Shown piece by piece: positions 1-64,000 of a stretch of DNA of 64,000 nucleotides; position 1 is the first letter of the stretch; every line of letters begins with the position of its first letter. The DNA is from an uncultured Methanospirillum sp. (GTDB lineage Archaea; Halobacteriota; Methanomicrobia; Methanomicrobiales; Methanospirillaceae), in the NCBI RefSeq assembly GCF_963668475.1, contig NZ_OY764544.1, positions 620,001-684,000 of the forward strand, given 5' to 3'. The translations under genes and the position numbers were made by a program. The notes below the pieces were generated by a model. It saw only the letters and a list, made by a program, of their open reading frames with translations. It was not told where the DNA came from and ran no database searches.

Positions 1-14
1 ACCACATCTGCCAT
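1..14 (-). CDS. rpl11: Ribosomal protein L11, 5' end only (cut by window edge)
   Basis: On the minus strand an ATG at 14-12 opens a frame that leaves the window after M-A-D-V-V. It is preceded at 26-19 by AGGGTGAT, an excellent match to the archaeal anti-Shine-Dalgarno sequence, with four bases between. The start M-A-[DE]-V-V is usual for archaeal L11, and spt5 is commonly followed by rpl11 in archaea. L11 forms part of the stalk base of the large ribosomal subunit, where translation factors dock. Five codons alone prove nothing; the call rests on the ribosome binding site and gene order. Bases 27-114 are its leader, A/T rich on the minus strand around 65-95, where a promoter could sit; read-through from spt5 is also possible. 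Confidence 0.7.
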
Positions 15-114
15 TGTTATCACCCTGATGGGGCATGGTATGCCCTTTTGGGTTCATTAAGGTCGAAGGATAAGAATAAAAATACTTTGCGAACTGTGGA
101 AAAAGAGTACGGGA

Positions 115-594
115 TTAATCATCCTCGCCACGGTCAATTATTCTGACGTGATCGCCTCTGACTGTGATCGGAATTGGAAGAACACTCTCGTACAGTTCAA
201 CAGTAATCTCCTCTTTTGAAGCGTCCACACGCTTTACAACCGCTTTTTCACCCTTGAACGGCCCGGCGATCAGTTCAACAATTGTCCCTTCATCAATACC
301 GCTTACTGCCGGTTTTGGTGTCAGATAGTGACCGACCTCTTCGAGAGAGGTTGCACCTGGCAGGACAATACGCGCACTTGGAACCTGTTCCATAAGTTCC
401 TGAACGCGCGCGAGAGGTTCTGTTGTCTCGACGAGGACATACCCTTTCAGCTCATCCGGGGCGATGACTGACATAACCTTGATCGTATTGCGGATGTCCC
501 GGACTGCCTTGTCAATGTTGTCTGCTACACTACGCTCAGCCCGGTTTGTCGTCTTGACCGCGTAGATTCGGGTGAGGCGAGGTTCAGTCTCCAT
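115..594 (-). CDS. spt5: Transcription elongation factor Spt5 (NusG family)
   Basis: A 159-residue protein with the two-domain layout of archaeal Spt5: an N-terminal NGN domain (about residues 8-90) and a C-terminal KOW domain (about 100-155, with the G-T-I-V-E-L-I-A-G-P-F-K-G-E core). Spt5 binds the clamp of RNA polymerase through NGN, usually with Spt4, and promotes processive elongation; the KOW domain can contact the ribosome and couple transcription to translation. The length is normal for archaea. Its stop-to-start spacing with secE upstream is only two bases, so it is the promoter-distal member of the dtdA-ftsZ-secE-spt5 operon and precedes rpl11. I see nothing abnormal in it. Confidence 0.96.
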   Translation of the reverse strand: METEPRLTRIYAVKTTNRAERSVADNIDKAVRDIRNTIKVMSVIAPDELKGYVLVETTEPLARVQELMEQVPSARIVLPGATSLEEVGHYLTPKPAVSGIDEGTIVELIAGPFKGEKAVVKRVDASKEEITVELYESVLPIPITVRGDHVRIIDRGEDD

Positions 595-596
595 GA

Positions 597-788
597 TCAG
601 TGCGGGAGGTATACAAAGAGCAGGTATACAATGAAACCTAACAGTCCGACAACCAGCACACCGGCTGCTGCCACGAGGGCGATCTTGGTATATTCATCGC
701 GCTTCGGGAAGCGTGCAAGTTTCAGAACCCGCCAGTATTTGCGAAAGAGTTCTTCATTCAGATTTAGATTTATCTTAGGGGTTTCCAT
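597..788 (-). CDS. secE: Preprotein translocase subunit SecE (Sec61 gamma)
   Basis: A 63-residue protein with a short amphipathic N-terminal stretch (N-L-N-E-E-L-F-R-K-Y-W-R-V-L-K-L-A-R-F-P) followed by a single C-terminal membrane helix (about residues 37-60). This is the architecture of archaeal SecE/Sec61 gamma, which clamps the two halves of the SecY channel in the cytoplasmic membrane. It lies six bases after ftsZ and two bases before spt5, the classic archaeal secE-spt5 pairing. Size and position leave little doubt despite the short sequence. Confidence 0.93.
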   Translation of the reverse strand: METPKINLNLNEELFRKYWRVLKLARFPKRDEYTKIALVAAAGVLVVGLLGFIVYLLFVYLPH

Positions 789-794
789 ATGATA

Positions 795-1895
795 TCACTT
801 CAGAAAGTCTATCTCAAAGTGTCTCTGAAATTTCGGGTTACTTTTCTCATTTCTCCCATATATTTGTGGCGACCGTACGCCGGTCAGGATCAGGAGAGTT
901 CTGATCGTACCCTGCATCGTGTTATCGATCTGGGCTCCCCAGATGATACGTGCATCAGGGTCAATCAGGTTGTATACCTCTTCTACAACCCCCTCTGCCT
1001 CTGCCATGGTCATGTCTGCACCGCCGGTGACGTTGACGAGGGCAGATGTCGCGCCCGATATATCGATATCCAGTAGGGGGGATCTGATGGCCTTGCGCAC
1101 AGAATCAGCAGCCTTGTCAGTGGTGTCACTCTCACCCATCCCGATCATGGCAACGCCCCCCTTCTCCATAACTGCCCGTATATCAGCAAAGTCGAGGTTC
1201 ACTAGACCGGGCACTGTGATCAGTTCGGTGATACCTTTGACTGCCCGCATCAACACTTCATCAGCAACCTTGAACGCTGCAGAGAGGGGAAGCTTGGGAA
1301 CAACCTCCATGAGACGGTCATTTGGAACAACAATCACGGTATCAGCAACCTCACGGAGTCGTTCAAGTCCGGCTTCTGCATTCTCTGATCTGATGGCGCC
1401 TTCTGCCGTGAAGGGAAGAGTGACGACTGCTATAGTCAGAGCACCCTCTTCATGAGCCGCCTTGGCAACCACCGGAGCACATCCGGTCCCGGTTCCCCCC
1501 CCGAGCCCGGCAGTTATGAAGACCATGTCAGCATCATCGACAGCCCGGTGAATCTCGTGTTCACTCTCAAGAGCAGCCTCCTCACCAACCTGAGGATATG
1601 ACCCTGCCCCAAGCCCCCGGGTCCGTTGCCTTCCGATGAGGATACGATGATCAGCACGGACAGTGGCAAGATGCATGGCATCGGTGTTCACTGCATACAG
1701 GGTGGTTCCAGGGATCCCCTCATCATGCATCCTGCTGATGGTGTTTGATCCCCCACCCCCGCAACCGATGACCGCTATCTTGGTCATCATGGACTTGAGA
1801 ACCGCATCCAGATCGCTGTTGTTCTGCGGCGGTTCACTCTCTGCCTTAGCCCTGTTTAATGCCTCTTCGACAATTGATCTCATCATGTGCCCCAT
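795..1895 (-). CDS. ftsZ: Cell division GTPase FtsZ
   Basis: A 366-residue tubulin-superfamily GTPase that polymerises at midcell to form the division ring. The glycine-rich nucleotide loop G-C-G-G-G-G-S-N lies near residue 44, the tubulin signature G-G-G-T-G-T-G near residue 134, and the catalytic T7 loop region N-L-D-F-A-D-I near residue 236. Adjacency to secE-spt5 matches the FtsZ1 type of Euryarchaeota. The frame opens at 1895, overlapping the end of dtdA by 13 bases; methionines at 1886 and 1883 are equally plausible starts because the N-terminal tail before the GTPase core is variable. There is no long C-terminal tail after the core. Confidence 0.96.
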
Positions 1896-3199
1896 CCCGG
1901 TATGCAGATCCTCTTTTCTGTCACCCTCATCACCATCGAAGAAGTTATCTCCCTGCCCTCATGCAGCACTGTCTCGCCGGCCATAAGTTTTCCAAACGCA
2001 GGTCCGGGAGAAATACCAATATTTGCTGCTTTTCCTGGATCAAACCTTTTTCTGGAGATGATCAGACAGTCCCCATCAAATCTGCAGGTACAGTTCTTAT
2101 GTAAGATTGATACGCAGAGATGTATTAATTCATTCGTAATCCAGGAGGCATTTTCCTGATTGGTAATGAATGTGGGGTAATAAGCAATGCCCTTCCCGGA
2201 CAGATGAACTACCGGAAGAGTCTCAAGGCCTGAAGATAACCCATCAGAATCGACTTTCGCTGCTTCCGCAATGAGCTCTGATGGGATTGTTACCGTTGTT
2301 AAAGAGTTCCCGTTGTTAATGCCATGAACTGTAACTGAGGAACCAGAGAGTATCTCTTCTGCCAGTTTCCTGATGCTGCAGTACTCATGAAACGAGAGGT
2401 TCCGCATGTTCTGCAGATCTGATTGCCCTACCACGATCATATCCCGCCTTGCAGCATACTCTTCGATTCTCCTGATATCATCACGAGATACGGATTTTTT
2501 ATCGATGTAGACGGCATCTGCACAGGTTCCGGAAATAATGGCATCGAACATAGCCTGATCAAGATGAACCAGATCCCGGGTCGGCATGATATGACCAAAA
2601 CCACCCTTCGTGGTGAGTGTGATCTCGGTCTGTCGCTGTGCATAGTGGGTCCCACCAAACCCTGCAAGGTTAACGACTTCTTGAAGATCTGCACCGATCA
2701 CCGTACGGGCGACCGCAGCAGCAGCATTACGATCCTGCCACTCATGCTCCGTACTCCCAACCTCGACAAAACAGGATGGAACGGGCAGGTTTGTCGGACC
2801 ATGATGAGTCGCCTCATAGGTTACTTCGTATCCCTCAGGAACTTCCCTGGCCAGGCGGTTCATGATCGCATGCATCATAGCGGTTGCAGCAGGAGTGAGC
2901 GTTCCCGGGCTGCCACCGAATACAGCTTCTCCATAGTTACCGGTGACATGGACTGTGAGCACCGATCGCGGCTCTTTACTTGCGTGGCGGGAGAGAAAGA
3001 TGATAATATCTGCATCGGTGGAGAACGATGGTCCATCCAGATATATCAGTCGTTCATCAAACTGTCTGTGCTGGTACCTTCCCTGAAACTGGGGATTCCC
3101 GGCAAGCAGCCGCCAGACCTCCTCGTGAATCAGACTTCCTGCCTGATCGGCAAGAGAACTTACAAGTAGAATCTGATATTGTTTTTTCCCGTTCTTCAT
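1883..3199 (-). CDS. dtdA: D-aminoacyl-tRNA deacylase, archaeal/plant type
   Basis: A 438-residue protein matching the archaeal DtdA (DTD2) family, which hydrolyses D-amino acids mischarged on tRNA and so protects translation. Hallmarks are F-L-S-R-H-A-S near residue 70, L-T-V-H-V-T-G-N-Y near 81, and a T-H-H-G-P-T motif near 131 that belongs to the active-site region. The deacylase core ends near residue 260; the remaining C-terminal part is an extension of the kind found in longer methanogen members, and I assign it no function. It is first in the minus-strand operon and its 3' end overlaps ftsZ. A 248-codon frame on the opposite strand is a shadow of this gene. Confidence 0.9.
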
Positions 3200-3265
3200 C
3201 AGCGTATCAATCCTGGGATAGGGAGATCCACAATTTTCTTCACGCTATGTACGCAGTATATACAC

Positions 3266-3439
3266 ATGAACACTGAGGAGATCAGATCCATTCTGGAGAA
3301 AGAAGGTATAACAAAAGAACTCCCCTGTGGCAGGGCATTTGAGATCTCTGAGAAGTACGGTGTCTCAAAATCTGACATTGCAAAATTCTGCAACGAGCAG
3401 AATATTAAGATCCGCGCCTGCCAGCTCGGCTGTTTCTGA
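3266..3439 (+). CDS. Small conserved protein ending in C-Q-L-G-C-F
   Basis: A 57-residue soluble protein. I start it at the ATG at 3266; the longer open frame back to 3179 runs antisense through the dtdA promoter region. The protein has a helix-turn-helix-like middle (E-K-Y-G-V-S-K-S-D-I-A-K-F-C) preceded by L-P-C-G-R-A-F-E-I and ends A-C-Q-L-G-C-F, with four cysteines in 57 residues. Small proteins with an L-P-C-x-x-A-F core and a C-Q-L-G-x-F terminus occur in methanogens and some anaerobic bacteria, without a known role as far as I recall. The paired cysteines could bind metal. It is transcribed divergently from dtdA. Confidence 0.75.
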   Translation: MNTEEIRSILEKEGITKELPCGRAFEISEKYGVSKSDIAKFCNEQNIKIRACQLGCF

Positions 3440-3458
3440 TTGAAGAATTTATCAGAAC

Positions 3459-3475
3459 AGGGGCTGTCAGCCCCT
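3459..3475 (+). terminator. Perfect hairpin after the small C-Q-L-G-C-F gene
   Basis: AGGGGCT and AGCCCCT (3459-3465 and 3469-3475) form a perfect 7-bp stem with a three-base loop, 20 bases after the stop at 3439. There is no T-run directly after it, so it may stabilise the 3' end of the mRNA rather than end transcription; archaeal termination mainly depends on T-tracts. Confidence 0.4.
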
Positions 3476-3632
3476 CATCTATGATTACAGGCAAAGATGT
3501 CGGACTCAGTATCAGACATACCAACCATATCGCTGATGATGAGTCAGTACTTTGATGTATACAGGATATATTAGGAGGATAAGGGGTCCGGGATTATCAG
3601 GCATGTGACAACCGACCGGCCATATCAAATAA

Positions 3633-4454
3633 TTATTTCCAGGTTACCTTCACAGTATTGCGCTTTGGTACTCTTCTGAACCTGTACTTTGGATATCCCA
3701 CCATCATAGCATAATGCGGGACATGCCCGTCCGGGATACCGATGCTCTTCCTGATCTCGGTAGATGACCTGAGAGCTCCCTGTACAATTCCAGCCCAGCA
3801 TGTGCCAAGTCCGAATGTTGGTGCGATGAGATCAAGGTGTGTCATAGCGATCATGGCATCAACGAATCCGATGGGATTTTCTGCCGGGCTGTGTGCGATA
3901 ACCACGTGCGGGGCACTATGACAAATTTTGTCAAGCCCATGTTCATACGCACTGACAAAGATAGGCAGGATCGGTGCGAGAACTTCTTCCGGATGTGTAC
4001 TGATAATCTCGCGGGCCCACTCGATCACTTTTGCAACCAATGTTGCAACTTCATCAGGATCATATATGACCAGCCACTGTACAGACTGACCATTCATCCC
4101 GGTCGGAGCATACCTGATGATATCAAATATCTGTTCAAATGTCTCTTTTGGGACCAGGTCCTTCCGGTAATCGCGGATTGATCTACGGGTTGTGATGAGC
4201 CGTGCCATCTCTCCGGAGGTCGGGATCCGATCACCGGAGAAATCAGGAACCGGCCCTGCATTTTCATACGACACCGTGATCGCCCCTTCAGGGCAGATTG
4301 CCTCACACAGACCACATCTGCCGCAGAACTCTTCAGTTCCTGGTTTAACTAGTATCTTTCCGTCTGACCCGATGTCGAGGATACCGTAGGCACATACGCC
4401 GGCACAGATAGCACATCCGGAGCAGGATTCAGAATTAATCAGAATATTTGTCAT
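3633..4454 (-). CDS. Nitroreductase with N-terminal 2x[4Fe-4S] ferredoxin domain
   Basis: A 273-residue fusion. Residues 1-65 carry two [4Fe-4S] motifs (C-S-G-C-A-I-C-A-G-V-C and C-G-R-C-G-L-C-E-A-I-C-P). Residues 85-273 are a nitroreductase-family FMN domain, with T-T-R-R-S-I-R-D-Y-R near the start and a late G-L-G-T-C-W-A-G segment. The layout suggests electrons pass from reduced ferredoxin or another donor through the clusters to FMN; the final acceptor is unknown. It is the last gene of a three-gene minus-strand operon with an iron-sulfur flavoprotein and a tautomerase, opposite an HxlR regulator, so a role in detoxifying or sensing electrophiles or quinone-like compounds is reasonable inference only. 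Confidence 0.9.
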   Translation of the reverse strand: MTNILINSESCSGCAICAGVCAYGILDIGSDGKILVKPGTEEFCGRCGLCEAICPEGAITVSYENAGPVPDFSGDRIPTSGEMARLITTRRSIRDYRKDLVPKETFEQIFDIIRYAPTGMNGQSVQWLVIYDPDEVATLVAKVIEWAREIISTHPEEVLAPILPIFVSAYEHGLDKICHSAPHVVIAHSPAENPIGFVDAMIAMTHLDLIAPTFGLGTCWAGIVQGALRSSTEIRKSIGIPDGHVPHYAMMVGYPKYRFRRVPKRNTVKVTWK

Positions 4455-4480
4455 GTTTATCTTTCAAAAATTTAACCAGT

Positions 4481-5047
4481 TCAGGGGATCAGATCGATAC
4501 CTGCCTGCCAGGCCTGTCTCATGAGTTCAGGATACTCGGTAGCCATCGGCTTATTACCGGTATCCAGGTCGACGCCGATAACCCGGTTTTTTGTTGAGAA
4601 ACCGATCAGACCGAGGGCAAATTCAAAGGCATTCATGGCACCGGTAAAGTAGGAGGCATCAGGCTGGTTCTGTGTATAGATACAGGTGAGCGGGATCTTC
4701 CGTGGCAGAAGGCTGCCAAGATCCATTGTCAGGTACGGGAAGAGACGATCGAGCCAGAGTTTGGTTTGAGCAGTAACACCACCGAAGTAGATCGGTGTTG
4801 CCACGATGGCACCGTCAGCACCATTGATGAGCTTGTAGATCCGCTGCATATCATCCTGGAGTGGGCATTCATTGGTAACCTCCTGTTTGCAGGCATAACA
4901 GGCCTGGCACCCGGCGATAGAGAGATCATTAAGCATGATAACTTCGGTTGATATTCCCTTGCTGTAGAGTGCTTTCTCTGCCTCCTGTGCAAGAATGAGG
5001 GTGTTCCCCTTACGAGGGCTCCCGATAAAAATGGGGACAGAAACCAT
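4481..5047 (-). CDS. Iron-sulfur flavoprotein (flavodoxin-fold FMN reductase)
   Basis: A 188-residue flavodoxin-like protein counted from the ATG at 5047, which gives the expected M-V-S-V-P-I-F-I-G-S-P-R-K-G-N-T phosphate loop for FMN; the upstream extension to 5092 would overlap the preceding gene. A compact cluster motif C-x2-C-x2-C-x7-C (C-Q-A-C-Y-A-C-K-...-C-P) near residues 46-60 is the signature of iron-sulfur flavoproteins of methanogens, which carry one [4Fe-4S] cluster and FMN and transfer electrons from ferredoxin. P-I-Y-F-G-G-V-T-A-Q is the usual second FMN contact. It starts one base after the tautomerase stop, so the genes are co-transcribed. Confidence 0.88.
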   Translation of the reverse strand: MVSVPIFIGSPRKGNTLILAQEAEKALYSKGISTEVIMLNDLSIAGCQACYACKQEVTNECPLQDDMQRIYKLINGADGAIVATPIYFGGVTAQTKLWLDRLFPYLTMDLGSLLPRKIPLTCIYTQNQPDASYFTGAMNAFEFALGLIGFSTKNRVIGVDLDTGNKPMATEYPELMRQAWQAGIDLIP

Positions 5048-5048
5048 T

Positions 5049-5234
5049 TTATCGCCGTTTTGAGAGGGGAGTCCCTCCCACACCGATAGCATCGGCCGGG
5101 TATTCTTTCACCATTACGACAAAACTCTCTTCATGTATCTTTGTGATCGCTGCAGCTGTTTCAGTGAGCGATCTGATCAGTTCTTCTTTCAGTTCGGTTG
5201 TAAGTGGTGCAATTTCGACCGAGATCACTGGCAT
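5049..5234 (-). CDS. 4-oxalocrotonate tautomerase-family protein
   Basis: A 61-residue protein of typical length for this family, beginning M-P-V-I-S-V-E-I so that Pro2 would become the N-terminal catalytic proline after methionine removal. Basic residues near the C-terminus (L-S-K-R-R) fit the substrate-binding arginines. Family members form hexamers and tautomerise enols or dehalogenate small acids; the natural substrate here is unknown. It is the first gene of the minus-strand redox operon and lies opposite hxlR, so an operon promoter and regulator site are expected in 5235-5406. Confidence 0.85.
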   Translation of the reverse strand: MPVISVEIAPLTTELKEELIRSLTETAAAITKIHEESFVVMVKEYPADAIGVGGTPLSKRR

Positions 5235-5333
5235 GGCGTCACCTCAGTACAGAATGAGATACTATTCCCGACAGCCTTGGAAGATAGCATTCTCTTACAT
5301 TTGTCTGAAACGCTGTTTCTTGTCATAGAATTC

Positions 5334-5398
5334 AACTATACAATATGTAGTGACTATATTAATACACTGCAGATACGATACGTATAGTTAGTATCAAT
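5334..5398. promoter_or_regulatory. Divergent control region with candidate HxlR operators
   Basis: Between the redox operon and hxlR lie several A/T dyads. Bases 5336-5352 form an imperfect palindrome with perfect ACTA/TAGT ends (12 of 17 positions symmetric); 5378-5385 is the perfect palindrome ATACGTAT; AACTATA (5334-5340) and TATAGTT (5383-5389) are an inverted pair. TATATTAAT at 5355-5363 is a plausible TATA element for hxlR. HxlR proteins bind such A/T-rich dyads as dimers and often control a divergent neighbour; binding here is inference. Confidence 0.45.
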
Positions 5399-5406
5399 CA
5401 AATGCT

Positions 5407-5814
5407 ATGAATCAGAAAGAAAATGAGTACCACTGCCCTGTTGAAGCTGCCCTTGTGGTAATTGGTGGAAAATGGAAGGCACTTATCATTTGGCAACTTA
5501 AATCAGGAACGTTACGTTTTACAGAGATTATGGAGCGTCTCCCTATGGTCACCCCAAGAATGATGACCAAGCAGCTTCGGGAACTTGAAGAGGATGCTGT
5601 GATCACCAGGACCATATATCCTGAAGTCCCTCCACGCGTTGAATATGCCCTGACTCCTCTTGGGAGTTCAGTGGTGCCAGTCCTTGAATCACTCTGTGCC
5701 TGGGGTGCAGAATATCTTACCAGCCACGGGTGCCCAATCCCGAAGAAGAACTGCAAAAGTCAGGTACGTGTGGACGAACCTGAAGAGCAGGATCCAGTTC
5801 AGGACGACCCCTGA
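5407..5814 (+). CDS. HxlR-family transcriptional regulator
   Basis: A 135-residue winged helix-turn-helix protein. The HxlR hallmarks are present: C-P-V-E-A-A-L-V-V-I-G-G-K-W-K near the start with the conserved cysteine, then L-R-F-T-E-I-M-E-R-L-P-M-V-T-P-R-M-M, the recognition helix followed by L-R-E-L-E-E-D, and a wing ending in P-R-V-E-Y-A-L-T-P-L-G. HxlR members often sense reactive aldehydes, quinones or oxidants through the N-terminal cysteine. The divergent position opposite a tautomerase/flavoprotein/nitroreductase operon makes that operon the likely target. The 3' end overlaps the convergent QueG-like gene by 16 bases. Confidence 0.9.
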   Translation: MNQKENEYHCPVEAALVVIGGKWKALIIWQLKSGTLRFTEIMERLPMVTPRMMTKQLRELEEDAVITRTIYPEVPPRVEYALTPLGSSVVPVLESLCAWGAEYLTSHGCPIPKKNCKSQVRVDEPEEQDPVQDDP

Positions 5815-6521
5815 ACATACCGTCGTGTATAAGGACAGGCCGCAATGCAGATCCCACATACCTGGGCACTCACGAGGCTGGTCGTTTGTGCCTCTTCACA
5901 ATGAAGAAAACAGGCGTCTGCATCCCAGAACTGATCACGGTGAAGAACAGGTTCCCAGTTTTTGCCTGAGGGGGCTTTTACAGGACATGAATCCACACAG
6001 ATGGTGCAGTCTCCACAGTACGAGTGAACAACCGGCTTACCGGTAGTGAGCGGGGCATTTGTGCATACGGTAGTAAGCCTGATCGCTGAACCATATGTGC
6101 GGGTGACGAGGAGTGCACACTTCCCAATCCACCCGATGCCAGAACGTGTAGCAGCAGTCTTGTGTGGAAATTCAGCATGCAGATGATTCCGTTCAACCAG
6201 CGGGAGCGTGGGATCAATTGGAACAGCACGGTATCCCTGATCACGAAGATACAGGACACAGACCTCTGAAATCTGTGAGAGTTCCTGATTCACCCGGGTA
6301 TATTCGAGAATATACTCATCAGTCGGACCACACCTGATCTCACGGACAACAACCGGGTTGAGTTGATATCCGATAGACACAGCAACAGGCAGATCAGGAA
6401 ACGGGTACCCGGCAACTCCATCAAGAACTGCTGCACCGGTCGTTACAGCCCCTTTACCTTTGAGAAGAGCAAACAGTCGGGAGGTCAGCAGATCAGGCAG
6501 TTCACCTGCATTATTTCCCAT
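5799..6521 (-). CDS. QueG-like iron-sulfur protein (two [4Fe-4S] clusters)
   Basis: A protein of about 240 residues resembling the C-terminal two thirds of epoxyqueuosine reductase. The central K-T-A-A-T-R-S-G-I-G-W-I-G-K motif is the family marker, followed by two [4Fe-4S] motifs (C-G-D-C-T-I-C-V-D-S-C-P and C-x3-C ... C-G-I-C-I-A-A-C-P-Y). It is shorter than bacterial QueG, lacks the HEAT-like C-terminal part, and archaea generally make archaeosine rather than queuosine, so the true substrate is likely different. I place the start at the methionine at 6521 (M-G-N-N-A-G); the frame extends seven codons further to 6542. It is transcribed after the TPR gene with at most 22 bases between. Confidence 0.82.
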   Translation of the reverse strand: MGNNAGELPDLLTSRLFALLKGKGAVTTGAAVLDGVAGYPFPDLPVAVSIGYQLNPVVVREIRCGPTDEYILEYTRVNQELSQISEVCVLYLRDQGYRAVPIDPTLPLVERNHLHAEFPHKTAATRSGIGWIGKCALLVTRTYGSAIRLTTVCTNAPLTTGKPVVHSYCGDCTICVDSCPVKAPSGKNWEPVLHRDQFWDADACFLHCEEAQTTSLVSAQVCGICIAACPYTRRYVQGSS

Positions 6522-6543
6522 TCTCATACAATACCATCTCAAC

Positions 6544-8160
6544 TTACTCAGGAGTCATCTCAGAGAGATCTCTGGCCTTCTGCTCTGACTCAGCTGCTTC
6601 CTTCTCTCTGCCAAGAGCACGAAGGATAACAGCTTTCTGATCAAATGCCCGGGGATCATCTCCAGACCGCCTGATAGCCTCATCGATCTCCATGAGTGCG
6701 GCATCATACTGTTTCCAGTCTAGATGAATCCGGGATTTCATGATCCAGGCCGCTGAGTGCTCAGGATAATGTGAACAGACCAGATCAAAATATTTTAGCG
6801 CTTCGTCATGGCGGGAGAGCTGATAGAGGGCAATACCCTTGTTCATAAGGGTTATCCCGTCACTCGGGTTAATCCAGAGAGCACGGTCAAGGTACTGGAG
6901 CCCTTCCTCAAACCTTCCGAGATCCAGAAGACATCGCCCTTTCTGGATGAGATATGTCATGTTATCAGGCTGGGCCTGTAGCGCAATATCAAAATTTATC
7001 AGTGCATTCTCTAGCAGATCACGTGACTGGCTCTTATCATAGAGGGAAAGCAATGCGATTCCCTTGTTATACGATGCCTCTTCATCGGTCTGGTTGAGTA
7101 AGAGGAGGTGATCAAACACATGTAGTGCTTTTTCATACTGCTGCTGCTTCAGATGACTCATCCCCGCAGTTCGCAGCGATGTTATCACCAGGTCCATCTC
7201 GCCGGACTGTTCCAGAAATTCAGCCTTCTTCTCCATCGCGTCACCGAAGAACCGGTCTTGCACTGGTACCTGTTCGTATACCTGTAGTGCAAGGGTATCA
7301 CGACCTGCCGCCTCCAGAGTGGCTCCCTTCTTCATCAGGATAAGGCCAAGTCTCATCGGTTCATCGGCCGAGTAAGCATACGAACGGTCATATGCGGTTA
7401 TGGCCTCGTCGTACCTGCCGAGACTCTCCAGGATCCCGGCCTTGTTAAACCACATAGCAGCCTGGTCAGGCTTTATCGCGAGGGCACGGTCACAGGCTTC
7501 AAGAGCATCAGTCAGATCTTCATGGTTATCGCTCCCGGTTGCAATGAGGACAGAGACCTTCAGCTGCCAGGCATCGTAAAAAGCAGGGTTGACAGCAATC
7601 GCCTTGTCAACGTAGGATAAAGCCTCCTGCATCAGGTCAGGCATCTCATGATATGAGGCCTGACCAAAGAGCGAAAGTGCCCGGTTCAGGAACTCCTCTG
7701 CCTGATCGCCTGTGGGAGAAGAAGTTGACGATTCCGGAGCGGAGTGAGAATAGAGAGGTGGAGAAGCATCTACAAAAACCAGAGGGCCTACAGGTTTTTC
7801 AACGATTTTACGTGCTTTTTCAATTATGGCTTCTGGAGAAAATCTATCTTCAGGAACGGCTGTTGCAGTTGCTATAGGCTTTTCTTCCGCAAGAGGAGTA
7901 ATCCTGACCCCGCCGAATCGTTTCGCCTTAGCCCGGTCAAGGTTCTTCAGATAGGTCTGGTTTGCAGAATCAAGAAGAAGTGCATTTTCAAAGCAGACAA
8001 TGGCCTGGTCGATATCTCCGGTTCTGGACAGGGCCACGCCAAGGGCATTCCAGGCTTTATGGTTGGTATGCTCCGCACTAGCTACTGCATGCAGTTTTTC
8101 AACTGACTCAGCAAACCTCCCCTCTTTAAATAACCTGATCCCGTCCTGGAATGCATTCAT
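6544..8160 (-). CDS. Tetratricopeptide repeat protein
   Basis: A 538-residue protein built of around ten TPR motifs. Repeats are clear at the N-terminus (A-W-N-A-L-G-V-A-L-S-R-T-G-D-I-D-Q-A) and in a long block from about residue 150 to the end (for example A-M-W-F-N-K-A-G-I-L-E-S-L-G-R-Y-D-E-A and L-M-N-K-G-I-A-L-Y-Q-L-S-R-H-D-E-A). Residues 85-150 are a non-repeat linker. There is no signal peptide or membrane segment, so it should be a cytoplasmic scaffold for protein-protein contacts. The partner cannot be named. It sits directly upstream of the QueG-like gene and may share its transcript. Confidence 0.9.
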   Translation of the reverse strand: MNAFQDGIRLFKEGRFAESVEKLHAVASAEHTNHKAWNALGVALSRTGDIDQAIVCFENALLLDSANQTYLKNLDRAKAKRFGGVRITPLAEEKPIATATAVPEDRFSPEAIIEKARKIVEKPVGPLVFVDASPPLYSHSAPESSTSSPTGDQAEEFLNRALSLFGQASYHEMPDLMQEALSYVDKAIAVNPAFYDAWQLKVSVLIATGSDNHEDLTDALEACDRALAIKPDQAAMWFNKAGILESLGRYDEAITAYDRSYAYSADEPMRLGLILMKKGATLEAAGRDTLALQVYEQVPVQDRFFGDAMEKKAEFLEQSGEMDLVITSLRTAGMSHLKQQQYEKALHVFDHLLLLNQTDEEASYNKGIALLSLYDKSQSRDLLENALINFDIALQAQPDNMTYLIQKGRCLLDLGRFEEGLQYLDRALWINPSDGITLMNKGIALYQLSRHDEALKYFDLVCSHYPEHSAAWIMKSRIHLDWKQYDAALMEIDEAIRRSGDDPRAFDQKAVILRALGREKEAAESEQKARDLSEMTPE

Positions 8161-8278
8161 TTCAGTTCAGCTGTATATGTTGATTAGGTTCATTATTGAT
8201 TATCATATCGCTGATACGATCCTGTTCGGCTTCAGGGTTCTGAATTCCCACTAATTATAATATCTCGGACTTCCTGAA

Positions 8279-8992
8279 TCACCAGTCTTTCTGCATTGCC
8301 AGTTTCCTGAGATCAGGAGGCATCAATTCGATAGCGTACCGCAACGATGTTCTGGGCATCTTCTGTTTATTTTTCATAACATACTCGAAGATCACCTGCT
8401 GGTGCTTTCTACTTGCCTCCTTGAGCAGCCATCCATACCCTTTGCGGACCATATCATCTTCATCGGTGAGCAGCCGGTCTGCAATAGCAATGGACTCTTC
8501 AAGAAATTTTCCATGTTTGGCTGGTATGATCAGTGTCACGGCAGCAGCCCTTCTCATCCATCGGTTACCAGATGCAGTCCATGACATTAGTTCAGAGATG
8601 CATTCAGGATACGAATCAACAAGGGTTCCAACGGCATGGTTACATAGACCATCGCACATCGCCCAGTTGGTTATGTACGAAGAGATCCAGGATCGTATGA
8701 CAGGGAGATCTATGGGTGTGAGTTGGCCTGACATGGCTTCCATCCAGTTTGATACAACAAAGGCCTCCTCCATGTACCCGGATGAATAGAGTTCCTCACA
8801 CAGAGCAAAGATCATCTGTTTGTCTCGGTTTTTTACTTCAGCCCAATTCTTCTTTGCAATTTTTCCGACGGTCGCGGTCTTAACACCATAGCACCGGATC
8901 TCTTCCTTGAAGAACCGTTTTGCTCCCTTCTGTAACGCTTCATCACTGTTTGCAGCAAGTTCGCCACGTACCTGCTCAATAATCAGATCCAC
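8279..8992 (-). CDS. DNA alkylation repair protein, AlkD-like
   Basis: A 237-residue all-helical protein with the HEAT-like repeat pattern of AlkD-family proteins, which excise or recognise cationic alkylpurines such as N3- and N7-alkyl adducts. Consistent segments are R-C-Y-G-V-K-T-A-T-V-G-K-I-A near residue 33, S-S-G-Y-M-E-E-A near 71, W-A-M-C-D-G-L-C-N near 114, N-R-W-M-R-R-A-A-A-V near 143 and a late V-R-K-G-Y-G-W-L-L-K-E-A. The W-D/C-x-x-D region and the arginine pair match the substrate face of the family. Length is normal. It is a single-gene unit with about 118 bases to the TPR gene downstream. Confidence 0.85.
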   Translation of the reverse strand: MDLIIEQVRGELAANSDEALQKGAKRFFKEEIRCYGVKTATVGKIAKKNWAEVKNRDKQMIFALCEELYSSGYMEEAFVVSNWMEAMSGQLTPIDLPVIRSWISSYITNWAMCDGLCNHAVGTLVDSYPECISELMSWTASGNRWMRRAAAVTLIIPAKHGKFLEESIAIADRLLTDEDDMVRKGYGWLLKEASRKHQQVIFEYVMKNKQKMPRTSLRYAIELMPPDLRKLAMQKDW

Positions 8993-9050
8993 ACTGAAGA
9001 TTGGAAGAGGAGAAGGATATGATCTCTGTCATATGAAAAAGTGACAGAGT

Positions 9051-9638
9051 TCATCCCAGGGAGAATGAACTTACTCCCATTGATGATGAGAACGAACTTC
9101 CTGAACCCGAACTGGAGCCTGAACTCCCTTTCTGGACAGCGGTGATATCATACGAGCATCCCTCACCCATCGGGAATATCGTAAAATACCATGTTCCTGC
9201 AGTAATGTCAAGAGTAACCGGAGAGGTGGCAGTCACCATTGAGGACTTTCCATAATCTGATCTGAAGGTTGAATTTTCCGGGAACTTGTCATTTTTCAGA
9301 GAATAGAGTTCAAATCCTGTGCCTGAAAGGCAGACCGCTTTCAATGTTCCTGCATTGCTGAAAGTGATCATCTGGACCGCAGACTGATTCTTCTGGAGAG
9401 AAGCCCTCGTTTCAGTCAGAACAACCGGATCCTGGCTGGATGAAGTGCTCGGAGAGCTCGTAAACGATGTAGAAGAACCTATTGCAGTGAAACTTGCAGG
9501 AAGTGGATATTCATCAGGGTTCAAAGGTGGATGAAAGGGATCATATGAGTCTGCATACACAACTCCTGCGACAAGTATGCAACCGATAATGAGTGTCAGC
9601 AGGCAGGTTATACCAAGTAATCTGAATGGATAAATCAT
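9051..9638 (-). CDS. Secreted protein with Ser/Gly-rich C-terminus
   Basis: Unrecognised secreted protein of about 195 residues. I start it at the ATG at 9638 (another at 9647), where M-I-Y-P-F-R-L-L-G-I-T-C-L-L-T-L-I-I-G begins a signal peptide ending near V-Y-A-D-S; the open frame reaches 9788 but that part is not signal-like. A Ser/Thr-rich linker (about residues 45-65) leads to a compact region with D-I-T-A-G-T-W-Y-F-T-I-F-P-M-G, which resembles a small beta-sandwich of the pre-peptidase C-terminal kind. The last 25 residues are almost only Ser and Gly plus Phe. It is probably exported and cell-surface or released; no function is assigned. Confidence 0.7.
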   Translation of the reverse strand: MIYPFRLLGITCLLTLIIGCILVAGVVYADSYDPFHPPLNPDEYPLPASFTAIGSSTSFTSSPSTSSSQDPVVLTETRASLQKNQSAVQMITFSNAGTLKAVCLSGTGFELYSLKNDKFPENSTFRSDYGKSSMVTATSPVTLDITAGTWYFTIFPMGEGCSYDITAVQKGSSGSSSGSGSSFSSSMGVSSFSLG

Positions 9639-10196
9639 GGTTCTCATAAACTCACTCGTAATGGAATAGATCAGAGAAGAGGTTGAACAGTAATAATTAA
9701 AATGCTTGTATGAAGCAGAGAAGAACTGATAGTATCGGTATTTACTATTCTTCAGAATGGAGAGAAGGTTGTTTCGAGGAGGAAACAACCTTCAGTGTGT
9801 GGTTTCATCCATCAGTGGTTATTGAAGATCTCAAGATTTGAGCGGAGATATACTCCGGCTCCCAGGTGACCGCTGATTTACCCTGGGTTTGCGGTACATG
9901 TGAGCATACAGATATCGCCATTACCATACTTAAAATTTGAATGAAAGGAGTCCATAAAAAATAAATATTAATATCAGCATTAAAAGCAAAGAAAGATTAC
10001 AGAATATTCAAGATTTAACCGGAAAATTAAGATTTCTTTCAGCGGTTTTCTCTCATAATTTATCCGGATGAAACAACATTCCAAATTAGAACCATTTTTG
10101 CATCAGGTACGATGCGCTGTCGGGCATTGGGTGAGCACTTACAAAATCAAGAGATGGGAGAAGATCCAATAGAATAGTTCAGGTACTGATACACAG
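9639..10196. other. Long non-coding gap with an 11-bp perfect hairpin
   Basis: About 560 bases without a credible gene. At 9765-9775 and 9782-9792 the arms AAGGTTGTTTC and GAAACAACCTT form a perfect 11-bp stem with loop GAGGAG; no T-run follows on either strand. Bases 9950-10040 are strongly A/T rich and may hold the promoter of the ABC ATPase gene. I see no tRNA or open reading frame with a ribosome binding site. Confidence 0.6.
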
Positions 10197-11012
10197 ATGT
10201 CCCAGACCAAACCAACTGAAATCATCATATGTCCCCCCCTGTTTGATTGCAGAAACATCTCAATCTGCAGGGGAAAGAAACGGGTCCTTGACTCGTTCAG
10301 TCTCACAATACCCGATGGGGAACATGTGGCGATCCTGGGACCGAATGGATCAGGAAAATCCACACTCATCAAAGTGCTGTTACGGGAACTCTACCCGATG
10401 CAGGATGAAAAGCCACATACCTGTAGTATGTTCGGACAGGAACAATGGCACGTCTTTGACCTGAGGACACATTTCGGTGTCGTGTCAAATGACCTCCAGT
10501 TCACCTTCACCCAGAGTATCACAGGAAAAGAGGTTCTGCTGTCCGGGTTCTTCAGCAGCGTTGGTCTCTTCAATCATGTTGTCACCAGTGAGATGGAAAA
10601 GCGTACAGAAGAGATTGCACATTTTCTTGATATTGATCACTTGATGACCAGGTACATGTCTGATCTCTCATCAGGGGAGGCCCGGCGGCTTTTGATCGGA
10701 CGGGCACTTGTTCATAAACCCCGGGTTCTCATCCTTGACGAGCCGACAAGCAGCCTTGATCTGCAGGCCCTCCATACATTGCGCAGGTACCTTCGCCAGA
10801 TTGCCATTAGCGGAATAGGAATCATACTGGTTACTCACCAGATTCATGACATCATCCCGGAAATAAACCGGGTCATCATGATGAAAGACGGAAAGGTCTT
10901 CCGTGATGGCAGGAAAGAGGACGTGATGACCAGTGCGGCCATTGGTGATCTCTTCGGGATACCTGTCACAATCAAAGAAGAGAACGGGTATTATTACGCA
11001 TCAGGTTACTAA
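10197..11012 (+). CDS. ABC transporter-type ATPase without adjacent permease
   Basis: A 271-residue ABC nucleotide-binding domain. Walker A is G-P-N-G-S-G-K-S near residue 49, the signature L-S-S-G-E-A-R-R near 159, Walker B V-L-I-L-D-E-P-T-S-S-L-D near 179, and the switch histidine V-T-H-Q near 218. The closest feel is to ModF/molybdate- or iron-type ATPases that stand alone, with P-P-L-F-D-C-R-N-I-S at the start. No membrane or binding-protein gene lies next to it, so it may serve a distant permease or act in a non-transport role. It runs in the same direction as pan and ends 49 bases before it. Confidence 0.85.
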   Translation: MSQTKPTEIIICPPLFDCRNISICRGKKRVLDSFSLTIPDGEHVAILGPNGSGKSTLIKVLLRELYPMQDEKPHTCSMFGQEQWHVFDLRTHFGVVSNDLQFTFTQSITGKEVLLSGFFSSVGLFNHVVTSEMEKRTEEIAHFLDIDHLMTRYMSDLSSGEARRLLIGRALVHKPRVLILDEPTSSLDLQALHTLRRYLRQIAISGIGIILVTHQIHDIIPEINRVIMMKDGKVFRDGRKEDVMTSAAIGDLFGIPVTIKEENGYYYASGY

Positions 11013-11061
11013 TCCTCAAAAAATCCCTAAAGAGAACCATTAAACCATATCCTCTCTACTT

Positions 11062-12249
11062 ATGAGTATTATGGATTATCCCGACTCCTCCCTACCACGG
11101 GACAATGTGATACGGGATCAGTCCCTGGCCTATCAGATCCGGCTGCAGGAACTCGAAGCCCAGAACCTTGAGCTCTCAATCCGTAGCGAGGAACTCTTCA
11201 AAGAGAACGTGGTCCTGAAGCGTGAGAACAGCCAACTCAAACGGATGCCGCTGTTTGTAGCAGTGGTGGTTGATATCTTCCCATCAGGTGAGATTTACCT
11301 CCGCCAGATGGGCAATAATCAGGAGTATATCACCACCGTCTCTGAAGAACTCCAGCCAGAAGTCAAACCCGGATGCAAGGTAGCAGTAAATAATGCTCTC
11401 TCCATTGTAAAAGTCCTTGAAGAGACATACGATGCCAGGGTCAGGGTAATGGAGCTCGAAGAATCACCAGATGTGACATTCGAACTCGTCGGAGGGTTGA
11501 GCACAGAGATTGAAGAGGTACGTGAGGCTGTCGAATACCCCCTCACCAAGCCAGAGGTCTTTGAACGAATCGGTGTTGAACCACCAAAGGGTATCCTGCT
11601 ATTCGGGCCTCCGGGAACGGGGAAGACACTGGTTGCAAAGGCAGTTGCCCACAACGCAAAGGCCACATTTATCCGGATGTCAGGAAGCGAACTGGTCCAC
11701 AAGTTCATCGGAGAAGGGGCACAGATGGTACGTGAACTCTTCACACTCGCCCGTGATCGTGCACCGTCCATCGTCTTCATCGATGAGATCGATGCAATCG
11801 GCACGACCAGGACCAATGACGGGACATCCGGGAGTGCAGAGGTGCAACGTACTCTGATGCAGCTTCTTGCAGAGATGGATGGATTCGACAACAGGGGTGA
11901 TGTCAGGATCATGGCTGCAACAAACAGGGTCGACATGCTTGATGCAGCCCTGCTCAGACCGGGCCGGTTCGATCGTATCATCCAGGTGCCACTTCCTGAT
12001 ACAAAGGCCAGGCTTGAGATCCTGAAGATCCACACCAGAAGAATGACGCTTGACGGTGGTGTTGATCTGAACACCATTGCAACGGAGACCGAGGGATTCA
12101 CCGGTGCCCAGCTGCAGGCGACCTGTCGTGAAGCAGGTATGTTTGCTGTCCGCAGGGATGCATGGGCAGTCACCGGTGACGATATTCATGAAGCTGTGGT
12201 AAAGGTCAGGCGGGAAGAACCCCGCTCAGACTCCCGGATGTACACCTGA
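11062..12249 (+). CDS. pan: Proteasome-activating nucleotidase (copy A, HbYX terminus)
   Basis: A 395-residue AAA+ ATPase that forms a hexamer on the 20S proteasome, unfolds substrates and threads them into the core. Residues 8-60 are a heptad-rich coiled coil, 62-120 the OB ring, and 150-395 the AAA domain with Walker A G-P-P-G-T-G-K-T near 181, pore loop K-F-I-G near 213, Walker B F-I-D-E-I-D near 241, and arginine finger region R-P-G-R-F-D-R. It ends R-M-Y-T; M-Y-T fits the hydrophobic-Tyr-any (HbYX) motif that docks between proteasome alpha subunits and opens the gate. A second PAN lies at 14973-16211. No clear ribosome binding site precedes the ATG, so it may be leaderless. Confidence 0.95.
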   Translation: MSIMDYPDSSLPRDNVIRDQSLAYQIRLQELEAQNLELSIRSEELFKENVVLKRENSQLKRMPLFVAVVVDIFPSGEIYLRQMGNNQEYITTVSEELQPEVKPGCKVAVNNALSIVKVLEETYDARVRVMELEESPDVTFELVGGLSTEIEEVREAVEYPLTKPEVFERIGVEPPKGILLFGPPGTGKTLVAKAVAHNAKATFIRMSGSELVHKFIGEGAQMVRELFTLARDRAPSIVFIDEIDAIGTTRTNDGTSGSAEVQRTLMQLLAEMDGFDNRGDVRIMAATNRVDMLDAALLRPGRFDRIIQVPLPDTKARLEILKIHTRRMTLDGGVDLNTIATETEGFTGAQLQATCREAGMFAVRRDAWAVTGDDIHEAVVKVRREEPRSDSRMYT

Positions 12250-12264
12250 CCTTTCTTTTTTTGC

Positions 12265-12750
12265 ATGAACCTTCTCCTCATCAGCAAACCCGGAATCCCA
12301 CTTCTTCGATCCCTCAGGGAATCAGAGACTGCCTGGGATGCAATCAGGTTTTATGGCCCGGTGGGACTATCCATCGGAGTATACATCCCGGTCTCAACCC
12401 TTGCCGGTGCCCTCTCACTTGCTTCAGATCTCAGATATTTTCTCAAGAAATACACATCTGATCACCTTTTTCAGATCAAACCCGGAGTGTATTATACTGC
12501 AGCCCTGACGCGAAGCAGGTACTTAAGCAGAGATGATGATGTATCAGAAGACTGGCCGTTCAAACTCATCTATTGGGTAGAGAACCTGGGAAAAGTGATC
12601 AGGGTCAGAAAAGAGGAATGGAACATCGAAGAGATGTTATACCAGACTTCAGAACCCGGGGAAGAAGATACAAAGCAGGATGATGTAGATATCACATGTG
12701 GATACCTGCTTGAGATCTGGTGTACTAAACCTGAGTTCGAGATAGTGTAA
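12265..12750 (+). CDS. Uncharacterised protein co-transcribed with pan
   Basis: A 161-residue soluble protein starting 15 bases after the pan stop, so almost certainly in the same transcript. It has no membrane segment or obvious catalytic motif. Visible features are a hydrophobic start (M-N-L-L-L-I-S-K-P-G-I-P-L-L), a central A-G-A-L-S-L-A-S-D-L-R-Y-F-L-K-K-Y helix, and an acidic stretch E-P-G-E-E-D-T-K-Q-D-D-V near the end. The central segment reminds me of a family of unknown function found next to pan in haloarchaea (I recall DUF5804), but this is from memory and the similarity is weak. A link to proteasome function is inferred from position only. Confidence 0.75.
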   Translation: MNLLLISKPGIPLLRSLRESETAWDAIRFYGPVGLSIGVYIPVSTLAGALSLASDLRYFLKKYTSDHLFQIKPGVYYTAALTRSRYLSRDDDVSEDWPFKLIYWVENLGKVIRVRKEEWNIEEMLYQTSEPGEEDTKQDDVDITCGYLLEIWCTKPEFEIV

Positions 12751-13057
12751 GTCGGATTAACCTTTCAGGTCTTTAGGACAAGGTAGAGATCTGGCTGTCA
12801 AAAACAGACGCTGAAGATACCTTAATCCAGATAGGACGAAAGAGATTACCAGACCGCACTTTGAGATCTGGAGTACTGGATGCAGGATATTTTACTATCA
12901 CATGCTCCGGGTTCCGATGCTTAGTGAATTAAGCATGAAACCCGACTTCCAGGATGGAGCCCTTCGAAGTCATGACGCAGGAAGTGTTTCCATATCTGAT
13001 CTGAACTAACCGTATTATCCAGAGACCACTAAATCGATCAAACAACAGGTTTGGCAC
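12751..13057. other. Intergenic gap containing a strongly folded segment (12904-12960)
   Basis: About 307 bases without a gene. Within it, CGGGTT (12908-12913) pairs with AACCCG (12939-12944), and ATGCTTA (12917-12923) with TAAGCAT (12930-12936), around a GTGAAT loop. Flanking GCTCC (12904-12908) and GGAGC (12956-12960) can extend the fold, and ACTTCC (12945-12950) has an alternative partner GGAAGT at 12980-12985. A TATA-like GATATTTTAC at 12886-12895 lies about 25 bases upstream of the fold, so this may be a small RNA or the structured 5' leader of the histidine kinase mRNA. It is not a tRNA. Confidence 0.45.
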
Positions 13058-14752
13058 ATGCTTATCCAGAACTCACCCTTTGTAGTTCCATTAATATTTT
13101 CTGCGATAATGTGCGGAGTTCTCGGAGTATACAGTTACAAGAACCTACACATCCCTGGTTCCAGGCCATTTACGCTTCTCATGGCAGGGGTTACCATCTG
13201 GCTCATCGGTAGTATCTTTGAGTACTCACTCCTTGACCCGGCTGCCCGTTACATTGCGGTTGTTTGTGAATACCCGGGGATTGTACTCGTACCCGTTGCC
13301 TGGCTGCTTTTTATCATCACCTATACCGGTAGGGATGCCTGGATAGAGGGCAGAAGAGCCTGGTTATTATTCATCGTTCCTGCCATTGTTGAGATTTTTG
13401 TTCTCACAAACCCTCTCCATCAGTTGTATTACACATCCATATCAGTTGATATCATAGACGGTCTTACATACCCCGCATACACGCACGGCCCCTTATTCTG
13501 GATTCATACGATCTATTCATACATCCTCATCCTCAGCGGAATAGGAATCCTTGCAGCTGAACTCATCTACGCAAAACCAATTTACCGAAAACAACTGCTG
13601 ATAATCTTCATCGTATGCCTGATACCCTTCTTCTTCAATGTTCTGTACGTGTCAGGGCTCTGGTCGGTGAAAGGGATCGATTTTACCCCGATCGTGTTCT
13701 TTATCACCGCTGTTGGCCTTTTTATCTCATCATATTTTTTTCAGTTTTTGAATCTTACCCCGGTTGCCCACAGCCTGTTATTGAAAAACCTGAAAGACGC
13801 TCTGATTGTGGTGGACAACAAAGATATCATCGTTGATGCAAATCCTGCTGCACTCAGGCATCGCAGATCAGGTGATATATCCTACCTGGGAGAAAGTATC
13901 ACAAAGATATTCCCGTTTACCAAAGAAGTGCTGGAAAAAAACCACGGAGTCTCTGATTCACCAGGTCTTCCTGTTGAGTTACCAGTGAATGGCTCACCAC
14001 GGTTCTATGAGATGGAATGTATTCCGGTCATCAATAACAGCGGTATCCAGATTGGTAAGCTGGTAACACTTCATGACGTTCATGAACAGACAGTAGCCAC
14101 ACGGATCATTCATAAATCCAACCAGAAACTTCAGCTCTTATCAGGAATAACCAGACACGATATCAAGAATCAACTATCAGTTCTCACCGGATACCTCTCA
14201 CTGGCAGAAGATATTGATGGAGATGAGTTTAAGGCAGAGTATCTTGGGAAGCTGAAAGAAGCCACGCGAATGATAAACGAACAGATCGAGTTCACCTCTG
14301 TCTACCAGAATATCGGGCTTCAAAAACCACAGTGGTACGAGTTACATGCACTCATGGAGCAGGTGAAGACACAAATTCCGGGAGCTTCTGTGAAGTTTGT
14401 AAACGAACTGGACGGGGCCCGGATATTTGCCGATCCGATGCTTGAACGTGCCCTCTACAACCTGTTTGATAACACCATGAGGTATGGAAAAACGGCTACA
14501 ACAATCAGGTCTTACTATTACCTCGGAGATGACTCCATGAGATGGATAGTTGAGGATGATGGAATCGGTGTCGCACCTGAAGACAAAAACAGGATATTTA
14601 ATAAGGGGTATGGAAATAATACCGGTCTTGGTCTCTTTCTTGTCAGGGAGATCCTTTCAATCACTGACTGTTCCATTACCGAGAATGGAGTGCCTGGTGG
14701 AGGAGCACGGTTTGAAATAAGTGTTCCACATGGGCAATACAATCTCTGGTAG
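13058..14752 (+). CDS. Sensor histidine kinase with N-terminal 7TM domain and PAS
   Basis: A 564-residue membrane kinase. Residues 1-225 contain seven hydrophobic helices in the pattern of the histidine-kinase N-terminal 7TM domain, with the conserved P-G-I-V-L-V-P-V-A-W-L-L-F between helices. A PAS domain follows (about 235-335: L-L-L-K-N-L-K-D-A-L-I-V-V-D-N-K-D). The kinase core has the phospho-acceptor H-box I-T-R-H-D-I-K-N-Q-L-S-V-L near 365, N-box L-F-D-N-T-M-R-Y-G, G1 V-E-D-D-G-I-G-V and G2 G-L-G-L-F-L-V-R-E-I. All catalytic boxes are present, so it should be active. The ligand is unknown and no response regulator is adjacent. Confidence 0.92.
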   Translation: MLIQNSPFVVPLIFSAIMCGVLGVYSYKNLHIPGSRPFTLLMAGVTIWLIGSIFEYSLLDPAARYIAVVCEYPGIVLVPVAWLLFIITYTGRDAWIEGRRAWLLFIVPAIVEIFVLTNPLHQLYYTSISVDIIDGLTYPAYTHGPLFWIHTIYSYILILSGIGILAAELIYAKPIYRKQLLIIFIVCLIPFFFNVLYVSGLWSVKGIDFTPIVFFITAVGLFISSYFFQFLNLTPVAHSLLLKNLKDALIVVDNKDIIVDANPAALRHRRSGDISYLGESITKIFPFTKEVLEKNHGVSDSPGLPVELPVNGSPRFYEMECIPVINNSGIQIGKLVTLHDVHEQTVATRIIHKSNQKLQLLSGITRHDIKNQLSVLTGYLSLAEDIDGDEFKAEYLGKLKEATRMINEQIEFTSVYQNIGLQKPQWYELHALMEQVKTQIPGASVKFVNELDGARIFADPMLERALYNLFDNTMRYGKTATTIRSYYYLGDDSMRWIVEDDGIGVAPEDKNRIFNKGYGNNTGLGLFLVREILSITDCSITENGVPGGGARFEISVPHGQYNLW

Positions 14753-14972
14753 TCAGGTAGGTAAACCAGTCATCAGGTCTGAATCTTTTTTCTAATCCAT
14801 CCTAGCTCTGCGTAGTGTCTTCAACACCCAGCAATCAGAGAACATAAAAAAGTTTGTGATGAGCAAACGGTCCGCAGATAATAATGGAACACTCAGAAAA
14901 AGAGTTCAATTAAGTTTTTTAGAGCACTTCATGAGAAGTCCTCCAAATTGGAGAACAAATGGGTGATGGTAT

Positions 14973-16211
14973 TCAGGCAAACATCACACTGGTTGTCGGC
15001 AGGCGGGATTCACGCTCAAAGTCATACCTGAATTTGCTCAGTGCCATCATGAAATCATTCTGGCAAACCTTCGTATGCTCCTGTCTGATGGCAAACATTC
15101 CAGCCTCCATACAGATGGCGTTGAGATCAGCACCGTTCCGCCCTTCTGTAAGGCGTGCAACCTCCATCATGTCAACATCAGAGTCGATGTTCATGGCTCT
15201 GGTATGGACCTGAAGGATGGCAAATCTGCCTTCAGTATCAGGAAGCGGAATCTCAATGATCCTGTCAAACCGCCCCGGCCTCAGCAGGGCTGCATCAAGG
15301 ATGTCAATCCGGTTGGTTGCACCGATGATCTTGACATCTCCCCGCTGCTCAAACCCGTCCATTGCTGCAAGGAGTTGCATCAGTGTCCGCTGGACCTCGC
15401 GGTCACCAGAGGTCATAGCCTCGGTGCGTGATGCCCCAATCGCATCTATCTCGTCGATAAACACGATAGAGGGTGCTTTCTCCTTGGCAAGATCGAAGAG
15501 TTCACGAACCAGTCGTGCCCCTTCACCAATGTACTTCTGTACTAATTCAGATCCAACTGTATGCAGGAATGCTGCGTGGGTTTCGTGGGCTACTGCTTTT
15601 GCAAGCAACGTTTTCCCAGTACCGGGCGGACCGTAGAGCAGTACTCCCTTTGGCGGAGTGATCCCGATGTTGGCAAAGAGTTCAGGGCGAGTCATCGGCA
15701 GCTCCACTGCCTCCCTGATCTCGGTTATCTGTTTTTCAAGCCCTCCGATGTCCTCGTATGTCTCCCCCGGCAGTTCTACAACCTCCATCCCGTAGACCTG
15801 CGAGTCATAACTGCTTGGCAGTAATTCAACGATCGCCAGGGATTGCTGGTTCAGAGTACATCTGACCCCGGCTTTCATCTGCTCAGTATCCACCGACTGT
15901 GAGACCCGGACAAGGAACCGTGGTCCGGCGCTTGACCTGACCACTACCCGTCCTGAATCTATTACATCAGTGATCGTCCCAACAATCAGGGGCGGAGTCT
16001 TGAGGTGTTCAACCTCGCTCTTCAGTTTTCTGACCTCACGTTCATACCGGATCTTCTGGGTCTCGATATAACGCTTATCAGATTCCAACTGACGAATCTG
16101 CTCCTTCAGCTCCTGGTTCTGCGACTCCATCCCTGCTACACGCTCAACGAGGTACCGGTAAAGCTCCTCGGGCGTTTTCGGGTCGTCTGATTGGCGGCCA
16201 GTCTCTGACAT
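14973..16211 (-). CDS. pan: Proteasome-activating nucleotidase paralogue (copy B, M-F-A terminus)
   Basis: A 412-residue AAA+ ATPase with the full PAN layout: coiled coil (about 10-75), OB ring (about 78-140), AAA domain with Walker A G-P-P-G-T-G-K-T near 202, pore loop K-Y-I-G near 234, Walker B F-I-D-E-I-D near 262, and R-P-G-R-F-D-R. The final residues are S-V-M-F-A, so the HbYX tyrosine is replaced by phenylalanine, unlike copy A at 11062-12249, which ends M-Y-T. The pore loop aromatic also differs (Tyr here, Phe in copy A). This suggests different proteasome affinity or partners, or mixed regulation. It is divergent from mbf1 across only 50 bases. Confidence 0.94.
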
Positions 16212-16261
16212 CCGTCTGATTAGTTATATAGGGGAAAATGACTATATGATGATTGCGAAAT
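16212..16261. promoter_or_regulatory. Overlapping divergent promoters of pan copy B and mbf1
   Basis: Only 50 bases separate the two start codons. TTATATA at 16224-16230 sits about 25 bases before a start near 16252-16254 for mbf1 (ATG 16262). On the other strand, the TATA-like element reading ATCATATAGT (16250-16241) sits about 25 bases before a start near 16220 for pan (ATG 16211). Each transcript would begin across or close to the other gene's TATA element, leaving leaders of about ten bases and making simultaneous initiation unlikely. Start sites are predicted, not measured. Confidence 0.55.
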
Positions 16262-16762
16262 ATGCAGTGTGAAATGTGTGGGGCAGATAGTAAAGGCCCT
16301 TTGAAGCGGGTTCGGATTGAAGGGGCCGAACTTTCAGTCTGCAGTAACTGTGCCAGATATGGGACAGAAGTGCAGGGTGCTGTAAAATCACCTGCCGCCC
16401 CGGCCGGAAGACAAACCGGGTTTACACAGGCTCAGGCTCCCCAGGCACGTCGTTCCCGGGATCTTTTTGATCAACTTGGCGGTGACCTGGTGGAAGATTA
16501 TGCAGACCGTATCAAGACCGCGAGGTTGAAACTCGGACTTTCCCAAAAGGATCTCGCACTCGCGATGATGGAGAAGGAACTCCTTATCAAAAAGATCGAG
16601 AAAGGGGAACTGATCCCTGAAGAGGCTGTACGGAGGAAGATCGAGAAGGAACTCGATATCAAACTGATAGAGGATTCTTCACTAGAATCACTTGATATTC
16701 ATCAGTCCAGGATGACCACCACGATGGGCGACGTCATCAAGATCAAGAAAGTAAAAAGATAA
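16262..16762 (+). CDS. Multiprotein bridging factor 1 homologue (zinc ribbon plus HTH)
   Basis: A 166-residue archaeal MBF1. The N-terminus has a zinc ribbon (M-Q-C-E-M-C-G-A and V-C-S-N-C-A), then a flexible Ala/Pro/Gln linker (about 45-75), a Cro/C1-type helix-turn-helix (about 78-140, with L-G-L-S-Q-K-D-L-A and E-K-G-E-L-I-P) and a basic tail. Eukaryotic MBF1 bridges activators and TBP; archaeal and eukaryotic forms have also been linked to the ribosome. I start at ATG 16262 because it begins directly with the first zinc ligand region; a TTG three codons earlier is less likely. A T-run at 16771-16775 shortly after the stop may terminate transcription. Confidence 0.92.
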   Translation: MQCEMCGADSKGPLKRVRIEGAELSVCSNCARYGTEVQGAVKSPAAPAGRQTGFTQAQAPQARRSRDLFDQLGGDLVEDYADRIKTARLKLGLSQKDLALAMMEKELLIKKIEKGELIPEEAVRRKIEKELDIKLIEDSSLESLDIHQSRMTTTMGDVIKIKKVKR

Positions 16763-16770
16763 TTCACCTC

Positions 16771-16775
16771 TTTTT
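16771..16775 (+). terminator. T-tract after mbf1
   Basis: Five consecutive T residues follow the mbf1 stop by nine bases within a pyrimidine-rich stretch (CACCTCTTTTT). Archaeal RNA polymerase terminates at such T-tracts without a hairpin. Confidence 0.45.
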
Positions 16776-16831
16776 CAAGGGCAATCATGCGTGGATTTGA
16801 AAATACTCCGGTAATCGCTTTAATTTATTCG

Positions 16832-16851
16832 TGCCATGCTATGACATGGCA
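16832..16851. promoter_or_regulatory. Dyad upstream of the aromatic operon TATA box
   Basis: TGCCATG (16832-16838) and CATGGCA (16845-16851) are perfect inverted repeats separated by six bases. The dyad ends 15 bases before the TATA element at 16866, a normal place for an archaeal activator or a repressor site that blocks factor binding. The cognate regulator is unknown. Confidence 0.45.
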
Positions 16852-16865
16852 TCATGTGAGAAATA

Positions 16866-16874
16866 TTTTTATAT
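16866..16874 (+). promoter_or_regulatory. TATA box of the aromatic amino acid operon leader
   Basis: TTTTTATAT, preceded by a purine-rich GAGAAA stretch that could serve as BRE, is the best archaeal TATA match in 16763-17114. Its centre lies about 26 bases before 16896-16897, so the predicted transcript would begin at or within a base or two of the ATG at 16897, giving a leaderless mRNA. Confidence 0.6.
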
Positions 16875-16896
16875 TCTTCGCAGCGACCTTCTGGTA

Positions 16897-17079
16897 ATGA
16901 AGAGCGATCGGATCTCTGCAGGGCCTCAGGAAGCCTGTTTGAGCGGAGTATCCGACTGCCTTTCTACGATGTCATCCGGACTGTCAGAGAGTTTCTGCGC
17001 TCTCCTGTCAGCAGGTGTCTGGCATCATTCTTTTTGGCCGTTTAGCGGTTTTCGCTATTTTACGTATTTTTGGTACTAG
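16897..17079 (+). CDS. Putative aromatic-rich leader peptide of the aro operon
   Basis: A 60-codon frame from ATG 16897 to TAG 17077-17079. The first 40 residues are unremarkable, but the last 20 codons (17017-17076) encode W-H-H-S-F-W-P-F-S-G-F-R-Y-F-T-Y-F-W-Y preceded by Val: 3 Trp, 5 Phe and 3 Tyr, i.e. 11 of 20 aromatic, with the stop codon immediately after. The next gene begins a Phe/Tyr/Trp precursor pathway. The TATA box at 16866-16874 would place the mRNA start at this ATG. The frame is open back to a GTG at 16831, but that lies upstream of the promoter; an internal ATG at 16969 would give 36 residues. I interpret it as a leader peptide whose translation senses charged aromatic tRNAs. 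Conservation in relatives has not been checked. Confidence 0.7.
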   Translation: MKSDRISAGPQEACLSGVSDCLSTMSSGLSESFCALLSAGVWHHSFWPFSGFRYFTYFWY

Positions 17080-17111
17080 GCACGATCGCCTGTACCATAT
17101 CATGGTGATCG
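17072..17111 (+). promoter_or_regulatory. Two mutually exclusive hairpins controlling the first aro gene
   Basis: Hairpin 1: GGTAC (17072-17076) plus AGGC (17078-17081) pair with GCCT plus GTACC (17088-17096), nine pairs with one bulged T, which is the first base of the leader stop codon. Hairpin 2: ACCAT (17094-17098) pairs with ATGGT (17102-17106) and CGATC (17083-17087) with GATCG (17107-17111). Hairpin 2 buries GGTGAT (17104-17109), the Shine-Dalgarno sequence five bases before ATG 17115. Both use 17094-17096, so they exclude each other. A ribosome at the leader stop would cover hairpin 1 and favour hairpin 2 (off); one stalled at the earlier aromatic codons would leave hairpin 1 free to form (on). 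The CGATC-GATCG pairing could also form a pseudoknot with hairpin 1. Confidence 0.6.
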
Positions 17112-17114
17112 ATT

Positions 17115-17909
17115 ATGAGAGGTAAAGATATCAGACTGGAACGTATCATGAACCGCAACACGAGAAAGACGATTATTGTCCCGATGGACCATGGGGTATC
17201 CCTGGGTCCCATCGAAGGGCTGATCGAGTTCCCGGATGCGGTCAACGCGGTGGCAGAAGGTGGAGCGAATGCAGTACTCGGACATATCGGCCTGTCCCTC
17301 TATGGACACAGGCAGCGTGGGCATGACGTAGGACTAATCCTACACCTATCAGCCTCGACAGCCATCGGACCTGACCCTAACGAGAAGGTCCTCGTAAACT
17401 CGGTGACCAACGCGATCAAGATGGGTGCCGATGCTGTTTCTATCCACGTAAACATCGGAGCAGACTCTGAATCGCAGATGCTTGCCGACCTTGGACGTGT
17501 CTCGATCGAGTGCATGGAGTGGGGAATGCCACTCCTCGCAATGATGTACCCGAGGGGCAAGAACATCAAGGATGAGCATGCAGTTGAGCATGTCAGACTT
17601 GCAGCCAGGGTTGCCGCCGAGCTCGGTGTTGATATCGTCAAGACCAACTACACCGGAGATCCGGACACATTCCGCGAGGTGACACGCGGATGTCCGGTTC
17701 CGGTCGTGGTTGCAGGAGGATCCAAGACCGACGATATCATCACGCTCGAACTTATTGAGGGTGCAATGGAAGGAGGAGCAGCAGGGATATCAATCGGTAG
17801 AAATGCATTCCAGCATGCTGATCCTGCCCAGTTCGTACGAGCCTGCGCTCTTATTGTACATGAAGGAAAGAGTGCACATGAAGCACTTGAGATCCTGAAG
17901 GGTGTGTAA
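17115..17909 (+). CDS. aroA': 2-amino-3,7-dideoxy-D-threo-hept-6-ulosonate (ADTH) synthase
   Basis: A 264-residue class I aldolase-fold enzyme of the MJ0400 family, which condenses 6-deoxy-5-ketofructose 1-phosphate with aspartate semialdehyde to give ADTH, the first step of the methanogen route to dehydroquinate. Visible active-site elements are P-M-D-H-G (Asp near residue 24), M-M-Y-P-R-G (Tyr near 145) and the Schiff-base lysine in I-V-K-T-N-Y-T-G-D near 177. The phosphate site is I-G-R-N-A-F-Q-H. Among the two tandem copies this one looks closer to MJ0400 ([12 protein letters not shown] and M-E-G-G-A-A-G). GGTGAT at 17104-17109 is its ribosome binding site. It heads the aromatic operon behind the leader. 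Confidence 0.88.
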
Positions 17910-17910
17910 C

Positions 17911-18684
17911 ATGATCGGCAAGCAGATCCGGATGGAACGGATCATGGACAGGAACACAGGAAAATCCGTCATCATCCCGATGGATCACGGGATGACACTT
18001 GGCCAGATCGACGGGCTTCTGCAGATGAGTGAGACCATTGCAGCCGTTTCTGATGGTGGGGCCAACGCCATCATCCTGCACAAAGGTCTGGTCAAGGCAG
18101 GACACCGCCGTCATGGGCGGGATATCGGGCTCATCATCCACCTGTCAACCGGAACAAGCATGAATCCTGATCCAAACGACAAGGTCCTCACCTGCACGGT
18201 CGAAGAGGCGATCTCTCTTGGAGCCGACGCAGTCTCGATCCATATCAATCTCGGGGCACAGCAGGAGTCCAAGATGATTGAGGATGCAGGGATGGTTGTC
18301 CGCGACTGTAACAGGTGGGGTGTACCGCTCCTTGCCATGGTATACCCACGCGGAAACGGCATCAATCCAACTGATCCCAGGCACGTAGGGCATGCGGTAA
18401 GGGTTGCCGAAGAACTTGGGGCAGATATGGTCAAAACAAACTACACCGGTGATGTTGAAAGCTTCAGAAAGATCGTTGAGGCAAGTTCAATTCCAGTTTT
18501 TATCGCAGGCGGAGAGAAGGCAGGTGACCTTGAGACACTGAAGATCATCAGCGGTGCCACCCATATCGCAAATTGTGCGGGAGTATGTATGGGCAGGAAT
18601 GCCTTCCAGCGTGATGATACCGCGGTGTTTGTTAACAAGGTCTGCAAGGTTGTTCACGGGAAAGCAAAGCCGGAGGAACTCTGA
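17911..18684 (+). CDS. Second ADTH synthase / fructose-bisphosphate aldolase-family paralogue
   Basis: A 257-residue tandem paralogue of the preceding gene, starting one base after its stop at ATG 17911 (a GTG three codons earlier overlaps the previous gene). It keeps P-M-D-H-G, V-Y-P-R-G and the lysine motif M-V-K-T-N-Y-T-G-D, so it should be catalytically competent. The C-terminal phosphate region is altered (A-N-C-A-G-V-C-M-G-R-N-A-F-Q-R). In Methanocaldococcus two relatives divide the work, one making ADTH and another (MJ1585 type) producing deoxyketofructose phosphate from sugar phosphates. This copy could supply that precursor for its neighbour, or be a second ADTH synthase; sequence alone does not decide. 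Confidence 0.85.
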   Translation: MIGKQIRMERIMDRNTGKSVIIPMDHGMTLGQIDGLLQMSETIAAVSDGGANAIILHKGLVKAGHRRHGRDIGLIIHLSTGTSMNPDPNDKVLTCTVEEAISLGADAVSIHINLGAQQESKMIEDAGMVVRDCNRWGVPLLAMVYPRGNGINPTDPRHVGHAVRVAEELGADMVKTNYTGDVESFRKIVEASSIPVFIAGGEKAGDLETLKIISGATHIANCAGVCMGRNAFQRDDTAVFVNKVCKVVHGKAKPEEL

Positions 18685-19670
18685 TGAAACAGGTCCTCGT
18701 CGATGTCAGACCATGGAACAAAGAACTTGCAATCACAGCCCTTGAGTCTGGTGCAGACGGGATCGTGACAGATTCAGCGGCACAGGTCAAAGAACTCGGA
18801 CGAATAACCACAATCGCACCTGACGGAGACCTAATCCCGGGAAAGGATATCACAGAGATCACTATCAAGAGCACCGAGGATCAGGATCAGGCAATGGAGA
18901 CCGCAAAGCGGATGCCGGTGATCGTCCACACACCAGACTGGACTGTCATTCCTCTCGAAAACTTGGTTGCCGTAGCGGACTCAGTTATTGCGGTTGTGAA
19001 AAATGTGAATGAAGCAGAACTGGCACTTGGCATTCTGGAAAAAGGAGTTGCCGGAGTTCTGCTTCAGACTGAAGACCCGGCAGTGATTCGCGATGTAATC
19101 AAAGTTGTTCAGGGACACGGATGCATGCAGGACCTGCTTCCCCTGACGATTACCGCAATAACACCTGCCGGGATGGGAGACCGTGTCTGTGTTGATACCT
19201 GCTCTCTGATGACCGACGGTGAAGGGATGCTTGTTGGAAATACATCATCAGGGTTCTTCCTGGTCCATGCAGAGACGCTGGAAAATCCGTACGTGGCTCC
19301 TCGCCCGTTCAGGGTAAATGCAGGAGCAGTGCACGCGTACCTGAAGCTTGCTGACGGGAGAACTGCCTACCTTGCAGATCTCAAAGCCGGAGACCGGGTC
19401 ATGGTGAACGGAGCAAAAGGCTCCTGCCGTGAGGCAACCGTCGGAAGAGTGAAGATAGAGCAGCGTCCGCTCCTCCTCATAGAGGCAGAACACAAAGGAG
19501 CAGAGGTTACCATCATCCTTCAGAATGCAGAGACCATACGGCTTGCAAAACCTGACGGTTCTGCGATTTCTGTTGCAGCACTCAATCCAGGTGATGTCGT
19601 ACTCGGTGCCCTCGATACGGCGGGAAGGCACTTTGGGATGGCTGTCAACGAGACGATCCTGGAGAAGTGA
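18684..19670 (+). CDS. 3-dehydroquinate synthase II
   Basis: A 328-residue protein of the MJ1249 family, which uses NAD to deaminate and cyclise ADTH to 3-dehydroquinate, replacing bacterial AroB. Family features include the V-D-V-R-P-W-N-K-E start, G-M-G-D-R-V-C-V-D-T-C-S near 170, M-L-V-G-N-T-S-S-G-F-F-L-V-H-A-E near 191 and P-R-P-F-R-V-N-A-G-A-V-H-A-Y near 210. The length is typical. The start codon overlaps the stop of the previous gene by one base and its own stop overlaps the tyrA start by one base, so translation of these genes is probably coupled. Together with the ADTH synthase it forms the methanogen entry to the shikimate pathway. Confidence 0.93.
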   Translation: MKQVLVDVRPWNKELAITALESGADGIVTDSAAQVKELGRITTIAPDGDLIPGKDITEITIKSTEDQDQAMETAKRMPVIVHTPDWTVIPLENLVAVADSVIAVVKNVNEAELALGILEKGVAGVLLQTEDPAVIRDVIKVVQGHGCMQDLLPLTITAITPAGMGDRVCVDTCSLMTDGEGMLVGNTSSGFFLVHAETLENPYVAPRPFRVNAGAVHAYLKLADGRTAYLADLKAGDRVMVNGAKGSCREATVGRVKIEQRPLLLIEAEHKGAEVTIILQNAETIRLAKPDGSAISVAALNPGDVVLGALDTAGRHFGMAVNETILEK

Positions 19671-20494
19671 TGAAGGTCGGGATCATCGGCGGAACCGGAC
19701 AGATGGGGGCGTTCTTTGCCCATGTCTTCACCCGGGCCGGTCACGATGTCAGGGTTAGTGGACGGACGACAACAACCACAAACAAGGACCTCGCAACTGG
19801 ATCCGATCTTCTGATCGTGTCGGTACCGATCCATTCCACTATTCAGGTGATCAGGGAGATTGCTCCCCTCCTAAATAAGGGGCAAATTGTCAGCGATCTG
19901 ACATCACTCAAGTCCGGCCCGGTTGCTGCGATGATGGAGAGTGAAGCCGATGTCATCGGGATGCATCCGATGTTTGGTCCGACGGCAGACTCACTCCAGG
20001 GGCAGACGATCGTCATCACTCCGGGACGATGTAAAGATGAGCAGGTCAGGATGCTCTCTGATCTTTTTTCGAGTCAGGGGGCACGGGTGACTATTACCAC
20101 GCCAGAACACCATGACAGGATGATGGCCGTGATTCAGGGTCTGACCCATTTCAAAGCACTCGTGATGGCAGAGACGATGCGAAGACTTGGTATTACGCCC
20201 GAAGAGACCGAACTTTTCATGAGCCCGATCTACCGGATCGAAACTTCTGTTGCAGGAAGGATCCTGGCACAGGACCCGATGCTGTACGCAGACATTTTGA
20301 GCCAGAATCCCGAGGTTGCCAATGTACTTGACACCTGTTGTGAGGCAGCCGGAAACCTGAAGCAGGTCATCGAGTCAGAGGATACTGATGCGTTTGCTAA
20401 TCTTTTCCTTACCGATCGTAGATGGTTTGGTGAGTACTGCAGCCGCTCTCTTGATATGACAGACCGGCTCATTGCGGCGATGGTGAAGGAATGA
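19670..20494 (+). CDS. tyrA: Prephenate dehydrogenase
   Basis: A 274-residue NAD(P)-dependent dehydrogenase that converts prephenate to 4-hydroxyphenylpyruvate on the way to tyrosine. The Rossmann loop is G-I-I-G-G-T-G-Q-M-G at the N-terminus, the TyrA marker G-M-H-P-M-F-G-P-T near 103, and the helical dimerisation domain follows with catalytic His in T-P-E-H-H-D near 148 and Q-G-L-T-H-F. There is no chorismate mutase domain attached, unlike many TyrA fusions. I use ATG 19670, whose A is the last base of the upstream stop; a GTG one codon earlier is possible. Its 3' end overlaps pheA by four bases (ATGA). Confidence 0.92.
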   Translation: MKVGIIGGTGQMGAFFAHVFTRAGHDVRVSGRTTTTTNKDLATGSDLLIVSVPIHSTIQVIREIAPLLNKGQIVSDLTSLKSGPVAAMMESEADVIGMHPMFGPTADSLQGQTIVITPGRCKDEQVRMLSDLFSSQGARVTITTPEHHDRMMAVIQGLTHFKALVMAETMRRLGITPEETELFMSPIYRIETSVAGRILAQDPMLYADILSQNPEVANVLDTCCEAAGNLKQVIESEDTDAFANLFLTDRRWFGEYCSRSLDMTDRLIAAMVKE

Positions 20495-21321
20495 AAGTCA
20501 TCACTTTGGGCCCTGAAGGAACATTTTCACATGAAATGGCCACCCTTATAGGTGCTGACGAGATTGTGCTCGTCCCTACCATCGGCAGGGTTTTTGCAGA
20601 AGTGGTCAGGACCGGAACACCAGGACTGGTTCCGCTTGAGAACAGCGAGGCAGGCGGAGTCACCTCGACACTCGACTGTCTGATGCAGTTCCCGGTTATG
20701 ATCACGCTCGAGTCTTACCTCCCGATCCATCACTGCCTGGCAGGGACGAAAGGGCAGATCTCCAGGATATACGCCCATCCTCAGAGCCACGAGCAGTGTA
20801 GCAGGGTGATCGAGGATCTGAACGTTCCGGTGATTCACACCGAAAGTAACGCTGCCAGTGCCATTGCCCAGAAAAGTGATCCTGAATCTGCTGCCATCAT
20901 TTCAGAACGGCTGGCAGCCCGGCACCAGATACCACTCATCAGAACCAATATCGAGAACAATGCCTGCAACATCACCAGGTTTGTGCAGATACTTCCGGGA
21001 GATTCAGAGTCTTCGCGGGAACTATATACCAAATCTGAAAATACAGGTGCAAGTCCGGAAAAATGTAGTATGATCATCGATCCTGATGAGAACAGGGCAG
21101 GGCTCCTCTATGATCTTCTCACACCGTTCAAACGGGAAGGGGTGAACCTCACCCGGATCGAATCACGACCATCCAAACGGAGTATGGGGACCTATGTCTT
21201 CTTTCTTGACATCCAGTGTGATGGCAGGTGGCGCGAAGCGGCAGCAGAGTTGAAGCAGCTTGCCCCTGTAAAGTACCTCGGCTGTTACCGCAGGTGGCAT
21301 CAGACATCGGAAGGTGTGTAA
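20491..21321 (+). CDS. pheA: Prephenate dehydratase
   Basis: A 276-residue enzyme converting prephenate to phenylpyruvate. The periplasmic-binding-like catalytic part starts G-P-E-G-T-F-S-H-E and contains P-L-E-N-S-E-A-G-G-V near residue 49; the catalytic T-R-F is present as N-I-T-R-F near 161. The C-terminal ACT domain (about 190-270) has L-T-R-I-E-S-R-P, the E-S-R-P motif that binds phenylalanine for feedback inhibition. There is no chorismate mutase domain. The start overlaps tyrA by four bases and the stop shares a base with the EPSP synthase start (TAATG), typical of translational coupling. Confidence 0.94.
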   Translation: MKVITLGPEGTFSHEMATLIGADEIVLVPTIGRVFAEVVRTGTPGLVPLENSEAGGVTSTLDCLMQFPVMITLESYLPIHHCLAGTKGQISRIYAHPQSHEQCSRVIEDLNVPVIHTESNAASAIAQKSDPESAAIISERLAARHQIPLIRTNIENNACNITRFVQILPGDSESSRELYTKSENTGASPEKCSMIIDPDENRAGLLYDLLTPFKREGVNLTRIESRPSKRSMGTYVFFLDIQCDGRWREAAAELKQLAPVKYLGCYRRWHQTSEGV

Positions 21322-22622
21322 TGGATATGCACATCGGAAGGTGCGGCCCGGTTCATGCCAGGGTCAGGGCACCCCCATCAAAGAGTTACACGCACCGTGC
21401 TCTGATCATCGCCGCACTAGCAGAGGGGGTATCCTCGATTAAGGGGCAGCTTGACGCAGACGACACCAGAATTACTGCACGTGCACTTGCATCGCTCGGA
21501 GTCAGAATTGTGTGGGAGCAGGGTTTGATCACGGTGTATGGAACCGGAGGAAGGCTCCATGCACCGGGTTCAGCGATAGATATTGGTGATTCAGGGACAA
21601 GTATGCGACTGCTTACCGCTGTATGCCTGCTCGCAGACGGTCCCGTCACCATGACAGGAAGTGCACGAATGCAGGAGAGACCGATCGGCCCGCTGGTTGA
21701 TGCACTCAACAACGCCGGGGCAACCATCTCGTACCTGCAAACCCAGGGATGCCCCCCACTAATCATAGACGGTACGCTTGTAGGAGAAGATATCCAGGCA
21801 GACGGAAGCATCTCGAGCCAGTTCATCTCCTCGCTGCTGATAGCATCACCATATGCAGAAAAGGATGCCACAATCTCCCTTGTCGGCCCGGTTGTCTCGG
21901 AACCATACATCAGGATCACAACCGGCATGATGTCTCTCTTCGGGGTAACACCAGAACTGATAGGTCATAACCCTCTGTCCTGGAAGATCCATGCGGGTAT
22001 GGGATACAGGCCGGCATCATATACGGTCGAAGGTGACTACTCTTCTTCATCATACTGGTTCGCACTCGCGGCAGTAACAAGAGGCAGTGTCACAGTTGAA
22101 GGGCTTACTCAGGATTCAGACCAGGGAGACAGGCGTCTTCTCGATATCCTCAAGCAGATGGGATGCACGATCACCTGGAATCATGACGGTGAAACCGGTG
22201 ATTCTACGGTCACGTGCTCATGTAGCGGACCACTCTCCGGTGTTGATGTCGATATGGCAGACTGTCCTGACGTAGTCCAGTCTCTTGCTGTTGTCGCAGC
22301 TGTTGCAGAGACACCAACCCGGATCACCGGCATCCATCATCTTAGGGCAAAGGAGAGCGATCGGATCGCAGCAATTGTTAACGGTCTGAAGGTGCTCGGT
22401 ATCAGGTGTGAGGCAGATGATGATGAGATTGTCATCACACCCGGGAGACTCACTGGCGGGATAATTCATCCCGAACGCGACCACAGGACCGCGATGAGTT
22501 TTGCCATACTTGGAACGGCAATAGGTAATGTCACCATCCTTGATGCCGGATGCGTAACAAAATCATATCCTGACTTCTGGGAGGAGTTCAGATCAGTATG
22601 GAAGACCGCAGGATCGTGCTGA
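21321..22622 (+). CDS. aroA: 3-phosphoshikimate 1-carboxyvinyltransferase (EPSP synthase)
   Basis: A 433-residue enzyme joining phosphoenolpyruvate to shikimate 3-phosphate. Signature elements are K-S-Y-T-H-R-A near residue 22, D-S-G-T-S-M-R near 92, D-G-S-I-S-S-Q-F near 157, the catalytic D-C-P-D-V near 314, L-R-A-K-E-S-D-R near 340 and D-H-R-T-A-M near 388. I take ATG 21321 because it overlaps the pheA stop by one base; the open frame continues upstream but lies inside pheA. Another ATG at 21327 is possible. Its 3' end overlaps the kinase-dehydrogenase fusion by 25 bases. Confidence 0.94.
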   Translation: MDMHIGRCGPVHARVRAPPSKSYTHRALIIAALAEGVSSIKGQLDADDTRITARALASLGVRIVWEQGLITVYGTGGRLHAPGSAIDIGDSGTSMRLLTAVCLLADGPVTMTGSARMQERPIGPLVDALNNAGATISYLQTQGCPPLIIDGTLVGEDIQADGSISSQFISSLLIASPYAEKDATISLVGPVVSEPYIRITTGMMSLFGVTPELIGHNPLSWKIHAGMGYRPASYTVEGDYSSSSYWFALAAVTRGSVTVEGLTQDSDQGDRRLLDILKQMGCTITWNHDGETGDSTVTCSCSGPLSGVDVDMADCPDVVQSLAVVAAVAETPTRITGIHHLRAKESDRIAAIVNGLKVLGIRCEADDDEIVITPGRLTGGIIHPERDHRTAMSFAILGTAIGNVTILDAGCVTKSYPDFWEEFRSVWKTAGSC

Positions 22623-24013
22623 TAGGGTATCGTGGAACGGGAAAGAGCAGCATCGGACGCAACATTGCTGCAACACTCAAGTTTGACCATATCGATATCG
22701 ATACCCTGATCGAGGAGACAGAAGACAGAACCATCCCTGAGATCTTTGCAACCAGTGGAGACAATGGTGGTGAAGAAGAATTTCGTGCAATTGAATCCCG
22801 AATCATAGACAGGCTACCCGATACACCTGTCGTGATCAGTACTGGCGGCGGTGCTGTGCTCAGGCAGGAGAATATCAGGGCTCTCAGGAGAAAGAGTCAG
22901 GTCATCCTGCTCACGAGCAGCGAGGAGATGATTGCGAAGAGGATTGCTGGAACCTCCCGCCCTTCTCTTACAGGACTATCGCTGGAAGAGGAGATCCATA
23001 CAACCCTTGAAGAGCGGCAGCCATTCTACCGGGCAGCCGCAGATCTCGTTTATGACTCGACCGGTAAAACGCCAAAGCAGGCAGCCTCTGAGATCCTGCA
23101 GATAATAAGGCCGGGTAAGCATTTTTCAGATGAGATCAATGCCCGCCAGAAACTCGTAAACTGGGTACTCTCCACTCCGATTCCGGCTGCAGTTCACAAA
23201 CCACTTCTGGCTACAGTATCTGATCCTACGACCAGGTTGTATGGAATCCTGGGAAATCCCTGTATGCACAGCCTCTCTCCTCCCATCTGGAACAGGCTCT
23301 TTCAGGAGCTAAATATTCCTGCCCGTTACACCTGGTTTGAATGCCCGGATCCGGCACGATTGATCCTTGCAGCAGAGAAGGCAGGAGTCAGGGGACTTAG
23401 TGTTACTATCCCGCACAAAGAGACGGTTATGCCGCTCCTGGATGAGATAAAGCACGATGCAACTGTCATTGGAAAGGTAAATACAATCCTCCTGCTTGGT
23501 GGGAAGCGATATGGATATAACACGGACTGGAAAGGCATTTACCGTCCGCTCGAAGGCGTGGATGGTGATGTTGCTGTCATTCTCGGGGCAGGAGGTGCTG
23601 CAGCCTCGGCCGTATATGCAGCCTCCATGCGGGGATTTACTCCAGTCATTCTCAACCGAACAGTCGAACGAGCGCTGGAGATGGGAAAACACTTTGGTGT
23701 TGAGACCGGGGCAATCAGTGACTTTACAAGGTATCATCCGGATCTTGTTATCAATGCTACATCGGTAGGAATGAAATCACACGGATCTGCATCGAATATG
23801 ACACCCGTACCTGTGTCATCGCTTACACCTGACATGCATGTGTTTGACCTGGTGTATACTCCTGCTGAGACACCTCTTCTGCAGGGAGCACTAGAGAAAG
23901 GATGCAGCATCATCCCGGGAACTGAGATGTTTATTCACCAGTTGATTGAGCAGTTTAAAGTGCTGACAGGGATCGATGTCCCGGCAGACACCGTGCGGAG
24001 ATGGTTACTCTGA
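22598..24013 (+). CDS. aroK-aroE: Fused shikimate kinase - shikimate dehydrogenase
   Basis: A 471-residue bifunctional protein. Residues 1-170 are a bacterial-type (NMP kinase fold) shikimate kinase: Walker A G-Y-R-G-T-G-K-S, shikimate-binding E-E-F-R-A-I-E, G-G-G-A-V near 87, lid S-R-P-S-L near 125, and E-R-Q-P-F-Y-R-A-A-A-D. Residues 205-471 are shikimate dehydrogenase: L-Y-G-I-L-G-N-P-C-M-H-S-L-S-P, catalytic lysine in V-T-I-P-H-K-E near 276, V-N-T-I, Y-N-T-D, NADP loop G-A-G-G-A-A-A-S-A near 338, and a late P-G-T-E-M-F-I-H-Q. Most archaea use an unrelated GHMP-fold shikimate kinase, so the kinase half was probably acquired. The fusion joins non-consecutive domains in reverse reaction order. 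All catalytic residues that I can recognise are present in both halves. Confidence 0.93.
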   Translation: MEDRRIVLIGYRGTGKSSIGRNIAATLKFDHIDIDTLIEETEDRTIPEIFATSGDNGGEEEFRAIESRIIDRLPDTPVVISTGGGAVLRQENIRALRRKSQVILLTSSEEMIAKRIAGTSRPSLTGLSLEEEIHTTLEERQPFYRAAADLVYDSTGKTPKQAASEILQIIRPGKHFSDEINARQKLVNWVLSTPIPAAVHKPLLATVSDPTTRLYGILGNPCMHSLSPPIWNRLFQELNIPARYTWFECPDPARLILAAEKAGVRGLSVTIPHKETVMPLLDEIKHDATVIGKVNTILLLGGKRYGYNTDWKGIYRPLEGVDGDVAVILGAGGAAASAVYAASMRGFTPVILNRTVERALEMGKHFGVETGAISDFTRYHPDLVINATSVGMKSHGSASNMTPVPVSSLTPDMHVFDLVYTPAETPLLQGALEKGCSIIPGTEMFIHQLIEQFKVLTGIDVPADTVRRWLL

Positions 24014-25014
24014 ACACATTTGGCAGATCATTCAGGGTGACTACGTTCGGAGAGAGCCATGGCGCCGCCATCGGGGCAATAGTTGACGGATGCCCACCAG
24101 GAGTAGAGATCTCTACTGCAGATATTCAGTTATTTCTTGACCGGAGAAAACCCGGTACCTCCGACCTTGTTACACCCCGCCGTGAATCAGATCTCGTTGA
24201 GATCCTCTCAGGAGTCTTTGAAGGAAAGACCCTCGGCACTCCGATCGGGCTTCTGATCAGAAACGAATCGGCCAGGTCGTCTGATTATGACCAACTTCGC
24301 GAAGTATTCAGGCCCGGTCATGCAGACCGGACGTTCTTTGAGAAGTACGGAATAAGGGATCACCGCGGAGGCGGACGATCCTCAGGACGGGAGACGGCCG
24401 GACGGGTCGCAGCCGGGGCGATAGCTGCAATCTGCCTGAAGAAGAGGAAGATCTCAATTGCTGGAAGGATCGTCGAAATTCATGGCGAGTCAGATCCTGC
24501 ACTCTTTGAGAAGGAGATCAAAGAGGCCAGGGATAAGGGAGACTCAGTAGGAGGAATCGTAAGCCTTACCATCTCTGGCTGCCAGCCCGGGCTGGGAGAT
24601 CCGGTCTTCGGAAAACTCGATGCTCTCCTTGCCGGAGCACTCATGGGTATCGGTGGTGTGAAAGGGATCGAGATTGGATCAGGATTTGCAGCATCCGGGA
24701 TGTTGGGATCTGAGCACAATGACCCGATGACACCAGAAGGATACCTTTCCAACAATGCAGGCGGGATCCTGGGCGGGATCTCAAGTGGGCAGGATATCAC
24801 AATTCGGCTTGCAGTAAAACCTACGGCATCCATCTGTAAGCCACAGAACACGATTGACAAGACAGGAAATCAAAGGTCTATCACTGTCGGAGGCAGGCAT
24901 GATCCCTGCATAGCAATCAGGATCGTTCCGGTTGCAGAAACTATGGCCGCCCTCGTTATCCTTGACACACTGCTCGAACAGGAGAAGTACACAGCCTGGA
25001 AAGAGCAGGAATAA
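24001..25014 (+). CDS. aroC: Chorismate synthase
   Basis: A 337-residue FMN-dependent enzyme that forms chorismate from EPSP. Family motifs are F-G-R-S-F-R-V-T-T-F-G-E-S-H-G at the N-terminus, R-P-G-H-A-D near 103, G-G-R-S-S-G-R-E-T-A-G-R-V near 122, and R-S-I-T-V-G-G-R-H-D-P-C near 291. The start at 24001 overlaps the previous gene by 13 bases. It is the last gene of the operon; a six-T tract at 25046-25051 follows. No 3-dehydroquinate dehydratase or chorismate mutase gene is present in the cluster, so those steps must be encoded elsewhere. Confidence 0.95.
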   Translation: MVTLNTFGRSFRVTTFGESHGAAIGAIVDGCPPGVEISTADIQLFLDRRKPGTSDLVTPRRESDLVEILSGVFEGKTLGTPIGLLIRNESARSSDYDQLREVFRPGHADRTFFEKYGIRDHRGGGRSSGRETAGRVAAGAIAAICLKKRKISIAGRIVEIHGESDPALFEKEIKEARDKGDSVGGIVSLTISGCQPGLGDPVFGKLDALLAGALMGIGGVKGIEIGSGFAASGMLGSEHNDPMTPEGYLSNNAGGILGGISSGQDITIRLAVKPTASICKPQNTIDKTGNQRSITVGGRHDPCIAIRIVPVAETMAALVILDTLLEQEKYTAWKEQE

Positions 25015-25045
25015 CCCTGATCCATTGAGGATCTCTGACACTTCA

Positions 25046-25051
25046 TTTTTT
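25046..25051 (+). terminator. T-tract after the aromatic operon
   Basis: Six consecutive T residues lie 32 bases after the aroC stop, between convergent genes, and fit an archaeal T-tract terminator for the operon. Confidence 0.5.
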
Positions 25052-25068
25052 GTAGAATTACGAGGTTA

Positions 25069-26307
25069 TTAAACCAACCAGGATAGCAGGTTCAATCCTA
25101 TCAGGAATGATACACCTGCACCGATTGCCATGATCATGTACCACCATACCGATCCCCGATCATCAGGTTGCAGGCGGCGATCGATCCAAATAAGAATCAG
25201 AACTATGAGGCTGAAAAGGAGGAGCCGTATTGACACAAAACTACGAGTGAGTTCCATCGACCAGAAGAACTGGGAGACAAATGCAGAGGAGACCAGAACC
25301 AGAACTGTTGCAAGGTACACCTTTCTGGTCATCACAAACCCGGGAATAGACCGGGGGAGGGTAACCTGTAGCACCCTCGATCTACCATACACACCCCCAA
25401 GCATACTACAGAACAGGGCAACAAAACAGACGACAACAAAGATACCATTGCCAAAGAAACCCAGATTGGTGACCATCAGCACGATCTCAAGTGTCAGATC
25501 AGATTCAGGTGCTCCAAGTCCGTGTTCATACAGGAACACGTACCCAACAGAGAGGTACAGGATGCAGAGCAGAAAGAGCGAAGACATGCCAAGGGCAGCA
25601 TCAAGTTTGATCTGCCCGAGAAACTCTCTCCTGTTACCAGGTACCGACGATCCCTTGAGATGGTTGACAAGCCAGACAGAGTAGAAGAGGAGTGAGAACC
25701 CTGAGCCCACACTACTCATAATGATCGAGGACTCGTACACACTCATATAGGTGCTCAGATCGAGGAGTTTCAGAAAGATCACATCATGCCCCGAGAGTGG
25801 CATGGCAAAGAGCATTGCACAAAGGCCAACCATGATGATACCGATGGCACCCATCAGGAACTTTCTGAAGAACCAGTACGAGTTGACTGATACCAGAAGA
25901 AAAATGGTTACAAAAATCACAAACACGAAGGCAATCGGCGGAATACTCACATGAACCAGTTCGGTCAGAAGCCTGGCCATCGCAAGCGACGAGAAACCAA
26001 GCATAAAAATCTCCAGATAATAGACACCATTGAGTAGCCAGACTGCCCAGTTTTTTGGCCCGGGAGTCTCGGCAATCCCTACAAAGATATCCTTTCCAGT
26101 TGCGAGTGTATATCTGCCAAGCCCGGTGATCAGGGCATATTTGAAGAGCAGAGTTATTACGATTATTCCGAGAAATGTATAACCTTCATCTGCCCCAAAG
26201 GTAATGAGTGAGAGCAGTCCGAGCCATCCGCTCGATGAGAGGGCAATAAGGATCCCAGGACCCGGAAGTGGGTATCGCACCGCACAACCTGACTGGGAAT
26301 TATCCAT
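25069..26307 (-). CDS. Nramp-related membrane transporter lacking the metal-site motifs
   Basis: A membrane protein of about 412 residues with 10-11 helices. I start at ATG 26307 because L-P-G-P-G-I-L-I-A-L begins the conserved part; the frame extends to 26481 but would overlap the divergent gene. K-Y-A-L-I-T-G-L-G-R-Y-T-L-A-T-G-K resembles the segment after helix 2 in Nramp-like (LeuT-fold) carriers. The helix 1 D-P-G-N motif is absent (G-A-D-E-G-Y instead) and no M-P-H motif is seen in the helix 6 region (S-V-G-S-G-F-S-L-L-F-Y). Classical Mn/Fe transport is therefore doubtful. Substrate unknown; other LeuT-fold carriers remain possible. It is convergent with the aromatic operon. Confidence 0.65.
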   Translation of the reverse strand: MDNSQSGCAVRYPLPGPGILIALSSSGWLGLLSLITFGADEGYTFLGIIVITLLFKYALITGLGRYTLATGKDIFVGIAETPGPKNWAVWLLNGVYYLEIFMLGFSSLAMARLLTELVHVSIPPIAFVFVIFVTIFLLVSVNSYWFFRKFLMGAIGIIMVGLCAMLFAMPLSGHDVIFLKLLDLSTYMSVYESSIIMSSVGSGFSLLFYSVWLVNHLKGSSVPGNRREFLGQIKLDAALGMSSLFLLCILYLSVGYVFLYEHGLGAPESDLTLEIVLMVTNLGFFGNGIFVVVCFVALFCSMLGGVYGRSRVLQVTLPRSIPGFVMTRKVYLATVLVLVSSAFVSQFFWSMELTRSFVSIRLLLFSLIVLILIWIDRRLQPDDRGSVWWYMIMAIGAGVSFLIGLNLLSWLV

Positions 26308-26413
26308 AACCGATATATGATCAAGACTGATATGAAGACCGTGTTTCAGACTGCAGGGGAACAAACTATTTTCAGGGTCTGAATCAGGTGAGATAATCCC
26401 CAGGTAACCTACA

Positions 26414-27397
26414 ATGAGCAGAACAAATCCGAAACGGGTCCACATAATGGTTGTTCTTGTAGGATTAGCGGTGATTGTCATACTACTAATAATTCAGAAT
26501 TCAGGTCAGGAAACTGGAGAAGACAAGGATGGGCCGGTTTTTCCCAGGTTGTATCATGACCAGGTCATCTTTGAGAGCAGGACAACCATGAATAATGCAG
26601 ATGTGCTGCTTATCAACACCTCTTCAGGAGAACAGTGGGATCTCTCTGACCATGAGGGCAATCAGTACAGACCAGATATTGACAAAGACCGTGCTGTCTG
26701 GCAGGACAAGCGTTCTGGGTACTGGAATATTTATCTGAAAAATCTTACTACAGGAAGTCTCACCCAGATCACTAACCTTTCTGATCGGGAGACCACACCC
26801 CACATATCTGGTGACAGGATTGTATACATTACTGAGAGGAACGGGTCTCAGGATACTGCAATATTCAACATATCTACAGGAAAAGAACAGATGATCTGCA
26901 TAGCGCCTGATGTTCAGTGGCAACCTGATATCGACGGAGACTGGGTAGTCTGGGAGGATTGGAGACGAGGTCCCAAATCTGAAGGGGACATCTATGCGTA
27001 TAACATACCTGAAAACCTGGAGATTGAGATCACAAACTCAACATCGTCCGACTGGTTTCCATCTGTATCAGATGGATGGGCGGTCTGGCAGTCAAACAGA
27101 CGAGGAAACTTTGACATCATAGCAGAGAACCTGACAACCAAAAAGCAGGTTCAGATCACATCCGATCCTGCACGACAGTGGCTCCCGGCAATCTCCGGTG
27201 ATATCATCGTGTGGACTGATGAACGTAACAGGCAATGGGACATCTACGGGTATAATCTGTCATCAGGCTCTGAGTTCAGGATCACAACTGATGCCGGTAA
27301 TGATGCATGGCCCACAGTATCTGACAAAAAAGTTGCATACATCAGTTATCCGGAAAATGGTAGATCGAAGCTGCTGACAACAGAGATCTCCGGGTAA
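26414..27397 (+). CDS. Membrane-anchored beta-propeller (TolB-like) protein
   Basis: A 327-residue protein with a basic N-terminus and one membrane segment (about residues 12-28), then an exported domain made of six or so repeats of about 43 residues. Each repeat has the core D-x-D-x-x-x-V-W-x-D-x-R-x-G-x-x-D-I-Y (for example D-R-A-V-W-Q-D-K-R-S-G-Y-W-N-I-Y and D-I-I-V-W-T-D-E-R-N-R-Q-W-D-I-Y). This matches TolB/DPP-type beta-propeller blades common in surface proteins of Methanomicrobiales. It is probably tethered outside the cell and binds other proteins or polysaccharide. The divergent gap to the transporter is 106 bases. Confidence 0.85.
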   Translation: MSRTNPKRVHIMVVLVGLAVIVILLIIQNSGQETGEDKDGPVFPRLYHDQVIFESRTTMNNADVLLINTSSGEQWDLSDHEGNQYRPDIDKDRAVWQDKRSGYWNIYLKNLTTGSLTQITNLSDRETTPHISGDRIVYITERNGSQDTAIFNISTGKEQMICIAPDVQWQPDIDGDWVVWEDWRRGPKSEGDIYAYNIPENLEIEITNSTSSDWFPSVSDGWAVWQSNRRGNFDIIAENLTTKKQVQITSDPARQWLPAISGDIIVWTDERNRQWDIYGYNLSSGSEFRITTDAGNDAWPTVSDKKVAYISYPENGRSKLLTTEISG

Positions 27398-27488
27398 CTA
27401 TCACACGCCCATCATTGTTCAGACAATATTTTATATTGCGAACTATTGCAGTGACAACAATATATAAGAAAAGCACCGACCTGTAAAG

Positions 27489-27986
27489 GTGACAGAGAAA
27501 CCTCTTCTCCCCCATGATATCGCGATAGGGGCATTAACATCCATCATCTTCAGAAACCAGTCCGTTTTTCTGAACCATCATCTGCGAACCCTTGATCTCT
27601 CCTGTGGCCAGTTCCCGATCCTGATGTATCTTATGAACCATCAGAACGTGACCCAGGAGACACTTGCACGACATTTTCACATAGACAGAGGAACGATTGC
27701 ACGATCTGTCAGGAAACTTGAGGACGCAGACTATGTTATCAGAACGATCGATCCTGAAAACAGGCGGGCAGTAAGACTCTTTCTCTCCGAAAAAGGAATC
27801 TCCATCATACCTGAACTGATTCGGATAGATGCCGAATGGGAGGGCACGGTATCTGCGTCTTTTATCGGCAATGAGAGTTTCCAGTTCAGGGATCTCCTCC
27901 TGAAAGCAGCAGGATCCAGTATCAGAGGAGTCAGAGAGATCGGAGAGGATTATGCCTCATGCTGTACAGGAGGTGAGTGTGCATGA
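27489..27986 (+). CDS. MarR-family transcriptional regulator
   Basis: A 165-residue winged helix protein starting at GTG 27489. The DNA-binding part has V-T-Q-E-T-L-A-R-H-F-H-I-D-R-G-T-I-A-R-S-V-R-K-L-E as helix-turn-helix and the wing D-P-E-N-R-R-A-V-R-L-F-L-S-E-K-G, both classic MarR. A C-terminal tail with C-C-x3-G-E-C might sense oxidants or metal. It overlaps the MATE exporter gene by four bases (ATGA), so it probably represses its own operon and is released by the exported compound; that is inference from the many MarR-exporter pairs. The A/T-rich sequence 27425-27470 would hold promoter and operator. Confidence 0.9.
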   Translation: MTEKPLLPHDIAIGALTSIIFRNQSVFLNHHLRTLDLSCGQFPILMYLMNHQNVTQETLARHFHIDRGTIARSVRKLEDADYVIRTIDPENRRAVRLFLSEKGISIIPELIRIDAEWEGTVSASFIGNESFQFRDLLLKAAGSSIRGVREIGEDYASCCTGGECA

Positions 27987-29350
27987 GTATGCCTGAAAAT
28001 ACTGTGGGTGTAAACCTGCTAAAAGGAGATCCCAAGGTTGCGATCCTCAAACTTTCTATTCCGATGATCGTAGCAATGCTGCTGATGTCGACCTATAACC
28101 TGGTGAATGCAGTCTGGGTAGCGGGTCTTGGTTCTGATGCTCTTGCAGCGGTAGGATTCATCACTCCCCTCTTTATGGTTCTTATCGGCCTTGGAAACGG
28201 GCTCGGGGCCGGGGTAACATCAGTAATTGCCAGGAGGATCGGAGCTGGGGACCGTGATGGTGCAAACGGTGCGGCTGTACAGGCAATCCTGATGATACTC
28301 GGCATCTCGGTGATCATCACTGTACTTCTGATTGCTCTGGCACGCCCGCTGATGATTCTCTTCGGTGCAGGAAAGACCGTTGACCTAGCAATCGAATATG
28401 GGAATGTCGTTTTTGCAGGAACTATTCTCATCCTCTTTACAAATATCGCGTACGCAATTCTCAGGGCAGAAGGTGACACCAAACGGACGATGTATGTGAT
28501 GGGAGCCTCATCGATCCTGAACATCATCCTTGATCCGATCCTGATCTATTACATGAAGATGGGTATCGCGGGTGCTGCGTGGGGGATGATCATATCTCTT
28601 CTGCTTGTCACTGTGGTTCTTCTTTACTGGTTTTTTATCAAACGGGATACATATGTGAACCTGTCGTGGAATGTTAACGTCAAGGAGACCAGGAATGTGA
28701 AAGACATGCTGGCAGTCGGACTGCCCGCGAGTTGCGAGTTCTTCCTCATGTCACTTCTTGCAATCTTCATCAATGCAATGCTGGTAATGGTTGCAAGTAC
28801 CGATGCGGTTGCAGTTTACACAGCTGGATGGAGGGTTGTTTTCTTTGCAATAATCCCTCTTGTGGCTATCTCAACCTCGGTCGTCTCAGTAACCGGGGCA
28901 GCATACGGAGGGCGACACTACGAAAAATTCCCGATAATTCACAACTTTTCAATCCTGCTCGGCGTGGGAATCGCGATCATTATAAGCATTATCACCTGGC
29001 TCTTCGCCTCGCAGATCTCATTCATCTTCACCTACACATCAGAAGGTGCACACCTTGCCCCTGCTATTGCTGCGTTTCTTGCAACAATGTGTATCTTTTA
29101 CCCGTTTGTTCCACCAGGAATTATGTCCTCATCCATATTTCAGGGGACCGGACGGGGTCTGTCATCCCTGATCCTGAACATACTCAGGAATATGGTTTTC
29201 ATGGCGTCTGCAGCATATCTGCTCGGTGTTGTCTTTGGACTTGGTGAGCATGGAGTGTGGTACGGGATCGTCATTGGTGATATCCTTGGAGGAATTGTAG
29301 GGTATCTCTGGGCACGGATCTACATCAAGCGACTCATGAAATACGCCTGA
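27983..29350 (+). CDS. MATE-family multidrug efflux transporter
   Basis: A 455-residue membrane protein with 12 predicted helices in two related halves, the MATE layout. The first half has D-P-K-V-A-I-L-K-L-S-I-P-M-I-V-A-M-L-L before helix 1 and G-L-G-S-D-A-L-A-A-V-G after it; the second half starts near residue 235 with M-L-A-V-G-L-P-A-S. MATE proteins export cationic drugs or dyes in exchange for sodium or protons. I start at ATG 27983, six bases after the strong ribosome binding site GGAGGTGAG (27969-27977); an in-frame GTG at 27977 is within that site and unlikely. It is coupled to the marR gene upstream. Confidence 0.93.
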   Translation: MSMPENTVGVNLLKGDPKVAILKLSIPMIVAMLLMSTYNLVNAVWVAGLGSDALAAVGFITPLFMVLIGLGNGLGAGVTSVIARRIGAGDRDGANGAAVQAILMILGISVIITVLLIALARPLMILFGAGKTVDLAIEYGNVVFAGTILILFTNIAYAILRAEGDTKRTMYVMGASSILNIILDPILIYYMKMGIAGAAWGMIISLLLVTVVLLYWFFIKRDTYVNLSWNVNVKETRNVKDMLAVGLPASCEFFLMSLLAIFINAMLVMVASTDAVAVYTAGWRVVFFAIIPLVAISTSVVSVTGAAYGGRHYEKFPIIHNFSILLGVGIAIIISIITWLFASQISFIFTYTSEGAHLAPAIAAFLATMCIFYPFVPPGIMSSSIFQGTGRGLSSLILNILRNMVFMASAAYLLGVVFGLGEHGVWYGIVIGDILGGIVGYLWARIYIKRLMKYA

Positions 29351-29388
29351 TATAATCCTATCTGAACCGGATAAAAAGAGAAAAGAGA

Positions 29389-30483
29389 TCAGGGATTCAT
29401 GACTGCGACTCTCCATGGTACCCCATGGAGTGTTACAGTGGTCCATGCAACCTGTACTTCCTGATTTTTAAGTCCTGAATATGTATCATATCCGGCTCTG
29501 GCATTCTGCAGATGCACTGCTGTCTTGAGTAATGAAGGGGAAGCATTAAATTCCGGATCATTCCAGGCAGAGCGCCCGACCTGGTCAGACTCACTCTCCG
29601 AGAGGATTGTTCCTTCAGGCTGTTCTACCATGAGTGAATATCCAGACTCTTTAAGTTCCTCCATTGTATCAGGAGAGACGAGCACGGATGGAGAAACCAG
29701 TGAAGAGACATAACTGGTAACGGTCTTCTGCTTTGACAAGACTGGGTATGTGATAATGACGGCATCTTTCCCCTCAATGGTCTTCAGGTAAGTACTCATA
29801 CCTGGAGCAGGGTAAGAAAGTAGACGAGCGATATGAGGTTGCCTGGAAAGATCAGTTCCGATTGATGGTATATACGCATTAGGGTACACTGCGGTAATAT
29901 GGCCGGACTTGTCCAGAATAGAAGATTCATACACTCCGGTCTGGTTACCAGTCGTGCTTTCAACCAGCGAAGACAGGAGAATGGCCTGGTTCTCTTTTGA
30001 ATACTCTTTGCCACTCATATTCGCCGCAACATCAGCCAGTTGCCCGTCGATGGTATCCAGTCTTTTTTGCAGGTCTGCTGCTACCCTGCCCAGTATCCTG
30101 AAGATCTGGTCATCAGGTGCGGTCTGCTCCGTGCTCACAGCCGGGTACCAGGCCAGTTCATCCTTACCGCCTCCATTCAGTGGTGAGACATTCTCTACAG
30201 AGACCAAGGTTCCCCACATGTTGGCAGAGACCATGTCAGTCTGTTGAGTAGCAGTTCCTGATATCCGGAGACCATCAACCTCGTACTGACCCGGGAGATT
30301 GGTTGGAAGCAGTTTATCTCCTGTGTCAGTGATGATCCCGAAGAACCCACCTTCAAGGTCCTGGTATACAACCGTTCCGGTTAACTCAAACGAACAGGTT
30401 GTATCTGAACTCTGGGCACTGACACATGAGAAGAATAGCATCATGGTCAATACAGACAGAAATGCAAATCCAGAGAATTTCAT
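29389..30483 (-). CDS. Secreted protein with Cache-like sensor fold, no signalling domain
   Basis: A 364-residue protein with a signal peptide (M-K-F-S-G-F-A-F-L-S-V-L, cleavage near V-S-A-Q). Residues 25-110 form a small beta domain. Residues 130-364 look like an extracellular Cache/PDC sensor: a long helix (I-L-G-R-V-A-A-D-L-Q-K-R-L-D-T-I-D-G-Q-L), then S-I-L-D-K-S-G-H-I-T-A-V-Y-P-N and G-T-D-L-S-R-Q-P-H-I, as in Cache domains of chemoreceptors. There is no membrane segment after the sensor and no kinase, so it may act as a ligand-binding partner for another receptor. It is divergent from the CHASE4-PAS gene across 245 bases, which hold A/T-rich promoter-like sequence. Confidence 0.75.
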   Translation of the reverse strand: MKFSGFAFLSVLTMMLFFSCVSAQSSDTTCSFELTGTVVYQDLEGGFFGIITDTGDKLLPTNLPGQYEVDGLRISGTATQQTDMVSANMWGTLVSVENVSPLNGGGKDELAWYPAVSTEQTAPDDQIFRILGRVAADLQKRLDTIDGQLADVAANMSGKEYSKENQAILLSSLVESTTGNQTGVYESSILDKSGHITAVYPNAYIPSIGTDLSRQPHIARLLSYPAPGMSTYLKTIEGKDAVIITYPVLSKQKTVTSYVSSLVSPSVLVSPDTMEELKESGYSLMVEQPEGTILSESESDQVGRSAWNDPEFNASPSLLKTAVHLQNARAGYDTYSGLKNQEVQVAWTTVTLHGVPWRVAVMNP

Positions 30484-30728
30484 ACATCACCTATTCTCTC
30501 ATGACGAGATGAATATTTTCTGCCTTTAATCTCTTTTTGTCTGTATCTTCAGTGAGGGAAATCTTTATTAAAAATCAACCCTGATATCCCAATATTCTGG
30601 AAAAAAATTTTTAGAGCCGATGAGGTTTTCATCCAGAATCGAAGATGCATTTACTGAATCAGGCTATATTATGAGAGAGTCTGACACCGCACTGAACAGA
30701 AACATTCAGGTACTGATCACATTCTACC

Positions 30729-33473
30729 ATGATAGATCCGGAGTATCGTGAATTCAAGAAGACGCGGATTATCCTCATTACTTCAATTGTCTTATTTATC
30801 GTCCTCTTCTCTTCAATAGTTGCATTTCTATCAATCATTATTGTCGGGACTTACCAGACCTTTGAAGAGAATGAGATGAATAGCAGGATGCACCGGTTTC
30901 AGGATGCCCTGAACAATTCGATGAATATCCTTGAAAATACGGCAATTGATTATGGAGAATGGGATGCAACGGCCAGATATATCGAGGGAAAATACCCACA
31001 ATTTGTAGAGGCAGAGATCAGTGATGAGACATTCAGAAAGATGGGTATCAATTTCGTAGGCTTTTTTGACCTTAAAGGAACTCCATTCTACTACATAGAT
31101 CTCTCGATGCCGCCGGAAAAAGGTGAACTGATTAACCCAGCTCTACAGATTTACCTCCCTCATGGTAACAACACTCCTGACGGGAGGGCCCCGCTACCGG
31201 AAAAAAAGAAGATTGTCTTTTCAAATGGAGATGTTTCAGGGATCCTCATATTTGTTCCTATCATATATCACACACAAAATAGTTCACCGGTTGGAACTGT
31301 GGTGATGGGGAGGTACTTCGCCGATCCATTTCTGGATGAAATATCCCTTGTACTGAAGAAAAGGATAGAGATCATACCTGAAAAAACAGGCAGTAAACTG
31401 TTTCCAGGGAATAGTCAGAGTCCGGAAATCCGAGTAATAACAGAAAGTAACTCTGAGATCTCTGCGTATCTAAAAATACCAGATAAACAGAGTGGTCAAC
31501 AGGTGGTATTTGGAGTAACATATCCACGTGATATTTATCAGCAGGGAATCTCAACACTGGGAACCTTTCTTAGCCTGATAGCGTTTGTGATGATGGTGTT
31601 TACTGGCCTTACCGGGATCGGACTCTCATATTATATCAGGCATGCAGAAGACGTACAAAAACTGGCAAAAAAGAAGGATGAGTCATATCATCAGATCATC
31701 AATAATCTTGAGGATGCTTACTTCAGGGCAGATCCTAACGGCATTCTAGAGATGGTCAGCCCGAGTGCTGCCAGGATGCTAGGATATTCAAACTGCGATG
31801 AACTTATTGGTGTGCGAATTGCTGACCTTTTTCAGAACCCGGATGAACGACCTGCACTCAGGGCAATTCTATTTGAGAATTATCAGATACAAAACAATAC
31901 CATTGCCTTAAAAAGAAAAGATGGTTCTATCACATTTGCTTCGATCCATGCCCATCTGATCATCTCTGACAAAGGGATTGTGACTGGTATGGAGGGGACT
32001 GCCCATGACAGGACTGAAATCATCCTTGCAGGAAAGGACTCACTAGAACGGCAATCGGTGTACAGAATGATCTTTGATAGTGCCAATATCGGACTCTTTC
32101 AGAGCAGTCCGGAAGGGCAGTTCCTCTCTGTGAACCCTACTTTTGCATCCATGTTGGGTTATGAAAACCCTGAACAACTCAGGCAGTCAGTGCAGAACAT
32201 ACCCAGGGATCTATTTGTCAGCCCTGAAGAGGGAAAGGAGATCGTCGAATCATTATTGCAGGAATCATCACTGGAGAACCGTGAGATTCAGCTCAGGAAA
32301 AAAGACGGCTCGCTAATCTGGCTGAATATCAACATTGTGCTGATCAGAGATATCAAAGAGCAGCCAGCAGCCCTTTTTGGAACAGCCATAGATATCACCG
32401 AGAGGAGACATGCAGAGTATGAACTGAAGGAGAGTCAGCAGAAGTTTAAGAGTCTCTTCTATCTCTCACCGATCGCCATTATGGTCTATGATCAGGATGG
32501 ACATTTAAATGATGCAAACTCTGCTGCGATCTCCATATTCGGCGTTTCAGATGCAGGTGTGCTCAACTCCGACAGCCTGTTCGATCACCCGCTGCTTACT
32601 ACAGAAGAGCGGAGAGCAATCATAAACGGAAGATCGGTGGATACAGATCTTACTGTAGATTTTGATCTCATGAGATCCAGATTCAGGTTTCCTTCTTCAC
32701 GGATAGGGACCGGTCATCTCCGCATGATAGTGAGTCCTGTTCCCCATCCTTCAATCGAGGGAGTGAATTGGTACCTGACCCAGATCATTGATGTGACTGA
32801 TCGGAAGAAGGCAGAGATCGGCAGCCAGATCAGCGAGCAAAAATATCGCCAGGTCTTTGCCAATGTCTCCCACGGACTGATCCTCTTCGAACTGTTTCCC
32901 GAAGGCGAACCTGGGAAGATTCTAGACATGAATCTTCAGGCAGAGAAGTTAATCGGAAGATCGCTCTCTGATATTCTTACTGATCAAGATATTCTAGGCA
33001 AGTACCTTAATGTTGAAGAATTAAACCTCGGCGAAGCAACACAGTCCGACGCAGGGGAGATATGTACCATAGAGATAGACCTGACATCAGTTGATGATAA
33101 GGTCATACCCGTCTTCGTAACCTGTGTGCTCTTTCTAATTGGTGAGCAGCGGGTAGGGCTGACAATCATTGAAGATATCACCCAGAAACGAAAGTATGAG
33201 GAAGAACGTGGCAGGATGATCCAGCAGATCGAGAAGAACCTTGCCGAACTGGCAACCCTGAATGATGGGATCAAGAATCCACTTACTGTTATCACGCTCG
33301 TCGTTGATGAACTCGAGGAATCTATCGCAGGTCCCGTACTTACACAGGTACGGGCTATTAATCACCTGATCGACAAACTCGATAAGCGGTGGGTTGAGTC
33401 AGAAAAGATCCTGCAGTTCCTGAGGAAACACAATTATCTGCAGGCGGGCAGGGACGATTACACTAAAAAATGA
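30729..33473 (+). CDS. CHASE4 - multi-PAS sensor protein with degenerate kinase end
   Basis: A 914-residue membrane sensor. Two helices (about 12-38 and 280-305) flank an extracellular CHASE4-like domain with the D-Y-G-E-W-D-A-T motif near residue 78. Four PAS domains follow (about 320-435, 440-560, 565-690 and 700-815). The C-terminus looks like a histidine kinase dimerisation helix (T-L-N-D-G-I-K-N-P-L-T-V-I near 846), but the phospho-acceptor His is replaced and no ATPase domain follows; the protein stops about 60 residues later. It therefore cannot signal as a normal histidine kinase and may act through dimerisation with another kinase. The reading frame is intact, so this is not an evident recent truncation. 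Confidence 0.88.
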   Translation: MIDPEYREFKKTRIILITSIVLFIVLFSSIVAFLSIIIVGTYQTFEENEMNSRMHRFQDALNNSMNILENTAIDYGEWDATARYIEGKYPQFVEAEISDETFRKMGINFVGFFDLKGTPFYYIDLSMPPEKGELINPALQIYLPHGNNTPDGRAPLPEKKKIVFSNGDVSGILIFVPIIYHTQNSSPVGTVVMGRYFADPFLDEISLVLKKRIEIIPEKTGSKLFPGNSQSPEIRVITESNSEISAYLKIPDKQSGQQVVFGVTYPRDIYQQGISTLGTFLSLIAFVMMVFTGLTGIGLSYYIRHAEDVQKLAKKKDESYHQIINNLEDAYFRADPNGILEMVSPSAARMLGYSNCDELIGVRIADLFQNPDERPALRAILFENYQIQNNTIALKRKDGSITFASIHAHLIISDKGIVTGMEGTAHDRTEIILAGKDSLERQSVYRMIFDSANIGLFQSSPEGQFLSVNPTFASMLGYENPEQLRQSVQNIPRDLFVSPEEGKEIVESLLQESSLENREIQLRKKDGSLIWLNINIVLIRDIKEQPAALFGTAIDITERRHAEYELKESQQKFKSLFYLSPIAIMVYDQDGHLNDANSAAISIFGVSDAGVLNSDSLFDHPLLTTEERRAIINGRSVDTDLTVDFDLMRSRFRFPSSRIGTGHLRMIVSPVPHPSIEGVNWYLTQIIDVTDRKKAEIGSQISEQKYRQVFANVSHGLILFELFPEGEPGKILDMNLQAEKLIGRSLSDILTDQDILGKYLNVEELNLGEATQSDAGEICTIEIDLTSVDDKVIPVFVTCVLFLIGEQRVGLTIIEDITQKRKYEEERGRMIQQIEKNLAELATLNDGIKNPLTVITLVVDELEESIAGPVLTQVRAINHLIDKLDKRWVESEKILQFLRKHNYLQAGRDDYTKK

Positions 33474-33553
33474 TCATAAATTTTCATTATCTGACTCTCC
33501 GAACACCATAAAGTCTCTGAAGATAACAATATAGGGAGTTATCGGAGGCCTCT

Positions 33554-36500
33554 TTGTCATCCTCTCATCGTTCAGATACCAGAACTATTCTGCATGCCCT
33601 GTATAATCCTCATCAACCTTTTTCTCTTATTCTATTCGGAGAAGAAGATAATCCAGGAACCGGGAGTAGTGCTGTTAATGCAGGCTCAGGACAGGATCAT
33701 CCATTTGCCAGTAACGCAGAGTACCTCACATCGCTGATCGGATCAGGTCTTAAGCAAAAAAGAGCGGAACAATCTACAGAACGCCAGGCCTCCTCATGCC
33801 AGATCGAATTCCCAACCTCAAAAGGAATTTTGATCACTTCTCCAGAACGTAGATCGCGGGCAGAAATTTCCCAGACAACTCCGGATGCACTGACCCTCTT
33901 CCAGGTTCCTGTACTCCTCTGTCAGCCAGAACTTTTAATCTCCCTCCCCGAAAGCAGCTCATCAGGGTTGTGGATTGAGGGGGGATCTCTTCGTTTCTGG
34001 AGAACCTGTGCATTACTTGCCAGAGAGATGGTGATCAGGGGGCGGTTCCTTCCATCTTCCGGAGTATACCAGAATGGTGGCATCTGTACCAGGTGGAAAC
34101 TCCTCCCCTCATCATATGATTCACAACGGATCAATCAGTTGGCCAAAACGATGGCTCCCATTCAGCAGCATTTTCTTAAATCTTCAGAGGGAGGTTCAAA
34201 ATTCAGTAGAACGGATACAATAACTCTCTTCATCGAATCGGTGATCGCCCGTATCATCCGTTGCTCAGAAGAGGGAGATCCCATTGATCTGATCTCAAAT
34301 TATTCTCCGATCGAGAGGCTGAAGTATGCTCAGGAACTGACTGTCCTCTACTACCTCCAGGGATGCGAACGCCACCGGATGCCGATCACAAATCCCCAGA
34401 TCACGAATGGGTGGAAAGGAAAGTTTGACCAATGGACCGATACTGATGGTATTGATATCCCTGATGATCTCCCATGGACAGCAGTTGCAAGGATTGAAGA
34501 GATCACACCGGTCAGTCATTCAGTCAAAGAAGCAGAAGAACAGTCGTATGAATGGGCGATCACATTCCTGGTGCGGTCTGCTGATCATCCAGACATCCTG
34601 GTCCCTGCAAGCCGACTCGGAGAAGGAAAAAATATACCAATTCCCTTACCCGCGGAAGAAGAGCTGAAGAGACTGCTACAGAATACAGCGAAAACGGTGC
34701 AGAATATCACCAACCTGCCTGATTCACAAATGACACTCGTATCCGAGTTCGATGTGATGATCAGGATTCCTGAGTCAGATCTGATCAGGTTCATGAGTCA
34801 TGTTGTTCCCTGCATACGTGAGAGCGGGATTGAGATCATCTGCCCGGACTGGTGGGGAAGGCCGGCAGAGCCCGTACGAATAGAGTTCTCCATACAAAGA
34901 CAGCAGGAGAAAAGTATCACCTCGACGGTGGGGGTTGCGAGCCTGCTCCATTATGACTATCGGATAGCGGTCGGCGATGACTTCATTGAACCTGCAGCGT
35001 TCAGACAGATGGTGGAGCAGCAGACCTCGACTGTCAGGGCAGGCAGGCGTTGGGTGACGATCGATCAACCTGCACTTGAACTGAAGATCAGAACTATCGA
35101 GAAACAGTATAAAAAACACCGGGTATCGGTTGCCGAACTTCTTAAGATGGTCGCACGTTCAGAAGATCCTGATTCAGATCTAGACATTACTCCAGGTGAT
35201 GACTGGACCAGTGAACTGATCGCAGGCGTCAGGGAGGGATGGTATCATACTAAAGTTCAGATTCCTAGCACCTTCAGCGGGACACTCCGCCCGTACCAGG
35301 AGACTGGAGTGTCGTTTTTGCTTCGGTGCCGCTCGCTTGGATTTGGGGCCTGCCTTGCGGATGATATGGGTCTTGGCAAAACTCCACAGACGATAGCATA
35401 CCTCCTTTCTGTAAAAGAGAATGGAGACCTCACCGGACCAGTACTGGTAATCTGTCCTACCTCGATCATCGGAAACTGGGAGCGCGAACTGGCACGGTTT
35501 GCCCCTACGCTCACCTGTTTCATTCATCATGGCTCATCACGCCTGAAAGGGGATGCATTCCTTGATAAGGTGAAGTCGTCGGACCTGATCATCACCTCAT
35601 ATGCACTTGTTCCCCGTGACCTGGAACTCCTCTGCAGATGTTCTTATTCAGCACTTGTCCTTGACGAGGTCCAGAATATTAAGAACCCGCAGACAAAGCA
35701 GTTCCAGGCAGTGAGAGCCCTTGAAGCAGATCACAGGATTGCACTCACCGGAACACCAATCGAGAACCACCTCACCGAACTCTGGGCATTGATGGAGACG
35801 ATAAACCAGGGATACCTTGGTTCACTCTCTGCATTCCAGAAGATGTATGCAACCCCGATTGAGAAAGGGGGAGCAGATGAGAAAGCAGTAGAACTTCGAA
35901 GAATAATCAGGCCATTCCTGCTCAGAAGGGTAAAGACAGACAATACAGTCATATCAGATCTCCCGGAAAAGATGGAGATGGAGATCTATTGCACCCTTAC
36001 CCATGAACAGGCTGCACTGTACCAGAGCACGGTGAATGGGCTTGCACATGATATCAAGTCGGTTGTCGGAATTGCCAGAAAAGGACGAGTGCTCTCGGCA
36101 CTCACAAGGCTGAAGCAGATCTGCAACTATCCTGAGCATGGCACCGTCGCGACGTTGGAGCCGTCAAGATCAGGGAAGGTCCAACGGCTTGTCGAGATGC
36201 TTGAAGAGGTCAGGGACGAAGGTGATGCAGCGATCATATTCACCCAGTATGCAACATTTGCAAAGGATCTTGCAAAAACTCTCCACCAGTCTCTTGAGCG
36301 TGAAGTGCTGCTCCTGATCGGATCAACACCACGGCTCAAGCGTGAGGAGATGATCGCCAGGTTCGCCAAATCTGACGGCCCCAGATTCTTTGTGATATCA
36401 CTCAGGGCAGGAGGTACCGGTCTGAACCTCATGAGGGCAAACCATGTGTTTCACATCGACAGATGGTGGAACCCGGCGGTCGAAGATCAGGCAACCGACA

Positions 36501-36715
36501 GAACGTACCGGATCGGGCAGAAAAAGACCGTTCAGGTTCACATGTTGATCACGGCAGGCACCCTTGAAGAGCAGATCCATGAGATGATTGCACGAAAACG
36601 AGCCGTAACAGATCAGGTGATCTCTGCTGGAGAAGAATGGCTGACAGAACTTCCTGACGGTGAACTGATGGATGTACTTCGCCTTCGTGAACAGGTCTTC
36701 GGGGATGATCTCTGA
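33554..36715 (+). CDS. SNF2-family helicase-like ATPase
   Basis: A 1053-residue protein with an accessory N-terminal region (about 1-560) and a SNF2 ATPase (about 570-1045). Motifs are R-P-Y-Q-E-T-G near 578, D-D-M-G-L-G-K-T near 597, a D-E-x-H variant L-D-E-V-Q-N near 706, T-G-T-P-I-E-N near 732, and R-T-Y-R-I-G-Q near 984. Such enzymes translocate on DNA and remodel protein-DNA complexes. The start is TTG 33554, supported by CGGAGG six bases upstream; no ATG occurs near. The stop overlaps the next gene's start by one base (TGATG), pairing it with a SWIM-domain protein. Confidence 0.92.
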   Translation: MSSSHRSDTRTILHALYNPHQPFSLILFGEEDNPGTGSSAVNAGSGQDHPFASNAEYLTSLIGSGLKQKRAEQSTERQASSCQIEFPTSKGILITSPERRSRAEISQTTPDALTLFQVPVLLCQPELLISLPESSSSGLWIEGGSLRFWRTCALLAREMVIRGRFLPSSGVYQNGGICTRWKLLPSSYDSQRINQLAKTMAPIQQHFLKSSEGGSKFSRTDTITLFIESVIARIIRCSEEGDPIDLISNYSPIERLKYAQELTVLYYLQGCERHRMPITNPQITNGWKGKFDQWTDTDGIDIPDDLPWTAVARIEEITPVSHSVKEAEEQSYEWAITFLVRSADHPDILVPASRLGEGKNIPIPLPAEEELKRLLQNTAKTVQNITNLPDSQMTLVSEFDVMIRIPESDLIRFMSHVVPCIRESGIEIICPDWWGRPAEPVRIEFSIQRQQEKSITSTVGVASLLHYDYRIAVGDDFIEPAAFRQMVEQQTSTVRAGRRWVTIDQPALELKIRTIEKQYKKHRVSVAELLKMVARSEDPDSDLDITPGDDWTSELIAGVREGWYHTKVQIPSTFSGTLRPYQETGVSFLLRCRSLGFGACLADDMGLGKTPQTIAYLLSVKENGDLTGPVLVICPTSIIGNWERELARFAPTLTCFIHHGSSRLKGDAFLDKVKSSDLIITSYALVPRDLELLCRCSYSALVLDEVQNIKNPQTKQFQAVRALEADHRIALTGTPIENHLTELWALMETINQGYLGSLSAFQKMYATPIEKGGADEKAVELRRIIRPFLLRRVKTDNTVISDLPEKMEMEIYCTLTHEQAALYQSTVNGLAHDIKSVVGIARKGRVLSALTRLKQICNYPEHGTVATLEPSRSGKVQRLVEMLEEVRDEGDAAIIFTQYATFAKDLAKTLHQSLEREVLLLIGSTPRLKREEMIARFAKSDGPRFFVISLRAGGTGLNLMRANHVFHIDRWWNPAVEDQATDRTYRIGQKKTVQVHMLITAGTLEEQIHEMIARKRAVTDQVISAGEEWLTELPDGELMDVLRLREQVFGDDL

Positions 36716-37533
36716 TGGTAAGAGGCAGTGCAGATGAGAAGACACGTCAGCAGCTTCTTGGTGAGTCATGGTGGACAACAGAGTTTCTCAGCATGATGAG
36801 GCCAGGAAAAGATACCACCCAGCTTGTGAAAGGAAGACGGCTTGCAGAACGGGGTCAGGTGATTGTGAAAGGGCTATACCCGAGCGGAGTTGAGACGGTG
36901 GTGCTTGAGGCAGTTGGTGGCTCCCATCGTGCAGCGGTATGGATAGAAGACCTCGGAGATGATTGGGAAGTAGTATACCGGATCTTTGCAGCAAACCAGG
37001 ATCAGTATACAAAACTTCTTTCAGATAACTATAGCAAAGAACTCGACGAGATGCTGAAAGAGGCAGGCATTCATATCATACCGGCATCACTTGAGGATCT
37101 GGACTACCGGTGCGACTGCGAATCAGACCATCACACCTGTAGTCACATTGTTGCCACCTACATGGCACTTGGAAACCAGGTGAACGCGGATCCCCTGCTC
37201 CTCTTCCTGCTCCGGGGAAAAACACGTGATGAGATCGCTAAAGGGGTTTTGCAGTATACCAATCCCCAGCCGGTTGCCGGTGCAGAGGATGTCAGGGTAA
37301 TACCCGCTGAAGAGGATGAGACGACTGATTTAACTGGATATTATGATCCGGGCCCTGAACTTGAATCCATGCAGATTCGTGATGTACAGCCATCACAGGA
37401 CGTGACCGCCTGTTTCAGCCGACTCGGTCCTTCACCATATAAACTCGGGCGGACAGACCTTGCTGAGATCATCAGATCAATGTACCCGAAGGCTGCCCGA
37501 TACGTGTACGAACTCAAAGATGAAGACGAGTAG
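36715..37533 (+). CDS. SWIM zinc-finger protein, partner of the SNF2 ATPase
   Basis: A 272-residue protein with a SWIM motif (C-D-C-x7-C-S-H, i.e. CxCx(n)CxH) near residues 133-145. SWIM fingers bind zinc and often DNA or protein; they frequently accompany prokaryotic SNF2 ATPases either fused or as a neighbour, as here. The N-terminal half, with S-W-W-T-T-E-F-L-S-M-M-R-P-G and R-L-A-E-R-G-Q-V, resembles the region preceding SWIM in those partners. The C-terminal 90 residues have no recognisable motif. The start codon shares a base with the SNF2 stop, so expression should be coupled. A joint role in DNA maintenance is inferred from this pairing. Confidence 0.88.
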   Translation: MVRGSADEKTRQQLLGESWWTTEFLSMMRPGKDTTQLVKGRRLAERGQVIVKGLYPSGVETVVLEAVGGSHRAAVWIEDLGDDWEVVYRIFAANQDQYTKLLSDNYSKELDEMLKEAGIHIIPASLEDLDYRCDCESDHHTCSHIVATYMALGNQVNADPLLLFLLRGKTRDEIAKGVLQYTNPQPVAGAEDVRVIPAEEDETTDLTGYYDPGPELESMQIRDVQPSQDVTACFSRLGPSPYKLGRTDLAEIIRSMYPKAARYVYELKDEDE

Positions 37534-37557
37534 TTATTACATACCCCTTTCTTAAAA

Positions 37558-38247
37558 TCAGAAACTGGTGATATTGTACCTGACAGATATCATCCGTATC
37601 ACGAACGTGATCACGATACAGGCCAGAAACCCGGCTGGGTACGGGATCATAAAATTCCAGCAGATGGTGTACGCCGCCGCCCCGGCAAATGACGCGATGG
37701 CATAAAACTGGCCGGGTCTGAAGATCTCAGGAATTTTTGCAAAGAAGACATCCCTGAGCACACCACCGAATGATGCAGTGATCACTCCCATGATAGGGGC
37801 AACCAGCGGAGGGATACCGCTGGTAAGAGCATAGTACGTCCCGAGGTATGCCCACATCCCCAGGGCAATGGCATCAATCAGTGCAAACGAGCCTGATGTC
37901 CCGAACATGAGCCTGACCACAGCGTTGAAGAGATCGGTCTGGGCCGACTTTTCGCTTCGATATGATCCGGTACTGATCGGAACAAGCAGGATTCCAATCA
38001 CACCCACAACAAGGATGCTTATCAGGTAGATCGGATCCTGGAGCCAGAAGAGAGGATACCGTCCCAGAAGAATATCACGGAGTGTTCCGCCTCCCACGGC
38101 GACGATCACCGCAATGACCAGAGCTCCAAAGTAGTCAAGCCCGTTTCTTCGTGCATCATACACACCAGTAGAGGCGGACAGGATGATCGCTATCCACTGA
38201 ACCACAGTCTGAAAAACCAAAAGAAATTCGGTGATTCCCGTATCCAT
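37558..38247 (-). CDS. TRIC-type / UPF0126 membrane channel protein
   Basis: A 229-residue membrane protein with seven helices and the two glycine-rich repeats of the UPF0126 family: G-G-G-T-L-R-D-I-L-L-G near residue 53 and G-G-V-L-R-D-V-F-F-A near 160. Prokaryotic members form trimeric monovalent-cation channels related to animal TRIC. Helices 1-3 and 4-6 are inverted-like repeats as expected. It is a single minus-strand gene convergent with the SWIM gene (24 bases between stops). Physiological role is not evident from neighbours. Confidence 0.9.
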   Translation of the reverse strand: MDTGITEFLLVFQTVVQWIAIILSASTGVYDARRNGLDYFGALVIAVIVAVGGGTLRDILLGRYPLFWLQDPIYLISILVVGVIGILLVPISTGSYRSEKSAQTDLFNAVVRLMFGTSGSFALIDAIALGMWAYLGTYYALTSGIPPLVAPIMGVITASFGGVLRDVFFAKIPEIFRPGQFYAIASFAGAAAYTICWNFMIPYPAGFLACIVITFVIRMISVRYNITSF

Positions 38248-38384
38248 ATAACATTCCTTCCCTGCAGGGCGTAATGTGGAGAGTCCATCCGACGCCGGGC
38301 AGGGGATGATACAGAATAGATATCACTCTGATGAGAGATTATCAGTTTTGGTCAGGTCACAAAAAGGGGAAGGTGTGATGCCGG

Positions 38385-39050
38385 CTACTGGCCTGCATCG
38401 TAGAGAGTGGAGTAGAACCTGGCTCCTACTATCGAGAGGTATGGCATCAGGATAAAGGTGAGCAGCCATCCAATGACAGGGATCAGGGAGAGAATACCAT
38501 AGATAACGAAGAAGATTACGCAAAGAAGAATCAGAGCGATCAGATATGAACCCCACCCAATCTTTCCGATTCTCTCAATTATCTCGCTGAAGGCGAAGGC
38601 TGCACCCATACTTCCGCTTCTGGCAAACTGAACCATCCCGATGATCTCAAACAGGCTGAAGATGAACATCACGATGAAGAAGATCAGGAATGAGATTCCC
38701 AGTGTTCCTACCAGCATGCCAAGGTATGCACCCGGGTTTGACACGTTCGTCATCAGCATGGTGAGAGCCCCGAATCCTCCACTTAACGAGAAGACCAATG
38801 CTCCGATGATGCAGGGGATGATCATATAGACAATTCCAATGATAAGCATCTTAATGCCGTCAATGAACATACCCAGGTAGTCTTCAGGTTCAGGAGCTGG
38901 TGTTACTCCCTTCATAATTCTGAGCGTATATCCCATGATAAGCGGGAAGATGACCGATGCAATAATGAGGATGATCCATCTGACCCACTTTCCGACGACT
39001 GCTTCTGATGCATAGCTGAATGCATCACTAATACTTCCAATCACATCCAT
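38385..39050 (-). CDS. DUF4013-family membrane protein
   Basis: A 221-residue membrane protein counted from ATG 39050 (M-D-V-I-G-S-I-S-D-A-F); the open frame reaches 39086 but the added residues are not conserved-looking. It has about five hydrophobic segments, with G-Y-T-L-R-I-M-K-G near residue 39, a short loop P-E-P-E-D-Y-L-G-M-F-I-D-G, and F-I-L-M-P-Y-L-S-I-V-G-A-R-F-Y near the C-terminus, as in the DUF4013 family of methanogens. Function is unknown. It is read in the same direction as the TRIC-type gene, 137 bases upstream of it. Confidence 0.8.
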   Translation of the reverse strand: MDVIGSISDAFSYASEAVVGKWVRWIILIIASVIFPLIMGYTLRIMKGVTPAPEPEDYLGMFIDGIKMLIIGIVYMIIPCIIGALVFSLSGGFGALTMLMTNVSNPGAYLGMLVGTLGISFLIFFIVMFIFSLFEIIGMVQFARSGSMGAAFAFSEIIERIGKIGWGSYLIALILLCVIFFVIYGILSLIPVIGWLLTFILMPYLSIVGARFYSTLYDAGQ

Positions 39051-39388
39051 GATGATCACTCGATGAGAGTATTCTGCCGTCCCCATATAAGATACTGCGT
39101 ATAATAGTTACCATATATCACAGGATTTACTGTGCTCTCCTTTTGCACCATATCAATACCAGATCATGGAGATGATTAAAAATTCAGAGAATATATGAGC
39201 TTATATTTCGTGTGTCCGGGCTATTTTTTAGGCATTATCAACTGTCAGGTCCAGATCTCCAACCTGATCGTTACCAATTCTTTATGATTCACTGATGAAA
39301 ACAGGTCAGACTATACCAGATGTCCAGTATGGACATTCTGCCGTATCCAACATGCGGTAGATCTGCTGTTTAAAAGGAGCGTAATACC
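39051..39388. other. Intergenic region with dyad before the beta-helix lipoprotein
   Basis: About 340 bases without a gene, holding both divergent promoters. ATGTCC (39320-39325) and GGACAT (39331-39336) form an inverted repeat around AGTAT, and flanking bases extend it imperfectly; it lies 52 bases before ATG 39389. AAAGGAG at 39375-39381 is a likely ribosome binding site. A/T-rich stretches at 39165-39230 could carry a TATA element. Confidence 0.45.
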
Positions 39389-40816
39389 ATGATACAGTTC
39401 AGTTATATTTCTGTAACCCTGCTTGTCCTGCTCATGATTACAGGTTTTACAGGATGTAGTGCAGCTTCTGACAATAACCCAGGGGCAGGTCCAGCCGGAA
39501 TGCCACCGGGACCAGGCGGTATGGGCAATGGCCAGGCTCCTCCGGACATGCCAGCCGGTGGAGCCTCTCCTGCAGGTGCTCCACCAGGAGGCCCGGGTGG
39601 TAACTCCAATACAACGTACACCCTTGCCGGGAATTTCACTGTTGATGGAGAGACAGCATCTGAATCAGATAACACATTTACATCAGACACGCCTGATCTC
39701 TCTGCAATTTATGTGACCAACAAGGGATCACTGACGCTTGCGAACCCGACGATCAGCACAACAGGCAACACATCAAACAATGACGCAAGCAGTTTTTACG
39801 GACTCAATGGGGCTGTACTCGCAAATAATGCCAGCACGGTTGTGATATCTGGTGGTTCCATCACGACAACAGGTAGTGGGGCAAACGGCGCAATCCCAAC
39901 CGGTGAAGGCACTTCAATCTCACTTGAAAACCTTACGATCACTGCTTCTGGAGACGGAGGCCATGGAGTTATGGCTACACTTGGTGGTACTCTGACCCTT
40001 ACCGACGTAGATATCACCACCACAGGCAGCCACGGAGCTCCCCTGGCAACCGACCGGGGGAGCGGGACCGTAACCGTTACCCGCGGTACGATCTCCTCAT
40101 CGGGTGCTGATTCACCGGGTATCTACTCAACCGGTGTCATCAATGTAACCGATGCAACAGTGAAATCTGTCGGAACCGAGGCCGCTGTAATTGAAGGGTT
40201 TAATTCGATTCATCTCGTCAACACTACCCTGTCAGGTGGTGTAGAAAAAACAGGAGGAACCATGATCTATCAGAGTTTCTCAGGTGATGCTGAGACCGGA
40301 ACCGGTGTCTTCACCATGGATGGAGGATCGTATGAACCGACAGCCGGACCTGCGTTCTTTGTGACCAACACCGACTCGGTGATAGCCCTGAAGAATGTGA
40401 AGATGATAGGAACACCCGACCTGTTGATCAAGGCTGCCGGAACCTCGCGGTGGGGTACAGAAGGAAAAAATGGAGGGATCGTGATCTTCATTGCTGACAA
40501 CGAGCAACTCACAGGATCGCTCGTGACTGACGCGATCAGTTCCATCGCTGTAACCCTGAAGAACGGCTCCACCTTGTCTGGTTCGATAAACACATCAGCC
40601 CTCAACCTTGATGAGACAAGTTCATGGAACGTAACGGCTGACTCAACACTCACCTCTCTCACTGATCCGGATGGAATTGTGGACGGTACAATCTCCAATA
40701 TCTTCGGAAACGGATTTACTGTAACTTATGACAAGAGCCTTACAACAAACAATAATCTCAAGGGCAAGACCTTTACCCTGAAAAATGGTGGAACCCTTAC
40801 TCCGAAACAGGCCTGA
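39389..40816 (+). CDS. Surface lipoprotein with beta-helix repeats
   Basis: A 475-residue exported protein. The signal peptide ends in a lipobox-like T-G-F-T-G-C-S (Cys near residue 23), so it may be lipid-anchored. Residues 27-72 are a low-complexity Pro/Gly/Met/Ala linker. From about 80 on, Thr/Ser/Gly-rich repeats such as G-S-I-T-T-T-G-S-G-A and L-T-L-T-D-V-D-I-T-T-T-G-S suggest a right-handed parallel beta-helix, as in adhesins and autotransporter passengers. No catalytic motif is seen. It is likely a cell-surface or matrix protein. No C-terminal anchor was recognised. It is convergent with the LytS-type kinase. Confidence 0.82.
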   Translation: MIQFSYISVTLLVLLMITGFTGCSAASDNNPGAGPAGMPPGPGGMGNGQAPPDMPAGGASPAGAPPGGPGGNSNTTYTLAGNFTVDGETASESDNTFTSDTPDLSAIYVTNKGSLTLANPTISTTGNTSNNDASSFYGLNGAVLANNASTVVISGGSITTTGSGANGAIPTGEGTSISLENLTITASGDGGHGVMATLGGTLTLTDVDITTTGSHGAPLATDRGSGTVTVTRGTISSSGADSPGIYSTGVINVTDATVKSVGTEAAVIEGFNSIHLVNTTLSGGVEKTGGTMIYQSFSGDAETGTGVFTMDGGSYEPTAGPAFFVTNTDSVIALKNVKMIGTPDLLIKAAGTSRWGTEGKNGGIVIFIADNEQLTGSLVTDAISSIAVTLKNGSTLSGSINTSALNLDETSSWNVTADSTLTSLTDPDGIVDGTISNIFGNGFTVTYDKSLTTNNNLKGKTFTLKNGGTLTPKQA

Positions 40817-40889
40817 TACAAAAACCTGCCCGCTGACCCTATGCAGGCAGAAACGTACTCCTTTTTGTTGATAGAGTCCGGCACAACCC

Positions 40890-42602
40890 TCAAGAAACCG
40901 GGTCAACACTTGTGATCCGAAATTTCCCTTCTGGAACAGTTATCTCAAATCTCGCACCTGTTCCAAACTCCCCGGTCTCCCTGATCTCAATGCCTGTGAT
41001 AGAAAGGATCTCATGGATCAGGAACATACCAAATCCGGTGTTCTTTCCAAATCCTTTCTGAAAAATTTGTTCCTTCTCTTCAGGTACAATCCCGGAACCA
41101 TTATCCTCGTACATGATGAGCAGGGAGGAGGTAGATGGAATGGCAGTCAGACTGATTACCGATATCACCCCGCCATGCCTGATCGAATTGTCAATCAGGT
41201 TGTAGAATACCCGTTCAAGGAGGCGATCAGTTAAGATCTCTGCATCTTCACCAGTAACTGAGAAGGAGATCTGGCGATCGGTAAACAATGTTGCGGCTTT
41301 TTTAAATGTCTCTGCCGGGTTCTGCCATATCGGTGCATACAACCCGAGATCCTGGTAATCACTGGTAAACTCTGCCTGCTGTTGCATGGTGTCCATGATC
41401 TGATCCATCTTGTCGGTGTACCCTGCGATGAGTTGATCACTGTTCTCATCGCTGATCAGATCACGATATAGGCGAAGGGCAGTCAGTTGATTAAGAATGT
41501 CATGCCGGGTGATCCCTGAGAGTAGGAAGAGTTTCTGGTTTACAAGTATGAGGCGATCTTCCGAATTTTTCCGGTCAGTTATATCCCGCAGGTTGATCAC
41601 ACTTCCAATAATATGGTCGTGAAACTGGTGTGGAGTTACATAGACCTCGTAGGTCCTCCCTGATCTGAAGAGCAGATCTGTTGATACCAGTTGTTCTTCT
41701 GATAAAGAAACAGGAGAAAGTATCGCATCCAGATGACCAGGATCCTCCGCCTCTTCGTGTATAAGATCCAGAATCTTCAAATCTCCAGAACCATGTTCCT
41801 GATCTAGATGGAGAATGTGGGCCGCAACCCTGTTATAATTCTGAATCTTCCCAAGGAGATCAACGACGACAACCCCGTCTGCAGTGGATTCTAGGGTCGC
41901 CTGCTGCAGAGCACTCATCTGCTGGAGTTCTGTTGTACGGAGTTCCACCAGTTCTTCAAGATGATTTTTGTAGGAGAGTAACTCAAACTCGCTGTTCTTT
42001 TTCCGGTCTATGAGGTTGATCACTGATCCAAGAATGAAGAGCCCGATGAAGATGATGAGGGGGATCTGTAGGAGGAGATCGGGTCTTATCGGTTCAGATC
42101 CCGGATTTGGAGGCTGAATATAATGCAGGACGAAAAAGGCAACCATACCCACCAGAAAGGAAAAAAGGGTGAAAACGAAGGTGGAAGAGTAGGAGAGGGA
42201 TCGTTTCTTCTGCAAGTAAAAAAAGAGAATTCCAATTACTGTTGAAATGCCCATCAGTAGGAGATCTGCGGATGAATCAGGTCCCATATCAAATGCAACT
42301 TTAAAAAGAAGAAGAAAAACAGCAATGATTCCTGCAGAGACAGGCCCGCCAACAATACCGGACAGAGGTAAAACGATGCCATTGATACCCATGGTAGGAT
42401 GGGCTGTCTCATTCCATGGAATCAATATCCCGAATAGCGCTGCAAACGCAAAAATAAACCCAACATAAAGTGAGAACCGTGTCTTCTTCTGTAGGTATAT
42501 CTTGTCAGGAATGAGATCATACAATAAAATCAGCATTACAAGGACACTGATGTTCTGGATCAGGTCATGATATATCCCGACCAGAGGTGAAGCGAAAGTC
42601 AC
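40890..42602 (-). CDS. Histidine kinase with LytS-type membrane sensor and PAS
   Basis: A 570-residue kinase. Residues 1-200 hold five to six helices of the 5TMR-LytS type, with the typical loop M-G-I-N-G-I-V-L-P-L-S-G-I-V-G-G-P near residue 70. A PAS domain spans about 225-345. The kinase core has H-box I-T-R-H-D-I-L-N-Q-L near 376, N-box L-I-D-N-S-I-R-H-G, G1 Y-E-D-N-G-S-G-I and G2 G-F-G-M-F-L-I-H-E-I, so it should be active. LytS-type sensors in bacteria respond to cell-envelope state or to small metabolites. The REC-PAS protein at 42747-43847 is upstream in the same direction and may be a partner. Confidence 0.9.
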   Translation of the reverse strand: MTFASPLVGIYHDLIQNISVLVMLILLYDLIPDKIYLQKKTRFSLYVGFIFAFAALFGILIPWNETAHPTMGINGIVLPLSGIVGGPVSAGIIAVFLLLFKVAFDMGPDSSADLLLMGISTVIGILFFYLQKKRSLSYSSTFVFTLFSFLVGMVAFFVLHYIQPPNPGSEPIRPDLLLQIPLIIFIGLFILGSVINLIDRKKNSEFELLSYKNHLEELVELRTTELQQMSALQQATLESTADGVVVVDLLGKIQNYNRVAAHILHLDQEHGSGDLKILDLIHEEAEDPGHLDAILSPVSLSEEQLVSTDLLFRSGRTYEVYVTPHQFHDHIIGSVINLRDITDRKNSEDRLILVNQKLFLLSGITRHDILNQLTALRLYRDLISDENSDQLIAGYTDKMDQIMDTMQQQAEFTSDYQDLGLYAPIWQNPAETFKKAATLFTDRQISFSVTGEDAEILTDRLLERVFYNLIDNSIRHGGVISVISLTAIPSTSSLLIMYEDNGSGIVPEEKEQIFQKGFGKNTGFGMFLIHEILSITGIEIRETGEFGTGARFEITVPEGKFRITSVDPVS

Positions 42603-42746
42603 ACCTCACCCCACTCTCTGCGTGCGACACGTGATATCCCGTAAAATAGGGATGATAACACATGATTGAGTCGCCCTAGAAGAATATATACTTATACCAC
42701 AATAGAATCAAACTCAGCAGTTTTGAAAAAGTACATAAGGTACATA

Positions 42747-43847
42747 TCAGGGAGATCTGGCCTTCTCCCTCGCATACCAGCAGAGAATAACCCTGCCATT
42801 CAGGTTTTGTTTTGTGCAGTAAAGGTCAACCTGAACCGGACCTTTCGGTCCCTGGTGAGTTGTGCTCAATGCGGCAGTCGTGCCATCTGGAGCAGCAGCA
42901 TACTGAGAGATGAGTTCGGATGTGAGTGAAGGATCAATGGTATAAATGGTTGCAGTAGTCAGGTCAGACTGAGGGATACCCAGCCTGTCACTCCAGGTCT
43001 TGTTCAGATACAGGATCTTTCCTTCTGAATCTGTGCAGATTATACCTTCAGGTGCATTATCAGCCGCTGATAGAATCACCGCATCTGTCTCAAGCTTCTT
43101 CTCTGACTTTGAAACATCCCTGATATTACAGAGGATATAATCATTTTTTCCAAAGTTAATCCGGGTCAGGAATTTTTCAATGGGAAACACAGATCCGTCA
43201 TGTGGTCTGCGTGCCTCCCAGACCAGGAACTGATCCTCACCTGCAAGAACCTTCTTCATGACATCAGACAGTACAGCGGTCGGGGATCCAGGTCCTGACA
43301 GATCATCGATAGAATATTTCAGTGCTTCATCACGGGTGACCTGAAACATCTCCATCATCCTGGAGTTGACATCGAGGATCTTACCCTCCTCGTTATGAAT
43401 GATCACCGCGTTGTACGTCTTGTCGATGAGAGTCCTGATCGTCTTTTTTGACCGCTGCTCTTCTGTCTCATCTCTGCGATCAGAGAGAGCGAGTCTGAGT
43501 TTGTATGTAAGCTCGGCAAAGAGTGCTCTGGGATCTGCTCCTTTCTGTATATAGTAATCCGCTCCGCTGTTTGTCGCTTCCATGGCGATCATCTCGCTCC
43601 CCCTTCCGGTGAACATGATAAAAGGGATGGCACTGTCATGACGTACCGTCTTCAGAAACTCCAGACCATCCATCCCCGGCATCTGGTAATCTGACACGAT
43701 TGCATCAGGATGGGTGGTGCTGATGATCTCAAGACCTTCTTTTGCCGTCTCAGCTGTAAGAACCCTGAACTCACTCGTCTTCTCAAGAAACAACCGGGCG
43801 ATGTCCAGGAGTGCAGGCTCATCATCCACATACAGAACGGTCTTCAC
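42747..43847 (-). CDS. Response regulator receiver with two PAS domains
   Basis: A 366-residue soluble protein. Residues 1-122 are a receiver domain: acidic pocket D-D-E near 8-10, phospho-acceptor D in V-S-D-Y-Q-M-P-G near 55, T-G-R-G near 83 and conserved K in Y-I-Q-K-G near 105. Two PAS domains follow (about 140-250 and 258-360). There is no histidine kinase, DNA-binding or other output domain, so the PAS domains would be the output, possibly docking to a kinase. It lies 144 bases upstream of the LytS-type kinase in the same direction. An intact stop argues against recent truncation. Confidence 0.9.
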   Translation of the reverse strand: MKTVLYVDDEPALLDIARLFLEKTSEFRVLTAETAKEGLEIISTTHPDAIVSDYQMPGMDGLEFLKTVRHDSAIPFIMFTGRGSEMIAMEATNSGADYYIQKGADPRALFAELTYKLRLALSDRRDETEEQRSKKTIRTLIDKTYNAVIIHNEEGKILDVNSRMMEMFQVTRDEALKYSIDDLSGPGSPTAVLSDVMKKVLAGEDQFLVWEARRPHDGSVFPIEKFLTRINFGKNDYILCNIRDVSKSEKKLETDAVILSAADNAPEGIICTDSEGKILYLNKTWSDRLGIPQSDLTTATIYTIDPSLTSELISQYAAAPDGTTAALSTTHQGPKGPVQVDLYCTKQNLNGRVILCWYAREKARSP

Positions 43848-44101
43848 GATATGAGTGTATTATATTCACTTGTACATAAAGGAACCGTCATCATTAAGCC
43901 GGCATTACATGGTTCTGAACTGTGAATTTCAAATGATTCTGTTCACATACACAGAGATCGTGACAGGCAGAATCCCCATATCTAAAAAACTGATATTCAC
44001 GAAATTATTGGCGAAAACTTAGAAATAAGAGAATATTTCTCCACAGATCAAATCAATAAAATTATTATAATAATAAAGTAAGAATAAATCACGGGAAGCT
44101 G

Positions 44102-44479
44102 ATGGGGTCTTCTTTTATACCTGAATTAACTGATACGGAGAATGAGGTCATTCGTCTGCTCGTCGAAGTCGGGCTGAAGATGAATGAGGCACGTATCCTG
44201 GTTGTCTTCTTCAGGGGAGCAGAACTGACATCAAGGGAAATTGAACGAATTGCCGATCTTCGCCAGCCCGAGGTGAGTGTTGCGATAACCGGCCTTACAA
44301 AGAGGAAGTGGGTTATAGTTGCCAGTCTAATTACCGCGAACAAAGGACGTCCGGTAAAGGTCTTTTCCCTTGCTGAGCCGGTTGATGCAATTCTTGATGA
44401 ACTTCGCGATGGAATATGTGAAGGGCATGATCAGCAGATGCTCATGCTCAGCCGGATCAGAGAGATCATCAGAAAATAA
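44102..44479 (+). CDS. TrmB/MarR-like helix-turn-helix regulator
   Basis: A 125-residue protein with a winged helix domain typical of methanogen regulators: L-K-M-N-E-A-R-I-L-V-V-F-F-R, then L-T-S-R-E-I-E-R-I-A-D-L-R-Q-P-E-V-S-V-A-I as the helix-turn-helix and a G-R-P-V-K-V-F-S-L wing. No effector domain is attached beyond a short C-terminal helix. It lies 42 bases before a flavin reductase-like gene read in the same direction, so that gene is a candidate target. Its upstream region 43848-44101 is strongly A/T rich and contains several possible TATA elements. Confidence 0.8.
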   Translation: MGSSFIPELTDTENEVIRLLVEVGLKMNEARILVVFFRGAELTSREIERIADLRQPEVSVAITGLTKRKWVIVASLITANKGRPVKVFSLAEPVDAILDELRDGICEGHDQQMLMLSRIREIIRK

Positions 44480-44521
44480 TTCAATATACTTCTGTCCTGC
44501 ATTAGGTAAGATGGAGTAACA

Positions 44522-45103
44522 ATGGAGAAGATACAACTTCCACCCCAGCCGCCAGAAGTTACTCTCCCGGTTGTTATTGCAGGATCCCTGATTCATAGAA
44601 GGGAAAACTACATGACCCTTGGAGCATTCGGGATCATGTCCCTTCAGCCTCCGATCGTATACATCTCGTCCATGAAATCCCATTACTCAAACGAGGGGAT
44701 CAGAGAAACCGGATTTTTCAGTGTTAATATTCCCCCGGCAGAACTCGTGCAGAAGGCTGACTTCTGCGGGCTTGTGTCAGGCCGTGATGTTGATAAAAGC
44801 GGGATCTTCACAACCTTTTATGGGAATGAGCGATCCGCTCCGATGATCGAGGAGTGTCCGGTAAACTTTGTATGCAGGGTGATCAGGACTGTCGATCTCC
44901 CATATAATGAGGTCTTCATAGGGGAGATCATTGAGTATTATGCAAGCACAGAATGTCTTGATGATGACAAGCCAGATCCTGATAAAATAAACCCGATGGT
45001 GCTTGCCGGGCCATCATACAGGAGTCTGGGCCCTGCTGCCGGTGTTGCATTTGGAGAAGGCCGGGCATACCGTGCCCGTTTAAATCGGGAGAGATCGGGT
45101 TAA
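44522..45103 (+). CDS. Flavin reductase-like (flavoredoxin family) protein
   Basis: A 193-residue split-barrel FMN-binding protein. The start V-T-L-P-V-V-I-A-G-S-L, then M-T-L-G-A-F-G-I-M-S-L-Q-P-P-I-V-Y-I and G-F-F-S-V-N-I-P fit the flavoredoxin/flavin reductase family, which binds FMN and passes electrons between ferredoxin or NAD(P)H and acceptors. Cys residues at D-F-C-G-L and E-E-C-P-V are typical positions. It follows an HTH regulator and overlaps the convergent giant kinase by four bases at the stops. The acceptor is not known. Confidence 0.87.
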   Translation: MEKIQLPPQPPEVTLPVVIAGSLIHRRENYMTLGAFGIMSLQPPIVYISSMKSHYSNEGIRETGFFSVNIPPAELVQKADFCGLVSGRDVDKSGIFTTFYGNERSAPMIEECPVNFVCRVIRTVDLPYNEVFIGEIIEYYASTECLDDDKPDPDKINPMVLAGPSYRSLGPAAGVAFGEGRAYRARLNRERSG

Positions 45104-48100
45104 GACAATAGTTTTTCTGAATCCTGGCTGATGCGGTACCCATCAGGAGGAACCATGATCTCAAACCGGGCACCCTTTCCTACCTCACCATTCTCAATGA
45201 TTGTAATGCCGGTTATCTCAAGGATCTCACGTGAAAGATTCAGACCAAAACCGGTGTGTTTGAAGTATTCTCGGTTAAAGATCTTCTGCTTGAACTGATC
45301 GGGAATGCCGACTCCGTCATCTTCACATATGATCGTATACCCTGCAGGGCCTGCTGATCCCGAGAACCTGATCTCAGATATCTTCTCCCCGTACCTGAGA
45401 GCATTATCGATGAGGTTGTGAAACACTTTCACAAGAAGGGGATCTGCGTAGATCTTCACGGAGTCATTGTCAATGAAAATCCTCACCGAAATCTCCCTGA
45501 ATGCAGTGACAGCCTCGTTGATAGTCTCATAGAGATCAGCCCAGACAGGAGAGGCTAAACCGATATCCTGGTAGTCACGGGTGAAAGCAATCTGGCGCTC
45601 AATATTGTGAGCAAACATATCTGCTTTCTCAATCATTATCAGTGTATCAGGGCCCAGGGGATCCGTTCTGGCAATATCAAGTGTTACAAACAGACCCTGG
45701 AGTTGGTTGACAACATCATGCCGAGTAATATTTGACAGGAGATTGAGTTTCTTGTGTGCCAGAGTGATTGCATCCTTTGCTTTTTTCCGTTCAGTGATGT
45801 CCCCACTGACTACAAGCACTCCGATGATAGTTCCGTCCTGATCCCGCAGTGGGACTTTGTCGGTCTGAACCCAGATATGCGCACCATGTGCAATATGCAG
45901 GGGCTCGATGATACCAAGTTTGGCAATGCCTGAATTGATAACCTCCAGATCATCTGCATAGTACCGATCAGGAGTGGTTGGGAAGAGCTCAACATAATTT
46001 TTACCCTCAATCTCATCGACCTTCATCCCGAAGGCATGTGCAGCAGCAGGGTTAACTTTGACAAAATTATTTTTTGTATCCTTGTACCAGATCATGGCAG
46101 GAACATTCTCAAGAATAGTTCTTTGCTCTGCGATCAGTTTGTGGAGCATCTGTTCTGATCGTTTTCTCTGTGTGATATCCTCAAAGATGATAACGAAGTG
46201 ACCCTCTTCAGGCCGGTACGCAGATATGCTGTGCCATGAATCAAGTAGAGGCAGATATACTTCACATGTCTTTGGCAGACCAGACAGAACAACATCATTG
46301 TAGATCTCAAAGAGTTCAGGATTGGCATCCCTGATTCCGGGAATGAGTTCTGTGACTGTTCTCCCCTGAATCGTGGAGACCCCGAATATCCTTTCATACG
46401 CCTGGTTTACCTGGAGGTATAACCAGTCAGCGGGAGAGCCGGACTCATCATACATCATCCTGCAGTAGGCAAACCCTTCCAGCATATTTTCAAAGAGAGA
46501 ACGATAATGCTCTTCGCTTCTCCGGAGAGCATTTTCAGCATTTTTTCTTTCTGTAATGTCCCTGATGGTACCCTCTATCCTGACAGGAAGCCCGGCATTA
46601 TCATAGATGATATGGCTGTTGATGGAGACTGGAACATGCGTTCCTTTGCGGTCTATAAGGACAGTTTCAAAATCATATACAATTCCATCCTTGATCAGTT
46701 TCTCGTTCAGGTTTTTTTTCTGGATAGGATCTGCGTACAAGTCGAGGACAGAGTGGCCTACCAGTTCTGTGGGGGTATAACCGGCAAGTTTTAGACAGGA
46801 GGGTGAGAGGGTCTGGATAACTCCATTGATATCTGTCTGGTAGAAGAGATCGATCTGGTTTTCAAATATAGACCTGTACTTCTCTTCACTGAGGACAAGT
46901 TGTCTCTCGATGTTTTTGCGCTCGGTAACATCAAAAACGGTGATAAGACCGGCAACCTCTCCTCTGATTGTTACAGAACTTGCATTCAGTTCAACCCACC
47001 GCTCTTCACCGTTCTTGTTTATGACGATGAGCTCAAACTGTCTGTTGCCAGATGACAGTCCAGCCTGCCTGGAAAGACCCAGTTCCCTCAGTGACTCCTG
47101 ATAATCCGGATGAATCAGATCCCAGAAGTGCATAGACAGGAGTTCAGCCTGCGTGTAACCAGATATCTTTTCAGCAGCAGGATTTGCATAGGTCCAGTAG
47201 TTACGCTGATAGGTAAGAATTCCGGCAGGGATCGAGACTGACAAGGTCCTGAACTTCGCCTCACTCTCACTGAGGGCAATCTCCATCTCACGATTTTCTG
47301 TGATGTCATCGATAGCAACGATCACATGGATACTACCTTCGATCTCAAGAGGTTCGGCATTGACGCTGAGCCACCGCAGGTGTTGGCTGCCACCGAAAAG
47401 AAGGGTCAGCGGGAGAATTGCCCCGTGCACACTCGTCCCCTCCTTAAGCACGGTATCTATGGCGTTACGAAGAGGACATTCTGGGCATGCAGTTCCATAC
47501 CCGCATCCATTCGGATGGTCCAGACTATGCTGACAGGATAACCCGTTGCCTACCCGGTTCCCGATTATCTCTGCAGGGTCATGGAGCACTATTGTTGAGA
47601 TCACATCATTGATCTGATCGATCTTCAGGTCATGATCAAGGAGAAGAAGTCCGATGGGTGCCGCCCTGAATATCTTGAGAAAGTTATCACGTTCGATGAT
47701 TGCACGGGATTCGGCTTCTTTTCTCCGGGTAACATCACGGTTACTGGTTCTCCTCCCTGCAAAATTCCCATCTGAATTATAAACAGCCTGGCAGACATGA
47801 CTGATCCACCTGACGTCTCCGTTTTTATGAACGATCCTGAAATCAAGACTCAGCAGCCTGTAAGTCTGAATGTCGATCTGCTGATGAGTATCCCATTCAG
47901 CACGATCATCCCTGAATACAATAGTATTGATCAGAGCTGGATCCAGGCTGAACTCTTCCCTGGTATACCCCGTGATATCCTCACAGGAGGGGGAGATGTA
48001 GATCACATCACCAGTTGGCCCAAGCCAGTACATCCATTCATGTGTATACTCGGCGATTGTCCTGAACTTCTCCTCACTCTCTTTCAGACGGCTGATCGAC

Positions 48101-48489
48101 TGTGATCGGGAGACCAGGATGTTGATCACCTGCGTAAGTTCGAGAAACTGGGGACCTGACTCAGAGCCTTTCTTCAGATAGAAGTCAGCACCGGCATTGA
48201 GGGCTTCAATAACTACATCCTCATCCCCCTGACCGGTAAAGATAATGAACGGGATTGAGGAGTCAAAACTCCTGATCTGGCGTAAAAAATCGACGCCAGT
48301 CATGCCATGCATGTGGTAATCTGATATGATGACATCATAGGAAGTATCGGAGAGAAGGGTCAGGGCATTTTCAGCAGAGTCTGCCACATCTACTGCGAAT
48401 CCACCGGTCATCTCAAGGAAATCTTTTCCAAGATTGCGAAAGCCGGGTTCATCATCTACGTATAATATTCGCACAGCCACCAAGCCCAC
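45100..48489 (-). CDS. Hybrid receiver - multi-PAS - histidine kinase
   Basis: A 1129-residue soluble signalling protein. A receiver domain (about 1-125, phospho-acceptor in I-I-S-D-Y-H-M-H-G near 57) is followed by about six PAS domains up to residue 900, several with PAC-type ends (R-D-I-T-E-R-K). The kinase has H-box I-T-R-H-D-V-V-N-Q-L near 922, N-box L-I-D-N-A-L-R-Y-G, G1 C-E-D-D-G-V-G-I-P and G2 G-F-G-L-N-L-S-R-E-I. The second PAS-like unit contains a Cys-rich insert (C-Q-H-S-L-D-H-P-N-G-C-G-Y-G-T-A-C-P-E-C-P), which may bind a cofactor or metal. No membrane segment is present, so it senses internal signals. Confidence 0.92.
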   Translation of the reverse strand: MGLVAVRILYVDDEPGFRNLGKDFLEMTGGFAVDVADSAENALTLLSDTSYDVIISDYHMHGMTGVDFLRQIRSFDSSIPFIIFTGQGDEDVVIEALNAGADFYLKKGSESGPQFLELTQVINILVSRSQSISRLKESEEKFRTIAEYTHEWMYWLGPTGDVIYISPSCEDITGYTREEFSLDPALINTIVFRDDRAEWDTHQQIDIQTYRLLSLDFRIVHKNGDVRWISHVCQAVYNSDGNFAGRRTSNRDVTRRKEAESRAIIERDNFLKIFRAAPIGLLLLDHDLKIDQINDVISTIVLHDPAEIIGNRVGNGLSCQHSLDHPNGCGYGTACPECPLRNAIDTVLKEGTSVHGAILPLTLLFGGSQHLRWLSVNAEPLEIEGSIHVIVAIDDITENREMEIALSESEAKFRTLSVSIPAGILTYQRNYWTYANPAAEKISGYTQAELLSMHFWDLIHPDYQESLRELGLSRQAGLSSGNRQFELIVINKNGEERWVELNASSVTIRGEVAGLITVFDVTERKNIERQLVLSEEKYRSIFENQIDLFYQTDINGVIQTLSPSCLKLAGYTPTELVGHSVLDLYADPIQKKNLNEKLIKDGIVYDFETVLIDRKGTHVPVSINSHIIYDNAGLPVRIEGTIRDITERKNAENALRRSEEHYRSLFENMLEGFAYCRMMYDESGSPADWLYLQVNQAYERIFGVSTIQGRTVTELIPGIRDANPELFEIYNDVVLSGLPKTCEVYLPLLDSWHSISAYRPEEGHFVIIFEDITQRKRSEQMLHKLIAEQRTILENVPAMIWYKDTKNNFVKVNPAAAHAFGMKVDEIEGKNYVELFPTTPDRYYADDLEVINSGIAKLGIIEPLHIAHGAHIWVQTDKVPLRDQDGTIIGVLVVSGDITERKKAKDAITLAHKKLNLLSNITRHDVVNQLQGLFVTLDIARTDPLGPDTLIMIEKADMFAHNIERQIAFTRDYQDIGLASPVWADLYETINEAVTAFREISVRIFIDNDSVKIYADPLLVKVFHNLIDNALRYGEKISEIRFSGSAGPAGYTIICEDDGVGIPDQFKQKIFNREYFKHTGFGLNLSREILEITGITIIENGEVGKGARFEIMVPPDGYRISQDSEKLLS

Positions 48490-48602
48490 CCAGATACAAT
48501 CAATAGAATCAGAGAACCTATGAACTTATTCGATCCGCAGAACTCATACGCATAGAATGGGTCTGTTCACTTCAATGAAAAGAACACAAAAAGGGATTTG
48601 TA

Positions 48603-49073
48603 TCAGGTATTCTTGGAATCCTTATGCGACTCGTACCAGGAGTGCAATCCGTCAAAGTTATTGATGACCTCGTCAGTTCCTTCAAGCCCCATCGGACCGA
48701 TAAACGCCACTGGAATGTTCATCCACTCTCGGTTGTATGTGCCGTAATAGGCGTTCAGCAGGTCTTGTGACTCATTCCCTGTAGAAAGGTTCACCACATG
48801 GAGATCTATCCCCGGGTGATCTGCAACATATGCCTCAATATACTCATGAGCCGGACCACAGGCACCACAATCAGGATCAAAGAAGAATGCCGGGGAGATA
48901 TTGCCAGGAACAGTTGTTGTGCTGTTCGTCAGATTGTAGAGATCTGATGCTGTAACATTTGATCCATTCTCTGAAAATATGGTGGCACTGGCAGGGAAGG
49001 TTGAGAGAGCCAGTACAGACAGGACAATAAAAATAATTCCAGAATATTTGTACGATTGAATTTGAATGCTCAT
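48603..49073 (-). CDS. Secreted thioredoxin-like protein
   Basis: A 156-residue protein with a signal peptide (Y-S-G-I-I-F-I-V-L-S-V-L-A-L, cleavage near A-S-A-T) and a thioredoxin-fold part. The redox motif is D-P-D-C-G-A-C-G-P-A-H near residue 68, a C-x2-C active site after a strand F-F-F-D. Further on, P-V-A-F-I-G-P fits the cis-proline region. It could form, isomerise or reduce disulfides outside the membrane. It is divergent from the radical SAM gene across about 124 bases, so the two may be co-regulated; whether it acts on a modified peptide is speculation. Confidence 0.82.
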   Translation of the reverse strand: MSIQIQSYKYSGIIFIVLSVLALSTFPASATIFSENGSNVTASDLYNLTNSTTTVPGNISPAFFFDPDCGACGPAHEYIEAYVADHPGIDLHVVNLSTGNESQDLLNAYYGTYNREWMNIPVAFIGPMGLEGTDEVINNFDGLHSWYESHKDSKNT

Positions 49074-49153
49074 AGATCCTCATAGCGAGATAGTAAACGT
49101 CAGAAAACGCCGTAGAAATTACGGTGTTCCAAATTATAAGGTTTCTTCACTCC

Positions 49154-49201
49154 ATGGAGGAATGTAATATCAGCTTCAGTTTTCTACGCGTAACCCTATG
49201 A
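49154..49201 (+). CDS. Very short frame overlapping the radical SAM start (candidate)
   Basis: ATG 49154 opens a 15-codon frame, M-E-E-C-N-I-S-F-S-F-L-R-V-T-L, whose TGA stop (49199-49201) overlaps the ATG at 49198 in an ATGA junction. No strong ribosome binding site precedes it. It could be an upstream coupling peptide for the radical SAM gene. It is short for a ribosomal peptide precursor and may be chance. Confidence 0.25.
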   Translation: MEECNISFSFLRVTL

Positions 49202-50382
49202 GGGAGTGGGAAGAATGTATGAGTATGAAGACCCCGTTCCACATCATGATCATCCCGACCCTTGGATGCCCTTCGCAGTGTCATTACTGCTGGAGCTCTG
49301 AGGAGGGATCACCGGTCATGAATCTGGACACGGTAAGGGCAACCGTCTCGTGGCTTTCAGGATTTCGCGATGATCCGCTTACTGTCACATTCCACGGTGG
49401 AGAGCCGCTTCTCGCAGGACCGGACTTCTTCAGATCTGCCCTCCCTATGCTGGCAGAAGGACTGGAAAAGAACACCCCGGCATTTGCTATTCAGACCAAC
49501 CTGTGGAGAATGACCGATGAGATAGCAGAGATATTTGCTTCATACCACATCCCGATCGGATCAAGTATCGATGGTCCCGAGATGCTGACCGACTCACAGC
49601 GGGGAGAAGGGTATTACCAGAAGACGATGGCGGGGTACGAGATAGCCAGGGCACACGGGCTCGATGTCAGGTTCATCTGCACCTTTACCAACCGGTCGGT
49701 GAAGGAGAAGGATGCAATCGTCAGGTTCTTTAAAGAGAAGGGTTTCACCATGAAACTTCATCCAGCCCTTCCGTCACTTCGCAGTGAGGAACCTGAACAG
49801 TGGGCTCTTCCCCCGGAAGAATACGGATCACTGCTCGTCTACCTGCTCGATCAGGCTCTTGAATATCAGGGTGACCTTGAGATCATGAATATCAATGATC
49901 TCTGCCGGTGTGTCTTTACAAGGCATGGGACTGTCTGCACCTATGCCGACTGTATGGCAAACACCTTTGCTATCGGACCTGACGGGAGTATTTACCCCTG
50001 TTACCGGTTTGTCGGGATGGAACAATGGGTGATGGGATCTGTCTATGACAGACCGGGTGTCGAAGATCTCTCACAGAGCGAGGCCTGGAAGAAGATGCAT
50101 GAGTTCAAGTCGTATGTTGATCAGGTATGCGGGTCCTGCCGGCACATATCCTATTGTCGTGGAGGGTGCCCTTACAACGCCATTGCACCTGACCAGGGGC
50201 GGTTGTCAGGAGTTGATCCACATTGCACTGCATACAAGAAGATCTTTGACGAGATCTCTGACCGCATGAACGAGGAGATGTTTGCTGCTCCTCCTGCTTT
50301 CATGAGTCCTTTTTCACCATCGCAGAAAAAAGAGATGAAACCAGGAATTATGTCCCTTATTCACCGGATTGTAATGCAGTAG
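49198..50382 (+). CDS. Radical SAM/SPASM enzyme, putative peptide-modifying (methanogen family)
   Basis: A 394-residue radical SAM enzyme. The cluster motif is C-P-S-Q-C-H-Y-C near residue 23, followed by the glycine-rich F-H-G-G-E-P-L-L near 64. A C-terminal SPASM domain has C-T-Y-A-D-C, I-G-P-D-G-S-I-Y-P-C-Y, C-G-S-C, and C-R-G-G-C-P, giving ligands for additional [4Fe-4S] clusters. This resembles a methanogen set of putative peptide-modifying enzymes that I recall being named after Mhun_1560 of Methanospirillum hungatei. Anaerobic sulfatase maturases are related but no sulfatase is nearby. A start at ATG 49219 (M-S-M-K-T-P-F) is at least as likely as 49198. Its substrate is not evident. 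Confidence 0.88.
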   Translation: MREWEECMSMKTPFHIMIIPTLGCPSQCHYCWSSEEGSPVMNLDTVRATVSWLSGFRDDPLTVTFHGGEPLLAGPDFFRSALPMLAEGLEKNTPAFAIQTNLWRMTDEIAEIFASYHIPIGSSIDGPEMLTDSQRGEGYYQKTMAGYEIARAHGLDVRFICTFTNRSVKEKDAIVRFFKEKGFTMKLHPALPSLRSEEPEQWALPPEEYGSLLVYLLDQALEYQGDLEIMNINDLCRCVFTRHGTVCTYADCMANTFAIGPDGSIYPCYRFVGMEQWVMGSVYDRPGVEDLSQSEAWKKMHEFKSYVDQVCGSCRHISYCRGGCPYNAIAPDQGRLSGVDPHCTAYKKIFDEISDRMNEEMFAAPPAFMSPFSPSQKKEMKPGIMSLIHRIVMQ

Positions 50383-50400
50383 AAGAGACGACTGTCATCG

Positions 50401-50919
50401 TCAGGGATTGATATACTCTTTAAGTACCATCCATGACCGGCACTTCTCTTCAAACCGGACAGCATGTGCAGGACTGCTGGACGGGAGGTATCCAATGTGC
50501 ACTGCTCTTTTTTCGTTGTCAGAACCCTGCATCAGAGCCTGGTCAAGCCCTGCTTCCGCACGCCTTCCATTACAGAAAATGGCGCTGATGCCAGGATAGT
50601 GGATCAGGAGTGAACCAATGGCGGCCGGTTCAGGATCTCTGATGGCTGCGTCCGCACTCCCTGTTCGGGTGCATGAACTTACCACGTCCCACAGACCAAT
50701 ACCTTGGGAGAGAAGATAGGAGAGCCGGGTGTGGTAGGAAATACCGGTGGGTATACAGGTCACAACCTCCATGATCCTCCAGAAGTCATTGTGGGGATTC
50801 GCGTAGTACTGACCAGCCTGAAGTGAGAGGGCAGACGGGAAACTTCCGACTATCAAAACCCGGCAGGCTGCATCAACAACCGGTTCAAGACCGACAAGCC
50901 GGTCAGAGTGCTGACTCAT
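50401..50919 (-). CDS. DNA-deoxyinosine (hypoxanthine) glycosylase, UDG family 6
   Basis: A 172-residue member of the uracil-DNA glycosylase superfamily. V-L-I-V-G-S-F-P-S-A-L-S-L-Q-A-G-Q-Y-Y-A-N-P-H-N-D-F-W spans the catalytic loop, in which the family-6 asparagine lies in N-P-H-N, and S-S-S-P-A-H near residue 147 is the DNA-binding loop. Family 6 enzymes in Methanosarcina remove hypoxanthine (deaminated adenine) rather than uracil. Length is typical. It overlaps the 3' end of the iron alcohol dehydrogenase by 17 bases on the same strand, so they are likely co-transcribed though functionally unrelated. Confidence 0.88.
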   Translation of the reverse strand: MSQHSDRLVGLEPVVDAACRVLIVGSFPSALSLQAGQYYANPHNDFWRIMEVVTCIPTGISYHTRLSYLLSQGIGLWDVVSSCTRTGSADAAIRDPEPAAIGSLLIHYPGISAIFCNGRRAEAGLDQALMQGSDNEKRAVHIGYLPSSSPAHAVRFEEKCRSWMVLKEYINP

Positions 50920-52069
50920 AAATTCTTAGCAGATCTTCACGTTCGATCCTGCGGGGATTGGTAACCATGCAGGCATCCACTATCGCTTTTTCGGTCAGAT
51001 CTGCAAGATGGGATTTATGCACACCGACACCGGAGAGGGTGCCTGAGAATCCTACGGTTTTATAGAAATCTGATAGGCCGGAGAGAAGAGAACTCATTCG
51101 TGCTTCCCCTGAGCTTCCGGTCATATCAATCTCCATCAGCCTACCGATAGTGTCATACCGCTCCGCTGCTCCGGGATAGTTATAGTGGATCACTGACGGC
51201 AAAAGCAAGGCATTACACATGCCATGGGGCAGATCCAGAAACCCGCCAAGACTGTGAGCCATCGCATGCACGGCACCCAGGCTTGCATTCGAGAAGGCAA
51301 GGCCTGCATGCATACTTGCAAGCATGGTGTAGGCACGTAACTCGAGGTTTGCAGGCTCCTGCATAACAAGCGGTAGGTATGACCAGATCAGTCTGATTGC
51401 CTCAAGGGCATGAATATCTGTGATCGAAGAATGAGCATTTGAGACATACGCCTCAACTGCATGGGTCAGGGCGTCAAGGACAGTGTGAAGCGTCAGGTCA
51501 CGGTCAAGCGTCAGGAGTGTGGCAGGATCGATCAGTGCAACATCAGGCACCAGGGTTTTAGAGATGATCGCTATCTTCACCTTCCGATCCTGATCAGAGA
51601 TGATGGCAAACTGAGAGACATCGGCACTGCTCCCTGAGGTCGTCGGAATACAGATGAGTGGTGGTGCAGGAATCTCAACCTTGTCAACTCCTTCAAACTC
51701 CAGAATGTGCCTGTTGTTTGAACTGACAATGCCAATACCTTTCGCACAGTCGATGGGCGAGCCACCACCCACCGCGATGATTCCGGTGCAGTGATTCTCC
51801 TTGTAAATCAGTGCTCCTTCCATGACAGATTCTGCACGTGGATTTGGCTGGACATCAGAGAAGACTGAGTACCTGATACCGGCCTCTTCAAGACTCTGAA
51901 GGACATCAGCAGTAATGCCTGAACTGATGACACCCTGATCTGTGACTACCAGGACGGTCTCTGCCTGAAATATAGAGGCAAACCTGCCAGCCAGAAGTCG
52001 TGCCCCGTTTCCGTACACGATCTCCGGAGCTACGAACTTTCTCAGTTCAAAGACTGAAGGATCGGCCAT
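50903..52069 (-). CDS. Iron-containing alcohol dehydrogenase
   Basis: A 388-residue enzyme from ATG 52069 (M-A-D-P-S-V-F-E-L-R-K-F); an upstream frame to 52123 is not conserved-like. The nucleotide loop is G-G-G-S-P-I-D-C-A-K near residue 98, and the metal ligands fit D-A-L-T-H-A-V-E-A-Y near 196 plus the later histidines in H-S-L-G-G-F-L-D-L-P-H-G near 266. The family reduces aldehydes or oxidises primary alcohols with NAD(P), usually with Fe(II). In some methanogens of this order such enzymes allow use of alcohols as electron donors; here that is inference. It precedes the DNA glycosylase gene. Confidence 0.92.
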   Translation of the reverse strand: MADPSVFELRKFVAPEIVYGNGARLLAGRFASIFQAETVLVVTDQGVISSGITADVLQSLEEAGIRYSVFSDVQPNPRAESVMEGALIYKENHCTGIIAVGGGSPIDCAKGIGIVSSNNRHILEFEGVDKVEIPAPPLICIPTTSGSSADVSQFAIISDQDRKVKIAIISKTLVPDVALIDPATLLTLDRDLTLHTVLDALTHAVEAYVSNAHSSITDIHALEAIRLIWSYLPLVMQEPANLELRAYTMLASMHAGLAFSNASLGAVHAMAHSLGGFLDLPHGMCNALLLPSVIHYNYPGAAERYDTIGRLMEIDMTGSSGEARMSSLLSGLSDFYKTVGFSGTLSGVGVHKSHLADLTEKAIVDACMVTNPRRIEREDLLRIYESAL

Positions 52070-52232
52070 AATTAATGAGTAATATGAACATGAGATATAA
52101 AAGATCACGTATCCCTGAAACATCCCAGGATATCAGGGACAGATCTTTGAGTACAGAAGAAAAGACGAACAGCATGAGTCACCCAATCTGCGAGGCCCGG
52201 GGTCGAAAGAAAAATCCGGAAAGCGGTAATAA

Positions 52233-52243
52233 TAAATATAAAT
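52233..52243 (+). promoter_or_regulatory. TATA element before the parA-like gene
   Basis: TAAATATAAAT lies about 25 bases before 52264, which would give a very short leader, with GAGGGG at 52265-52270 as ribosome binding site for an unusual start at 52274 or 52277. Confidence 0.45.
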
Positions 52244-52273
52244 GCCTCAGGATGTACGGTATAAGAGGGGATC

Positions 52274-53113
52274 CTGATAACGGTCACAGCGTTTGCTCAT
52301 CATAAAGGAGGAACCGGAAAGACCACAACCTGCCTTCAGGCTGCGGGATTTCTGGTAAAGTCAGGTCGCCGGGTTCTGGTAATTGACACCGATCCCCAGG
52401 CCAATGCTACCCTCGGGCTTGGGATTCATCCTGACACACCGGCTCATAATATCTACCACTATTACTCTTCACAGAGCAGCCCTGATGCCGAGCCGATTCC
52501 GCTTGCCAACCTGATCATCCGCACAATATCCAATATCGATCTCATCCCCTCTCATCTGGATCTGGTTGGTGCAGAACCCCTGCTTTACCAGAACCCTGAC
52601 CGGTACGAAATTCTCGCCAGAGATATCGTATCCCTAAAGGAGCGGTATGATCACATCCTGATAGATACACCTCCGTTTCTGGGCCAGTTTCTCCTGAACG
52701 GACTTATTGCAGCGGACAGAACCGTGATTGTCTTCTCACCAGACAGTTTTGCCCTGAACGGGTACGAGAACATCAGGATGATCCTGACCGACATCGAAGA
52801 GATACTGAATAAGAAGATCCAGATCAGGATGGCTGTGCTCAACAGGTGGAGTCTCCCGGTACCTGAAGAATCATTCTTCTCAAAATTCTCTGCCCGATTT
52901 AAAAGACAAACTGGAAAGCCTGAACAGGCAGATGAGATAAAACAGATCCTTGAGGAACAGATGAAACGTGAAGTGGGCACGGTAATTCAGGTTCCTGATA
53001 GTCTTCAGGTGGGATTGTCAAACAGACGGGGAATGCCGCTTGCGTTTTCAAATCCTGATGATCCTGCTGCAAAGGCATTCGAACAGGTGGCGCAGGCTCT
53101 GGATCAGGGGTGA
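52274..53113 (+). CDS. ParA/MinD-like ATPase with non-canonical start codon
   Basis: A deviant Walker P-loop ATPase of about 279 residues. Translation reads I-T-V-T-A-F-A-H-H-K-G-G-T-G-K-T-T-T, then L-V-I-D-T-D-P-Q-A-N-A-T-L-G-L-G and I-L-I-D-T-P-P, all ParA hallmarks. The in-frame stop TAA at 52262-52264 precedes it and no ATG, GTG or TTG occurs before codon 151 (GTG 52724), far inside the fold. The most reasonable start is CTG 52274 (giving M-I-T-V-T-A) or ATA 52277, behind GAGGGG at 52265-52270. It is eight bases upstream of the PAS-CheW gene, so it probably positions chemotaxis-like components. An undetected sequencing error at the start is the alternative. Confidence 0.85.
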   Translation: MITVTAFAHHKGGTGKTTTCLQAAGFLVKSGRRVLVIDTDPQANATLGLGIHPDTPAHNIYHYYSSQSSPDAEPIPLANLIIRTISNIDLIPSHLDLVGAEPLLYQNPDRYEILARDIVSLKERYDHILIDTPPFLGQFLLNGLIAADRTVIVFSPDSFALNGYENIRMILTDIEEILNKKIQIRMAVLNRWSLPVPEESFFSKFSARFKRQTGKPEQADEIKQILEEQMKREVGTVIQVPDSLQVGLSNRRGMPLAFSNPDDPAAKAFEQVAQALDQG

Positions 53114-53120
53114 TGATGGG

Positions 53121-55577
53121 ATGACAGAGGAACAGAAGATGAACCGTTCGGGCCGCCGGGCCCTGTTCACCGGGGCTGGAGTTTCAGTGCCCCAGATGGA
53201 ATCCATTCCGGTATCAGAAGTAACCGAGGTTGTCAGGAAGATTAGTGAAGCCGAGGATTCTGCACCTCTTGAGATACCAGCAGTCTTTGAACCAATTGTC
53301 TCCCGGCTTATCACGCTGGTAAAGGCCATCAACCAGCAGAAGGCAGAGAATGCAGACCTTCAGTCAAGACTGCTGCTTAAGAGTGAACAGATATCCGGCC
53401 TGCAGACCGAGAATATTCAGCTCTCTTCAGAACGTGAGTCATATCTCAATGATCTGATCACCTCCCATACCGAGTTTGACAGGGCACTTGAGATCTTTCA
53501 GTACCACGACGTTCCGATGGTACTCACCGGCTCTGATCGGAGCTTATACGATGCAAACAATGCCTTCTGTACCCTCTTCTCAATAGCCCGCAGCAGTATC
53601 ACCACATCACACCCTCCACTCAGTACCTATTTCCCTGACGATCTGATCATAACAGGACCTGATAACGAAACATACTCAATCGTTACCTTAACTCCTCCCG
53701 TGGTCCCATTCGACCACGAAGCGATATCTCTCGTTATCCTTGTAAAAACAACGAAGCCCCTGGAACCGGCAGTAGCAGAGTTAACAACAGAGGCAGAGAT
53801 AGAGAATACATTCCAGGTACCGGCTGATGAGCAGCAGGATATCCCTGAACCTCTGCCGACTAAAGTGGATGCACCGAGCCCTGCCTTGCTGGCATTTGAA
53901 CACTTCCCGATTCCGGCAGTTGTTGTTGATCAGTACCGCACCATTACAGCCTGCAATCAGGCATTCTGTTCTCTTGTTGGCAGAGGGAAAGAGAACCTAT
54001 ATCTCCGTGATATCGGTAGTTGCGGCATCAGATACCAGGATGCAGAGAATATCGTAGCAGTGCTGAATGCTCCTGCACCAGGCCAGACAGAAGCGCTGAT
54101 AACCCGTCCTGATGGAAGCGAAGAAGAAGTCTTCTTTGGAATTACCCCAGTGGGAGTCTCTGAAGACGAACCCCTTCTTCTGATTGCAGGGGTTCCGATA
54201 ATTGATGATCAGGAACCTGAGCCTGAAGAGACGGAAACTACAGCTCTGCCATCAGCATCCACAATTGATCTGATGCTCAGGATGCTGCTGGACCTGAACC
54301 CTGCGGCAGCAGCACTTCTGGACAAGCATGCACGGGTGATGCATGCAAACGAAGGATTCACCGAGCTGACAGGAATCAGTCCGGCTGATCTTACCGGAAC
54401 AGATGTTCGTGATATCGGTGTGACTGTCCCTGATGCAGTCCTCCTGCAGGACGCAACAGATGTGCAGTTCCTCCCCGATGTCATCAGACTCGAAACCACA
54501 TGGGGAGTCCAGGAGAACTCAGGGATGGTTGTACCGGTCGGAGCATCAGGTACCGGAGTCTCAGTCATCCTAATCCTGCAACCGATCACTCAGTCAGATG
54601 AGAAGACCGGATATTCTCAAACAGAAACCAAGGCACAGCCAGAGAAACCTGCACAACCAGAAGAAGAGAGGTCGGCAGTCCAGGCATCTGATACCAGTTC
54701 TGCAAACTGCCTTTCTGATATCAATGATCTTCCTGTCCCGGTGCTTGAGACAGATATGACCGGGTCGATTGTAAGAGTTAATGAGAGTTTCTGTAAAATT
54801 GCCGGTACCGGGTCAGAATTTTTTACCGGGCAGATGAGGCAGAAAATCATGGTCTTTGAACCTCCGGGTATCGTGCATGCATCATTTCCCTCAGGCGAGT
54901 TCTGGTTCAGGGAGGCAGTCGGGACAAACAACGGGGAAGAAGCAGGTCAGAAGTTCTGGTACCTCGATGTCACCACTGAACACACCAGGATCAATTCGTT
55001 AGAGAAGAAGATCCTGTCCCTTGAGAGTGAACTGAAATTAATAAGAGAAGAGCAGGGAATCAGTACAGTATCAAGTCAGATTGATTCGACCGAGCAGATA
55101 GATATCGTTGAGTTCGAACTGAACGAAGACCGGTATGCAATAGATATCACTATGGTCAGGGAGGTAGTTGAGATTCAGCCAATTACTCCGCTTCCAAGGA
55201 CCCCTCCGTATGTAATAGGGATCATCAATCTGAGAGGAGAAGTGACCCATGTGATTGATCTGGCAATACTGCTCGGGCAACGGTCACGCAGTGACCGGTC
55301 AGGGCAGAAGATCATCATCATTCCGTCGGATGTAACAGGAGGGGAACATGTCGGCATCATCGTGGATAATGTCCAGAGTGTCACCGAGATCATGGGAAGG
55401 CATGTCTCAATGCTTGGTGACGACATCGCAACACAGATTAAGACCCACATCAAAGGGATCATAAAAATAACCCACGATGATGTTCTTGAGAAACGTAGTG
55501 AAGTCAGCCAGGAGACAACGCTCATTATCTGGCTTGACATCCAGAAGATACTGCATGACATTCAGGGATGTTCCTGA
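53121..55577 (+). CDS. Multi-PAS protein with C-terminal CheW domain
   Basis: An 818-residue soluble protein from ATG 53121, preceded by GGGGTGAT seven bases upstream. Residues 65-110 are coiled coil (Q-Q-K-A-E-N-A-D-L-Q-S-R-L-L). Four PAS-like units follow (about 115-220, 255-365, 385-490 and 540-640), some with the N-A-F-C/N-E-S-F pattern. Residues 660-818 are a CheW domain (F-E-L-N-E-D-R-Y-A-I-D-I, I-I-N-L-R-G-E-V-T-H-V-I-D, G-I-I-V-D-N-V). CheW normally couples receptors to CheA; here PAS sensing is built onto it. No CheA or receptor lies in the window. It sits between parA-like and cheR genes. Confidence 0.9.
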   Translation: MTEEQKMNRSGRRALFTGAGVSVPQMESIPVSEVTEVVRKISEAEDSAPLEIPAVFEPIVSRLITLVKAINQQKAENADLQSRLLLKSEQISGLQTENIQLSSERESYLNDLITSHTEFDRALEIFQYHDVPMVLTGSDRSLYDANNAFCTLFSIARSSITTSHPPLSTYFPDDLIITGPDNETYSIVTLTPPVVPFDHEAISLVILVKTTKPLEPAVAELTTEAEIENTFQVPADEQQDIPEPLPTKVDAPSPALLAFEHFPIPAVVVDQYRTITACNQAFCSLVGRGKENLYLRDIGSCGIRYQDAENIVAVLNAPAPGQTEALITRPDGSEEEVFFGITPVGVSEDEPLLLIAGVPIIDDQEPEPEETETTALPSASTIDLMLRMLLDLNPAAAALLDKHARVMHANEGFTELTGISPADLTGTDVRDIGVTVPDAVLLQDATDVQFLPDVIRLETTWGVQENSGMVVPVGASGTGVSVILILQPITQSDEKTGYSQTETKAQPEKPAQPEEERSAVQASDTSSANCLSDINDLPVPVLETDMTGSIVRVNESFCKIAGTGSEFFTGQMRQKIMVFEPPGIVHASFPSGEFWFREAVGTNNGEEAGQKFWYLDVTTEHTRINSLEKKILSLESELKLIREEQGISTVSSQIDSTEQIDIVEFELNEDRYAIDITMVREVVEIQPITPLPRTPPYVIGIINLRGEVTHVIDLAILLGQRSRSDRSGQKIIIIPSDVTGGEHVGIIVDNVQSVTEIMGRHVSMLGDDIATQIKTHIKGIIKITHDDVLEKRSEVSQETTLIIWLDIQKILHDIQGCS

Positions 55578-55615
55578 ATAACTCTTTGATCCACTCATTT
55601 CACTCAGGCACAAAT

Positions 55616-56467
55616 ATGGAAAAAAAACTCCCAACCCCGGTTTTTCCCCAGATATCAGTACCCCAGGTAAGTGAAAAAGGGCTGCCCGAACTGATACAGG
55701 ACGTCCAGAAGCGCCTGAAGATTCAGCTGACAAATTACAAACAGGACTACATCAAACGACGAATGCTCTCGCGTATGAACTCAACGAGATCAAAAGATTT
55801 TGTTGAGTATCACCAGTATCTTCGTACTCACCCTGAAGAAGAAGAGAAACTCAGAAACGCCCTGACCATCAATGTCACCAAGTTCTTCCGTGATCTGGAA
55901 GTCTTCGATCTGGTAAAAAAAGAGATATTTCCGGCAATTCTGAAAGACAAACGAAATATAAAGATCTGGAGTGCCGGATGCTCGTCAGGTGAAGAACCAT
56001 ACACCTATGCCATCATTCTCTATGAACTCGGGAAGACCGGTCCTGCATACAATGGGGCTATTATTGCCACTGACATCGACGAAGAGATGCTCAAGAAGGC
56101 AAAAATCGGGGCATACGAGAAGAATGCCCTGGAAAATATGACCGAAACGCAGATAACGAAACATTTTGACAAGAAGGAGGATGGAAAATTCTACATAAAG
56201 GATCATATCAAGCAGGTGGTCAGGTTCCAGGCCCATGACCTGATGATGTCTGGTCCGGTATCAAGAATGATAGATATGGTCTCATGCAGGAATGTTACCA
56301 TCTACTTCAACGAGCAGCAGAAGAAAGATCTCGTGAAACTCGTGCATGAGAGCCTCGGCAAAGACGGTTTTTATATCATGGGGATGTCAGAGTACATGGC
56401 AAAAGACGTTGAGCACCTCTTCAAACCATACAAGCCGATGCTGAAGGTATTTCAGAAGACTGAATAA
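55616..56467 (+). CDS. cheR: CheR-type protein methyltransferase
   Basis: A 283-residue SAM-dependent methyltransferase. The N-terminal helical CheR domain (Y-K-Q-D-Y-I-K-R-R-M-L-S-R-M near residue 42) precedes the SAM domain with W-S-A-G-C-S-S-G-E-E-P-Y near 121, A-T-D-I-D near 151 and S-C-R-N-V near 224. CheR methylates glutamates of chemoreceptors for adaptation. It has no pentapeptide-binding insertion that I can identify. I start at ATG 55616; an earlier ATG at 55568 overlaps the end of the PAS-CheW gene. With no receptor gene nearby, the substrate may be a distant receptor or the PAS-CheW protein itself. Confidence 0.92.
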   Translation: MEKKLPTPVFPQISVPQVSEKGLPELIQDVQKRLKIQLTNYKQDYIKRRMLSRMNSTRSKDFVEYHQYLRTHPEEEEKLRNALTINVTKFFRDLEVFDLVKKEIFPAILKDKRNIKIWSAGCSSGEEPYTYAIILYELGKTGPAYNGAIIATDIDEEMLKKAKIGAYEKNALENMTETQITKHFDKKEDGKFYIKDHIKQVVRFQAHDLMMSGPVSRMIDMVSCRNVTIYFNEQQKKDLVKLVHESLGKDGFYIMGMSEYMAKDVEHLFKPYKPMLKVFQKTE

Positions 56468-56471
56468 CCAA

Positions 56472-56750
56472 TTAACCCCTTTTCAGCAGACTGCGTTTCT
56501 TCGGGAGCGGATCCAGACCCGACAATTCTCTGTTTCTGTCCTCTTTTTCTTCATGGGCCTTGATCTCACCATACATCATATAAAAGTTGAAAATAACCCC
56601 GATGAGGATCAACAGGCTACCTATCCACAGCGCTATTCCTTTCGGACGGATCGCCTCGATCATCCACATCAGTACCAGGATTATTAACAGGCCAATGACG
56701 TAAAAGGGCCCCCATAACCTGAGGTTCAGAAATTTCATCAGGTACTCCAC
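56472..56750 (-). CDS. Small membrane protein, two helices
   Basis: A 92-residue protein with two hydrophobic segments (about 14-32 and 38-60), with R-P-K-G-I-A-L-W between them, and a charged cytoplasmic tail (E-E-K-E-D-R-N-R ... K-K-R-S-L-L-K-R-G). No family is recognised. Either ATG 56750 or ATG 56738 could be the start. It is convergent with cheR, only four bases after its stop, and is read toward it, so it is unlikely to belong to the chemotaxis-like operon. Confidence 0.7.
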   Translation of the reverse strand: MEYLMKFLNLRLWGPFYVIGLLIILVLMWMIEAIRPKGIALWIGSLLILIGVIFNFYMMYGEIKAHEEKEDRNRELSGLDPLPKKRSLLKRG

Positions 56751-56848
56751 ATTGTGCTTGACATCTTATTAAATACTCTGATAAAAAAATGTCAGATAAA
56801 TCCTGGCCATGAGTAAGTAGATATTTTTTCACGTTCTCACTTGTAGGT

Positions 56849-58084
56849 ATGGAACGGGGAGAAAAGTATAGAAGAACAGGAGTACTACTTCTTGCAGTCT
56901 CCATTGTAATTATGTATACAATGATCTGCGGTTGTGTCGAGGTCACCCCTCCGGCTGGAGAGAAAAACGCTTCAGCGTACGGATCTGCAGGATCTTCAGG
57001 AAGTCTTACAACAGGCCTTGAAAATAGAACACCTACCCCGTTGCCTTCCGCTTCAGGAAGTCCTGCGGGGCAGGGATCAACACAGGTATCCGGACAACCA
57101 GAAACAGGCTCGAATACAAGTCAACTGACTCCACCTGAAGCTCCTGTGGTAAAGGTTACCCCGCGAAGCCTTCAGGGTCTTCCAACCCCTACCGAGGCAC
57201 AGTCCTACTCTGCACTTAATAACCGGTCAGCCATCGGACCGAATACTGAATTTGTCACAATATACGATATCAATTACTCCTTCTCAAATGATGCAGTTGC
57301 ATACACCTACACAGTTGAGAATCCTCCCCTGTATGTGGATCTTAAGTTTGCTCCGATAAATGAAACCCACGTCATCTCATACGATAAACGAACAGGAGAC
57401 AAAGAGGGGCAGATAGATCTCACGGTAAACCGTCCTCCAAGGGATGCCTGGTTTGAGATGAGGGTCTATAATCTCCGGGATGGATCTGAAGTACTGGCTG
57501 AAGGGTTTGGAAAGACGTACAGTCAGTCAAATAAGACAGTTGTGCTGAGATCAAGTGGATCATACCAGTTTGATCTCCTCGGAAACGATGTGAATGCCAC
57601 CGTAGTCCTGAAGGTACCGGTCAGTTCTGCCGCACTTGATCAGTTCCAGAATGTAACTAGTCTGATAGACACAAAAAAACAGGAAGCAGGACTCATACCT
57701 GCAATATACCTTACCTCATCAGATCTTCCCACTGACTGGAAGGTGTCAGGTGATGTCACACACACTGCATCCCAGTATCAGTCGATCTTTGTGAACCCGT
57801 CATCTGGATATAAACTTGAACAGACCATCAAAAAATTTGACTCAACAGACAAGGCCATGGCATCACTTGCTGATCTAAAGAGTACAGCATCTTCAGATAA
57901 TCCGGCTGCTACACTTATCGGCCATGGAGGGTTCCAGTTTGAAACAGTCCGGAAAACTGAAGTCGCATTTGTGCAGGGGCTCTACCAGGTTGAACTGACA
58001 AGTTACTCGGTACCGGCCGTCTCACTTACAGATCTTCAGCGATACGGGGTCATAATCGTATCACGGATAAATACTTCTGGATAA
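56849..58084 (+). CDS. Exported lipoprotein of unknown function
   Basis: A 411-residue protein with a basic N-terminus, a hydrophobic segment and a lipobox M-I-C-G-C (Cys near residue 29), then a Ser/Thr/Pro/Gly linker up to about 95 (N-R-T-P-T-P-L-P-S-A-S-G). Two compact regions follow: a beta-rich part (about 125-275, with D-I-N-Y-S-F-S-N-D-A-V-A-Y-T-Y and A-W-F-E-M-R-V-Y-N-L-R-D-G) and a second domain (about 285-411, I-Y-L-T-S-S-D-L-P-T-D-W-K-V-S). It is probably anchored on the outer face of the cytoplasmic membrane. I recognise no enzyme or binding motif. Confidence 0.75.
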   Translation: MERGEKYRRTGVLLLAVSIVIMYTMICGCVEVTPPAGEKNASAYGSAGSSGSLTTGLENRTPTPLPSASGSPAGQGSTQVSGQPETGSNTSQLTPPEAPVVKVTPRSLQGLPTPTEAQSYSALNNRSAIGPNTEFVTIYDINYSFSNDAVAYTYTVENPPLYVDLKFAPINETHVISYDKRTGDKEGQIDLTVNRPPRDAWFEMRVYNLRDGSEVLAEGFGKTYSQSNKTVVLRSSGSYQFDLLGNDVNATVVLKVPVSSAALDQFQNVTSLIDTKKQEAGLIPAIYLTSSDLPTDWKVSGDVTHTASQYQSIFVNPSSGYKLEQTIKKFDSTDKAMASLADLKSTASSDNPAATLIGHGGFQFETVRKTEVAFVQGLYQVELTSYSVPAVSLTDLQRYGVIIVSRINTSG

Positions 58085-58100
58085 TCTAAGTCTCCTCTTT

Positions 58101-58700
58101 TTATTTCAGGAGTGAACTGAACTCCTGCAGATCATTGATGTTAGTGAAGGTCTTCAGTTCAGGATCGATCATTCTGATCTCAGAGACAGGAACAATCTGC
58201 CTTGAGAGGTGGTCGGTAATATCCCTGATCTTCCTGGCAGTATGATGCGAAAAGAACCAGACCAGTGCCTCTCTCCTGTAGACGGCATGAAGAGGTTCGA
58301 GGTGCCCGCTCTCCCATTCAGGGATGGCTACATCGGCATCCCCAATGCGGACAAAGAGATCTTCTATCACCGCAGCCGAAATAACCGGCATGTCACAGGC
58401 GACAACGATGATCAGCTCACCTCTGGCATGGGAAAGGCTACTCCTTATCCCCTCCACCGGCCCTGTTCCCTTTTCGGTGTCAATAACACAGGGATATGGA
58501 TATGAAGCGGTAACCTCCCGGGCCTGTTCTTCATCACGACAACTCAGGATGATCTCATCGGTGACAGAGTTCAGGACACGGATCTGCCTGTGTAAAAAAG
58601 TCTCTCCTTCATACTCAAAGAGATACTTAGCCCTTCCTCCGGCACGGGTTGCCATGCCACCAAGCAGGATGAGACCAGTTCGTGCTACTGAACTATTCAC
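58101..58700 (-). CDS. mobA: Molybdenum cofactor guanylyltransferase, MobA family
   Basis: A 199-residue nucleotidyltransferase. The signature L-L-G-G-M-A-T-R-A-G-G-R-A-K-Y is near the N-terminus with the catalytic lysine, followed by G-T-G-P-V-E-G near residue 84 and V-A-C-D-M-P near 107. MobA adds GMP to molybdopterin or tungstopterin to form the bis-MGD-type cofactor needed by formate and formylmethanofuran dehydrogenases of methanogens. It overlaps the ogt gene by four bases (ATGA), as the last gene of a helicase-ogt-mobA string. Other small NTP transferases are possible but the motif set fits MobA. Confidence 0.85.
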   Translation of the reverse strand: MNSSVARTGLILLGGMATRAGGRAKYLFEYEGETFLHRQIRVLNSVTDEIILSCRDEEQAREVTASYPYPCVIDTEKGTGPVEGIRSSLSHARGELIIVVACDMPVISAAVIEDLFVRIGDADVAIPEWESGHLEPLHAVYRREALVWFFSHHTARKIRDITDHLSRQIVPVSEIRMIDPELKTFTNINDLQEFSSLLK

Positions 58701-59173
58701 TCATGCTCCTGTATACCGGGACCCTGCCGTGCAAGCCTCTTGATCGTTGCACCTTCAATCCGAAGTAGTTCCTCCTTAATCCAGATATCAGGAGTAAAAC
58801 CACCAAGCCCTTGTGAGGCTACCACGCGATGGCAGGGGACAAGAAGCGGGGTTATGTTTCTGCTCATGGCAAGCCCTACAGCACGGGGACTGGTATCTGC
58901 CTGCCGTGCAATCTCTCCATACGTCTGCACCGATCCATACGGGATAGCCTGCACCGCTTTGTAGATGCAACCATATGTACCAGGCTGGTCAGGCAGAAGA
59001 GAGACAAGAGGTTCAAAAGTTGTTGCTTTTCCTGCGAGATACCGGGTGATGACCTTAGGGACCGGGCCAGGAATACCTGTACGCTGAAACCGGATCCTGT
59101 GTACAATCTCGCCATCCCACGAGACATTGACGTACCAGAGCCCTAACCGGCACGAGCCCTCGCTCACTTCCAC
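58697..59173 (-). CDS. ogt: Methylated-DNA-[protein]-cysteine methyltransferase
   Basis: A 158-residue suicide repair protein that moves the alkyl group from O6-alkylguanine to its own cysteine. The C-terminal domain has I-P-Y-G-S-V-Q-T-Y-G-E-I-A near residue 76, R-A-V-G-L-A-M-S-R-N near 94, and the acceptor motif P-C-H-R-V near 113, followed by F-T-P-D-I-W-I-K-E-E-L-L. The N-terminal domain is short. It lies between an XPD/DinG-like helicase (10-base overlap) and mobA, so it may be translated from the helicase transcript. Confidence 0.95.
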   Translation of the reverse strand: MEVSEGSCRLGLWYVNVSWDGEIVHRIRFQRTGIPGPVPKVITRYLAGKATTFEPLVSLLPDQPGTYGCIYKAVQAIPYGSVQTYGEIARQADTSPRAVGLAMSRNITPLLVPCHRVVASQGLGGFTPDIWIKEELLRIEGATIKRLARQGPGIQEHE

Positions 59174-61182
59174 CCCCTGATCTGTTTTGAGAACTCTTCA
59201 CATGAGCAGGGGACGAGTTCTTCCTGGATCCATCCAGGCAGACGGGTACGGATCTGATCCTCCAGAAACCGTTTCTCTCCAAACACAAGCACACCCCGGT
59301 CTTCAGGAGTCCGGAGTACCCTCCCGAGAGCTTGTTGTACTTTGTTGAGAGCAGGTAATGTATAAGCGAGAAATTTTCCTTCTTCCCCATATCGCTGCGT
59401 GTAATAATCCATGATCATCTGCCTGACCCGGTTCCAGGGTGCAAGAGGAAGACCAATCACCATGGCGCCCGTAAGCATATCACCACGATAGTCCAGACCT
59501 TCAGAAAACTTGCCACCGCAGACTGCAAACAGAATACCAGAGCGTCCCGTTCTGGGAAGATTCATGAATCGTGACAGGAGTTGTCCGGCTTCAGAACTCT
59601 CTTTCGGTTCAATAAAAACTTCTTTACTGATATGAACCTCAACCTCCCTGACGATGGACTCCAGAACCTGGTATGACGGGAAATAGACGGCAAGGTTTCC
59701 TGGACTTGATGCAAATGTTAGAATATATTTGATAAGCCTCTGTGAATGTTCCTTGTTCTGCCTCATTGAAAAGGCAGACGTGATATCATTAGCACCAAGG
59801 ATGAGACGGTTTTTCTTTGGGAACGAGTTGGGCAACTGAAATCTTTGGACAGGAACGTTATCTGTCAGGGTCCGGAAATAGAGTTGCTGGTAACTGGACA
59901 AAGGGGTAAGGGTGCCGGAGATGAGGATCATACATGAATGCTCTTTCGCAAGTGCAGATAGGGCGGGAGCAGGATCAATATTCTGAGCTTTGAGTATGAT
60001 CTTTCCCTGTTCTTTCTGGTACACTGTAAGGTATGACGGGTTGCGAAGCGAGAGAGTGAGACGGGAGAGAAACATAGTAAGCCGCTCAATGCCTGTCGCC
60101 TTGTAATCACCCTTCTTGGTACTCGCCTCTTTCACGACATCAGATACCTCCATCAACTGATCCACGACCTCTTCTAAGCTGTTGTAAAAGGACTCCCTCA
60201 GGACCATTCTGGAAAATATGGCAGGGTCAAACCAGTCTTCAGCCTCCATCGAACGTTTGAGTCCGTCGATAAACCGGTTCACCTGTGGAATCAGGTGCCG
60301 AATTGCCTCAAGGTTTTTCATCTCCTTCTTCAGGGTGCCGATCTCCCGTTCAGCAGCCTCCAGCGCCTGCTGATCAACTGACACTGAGAGGATATCCTGC
60401 ATCACGTCACCACAGTTGTGAGCCTCATCAATGAGGAGCATGATTTCAGCGGGCTCACGCTGAAGGTTCAGGTAGAGTTGTTCCCTGATCTGGTCATCAA
60501 AGAGATGATGATAGTTGAGTACCAGGAGATCAACATGCTGCGATGCCTGCACCATCACCTCATACGGGCAGAGACCTTCGCAGAGATCTCCGATGCATCC
60601 GGGCTCAACTCCTTTCGATGAGATGATCTCAGCTTTGCGACGACACGATTCAGACGGGATTATCTTTATGTTTCCACTCTTTTCAGAGTAGACTGCAGTC
60701 TTACTCCTGATGAAAAACGGACATAGAAGGGGATGGTCAGGATCGTTCTTCTTGATCTGCTGAAGAATATAGGGATCTTTTGATGGATCCATTGCGCCCC
60801 GGTCTGCCCGTTCTTTGATGAGCGAGGTTGAGAATGCTTTGACAGCCTCGCATTTCCGGTATATATCACCGACCCCGCCAAGAGGACAGAGCGACCCTTT
60901 CCCAACAAGGTATGAATATTTTAGTCCGGGCTGTTTTCTGCGAATCAGATCCAGTTCCCTGATATAGGTTGTCATCTGCGAGATGGTCCGCACGGCAACG
61001 ACGACCAGCCGATCTCCCCTCTCTGCAAGGAGGGAAGAAACAACGCTTGACTTACCTGAACCGGTTGGTGCATCAATCAGGAGAACTCCTCCGGAGCGGG
61101 CACAGGCTGCTGCTTCATTCAGCATATCTTCCTGTCCCGGTCGGTATGCCGGGTACGGAAACCACCGGTCAAGCTGGGTCAT
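59164..61182 (-). CDS. XPD/DinG-type iron-sulfur DNA helicase
   Basis: A 672-residue superfamily 2 helicase from ATG 61182 (M-T-Q-L-D-R-W-F-P-Y-P); the frame extends to 61269 but that region is less typical. Motifs are Walker A I-D-A-P-T-G-S-G-K-S near residue 44, D-E-A-H box L-L-I-D-E-A-H-N near 253, and motif VI region Q-A-L-G-R-V-L-R-T near 626. Cysteines between motifs Ia and II (C-P-L near 105, C-E-A-V near 117, C-P-F near 153, C-I-G-D-L-C-E-G-L-C-P-Y near 210) fit the [4Fe-4S] cluster domain. Such helicases unwind 5' to 3' during excision repair or R-loop removal. It starts a string with ogt and mobA. Confidence 0.9.
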   Translation of the reverse strand: MTQLDRWFPYPAYRPGQEDMLNEAAACARSGGVLLIDAPTGSGKSSVVSSLLAERGDRLVVVAVRTISQMTTYIRELDLIRRKQPGLKYSYLVGKGSLCPLGGVGDIYRKCEAVKAFSTSLIKERADRGAMDPSKDPYILQQIKKNDPDHPLLCPFFIRSKTAVYSEKSGNIKIIPSESCRRKAEIISSKGVEPGCIGDLCEGLCPYEVMVQASQHVDLLVLNYHHLFDDQIREQLYLNLQREPAEIMLLIDEAHNCGDVMQDILSVSVDQQALEAAEREIGTLKKEMKNLEAIRHLIPQVNRFIDGLKRSMEAEDWFDPAIFSRMVLRESFYNSLEEVVDQLMEVSDVVKEASTKKGDYKATGIERLTMFLSRLTLSLRNPSYLTVYQKEQGKIILKAQNIDPAPALSALAKEHSCMILISGTLTPLSSYQQLYFRTLTDNVPVQRFQLPNSFPKKNRLILGANDITSAFSMRQNKEHSQRLIKYILTFASSPGNLAVYFPSYQVLESIVREVEVHISKEVFIEPKESSEAGQLLSRFMNLPRTGRSGILFAVCGGKFSEGLDYRGDMLTGAMVIGLPLAPWNRVRQMIMDYYTQRYGEEGKFLAYTLPALNKVQQALGRVLRTPEDRGVLVFGEKRFLEDQIRTRLPGWIQEELVPCSCEEFSKQIRGWK

Positions 61183-61275
61183 GCCATACCTGTTGATCTT
61201 TCTTCCTCTTATCTCTGTAAGAAAAGGATCCGGGTACTGCAGGAGTAATGGCGGAAGAGATGAATACAAAAAAAG

Positions 61276-61680
61276 TTACAGGCCGTTTTCTTTAAAAACG
61301 GCTGTGTACTGCTTGTCTGTTCCCTTGATATGTTTTGTAACCCAGTCACGTAAAAAGGTCATGATCTCAAGGGAGAGTCCGAGTTTTCCGGCCTCGAACT
61401 CCTTCTGAAACTTATCAACCTCCTGAACGAAACCTTCATGCTCTTTCTTGTGAGCCAGGTAATTAGTGTACTTAAACTGCTGCATGTACTTCTCCTCTGT
61501 CTGGAAGTGGTAGACGGTATATGCGGCCAGTTCGTCGATGATCTGTGATACGACCTGCTTTCCCTGTTTTGCAAGCATTGCTTCATGAAGTTTATTGATA
61601 AGGTCGATGAGACGCTGATGCTGCTGATCGATCTCAGCAACCTGCACACTCAGATCATCAGACCATTTCATGATAGACAT
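61276..61680 (-). CDS. Bacteriohemerythrin-type oxygen-binding protein
   Basis: A 134-residue four-helix protein with all di-iron ligands of hemerythrin: H in D-Q-Q-H-Q-R near residue 22, H and E in V-Y-H-F-Q-T-E-E near 58-62, H-x3-H in H-K-K-E-H near 77-81, and H/D in K-H-I-K-G-T-D near 117-122. Hemerythrins bind O2 reversibly; in an anaerobe they may store, deliver or sense oxygen. The start is at ATG 61680 or 61671; the open frame to 61728 adds non-family residues. It is read in the same direction as the helicase, seven bases beyond its longest frame. Confidence 0.93.
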   Translation of the reverse strand: MSIMKWSDDLSVQVAEIDQQHQRLIDLINKLHEAMLAKQGKQVVSQIIDELAAYTVYHFQTEEKYMQQFKYTNYLAHKKEHEGFVQEVDKFQKEFEAGKLGLSLEIMTFLRDWVTKHIKGTDKQYTAVFKENGL

Positions 61681-61976
61681 ATGTGGAGGTGGAACGTCTA
61701 TGCGGATAAGAGCATCTGTTCTGAACAAATATTCAAGAAGAATAACCGAACAGTTCGTAAAAATATTAATACAGAAGATTCAATCATCAACCGGAAGAGA
61801 AGCGACACCTCGCCAACATGACGATGATCGCGGTAGCATGATCAACCTGGTGGTGACATGATACGGAGGTTCATGTGAGAGATTTCCATGAATCTGTCCG
61901 CCATACCCACAGATCCCCACTCTGTTCCATCAGGTTCATGCCATCCCGGAACCTAAAGGTACGATATCCTGATCAC
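61681..61976. other. Divergent intergenic region
   Basis: About 296 bases between hemerythrin and the beta-helix gene, A/T rich at 61740-61800 where promoters may lie. A 63-codon frame on the plus strand overlaps the hemerythrin start and has no ribosome binding site; I see no other gene. Confidence 0.5.
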
Positions 61977-64000
61977 ATGCCTCCACATCAGATATCTCTC
62001 ACTACCTGCTGTATCCTGTTTATTTTGGTTACATCACAGGGCATGCCGAGTGCTTTGTGCGAGAGCACTGGAAACAGAACGTATGAGGAAGGTGTTCTTC
62101 TCTCATTACCTGCCGTGATCACAACTCCCGGAGTATACAACCTCACTTCAGACATTATCGGAATGAATGGCACAGATGCAATCACCATCTTATCATCGGA
62201 TGTAATCCTTGTTGGAAGTGGCCACAGCGTGGAAGCAAAAGGGTCAGATTCTAACCAGACAACCGGAATCAGGATAGAGGGCAAAGGTGAAGTCATCAGC
62301 AACATCAGCATTTCTTCGGTAAGAATCTCCGGCTTTCACTCAGGAGTCAGAATAGAGAATGTATCTGATACAGAGATTCAGAACTGTTCATTGAATTCAA
62401 ATCAGATTTTCGGAGTAGCACTTACCAATGTATCCATGGTCACCATCACCGGTTCTGATGTTTCAGCCACTCATCCTGGAACGGGTGGATCGGGTGGAGA
62501 TGGCATAAGAATTGATGATTCGAAGGGAGTCACTATCAGGTCTGCTCAGGTTACAGAAAGCGGGACAGGCGGGTCCGGAAACGGGATTCAGATAACCAGA
62601 TCATCTGCCATCACCATCGACGGTTCGACGGTTACCACCAGTGCAGGATCAGGAGTTTCAACAGAAGGTAACACATCAGGACTTGTTATCCGCGATGCGA
62701 TCATCACGGGAAACAGTGCGAATGGAATGAGCCTTGGAGAAGGATGTTCCGGCCCACAGATATCAGGATCACAGGTACGTGATAATACGTTGACCGGTAT
62801 CGAGATCACCTCTTCAAAAAGTGGAATCCTCGCAGGAAATCTAATAGAGAATAACCAGGTCGGATTAAGCCTTAGCAATTCTGAAGATTTCAGTGCAAGC
62901 AGTAACATCATCAGAAACAACAAAATAAACCTGGATGTTACCGGCAGCACACCTGCAGAATACTGGCACCATATCGACAAAACCAACCTTGCAGACGGCA
63001 GACCGATCTGGTACCTTCTCGGCAGTCATGATATCAGTATCAGTTCTGGAGACAGCCCCTCGTGTATCTATGCGGTGAACTGCTCAAACCTTACTATTTC
63101 AGATCAGGTACTGAGTAAGAACGGTGCAGGAGTTTTCCTGATCAATACAGATGCGGCAAATATCTCACGGATATCATCTTTAGACAACACCTTCGGAGTA
63201 AGAATCGGGTATGGCAGTCGGAACATCAGGGTCACTGAAAGCAGTACAGAGACAAACCTCATCGCCGGTTATGCAGTTGCAGACAGCCTAAACATCACCT
63301 TCAGATCATGCACTGCTCAGGACAATCTTGTCGGCTTCTTCTGTACAGAAACTGACAGACTACTCATGGAGTTGTGTGATGCACACAACCAGAAGGGGCT
63401 CCGACGCCGCGGGCCCTCCGGATTTTTAATTTCAGACTGTAGAAACGTTTCGGTGGTGAACAGTTCTGCCATGCACAACCAGTTTGATGGGTTATATCTC
63501 AAAGATTCACCAGATGCAATTATTTCAGGTACCAGCCTCTCTTCAAATGATATTGCAGGGATCGCTTCTCTGGCAGAGGGGCTACTCCTTTCGAACTCAA
63601 CTATTTCGGTCAATGGTGCCGGAGGTGTACTCATATATGGCAACTCCTCTTCCATCCAGGGTAATAAGATCCAGGAGAATAAAGGAAGAGGCCTTATCAT
63701 CGATTCAGCAACCGGAACAAAGATCTGGAACAACCTGTTCAATAACACCAGAAATGTTGAGATGACAGGGATCAGTACGAGCACAGAATGGAATATTACA
63801 CCCAGGGCTGGATTTGGAGTAACCGACCATATGATGGTTGGTGGCAACTACTGGGGATCACCTGACAAAACAGGACTGTCTGATACCTGCACCCCGGATG
63901 TAGATGGGTTTTGTAATACTACCTATAAACCGGGTTTGTATGGGATCGATCTTCATCCGATCAGTTCCAAAACTCCAGAGGATGCCAACTCATCATCTGT
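61977..64000 (+). CDS. Exported parallel beta-helix (NosD-like) protein, 3' end cut off
   Basis: A frame from ATG 61977 that is open to the window end (674 codons). The N-terminus is a signal peptide (I-S-L-T-T-C-C-I-L-F-I-L-V-T, cleavage near P-S-A-L). The body consists of NosD/PbH1-type repeats of about 22-24 residues (for example G-I-R-I-D-D-S-K-G-V-T-I-R-S, G-I-E-I-T-S-S-K-S-G-I-L-A-G-N and G-G-V-L-I-Y-G-N-S-S-S-I-Q-G-N), interrupted by a W-H-H-I-D-K-T-N insert, and by G-G-N-Y-W-G-S-P-D near 63840 that often ends NosD-like domains. N-x-[ST] sites are frequent. It is probably a surface protein binding or processing polysaccharide. Further domains may follow beyond the window. Confidence 0.85.
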   Translation, partial: MPPHQISLTTCCILFILVTSQGMPSALCESTGNRTYEEGVLLSLPAVITTPGVYNLTSDIIGMNGTDAITILSSDVILVGSGHSVEAKGSDSNQTTGIRIEGKGEVISNISISSVRISGFHSGVRIENVSDTEIQNCSLNSNQIFGVALTNVSMVTITGSDVSATHPGTGGSGGDGIRIDDSKGVTIRSAQVTESGTGGSGNGIQITRSSAITIDGSTVTTSAGSGVSTEGNTSGLVIRDAIITGNSANGMSLGEGCSGPQISGSQVRDNTLTGIEITSSKSGILAGNLIENNQVGLSLSNSEDFSASSNIIRNNKINLDVTGSTPAEYWHHIDKTNLADGRPIWYLLGSHDISISSGDSPSCIYAVNCSNLTISDQVLSKNGAGVFLINTDAANISRISSLDNTFGVRIGYGSRNIRVTESSTETNLIAGYAVADSLNITFRSCTAQDNLVGFFCTETDRLLMELCDAHNQKGLRRRGPSGFLISDCRNVSVVNSSAMHNQFDGLYLKDSPDAIISGTSLSSNDIAGIASLAEGLLLSNSTISVNGAGGVLIYGNSSSIQGNKIQENKGRGLIIDSATGTKIWNNLFNNTRNVEMTGISTSTEWNITPRAGFGVTDHMMVGGNYWGSPDKTGLSDTCTPDVDGFCNTTYKPGLYGIDLHPISSKTPEDANSSS

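What the first reader, a model, noticed from the sequence alone, without database searches (positions are those of the whole stretch)
16897..17079. Aromatic-rich leader peptide in front of an archaeal aromatic amino acid operon
A 60-codon frame opens exactly where a TATA box (16866-16874) predicts a leaderless mRNA to begin, and its last 20 codons contain 3 Trp, 5 Phe and 3 Tyr codons, ending 35 bases before the first gene for aromatic amino acid synthesis. Random sequence would hardly give 11 aromatic codons of 20, placed directly before the stop, in this context. It resembles bacterial pheL/trpL leaders, which sense charged tRNA through ribosome stalling. To my knowledge leader-peptide attenuation has not been established in archaea, so this would be a new regulatory system.
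Basis: partly seen in the sequence, partly recalled or inferred. Interest (0 to 1): 0.95.

Follow-up and report, generated by a model that had tools for sequence, protein, structure and literature searches.

The report
Archaeal aromatic-sensing leader peptide attenuator
In all six sampled families of one order of methane-making archaea, the genes for making phenylalanine and tyrosine are preceded by a short reading frame packed with phenylalanine, tyrosine and tryptophan codons just before its stop, which likely lets the ribosome sense these amino acids and would switch the genes on or off, a kind of control so far described in bacteria.

Summary
The 60-codon frame (16897-17079; 3 Trp, 5 Phe, 3 Tyr in its last 20 codons) ends 35 nt before an ADTH-synthase gene that opens a shikimate-Phe-Tyr operon. 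All 124 Methanomicrobiales loci examined with that gene have such a frame (4 or more aromatic codons in the last 10 in 119); none of 20 homologous loci outside the order has. In 96 loci the frame can be fixed without looking at aromatic content, and the result holds. The aromatic codons crowd against the stop. Sequence complementary to the first gene's Shine-Dalgarno (SD) box sits at the leader stop, and in Methanospirillum two mutually exclusive hairpins, one made by the last codons and stop, one covering the SD box, are kept with compensatory changes. I conclude: most likely ribosome-mediated attenuation, with translational output here, and no archaeal precedent in the listings searched. Shown: frame, conservation, hairpin potential. 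Inferred: tRNA sensing, stalling, direction. Against: no clear synonymous excess; SD boxes not more hidden overall than in other genes; no common fold across genera; no intrinsic terminator.

The parts
16832..16851 (+). perfect inverted repeat TGCCATG-CTATGA-CATGGCA directly upstream of the promoter, operator-like
   Evidence: only exact match of its pattern in the 3.93-Mb genome, the other places having 2 mismatches; related repeats are visible by eye at the same place in L002-L012
16866..16874 (+). TATA-like box, predicted promoter of a leaderless mRNA
   Evidence: sequence; spacing kept in relatives
16897..17079 (+). leader ORF of 60 codons, predicted leaderless ATG start, stop TAG at 17077-17079
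   Evidence: conserved frame in 124 Methanomicrobiales loci
17017..17076 (+). aromatic tail of the leader (last 20 codons: 3 W, 5 F, 3 Y), the predicted sensor
17071..17081 (+). segment 1: 5' arm of hairpin A (TGGTACTAGGC), formed by the last Trp and Tyr codons and the stop
   Evidence: folds; covariation in 10 distinct Methanospirillum sequences
17088..17097 (+). 3' arm of hairpin A (GCCTGTACCA)
17084..17090 (+). segment 2: 5' arm of hairpin B (GATCGCC); overlaps the 3' arm of A, so A and B exclude each other
   Evidence: SD-complementary sequence located at the stop in 87 loci
17104..17110 (+). segment 3: 3' arm of hairpin B = Shine-Dalgarno box GGTGATC of the ADTH-synthase gene
   Evidence: sequence
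17115..17909 (+). ADTH synthase (2-amino-3,7-dideoxy-D-threo-hept-6-ulosonate synthase), first gene of the operon
   Evidence: TIGR01949 above cut-off
17911..18684 (+). second ADTH-synthase paralogue
   Evidence: TIGR01949 above cut-off
18684..19670 (+). 3-dehydroquinate synthase II
   Evidence: PF01959, NF002627
19667..20494 (+). prephenate dehydrogenase (Tyr branch)
   Evidence: PF02153, PF20463
20491..21321 (+). prephenate dehydratase with ACT domain (Phe branch)
   Evidence: PF00800, PF01842
21228..22622 (+). EPSP synthase (ORF as listed; the true start is probably further in)
   Evidence: TIGR01356
22598..24013 (+). shikimate kinase-shikimate dehydrogenase fusion
   Evidence: PF01202, PF08501
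24001..25014 (+). chorismate synthase
   Evidence: TIGR00033

Best explanation
This is a conserved leader ORF with a Phe/Tyr/Trp-rich end, placed directly before the shikimate-Phe-Tyr operon, which likely works as a ribosome-mediated attenuator: ribosomes would slow on the tail when charged aromatic tRNA is scarce and would thereby keep the first gene's ribosome-binding site open. Shown: the ORF, its conservation, the placement of aromatic codons at the stop, an SD-complementary arm at the leader stop, and in this genus two mutually exclusive potential hairpins (A: last codons plus stop with 17088-17097; B: 17084-17090 with the SD box 17104-17110). Inferred: a ribosome waiting on upstream aromatic codons leaves hairpin A intact, and one waiting on the very last codon physically opens B; in both cases the SD box is free. 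A ribosome over codons -3 and -2 breaks A and lets B close the SD box. With plentiful aromatic amino acids ribosomes do not dwell on the tail and B would close the SD box more often. Likelihoods: functional conserved leader 0.97; sensing of aromatic tRNA 0.8; SD hairpin as the output in this genus 0.5.
For: Conservation: frame open over 43 codons in 87 of 87 distinct loci (other frames 1 and 9), mean 8.47 aromatic codons in the last 20 against 4.26 and 2.13 in the other frames. Without choosing by aromatic content: in 96 loci where an upstream ORF1 fixes the frame (+1 to it), that frame has 4-15 aromatic codons in its last 20 (mean 7.98), 4 or more in the last 10 in 95 of 96, and runs a median of 42 codons on from ORF1 against 17 and 19 for the other frames. 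Together 119 of 124 loci have 4 or more in the last 10 (exceptions L080, L180-L183), against 0 of 20 loci outside the order by the most aromatic frame (maximum 3). Specificity: all 37 of 944 ORF starts with 9 or more aromatic codons upstream are this gene; the three loci with only a 51-53% paralogue have no such frame (L120, L129, L130: 2-4 aromatic in 20); none was seen before trpE (23 loci), hisG (30) or ilvB (29). Position: in 116 of 119 distinct tails an aromatic codon lies within the last 3, and density is 0.47-0.82 at codons -1 to -9, 0.03 at -26. Output: duplex energy with the SD region is strongest in the 18-nt window starting 4 nt before the stop (-9.8 against -5.1 to -7.3 kcal/mol in windows further upstream, mean z -0.77); masking 12 nt from the stop raises predicted SD accessibility from 0.37 to 0.58 in 85 leaders but only 0.41 to 0.44 in 377 control starts (p = 1.4e-9). 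Switch: hairpin A 98% and B 98.6% of cells paired, 3 and 2 pairs with changes on both sides, covariation scores above all 500 shuffles and all slid versions. Columns 12, 23 and 39 change together (A/U/A to G/C/G), column 12 being the third base of the stop codon (TGA against TAG). In L001 (this genome) SD accessibility is about 0.4-0.55 with the ribosome further upstream, 0.01 at codons -3/-2 and 0.57 at -1/stop. Independent triple: eight loci of other families (L117, L119, L186, L187, L194-L197) can pair UUCUGGU of the last codons with ACCAGAA or a variant of it, which otherwise joins a long hairpin with UCUGGUGCAG or a variant.
Against: No clear synonymous excess in the tail. SD boxes behind leaders are not more occluded overall than those of other genes (p = 0.12; p = 0.06), and part of the dip is base composition (z only -0.77). 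In 10 of the 11 Methanospirillum sequences folded, hairpin A, not B, is the predicted ground state; with the 5' side blocked B forms in 9 of 11, so the off state depends on ribosomes over codons -3/-2, and L004 does not follow the pattern. The Methanospirillum sequences fall into two main groups, so few independent changes stand behind the covariation; the number of doubly changed pairs alone is not above shuffles (166 and 72 of 500 reach it). Elsewhere no hairpin A was evident, and alignment folding found no shared structure in 12 Methanolinea-type loci and only 5 and 4 pairs in 16 Methanoregula-type and 19 Methanoculleus-type loci. There the SD box is predicted to open mainly with a ribosome near the stop, so the direction of the response is less certain. 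In the eight loci with the other triple the leader stop is 122-230 nt from the gene. In L180-L183 the main aromatic cluster lies 14-24 codons before the stop. The preference for U-ending codons, strong across loci, is slight in this genome. No transcript, ribosome-profiling or expression data were available.
Confidence: 0.62

Rival explanations
1. Transcription-level attenuation: the U-rich tail, or the hairpin after it, would be a termination signal (archaeal RNA polymerase stops at U-tracts with aCPSF1/FttA, recalled), masked while a ribosome waits on the aromatic codons and exposed once it has left.
For: Aromatic codons are U-rich, and U-ending synonyms are preferred across loci; in eight loci of other families a long hairpin, followed in several by a short U-run, lies 122 nt or more before the gene and not at its SD box.
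Against: The longest T-run in the tail is only 3-4 in 45 of 87 loci; the SD-complementary arm at the stop needs another explanation; no T-run of three or more lies between leader stop and gene in the window.
Confidence: 0.14
2. Plain translational coupling: the leader is translated to open the SD hairpin and feed ribosomes to the first gene, without sensing aromatic amino acids.
For: A ribosome at the leader stop is predicted to free the SD box; the leader stop is 20-79 nt from the gene in 113 of 124 loci (93 of the 96 with ORF1, 20 of the other 28).
Against: It does not explain why the residues are aromatic in a frame before an aromatic operon and at no unrelated start of the sample at that density.
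Confidence: 0.12
3. The leader encodes a functional aromatic-rich microprotein acting in trans (a membrane peptide or a regulator of the pathway).
For: Long conserved open frame; a small N-terminal motif (V-x-V-F-S-P-V-x-V-F-I) in many relatives.
Against: Between genera mainly composition and place are kept; the motif is absent in Methanospirillum; no Pfam or NCBIfam match; always in cis before the same gene in this sample.
Confidence: 0.06
4. Chance or non-coding T-rich sequence (a promoter or binding site) read as a frame.
For: The tail is 42% T on average.
Against: Frame open in 87 of 87 loci against 1 and 9 for the other frames; aromatic excess also when the frame is fixed by ORF1; specific to one gene among 944 starts.
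Confidence: 0.01

Closest known systems
Bacterial ribosome-mediated attenuators trpL/pheL (Enterobacteriaceae, recalled; classical attenuators also in Actinobacteria, PMC1262725)
   Same: Short leader ORF, runs of end-product codons near its stop, biosynthetic operon behind it, complementary triple of RNA segments with alternative hairpins (PMC1262725 describes such triples for trp; passages read).
   Different: Archaeal and predicted leaderless; three amino acids would be sensed together; no intrinsic terminator, the SD box being the likely target in the window; end-product codons extend to the last codon, so segment 1 lies inside the codons and stop.
Translational attenuators of ermC/cat type (recalled)
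   Same: Leader followed at its stop by a hairpin that covers the next gene's SD box; a ribosome held near the leader end is predicted to open it.
   Different: Would respond to charged tRNA, not to an antibiotic.
LEU element upstream of leuA in Actinobacteria (PMC1262725, passages read)
   Same: Leucine-codon run of a leader pairs with the SD box of leuA; in L023, L025, L049, L058 the last leader codons (CTCCC) are likewise predicted to pair with the SD box.
   Different: No pseudoknot was sought here; in this window the SD-pairing arm lies after the stop.
Known archaeal control of aromatic synthesis: TrpY (Methanothermobacter) and Tar/TK0271 (Thermococcus), PMC6737238
   Same: Control of aromatic amino acid genes in archaea; an operator-like repeat also exists here.
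   Different: Both are DNA-binding proteins; the passages seen mention no leader peptide.

Membership tests
Ribosome-mediated attenuation (trpL/pheL type) | short ORF upstream of a biosynthetic operon, enriched in codons of the end product near its stop | tested here: met
Ribosome-mediated attenuation (trpL/pheL type) | mutually exclusive RNA hairpins, one including the leader's last codons or stop | tested here: met
   met in Methanospirillum, the genus of the window, and by folding only in eight loci of other families; not evident in the Methanoregula-, Methanolinea- and Methanoculleus-type sets
Ribosome-mediated attenuation (trpL/pheL type) | intrinsic terminator (hairpin plus U-run) between leader and gene | tested here: not met
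   no U-run in 17080-17114; so it is not filed as a trpL/pheL-type transcription attenuator
Ribosome-mediated attenuation (trpL/pheL type) | expression rises when the cognate aminoacyl-tRNA is limiting | not testable with these tools
   needs expression data
Translational attenuation (ermC/cat type) | SD box of the next gene sequestered by an arm at the end of the leader, opened by a ribosome there | tested here: inconclusive
   for: (gain on masking), by sequence and folding only; against: overall SD occlusion not above controls and A, not B, is the ground state in 10 of 11 Methanospirillum folds
Translational attenuation (ermC/cat type) | drug-induced ribosome arrest in the leader | not tested
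   no reason to expect a drug here
T-box or other catalogued regulatory RNA | match to an Rfam family | tested here: not met
   0 matches in the 64-kb window at gathering scores
LEU element | end-product codon run paired with the SD box | tested here: not met
   in the window the SD-pairing arm 17084-17090 lies after the stop; an analogous pairing is seen only in L023, L025, L049, L058

The most novel reading that the evidence does not exclude
An order of archaea has its own amino-acid-sensing leader-peptide attenuation on predicted leaderless mRNAs, built separately from the bacterial systems. In most loci sampled a second, overlapping 14-26-codon ORF begins at the mRNA's first AUG and shares its DNA with the sensor ORF in the +1 frame, and would gate entry of ribosomes into the sensor by internal GTG initiation or a +1 frameshift.
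Probability: 0.3. Interest if true: 0.95.

Novelty: new variant of a known kind. Interest (0 to 1): 0.88.

Why it matters
[quoted passage not shown] Six literature searches here paired 'leader peptide' with archaea, methanogens or Methanospirillum (two of the listings were capped); I saw no archaeal leader-peptide attenuator among the titles and abstracts listed. A ribosome-based sensor fixed throughout Methanomicrobiales would show that end-product sensing by translation arose in archaea too, on leaderless messages, and that the first AUG of a leaderless mRNA can carry regulatory ORFs. The prediction is base-precise and testable by reporters and ribosome profiling.

Tried and rejected
A general claim that the SD box is hidden more than in other genes was tested and dropped (p = 0.12, 66 leaders against 179 controls; p = 0.06, 85 against 377); only the specific effect of the 12 nt at the stop survives. 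Synonymous bias as coding evidence was tested and not clearly found. U-ending codons as an adaptation of this genome: strong across loci but slight in the window (leader TTT 5 of 6 and TAT 2 of 3; operon genes TTT 31 of 59 and TAT 17 of 43), so it is not used for the window. A frameshift inside the ORF1/ORF2 overlap was considered: both frames appear constrained across the 24-nt core, so I prefer dual coding; a shift at the ORF1 stop is not excluded. Leaders before trpE, hisG and ilvB were looked for and not seen: at most 2 W, 3 H and 7 I+L+V in the last 15 codons of any frame ending 5-250 nt upstream, and only two W-rich frames, one inside the gene (L132) and one 546 nt away (L153). Those genes may not be first in their operons and their starts were guessed, so this is a weak negative; L261, a further ilvB locus, was not examined.

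Rows dropped before counts: of 110 loci (30; the best 80 of 260 found), duplicates and L098 (another gene part) were removed, leaving 87 distinct. L120, L129 and L130 (51-53% paralogue only) were removed from the later 40, leaving 124 loci, several of them the same species sampled twice (119 distinct tails). In one search the tails of L194 and L195 were taken from a wrong frame (seen); their true tails end FWFRQ, which does not change the count of 116 of 119. One search's own count (120 of 124) used the most aromatic frame of any kind and picked a wrong frame for L080; one search mends it to 119 and mends the distances. The leader frame was chosen as the most aromatic frame ending 20-95 nt upstream; others (same choice for all starts; frame fixed by ORF1) are the controls. 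Control starts are mechanical ORFs, some of them not genes, and come from related genomes. One search's pattern failed and its printed sequences were read by eye; one search stopped with an error and was redone; one search included one useless 8-base reference; one search aligned some loci in the wrong orientation and was replaced. The search of the protein database, structure prediction, fold searches and searches of phage, plasmid and E. coli records were not used.

Full report
What is there. The frame 16897-17079 encodes MKSDRISAGPQEACLSGVSDCLSTMSSGLSESFCALLSAGVWHHSFWPFSGFRYFTYFWY, begins about 27 nt after the centre of a TATA-like box, and ends 35 nt before the ATG of an ADTH-synthase gene. 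Behind it lie a second ADTH-synthase paralogue, dehydroquinate synthase II, prephenate dehydrogenase, prephenate dehydratase, EPSP synthase, a shikimate kinase-dehydrogenase fusion and chorismate synthase: genes of the pathway to chorismate, Phe and Tyr, without trp genes. The gene before it is the aMBF1 factor (TIGR00270). Rfam finds nothing in the window at gathering scores, and the leader has no Pfam or NCBIfam match.

Relatives. A search of 61 genomes (30 loci fetched) and one of a genome collection (the best 80 of 260 kept) gave 110 loci; 87 distinct upstream regions remained after removing duplicates and L098. In all 87 a frame with 4-15 aromatic codons in its last 20 ends upstream of the gene. 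It is open for at least 43 codons in 87 of 87; the two other frames are open in 1 and 9. Aromatic codons in the last 20 average 8.47, against 4.26 and 2.13 in the other frames and 3.45 after shuffling. Forty more loci from genomes of all six families of the order that were sampled gave 37 with the true ADTH-synthase gene, all with such a frame; three with only a 51-53% paralogue had none.

A count without choosing. In 96 of the 124 loci the frame can be fixed by the conserved ORF1 described below, without looking at aromatic content. In the +1 frame to ORF1 the last 20 codons hold 4-15 aromatic codons (mean 7.98), and 95 of 96 have four or more in the last ten (L080 has three). That frame runs a median of 42 codons beyond ORF1, against 17 and 19 for the others. 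Of the 28 loci without ORF1, 24 have four or more in the last ten; in L180-L183 the main cluster lies 14-24 codons before the stop. So 119 of 124 in all. Twenty loci from outside the order have at most three in any frame and no leader. The leader is thus, in this sample, a feature of Methanomicrobiales.

Specificity. With the most-aromatic-frame rule applied to 944 ORF starts in the window and loci, all 37 starts with nine or more aromatic codons are at ADTH synthase; the highest unrelated starts have eight (2 of 944). Upstream regions of trpE (23 loci), hisG (30) and ilvB (29) show no leader rich in the matching residue, although those genes may not be first in their operons.

Form of conservation. 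Single-change codons in the tail of 25 close pairs are 20 synonymous and 51 nonsynonymous (0.28; 0.20 expected); another frame shows a similar excess, so this is no evidence for coding. Codons that are aromatic in at least one member of a pair and have changed stay aromatic in 16 of 40 cases, against 10 of 50 and 2 of 25 in the other frames. Between genera the residues differ while the aromatic density stays: 0.47-0.82 of codons at -1 to -9 are aromatic, and 116 of 119 distinct tails have an aromatic codon within the last three. Across loci the synonyms are unusual: TTT 273 of 376 and TAT 256 of 297 in tails, against 36 of 257 and 35 of 213 in the ADTH-synthase genes of the same loci. In this genome the contrast is slight (operon genes TTT 31 of 59, TAT 17 of 43). 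That U-ending codons are wobble-read in archaea is recalled, not tested.

RNA around the leader stop. The sequence most complementary to the SD region of the first gene lies at the leader stop: mean duplex energy -9.8 kcal/mol for the window starting 4 nt before the stop, against -5.1 to -7.3 further upstream; part of this is composition (mean z -0.77). Masking the 12 nt from the stop, as a ribosome there would, raises predicted SD accessibility from 0.37 to 0.58 in 85 leaders and from 0.41 to 0.44 in 377 control starts (p = 1.4e-9). Overall SD occlusion is not above that of other genes (p = 0.12, p = 0.06). The SD consensus used is recalled.

The switch in this genus. In Methanospirillum hairpin A (17071-17081 with 17088-17097 here) is made by the last Trp and Tyr codons, the stop and the following bases; hairpin B (17084-17090 with 17104-17110) covers the SD box. 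They share bases and exclude each other. On ten distinct sequences A pairs in 98% and B in 98.6% of cells, with three and two pairs changed on both sides, and covariation scores above all shuffles and slid versions; the number of doubly changed pairs alone is not unusual (166 and 72 of 500 shuffles reach it). The sequences fall into two main groups, so few independent events stand behind these counts. In the folds A is the ground state in 10 of 11 sequences, and B forms in 9 of 11 when the 5' side is blocked. With a ribosome modelled codon by codon, the SD box of this genome is about half open when the ribosome is further upstream, closed (0.01) with codons -3 or -2 in the A site, and open (0.57) at the last codon or the stop. 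Most of the 12 Methanospirillum loci broadly follow this; L004 does not.

Other lineages. Methanoculleus-type loci keep the SD box mostly closed until a ribosome nears the stop, and Methanoregula-type loci are intermediate. In L023, L025, L049 and L058 the SD-pairing arm lies inside the last codons themselves. In eight loci of other families (L117, L119, L186, L187, L194-L197) the leader stop is 122-230 nt from the gene; there UUCUGGU of the last codons can pair with ACCAGAA or a variant, which otherwise joins a long hairpin. Such a complementary triple is the form of classical trp attenuators (PMC1262725, passages read). RNAalifold gave no structure for 12 Methanolinea-type loci, short ones for the Methanoregula and Methanoculleus sets (5 and 4 pairs), and longer ones for two sets of only four sequences, so a common fold is not claimed.

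How it most likely works. The shown parts fit a ribosome-based sensor: end-product codons at the stop, and RNA alternatives whose choice depends on where a ribosome stands. I infer that shortage of charged aromatic tRNA holds ribosomes on the tail, either upstream (A intact) or on the last codon (B opened), leaving the SD box free, and that normal flow favours closure by B. The direction of the response, the need for translation and the tRNA signal are untested. A transcriptional output is the main rival, above all for the lineage with the distant hairpin.

An unexplained layer. In 96 of 124 loci the first ATG opens a 14-26-codon ORF1 (typically MQGECFFAGECFYLx), in 86 of 96 with a TATA-like box 23-30 nt before it; the aromatic ORF2 is +1 to it in all 96, with ATG, GTG or TTG in the ORF2 frame inside ORF1 in at least 92. 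Over its 24-nt core (49 distinct sequences) the base that changes both proteins is almost invariant (mean entropy 0.05) while the other two positions vary equally (0.63, 0.61), and the ORF1 stop follows the core by one or two codons in 86 of 96: this looks like dual coding. Twenty-eight loci have no ORF1; in 10 of 12 Methanospirillum loci, L020 and L128 an in-frame ATG with a TATA-like box opens the aromatic ORF directly.

Literature. Eight searches were run in an open-access library, several with capped listings, and five papers were opened for passages only (PMC11456600; PMC12482152; PMC8448881; PMC1262725; PMC6737238). [quoted passage not shown] the passages of PMC6737238 name the proteins TrpY and Tar for archaeal aromatic genes. 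I saw no archaeal leader-peptide attenuator in the titles and abstracts listed; most subscription papers are not in that library.

Noticed in passing
16832-16851: Inverted repeat TGCCATGCTATGACATGGCA just upstream of the TATA box; the only exact match of its pattern in the genome, likely an operator for this operon.
   Followed up: partly
L156, L159, L164, L166, L172, upstream of ADTH-synthase homologues: Outside the order, several homologues carry an inverted repeat like GTGCTACTATGTCACATNGTAACAC near the start (by eye), and some Methanoregula-type loci (for example L083, L104, L108) carry GTGCTACACTGTAGCAC: perhaps an older protein-based control of the same gene.
   Followed up: no
96 of 124 loci, for example L089, L074, L017: Overlapping ORF1 (MQGECFFAGECFYLx) at the first AUG, sharing DNA with the aromatic ORF in the +1 frame, with signs of dual coding and hexapeptide-like repeats (ECFFAR) in some.
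   Followed up: partly
L117, L119, L186, L187, L194-L197: Long hairpin (CUGCACC/GGUGCAG and variants) after the leader stop, followed in several by a short U-run, with the gene 122-230 nt away.
   Followed up: partly
17115-18684: Two adjacent genes both pass the ADTH-synthase equivalog cut-off; G012, G028 and G056 (two of them incomplete genomes) had only matches of about 51-53% or lower.
   Followed up: no
22598-24013: Shikimate kinase of the Pfam SKI type fused to shikimate dehydrogenase.
   Followed up: no
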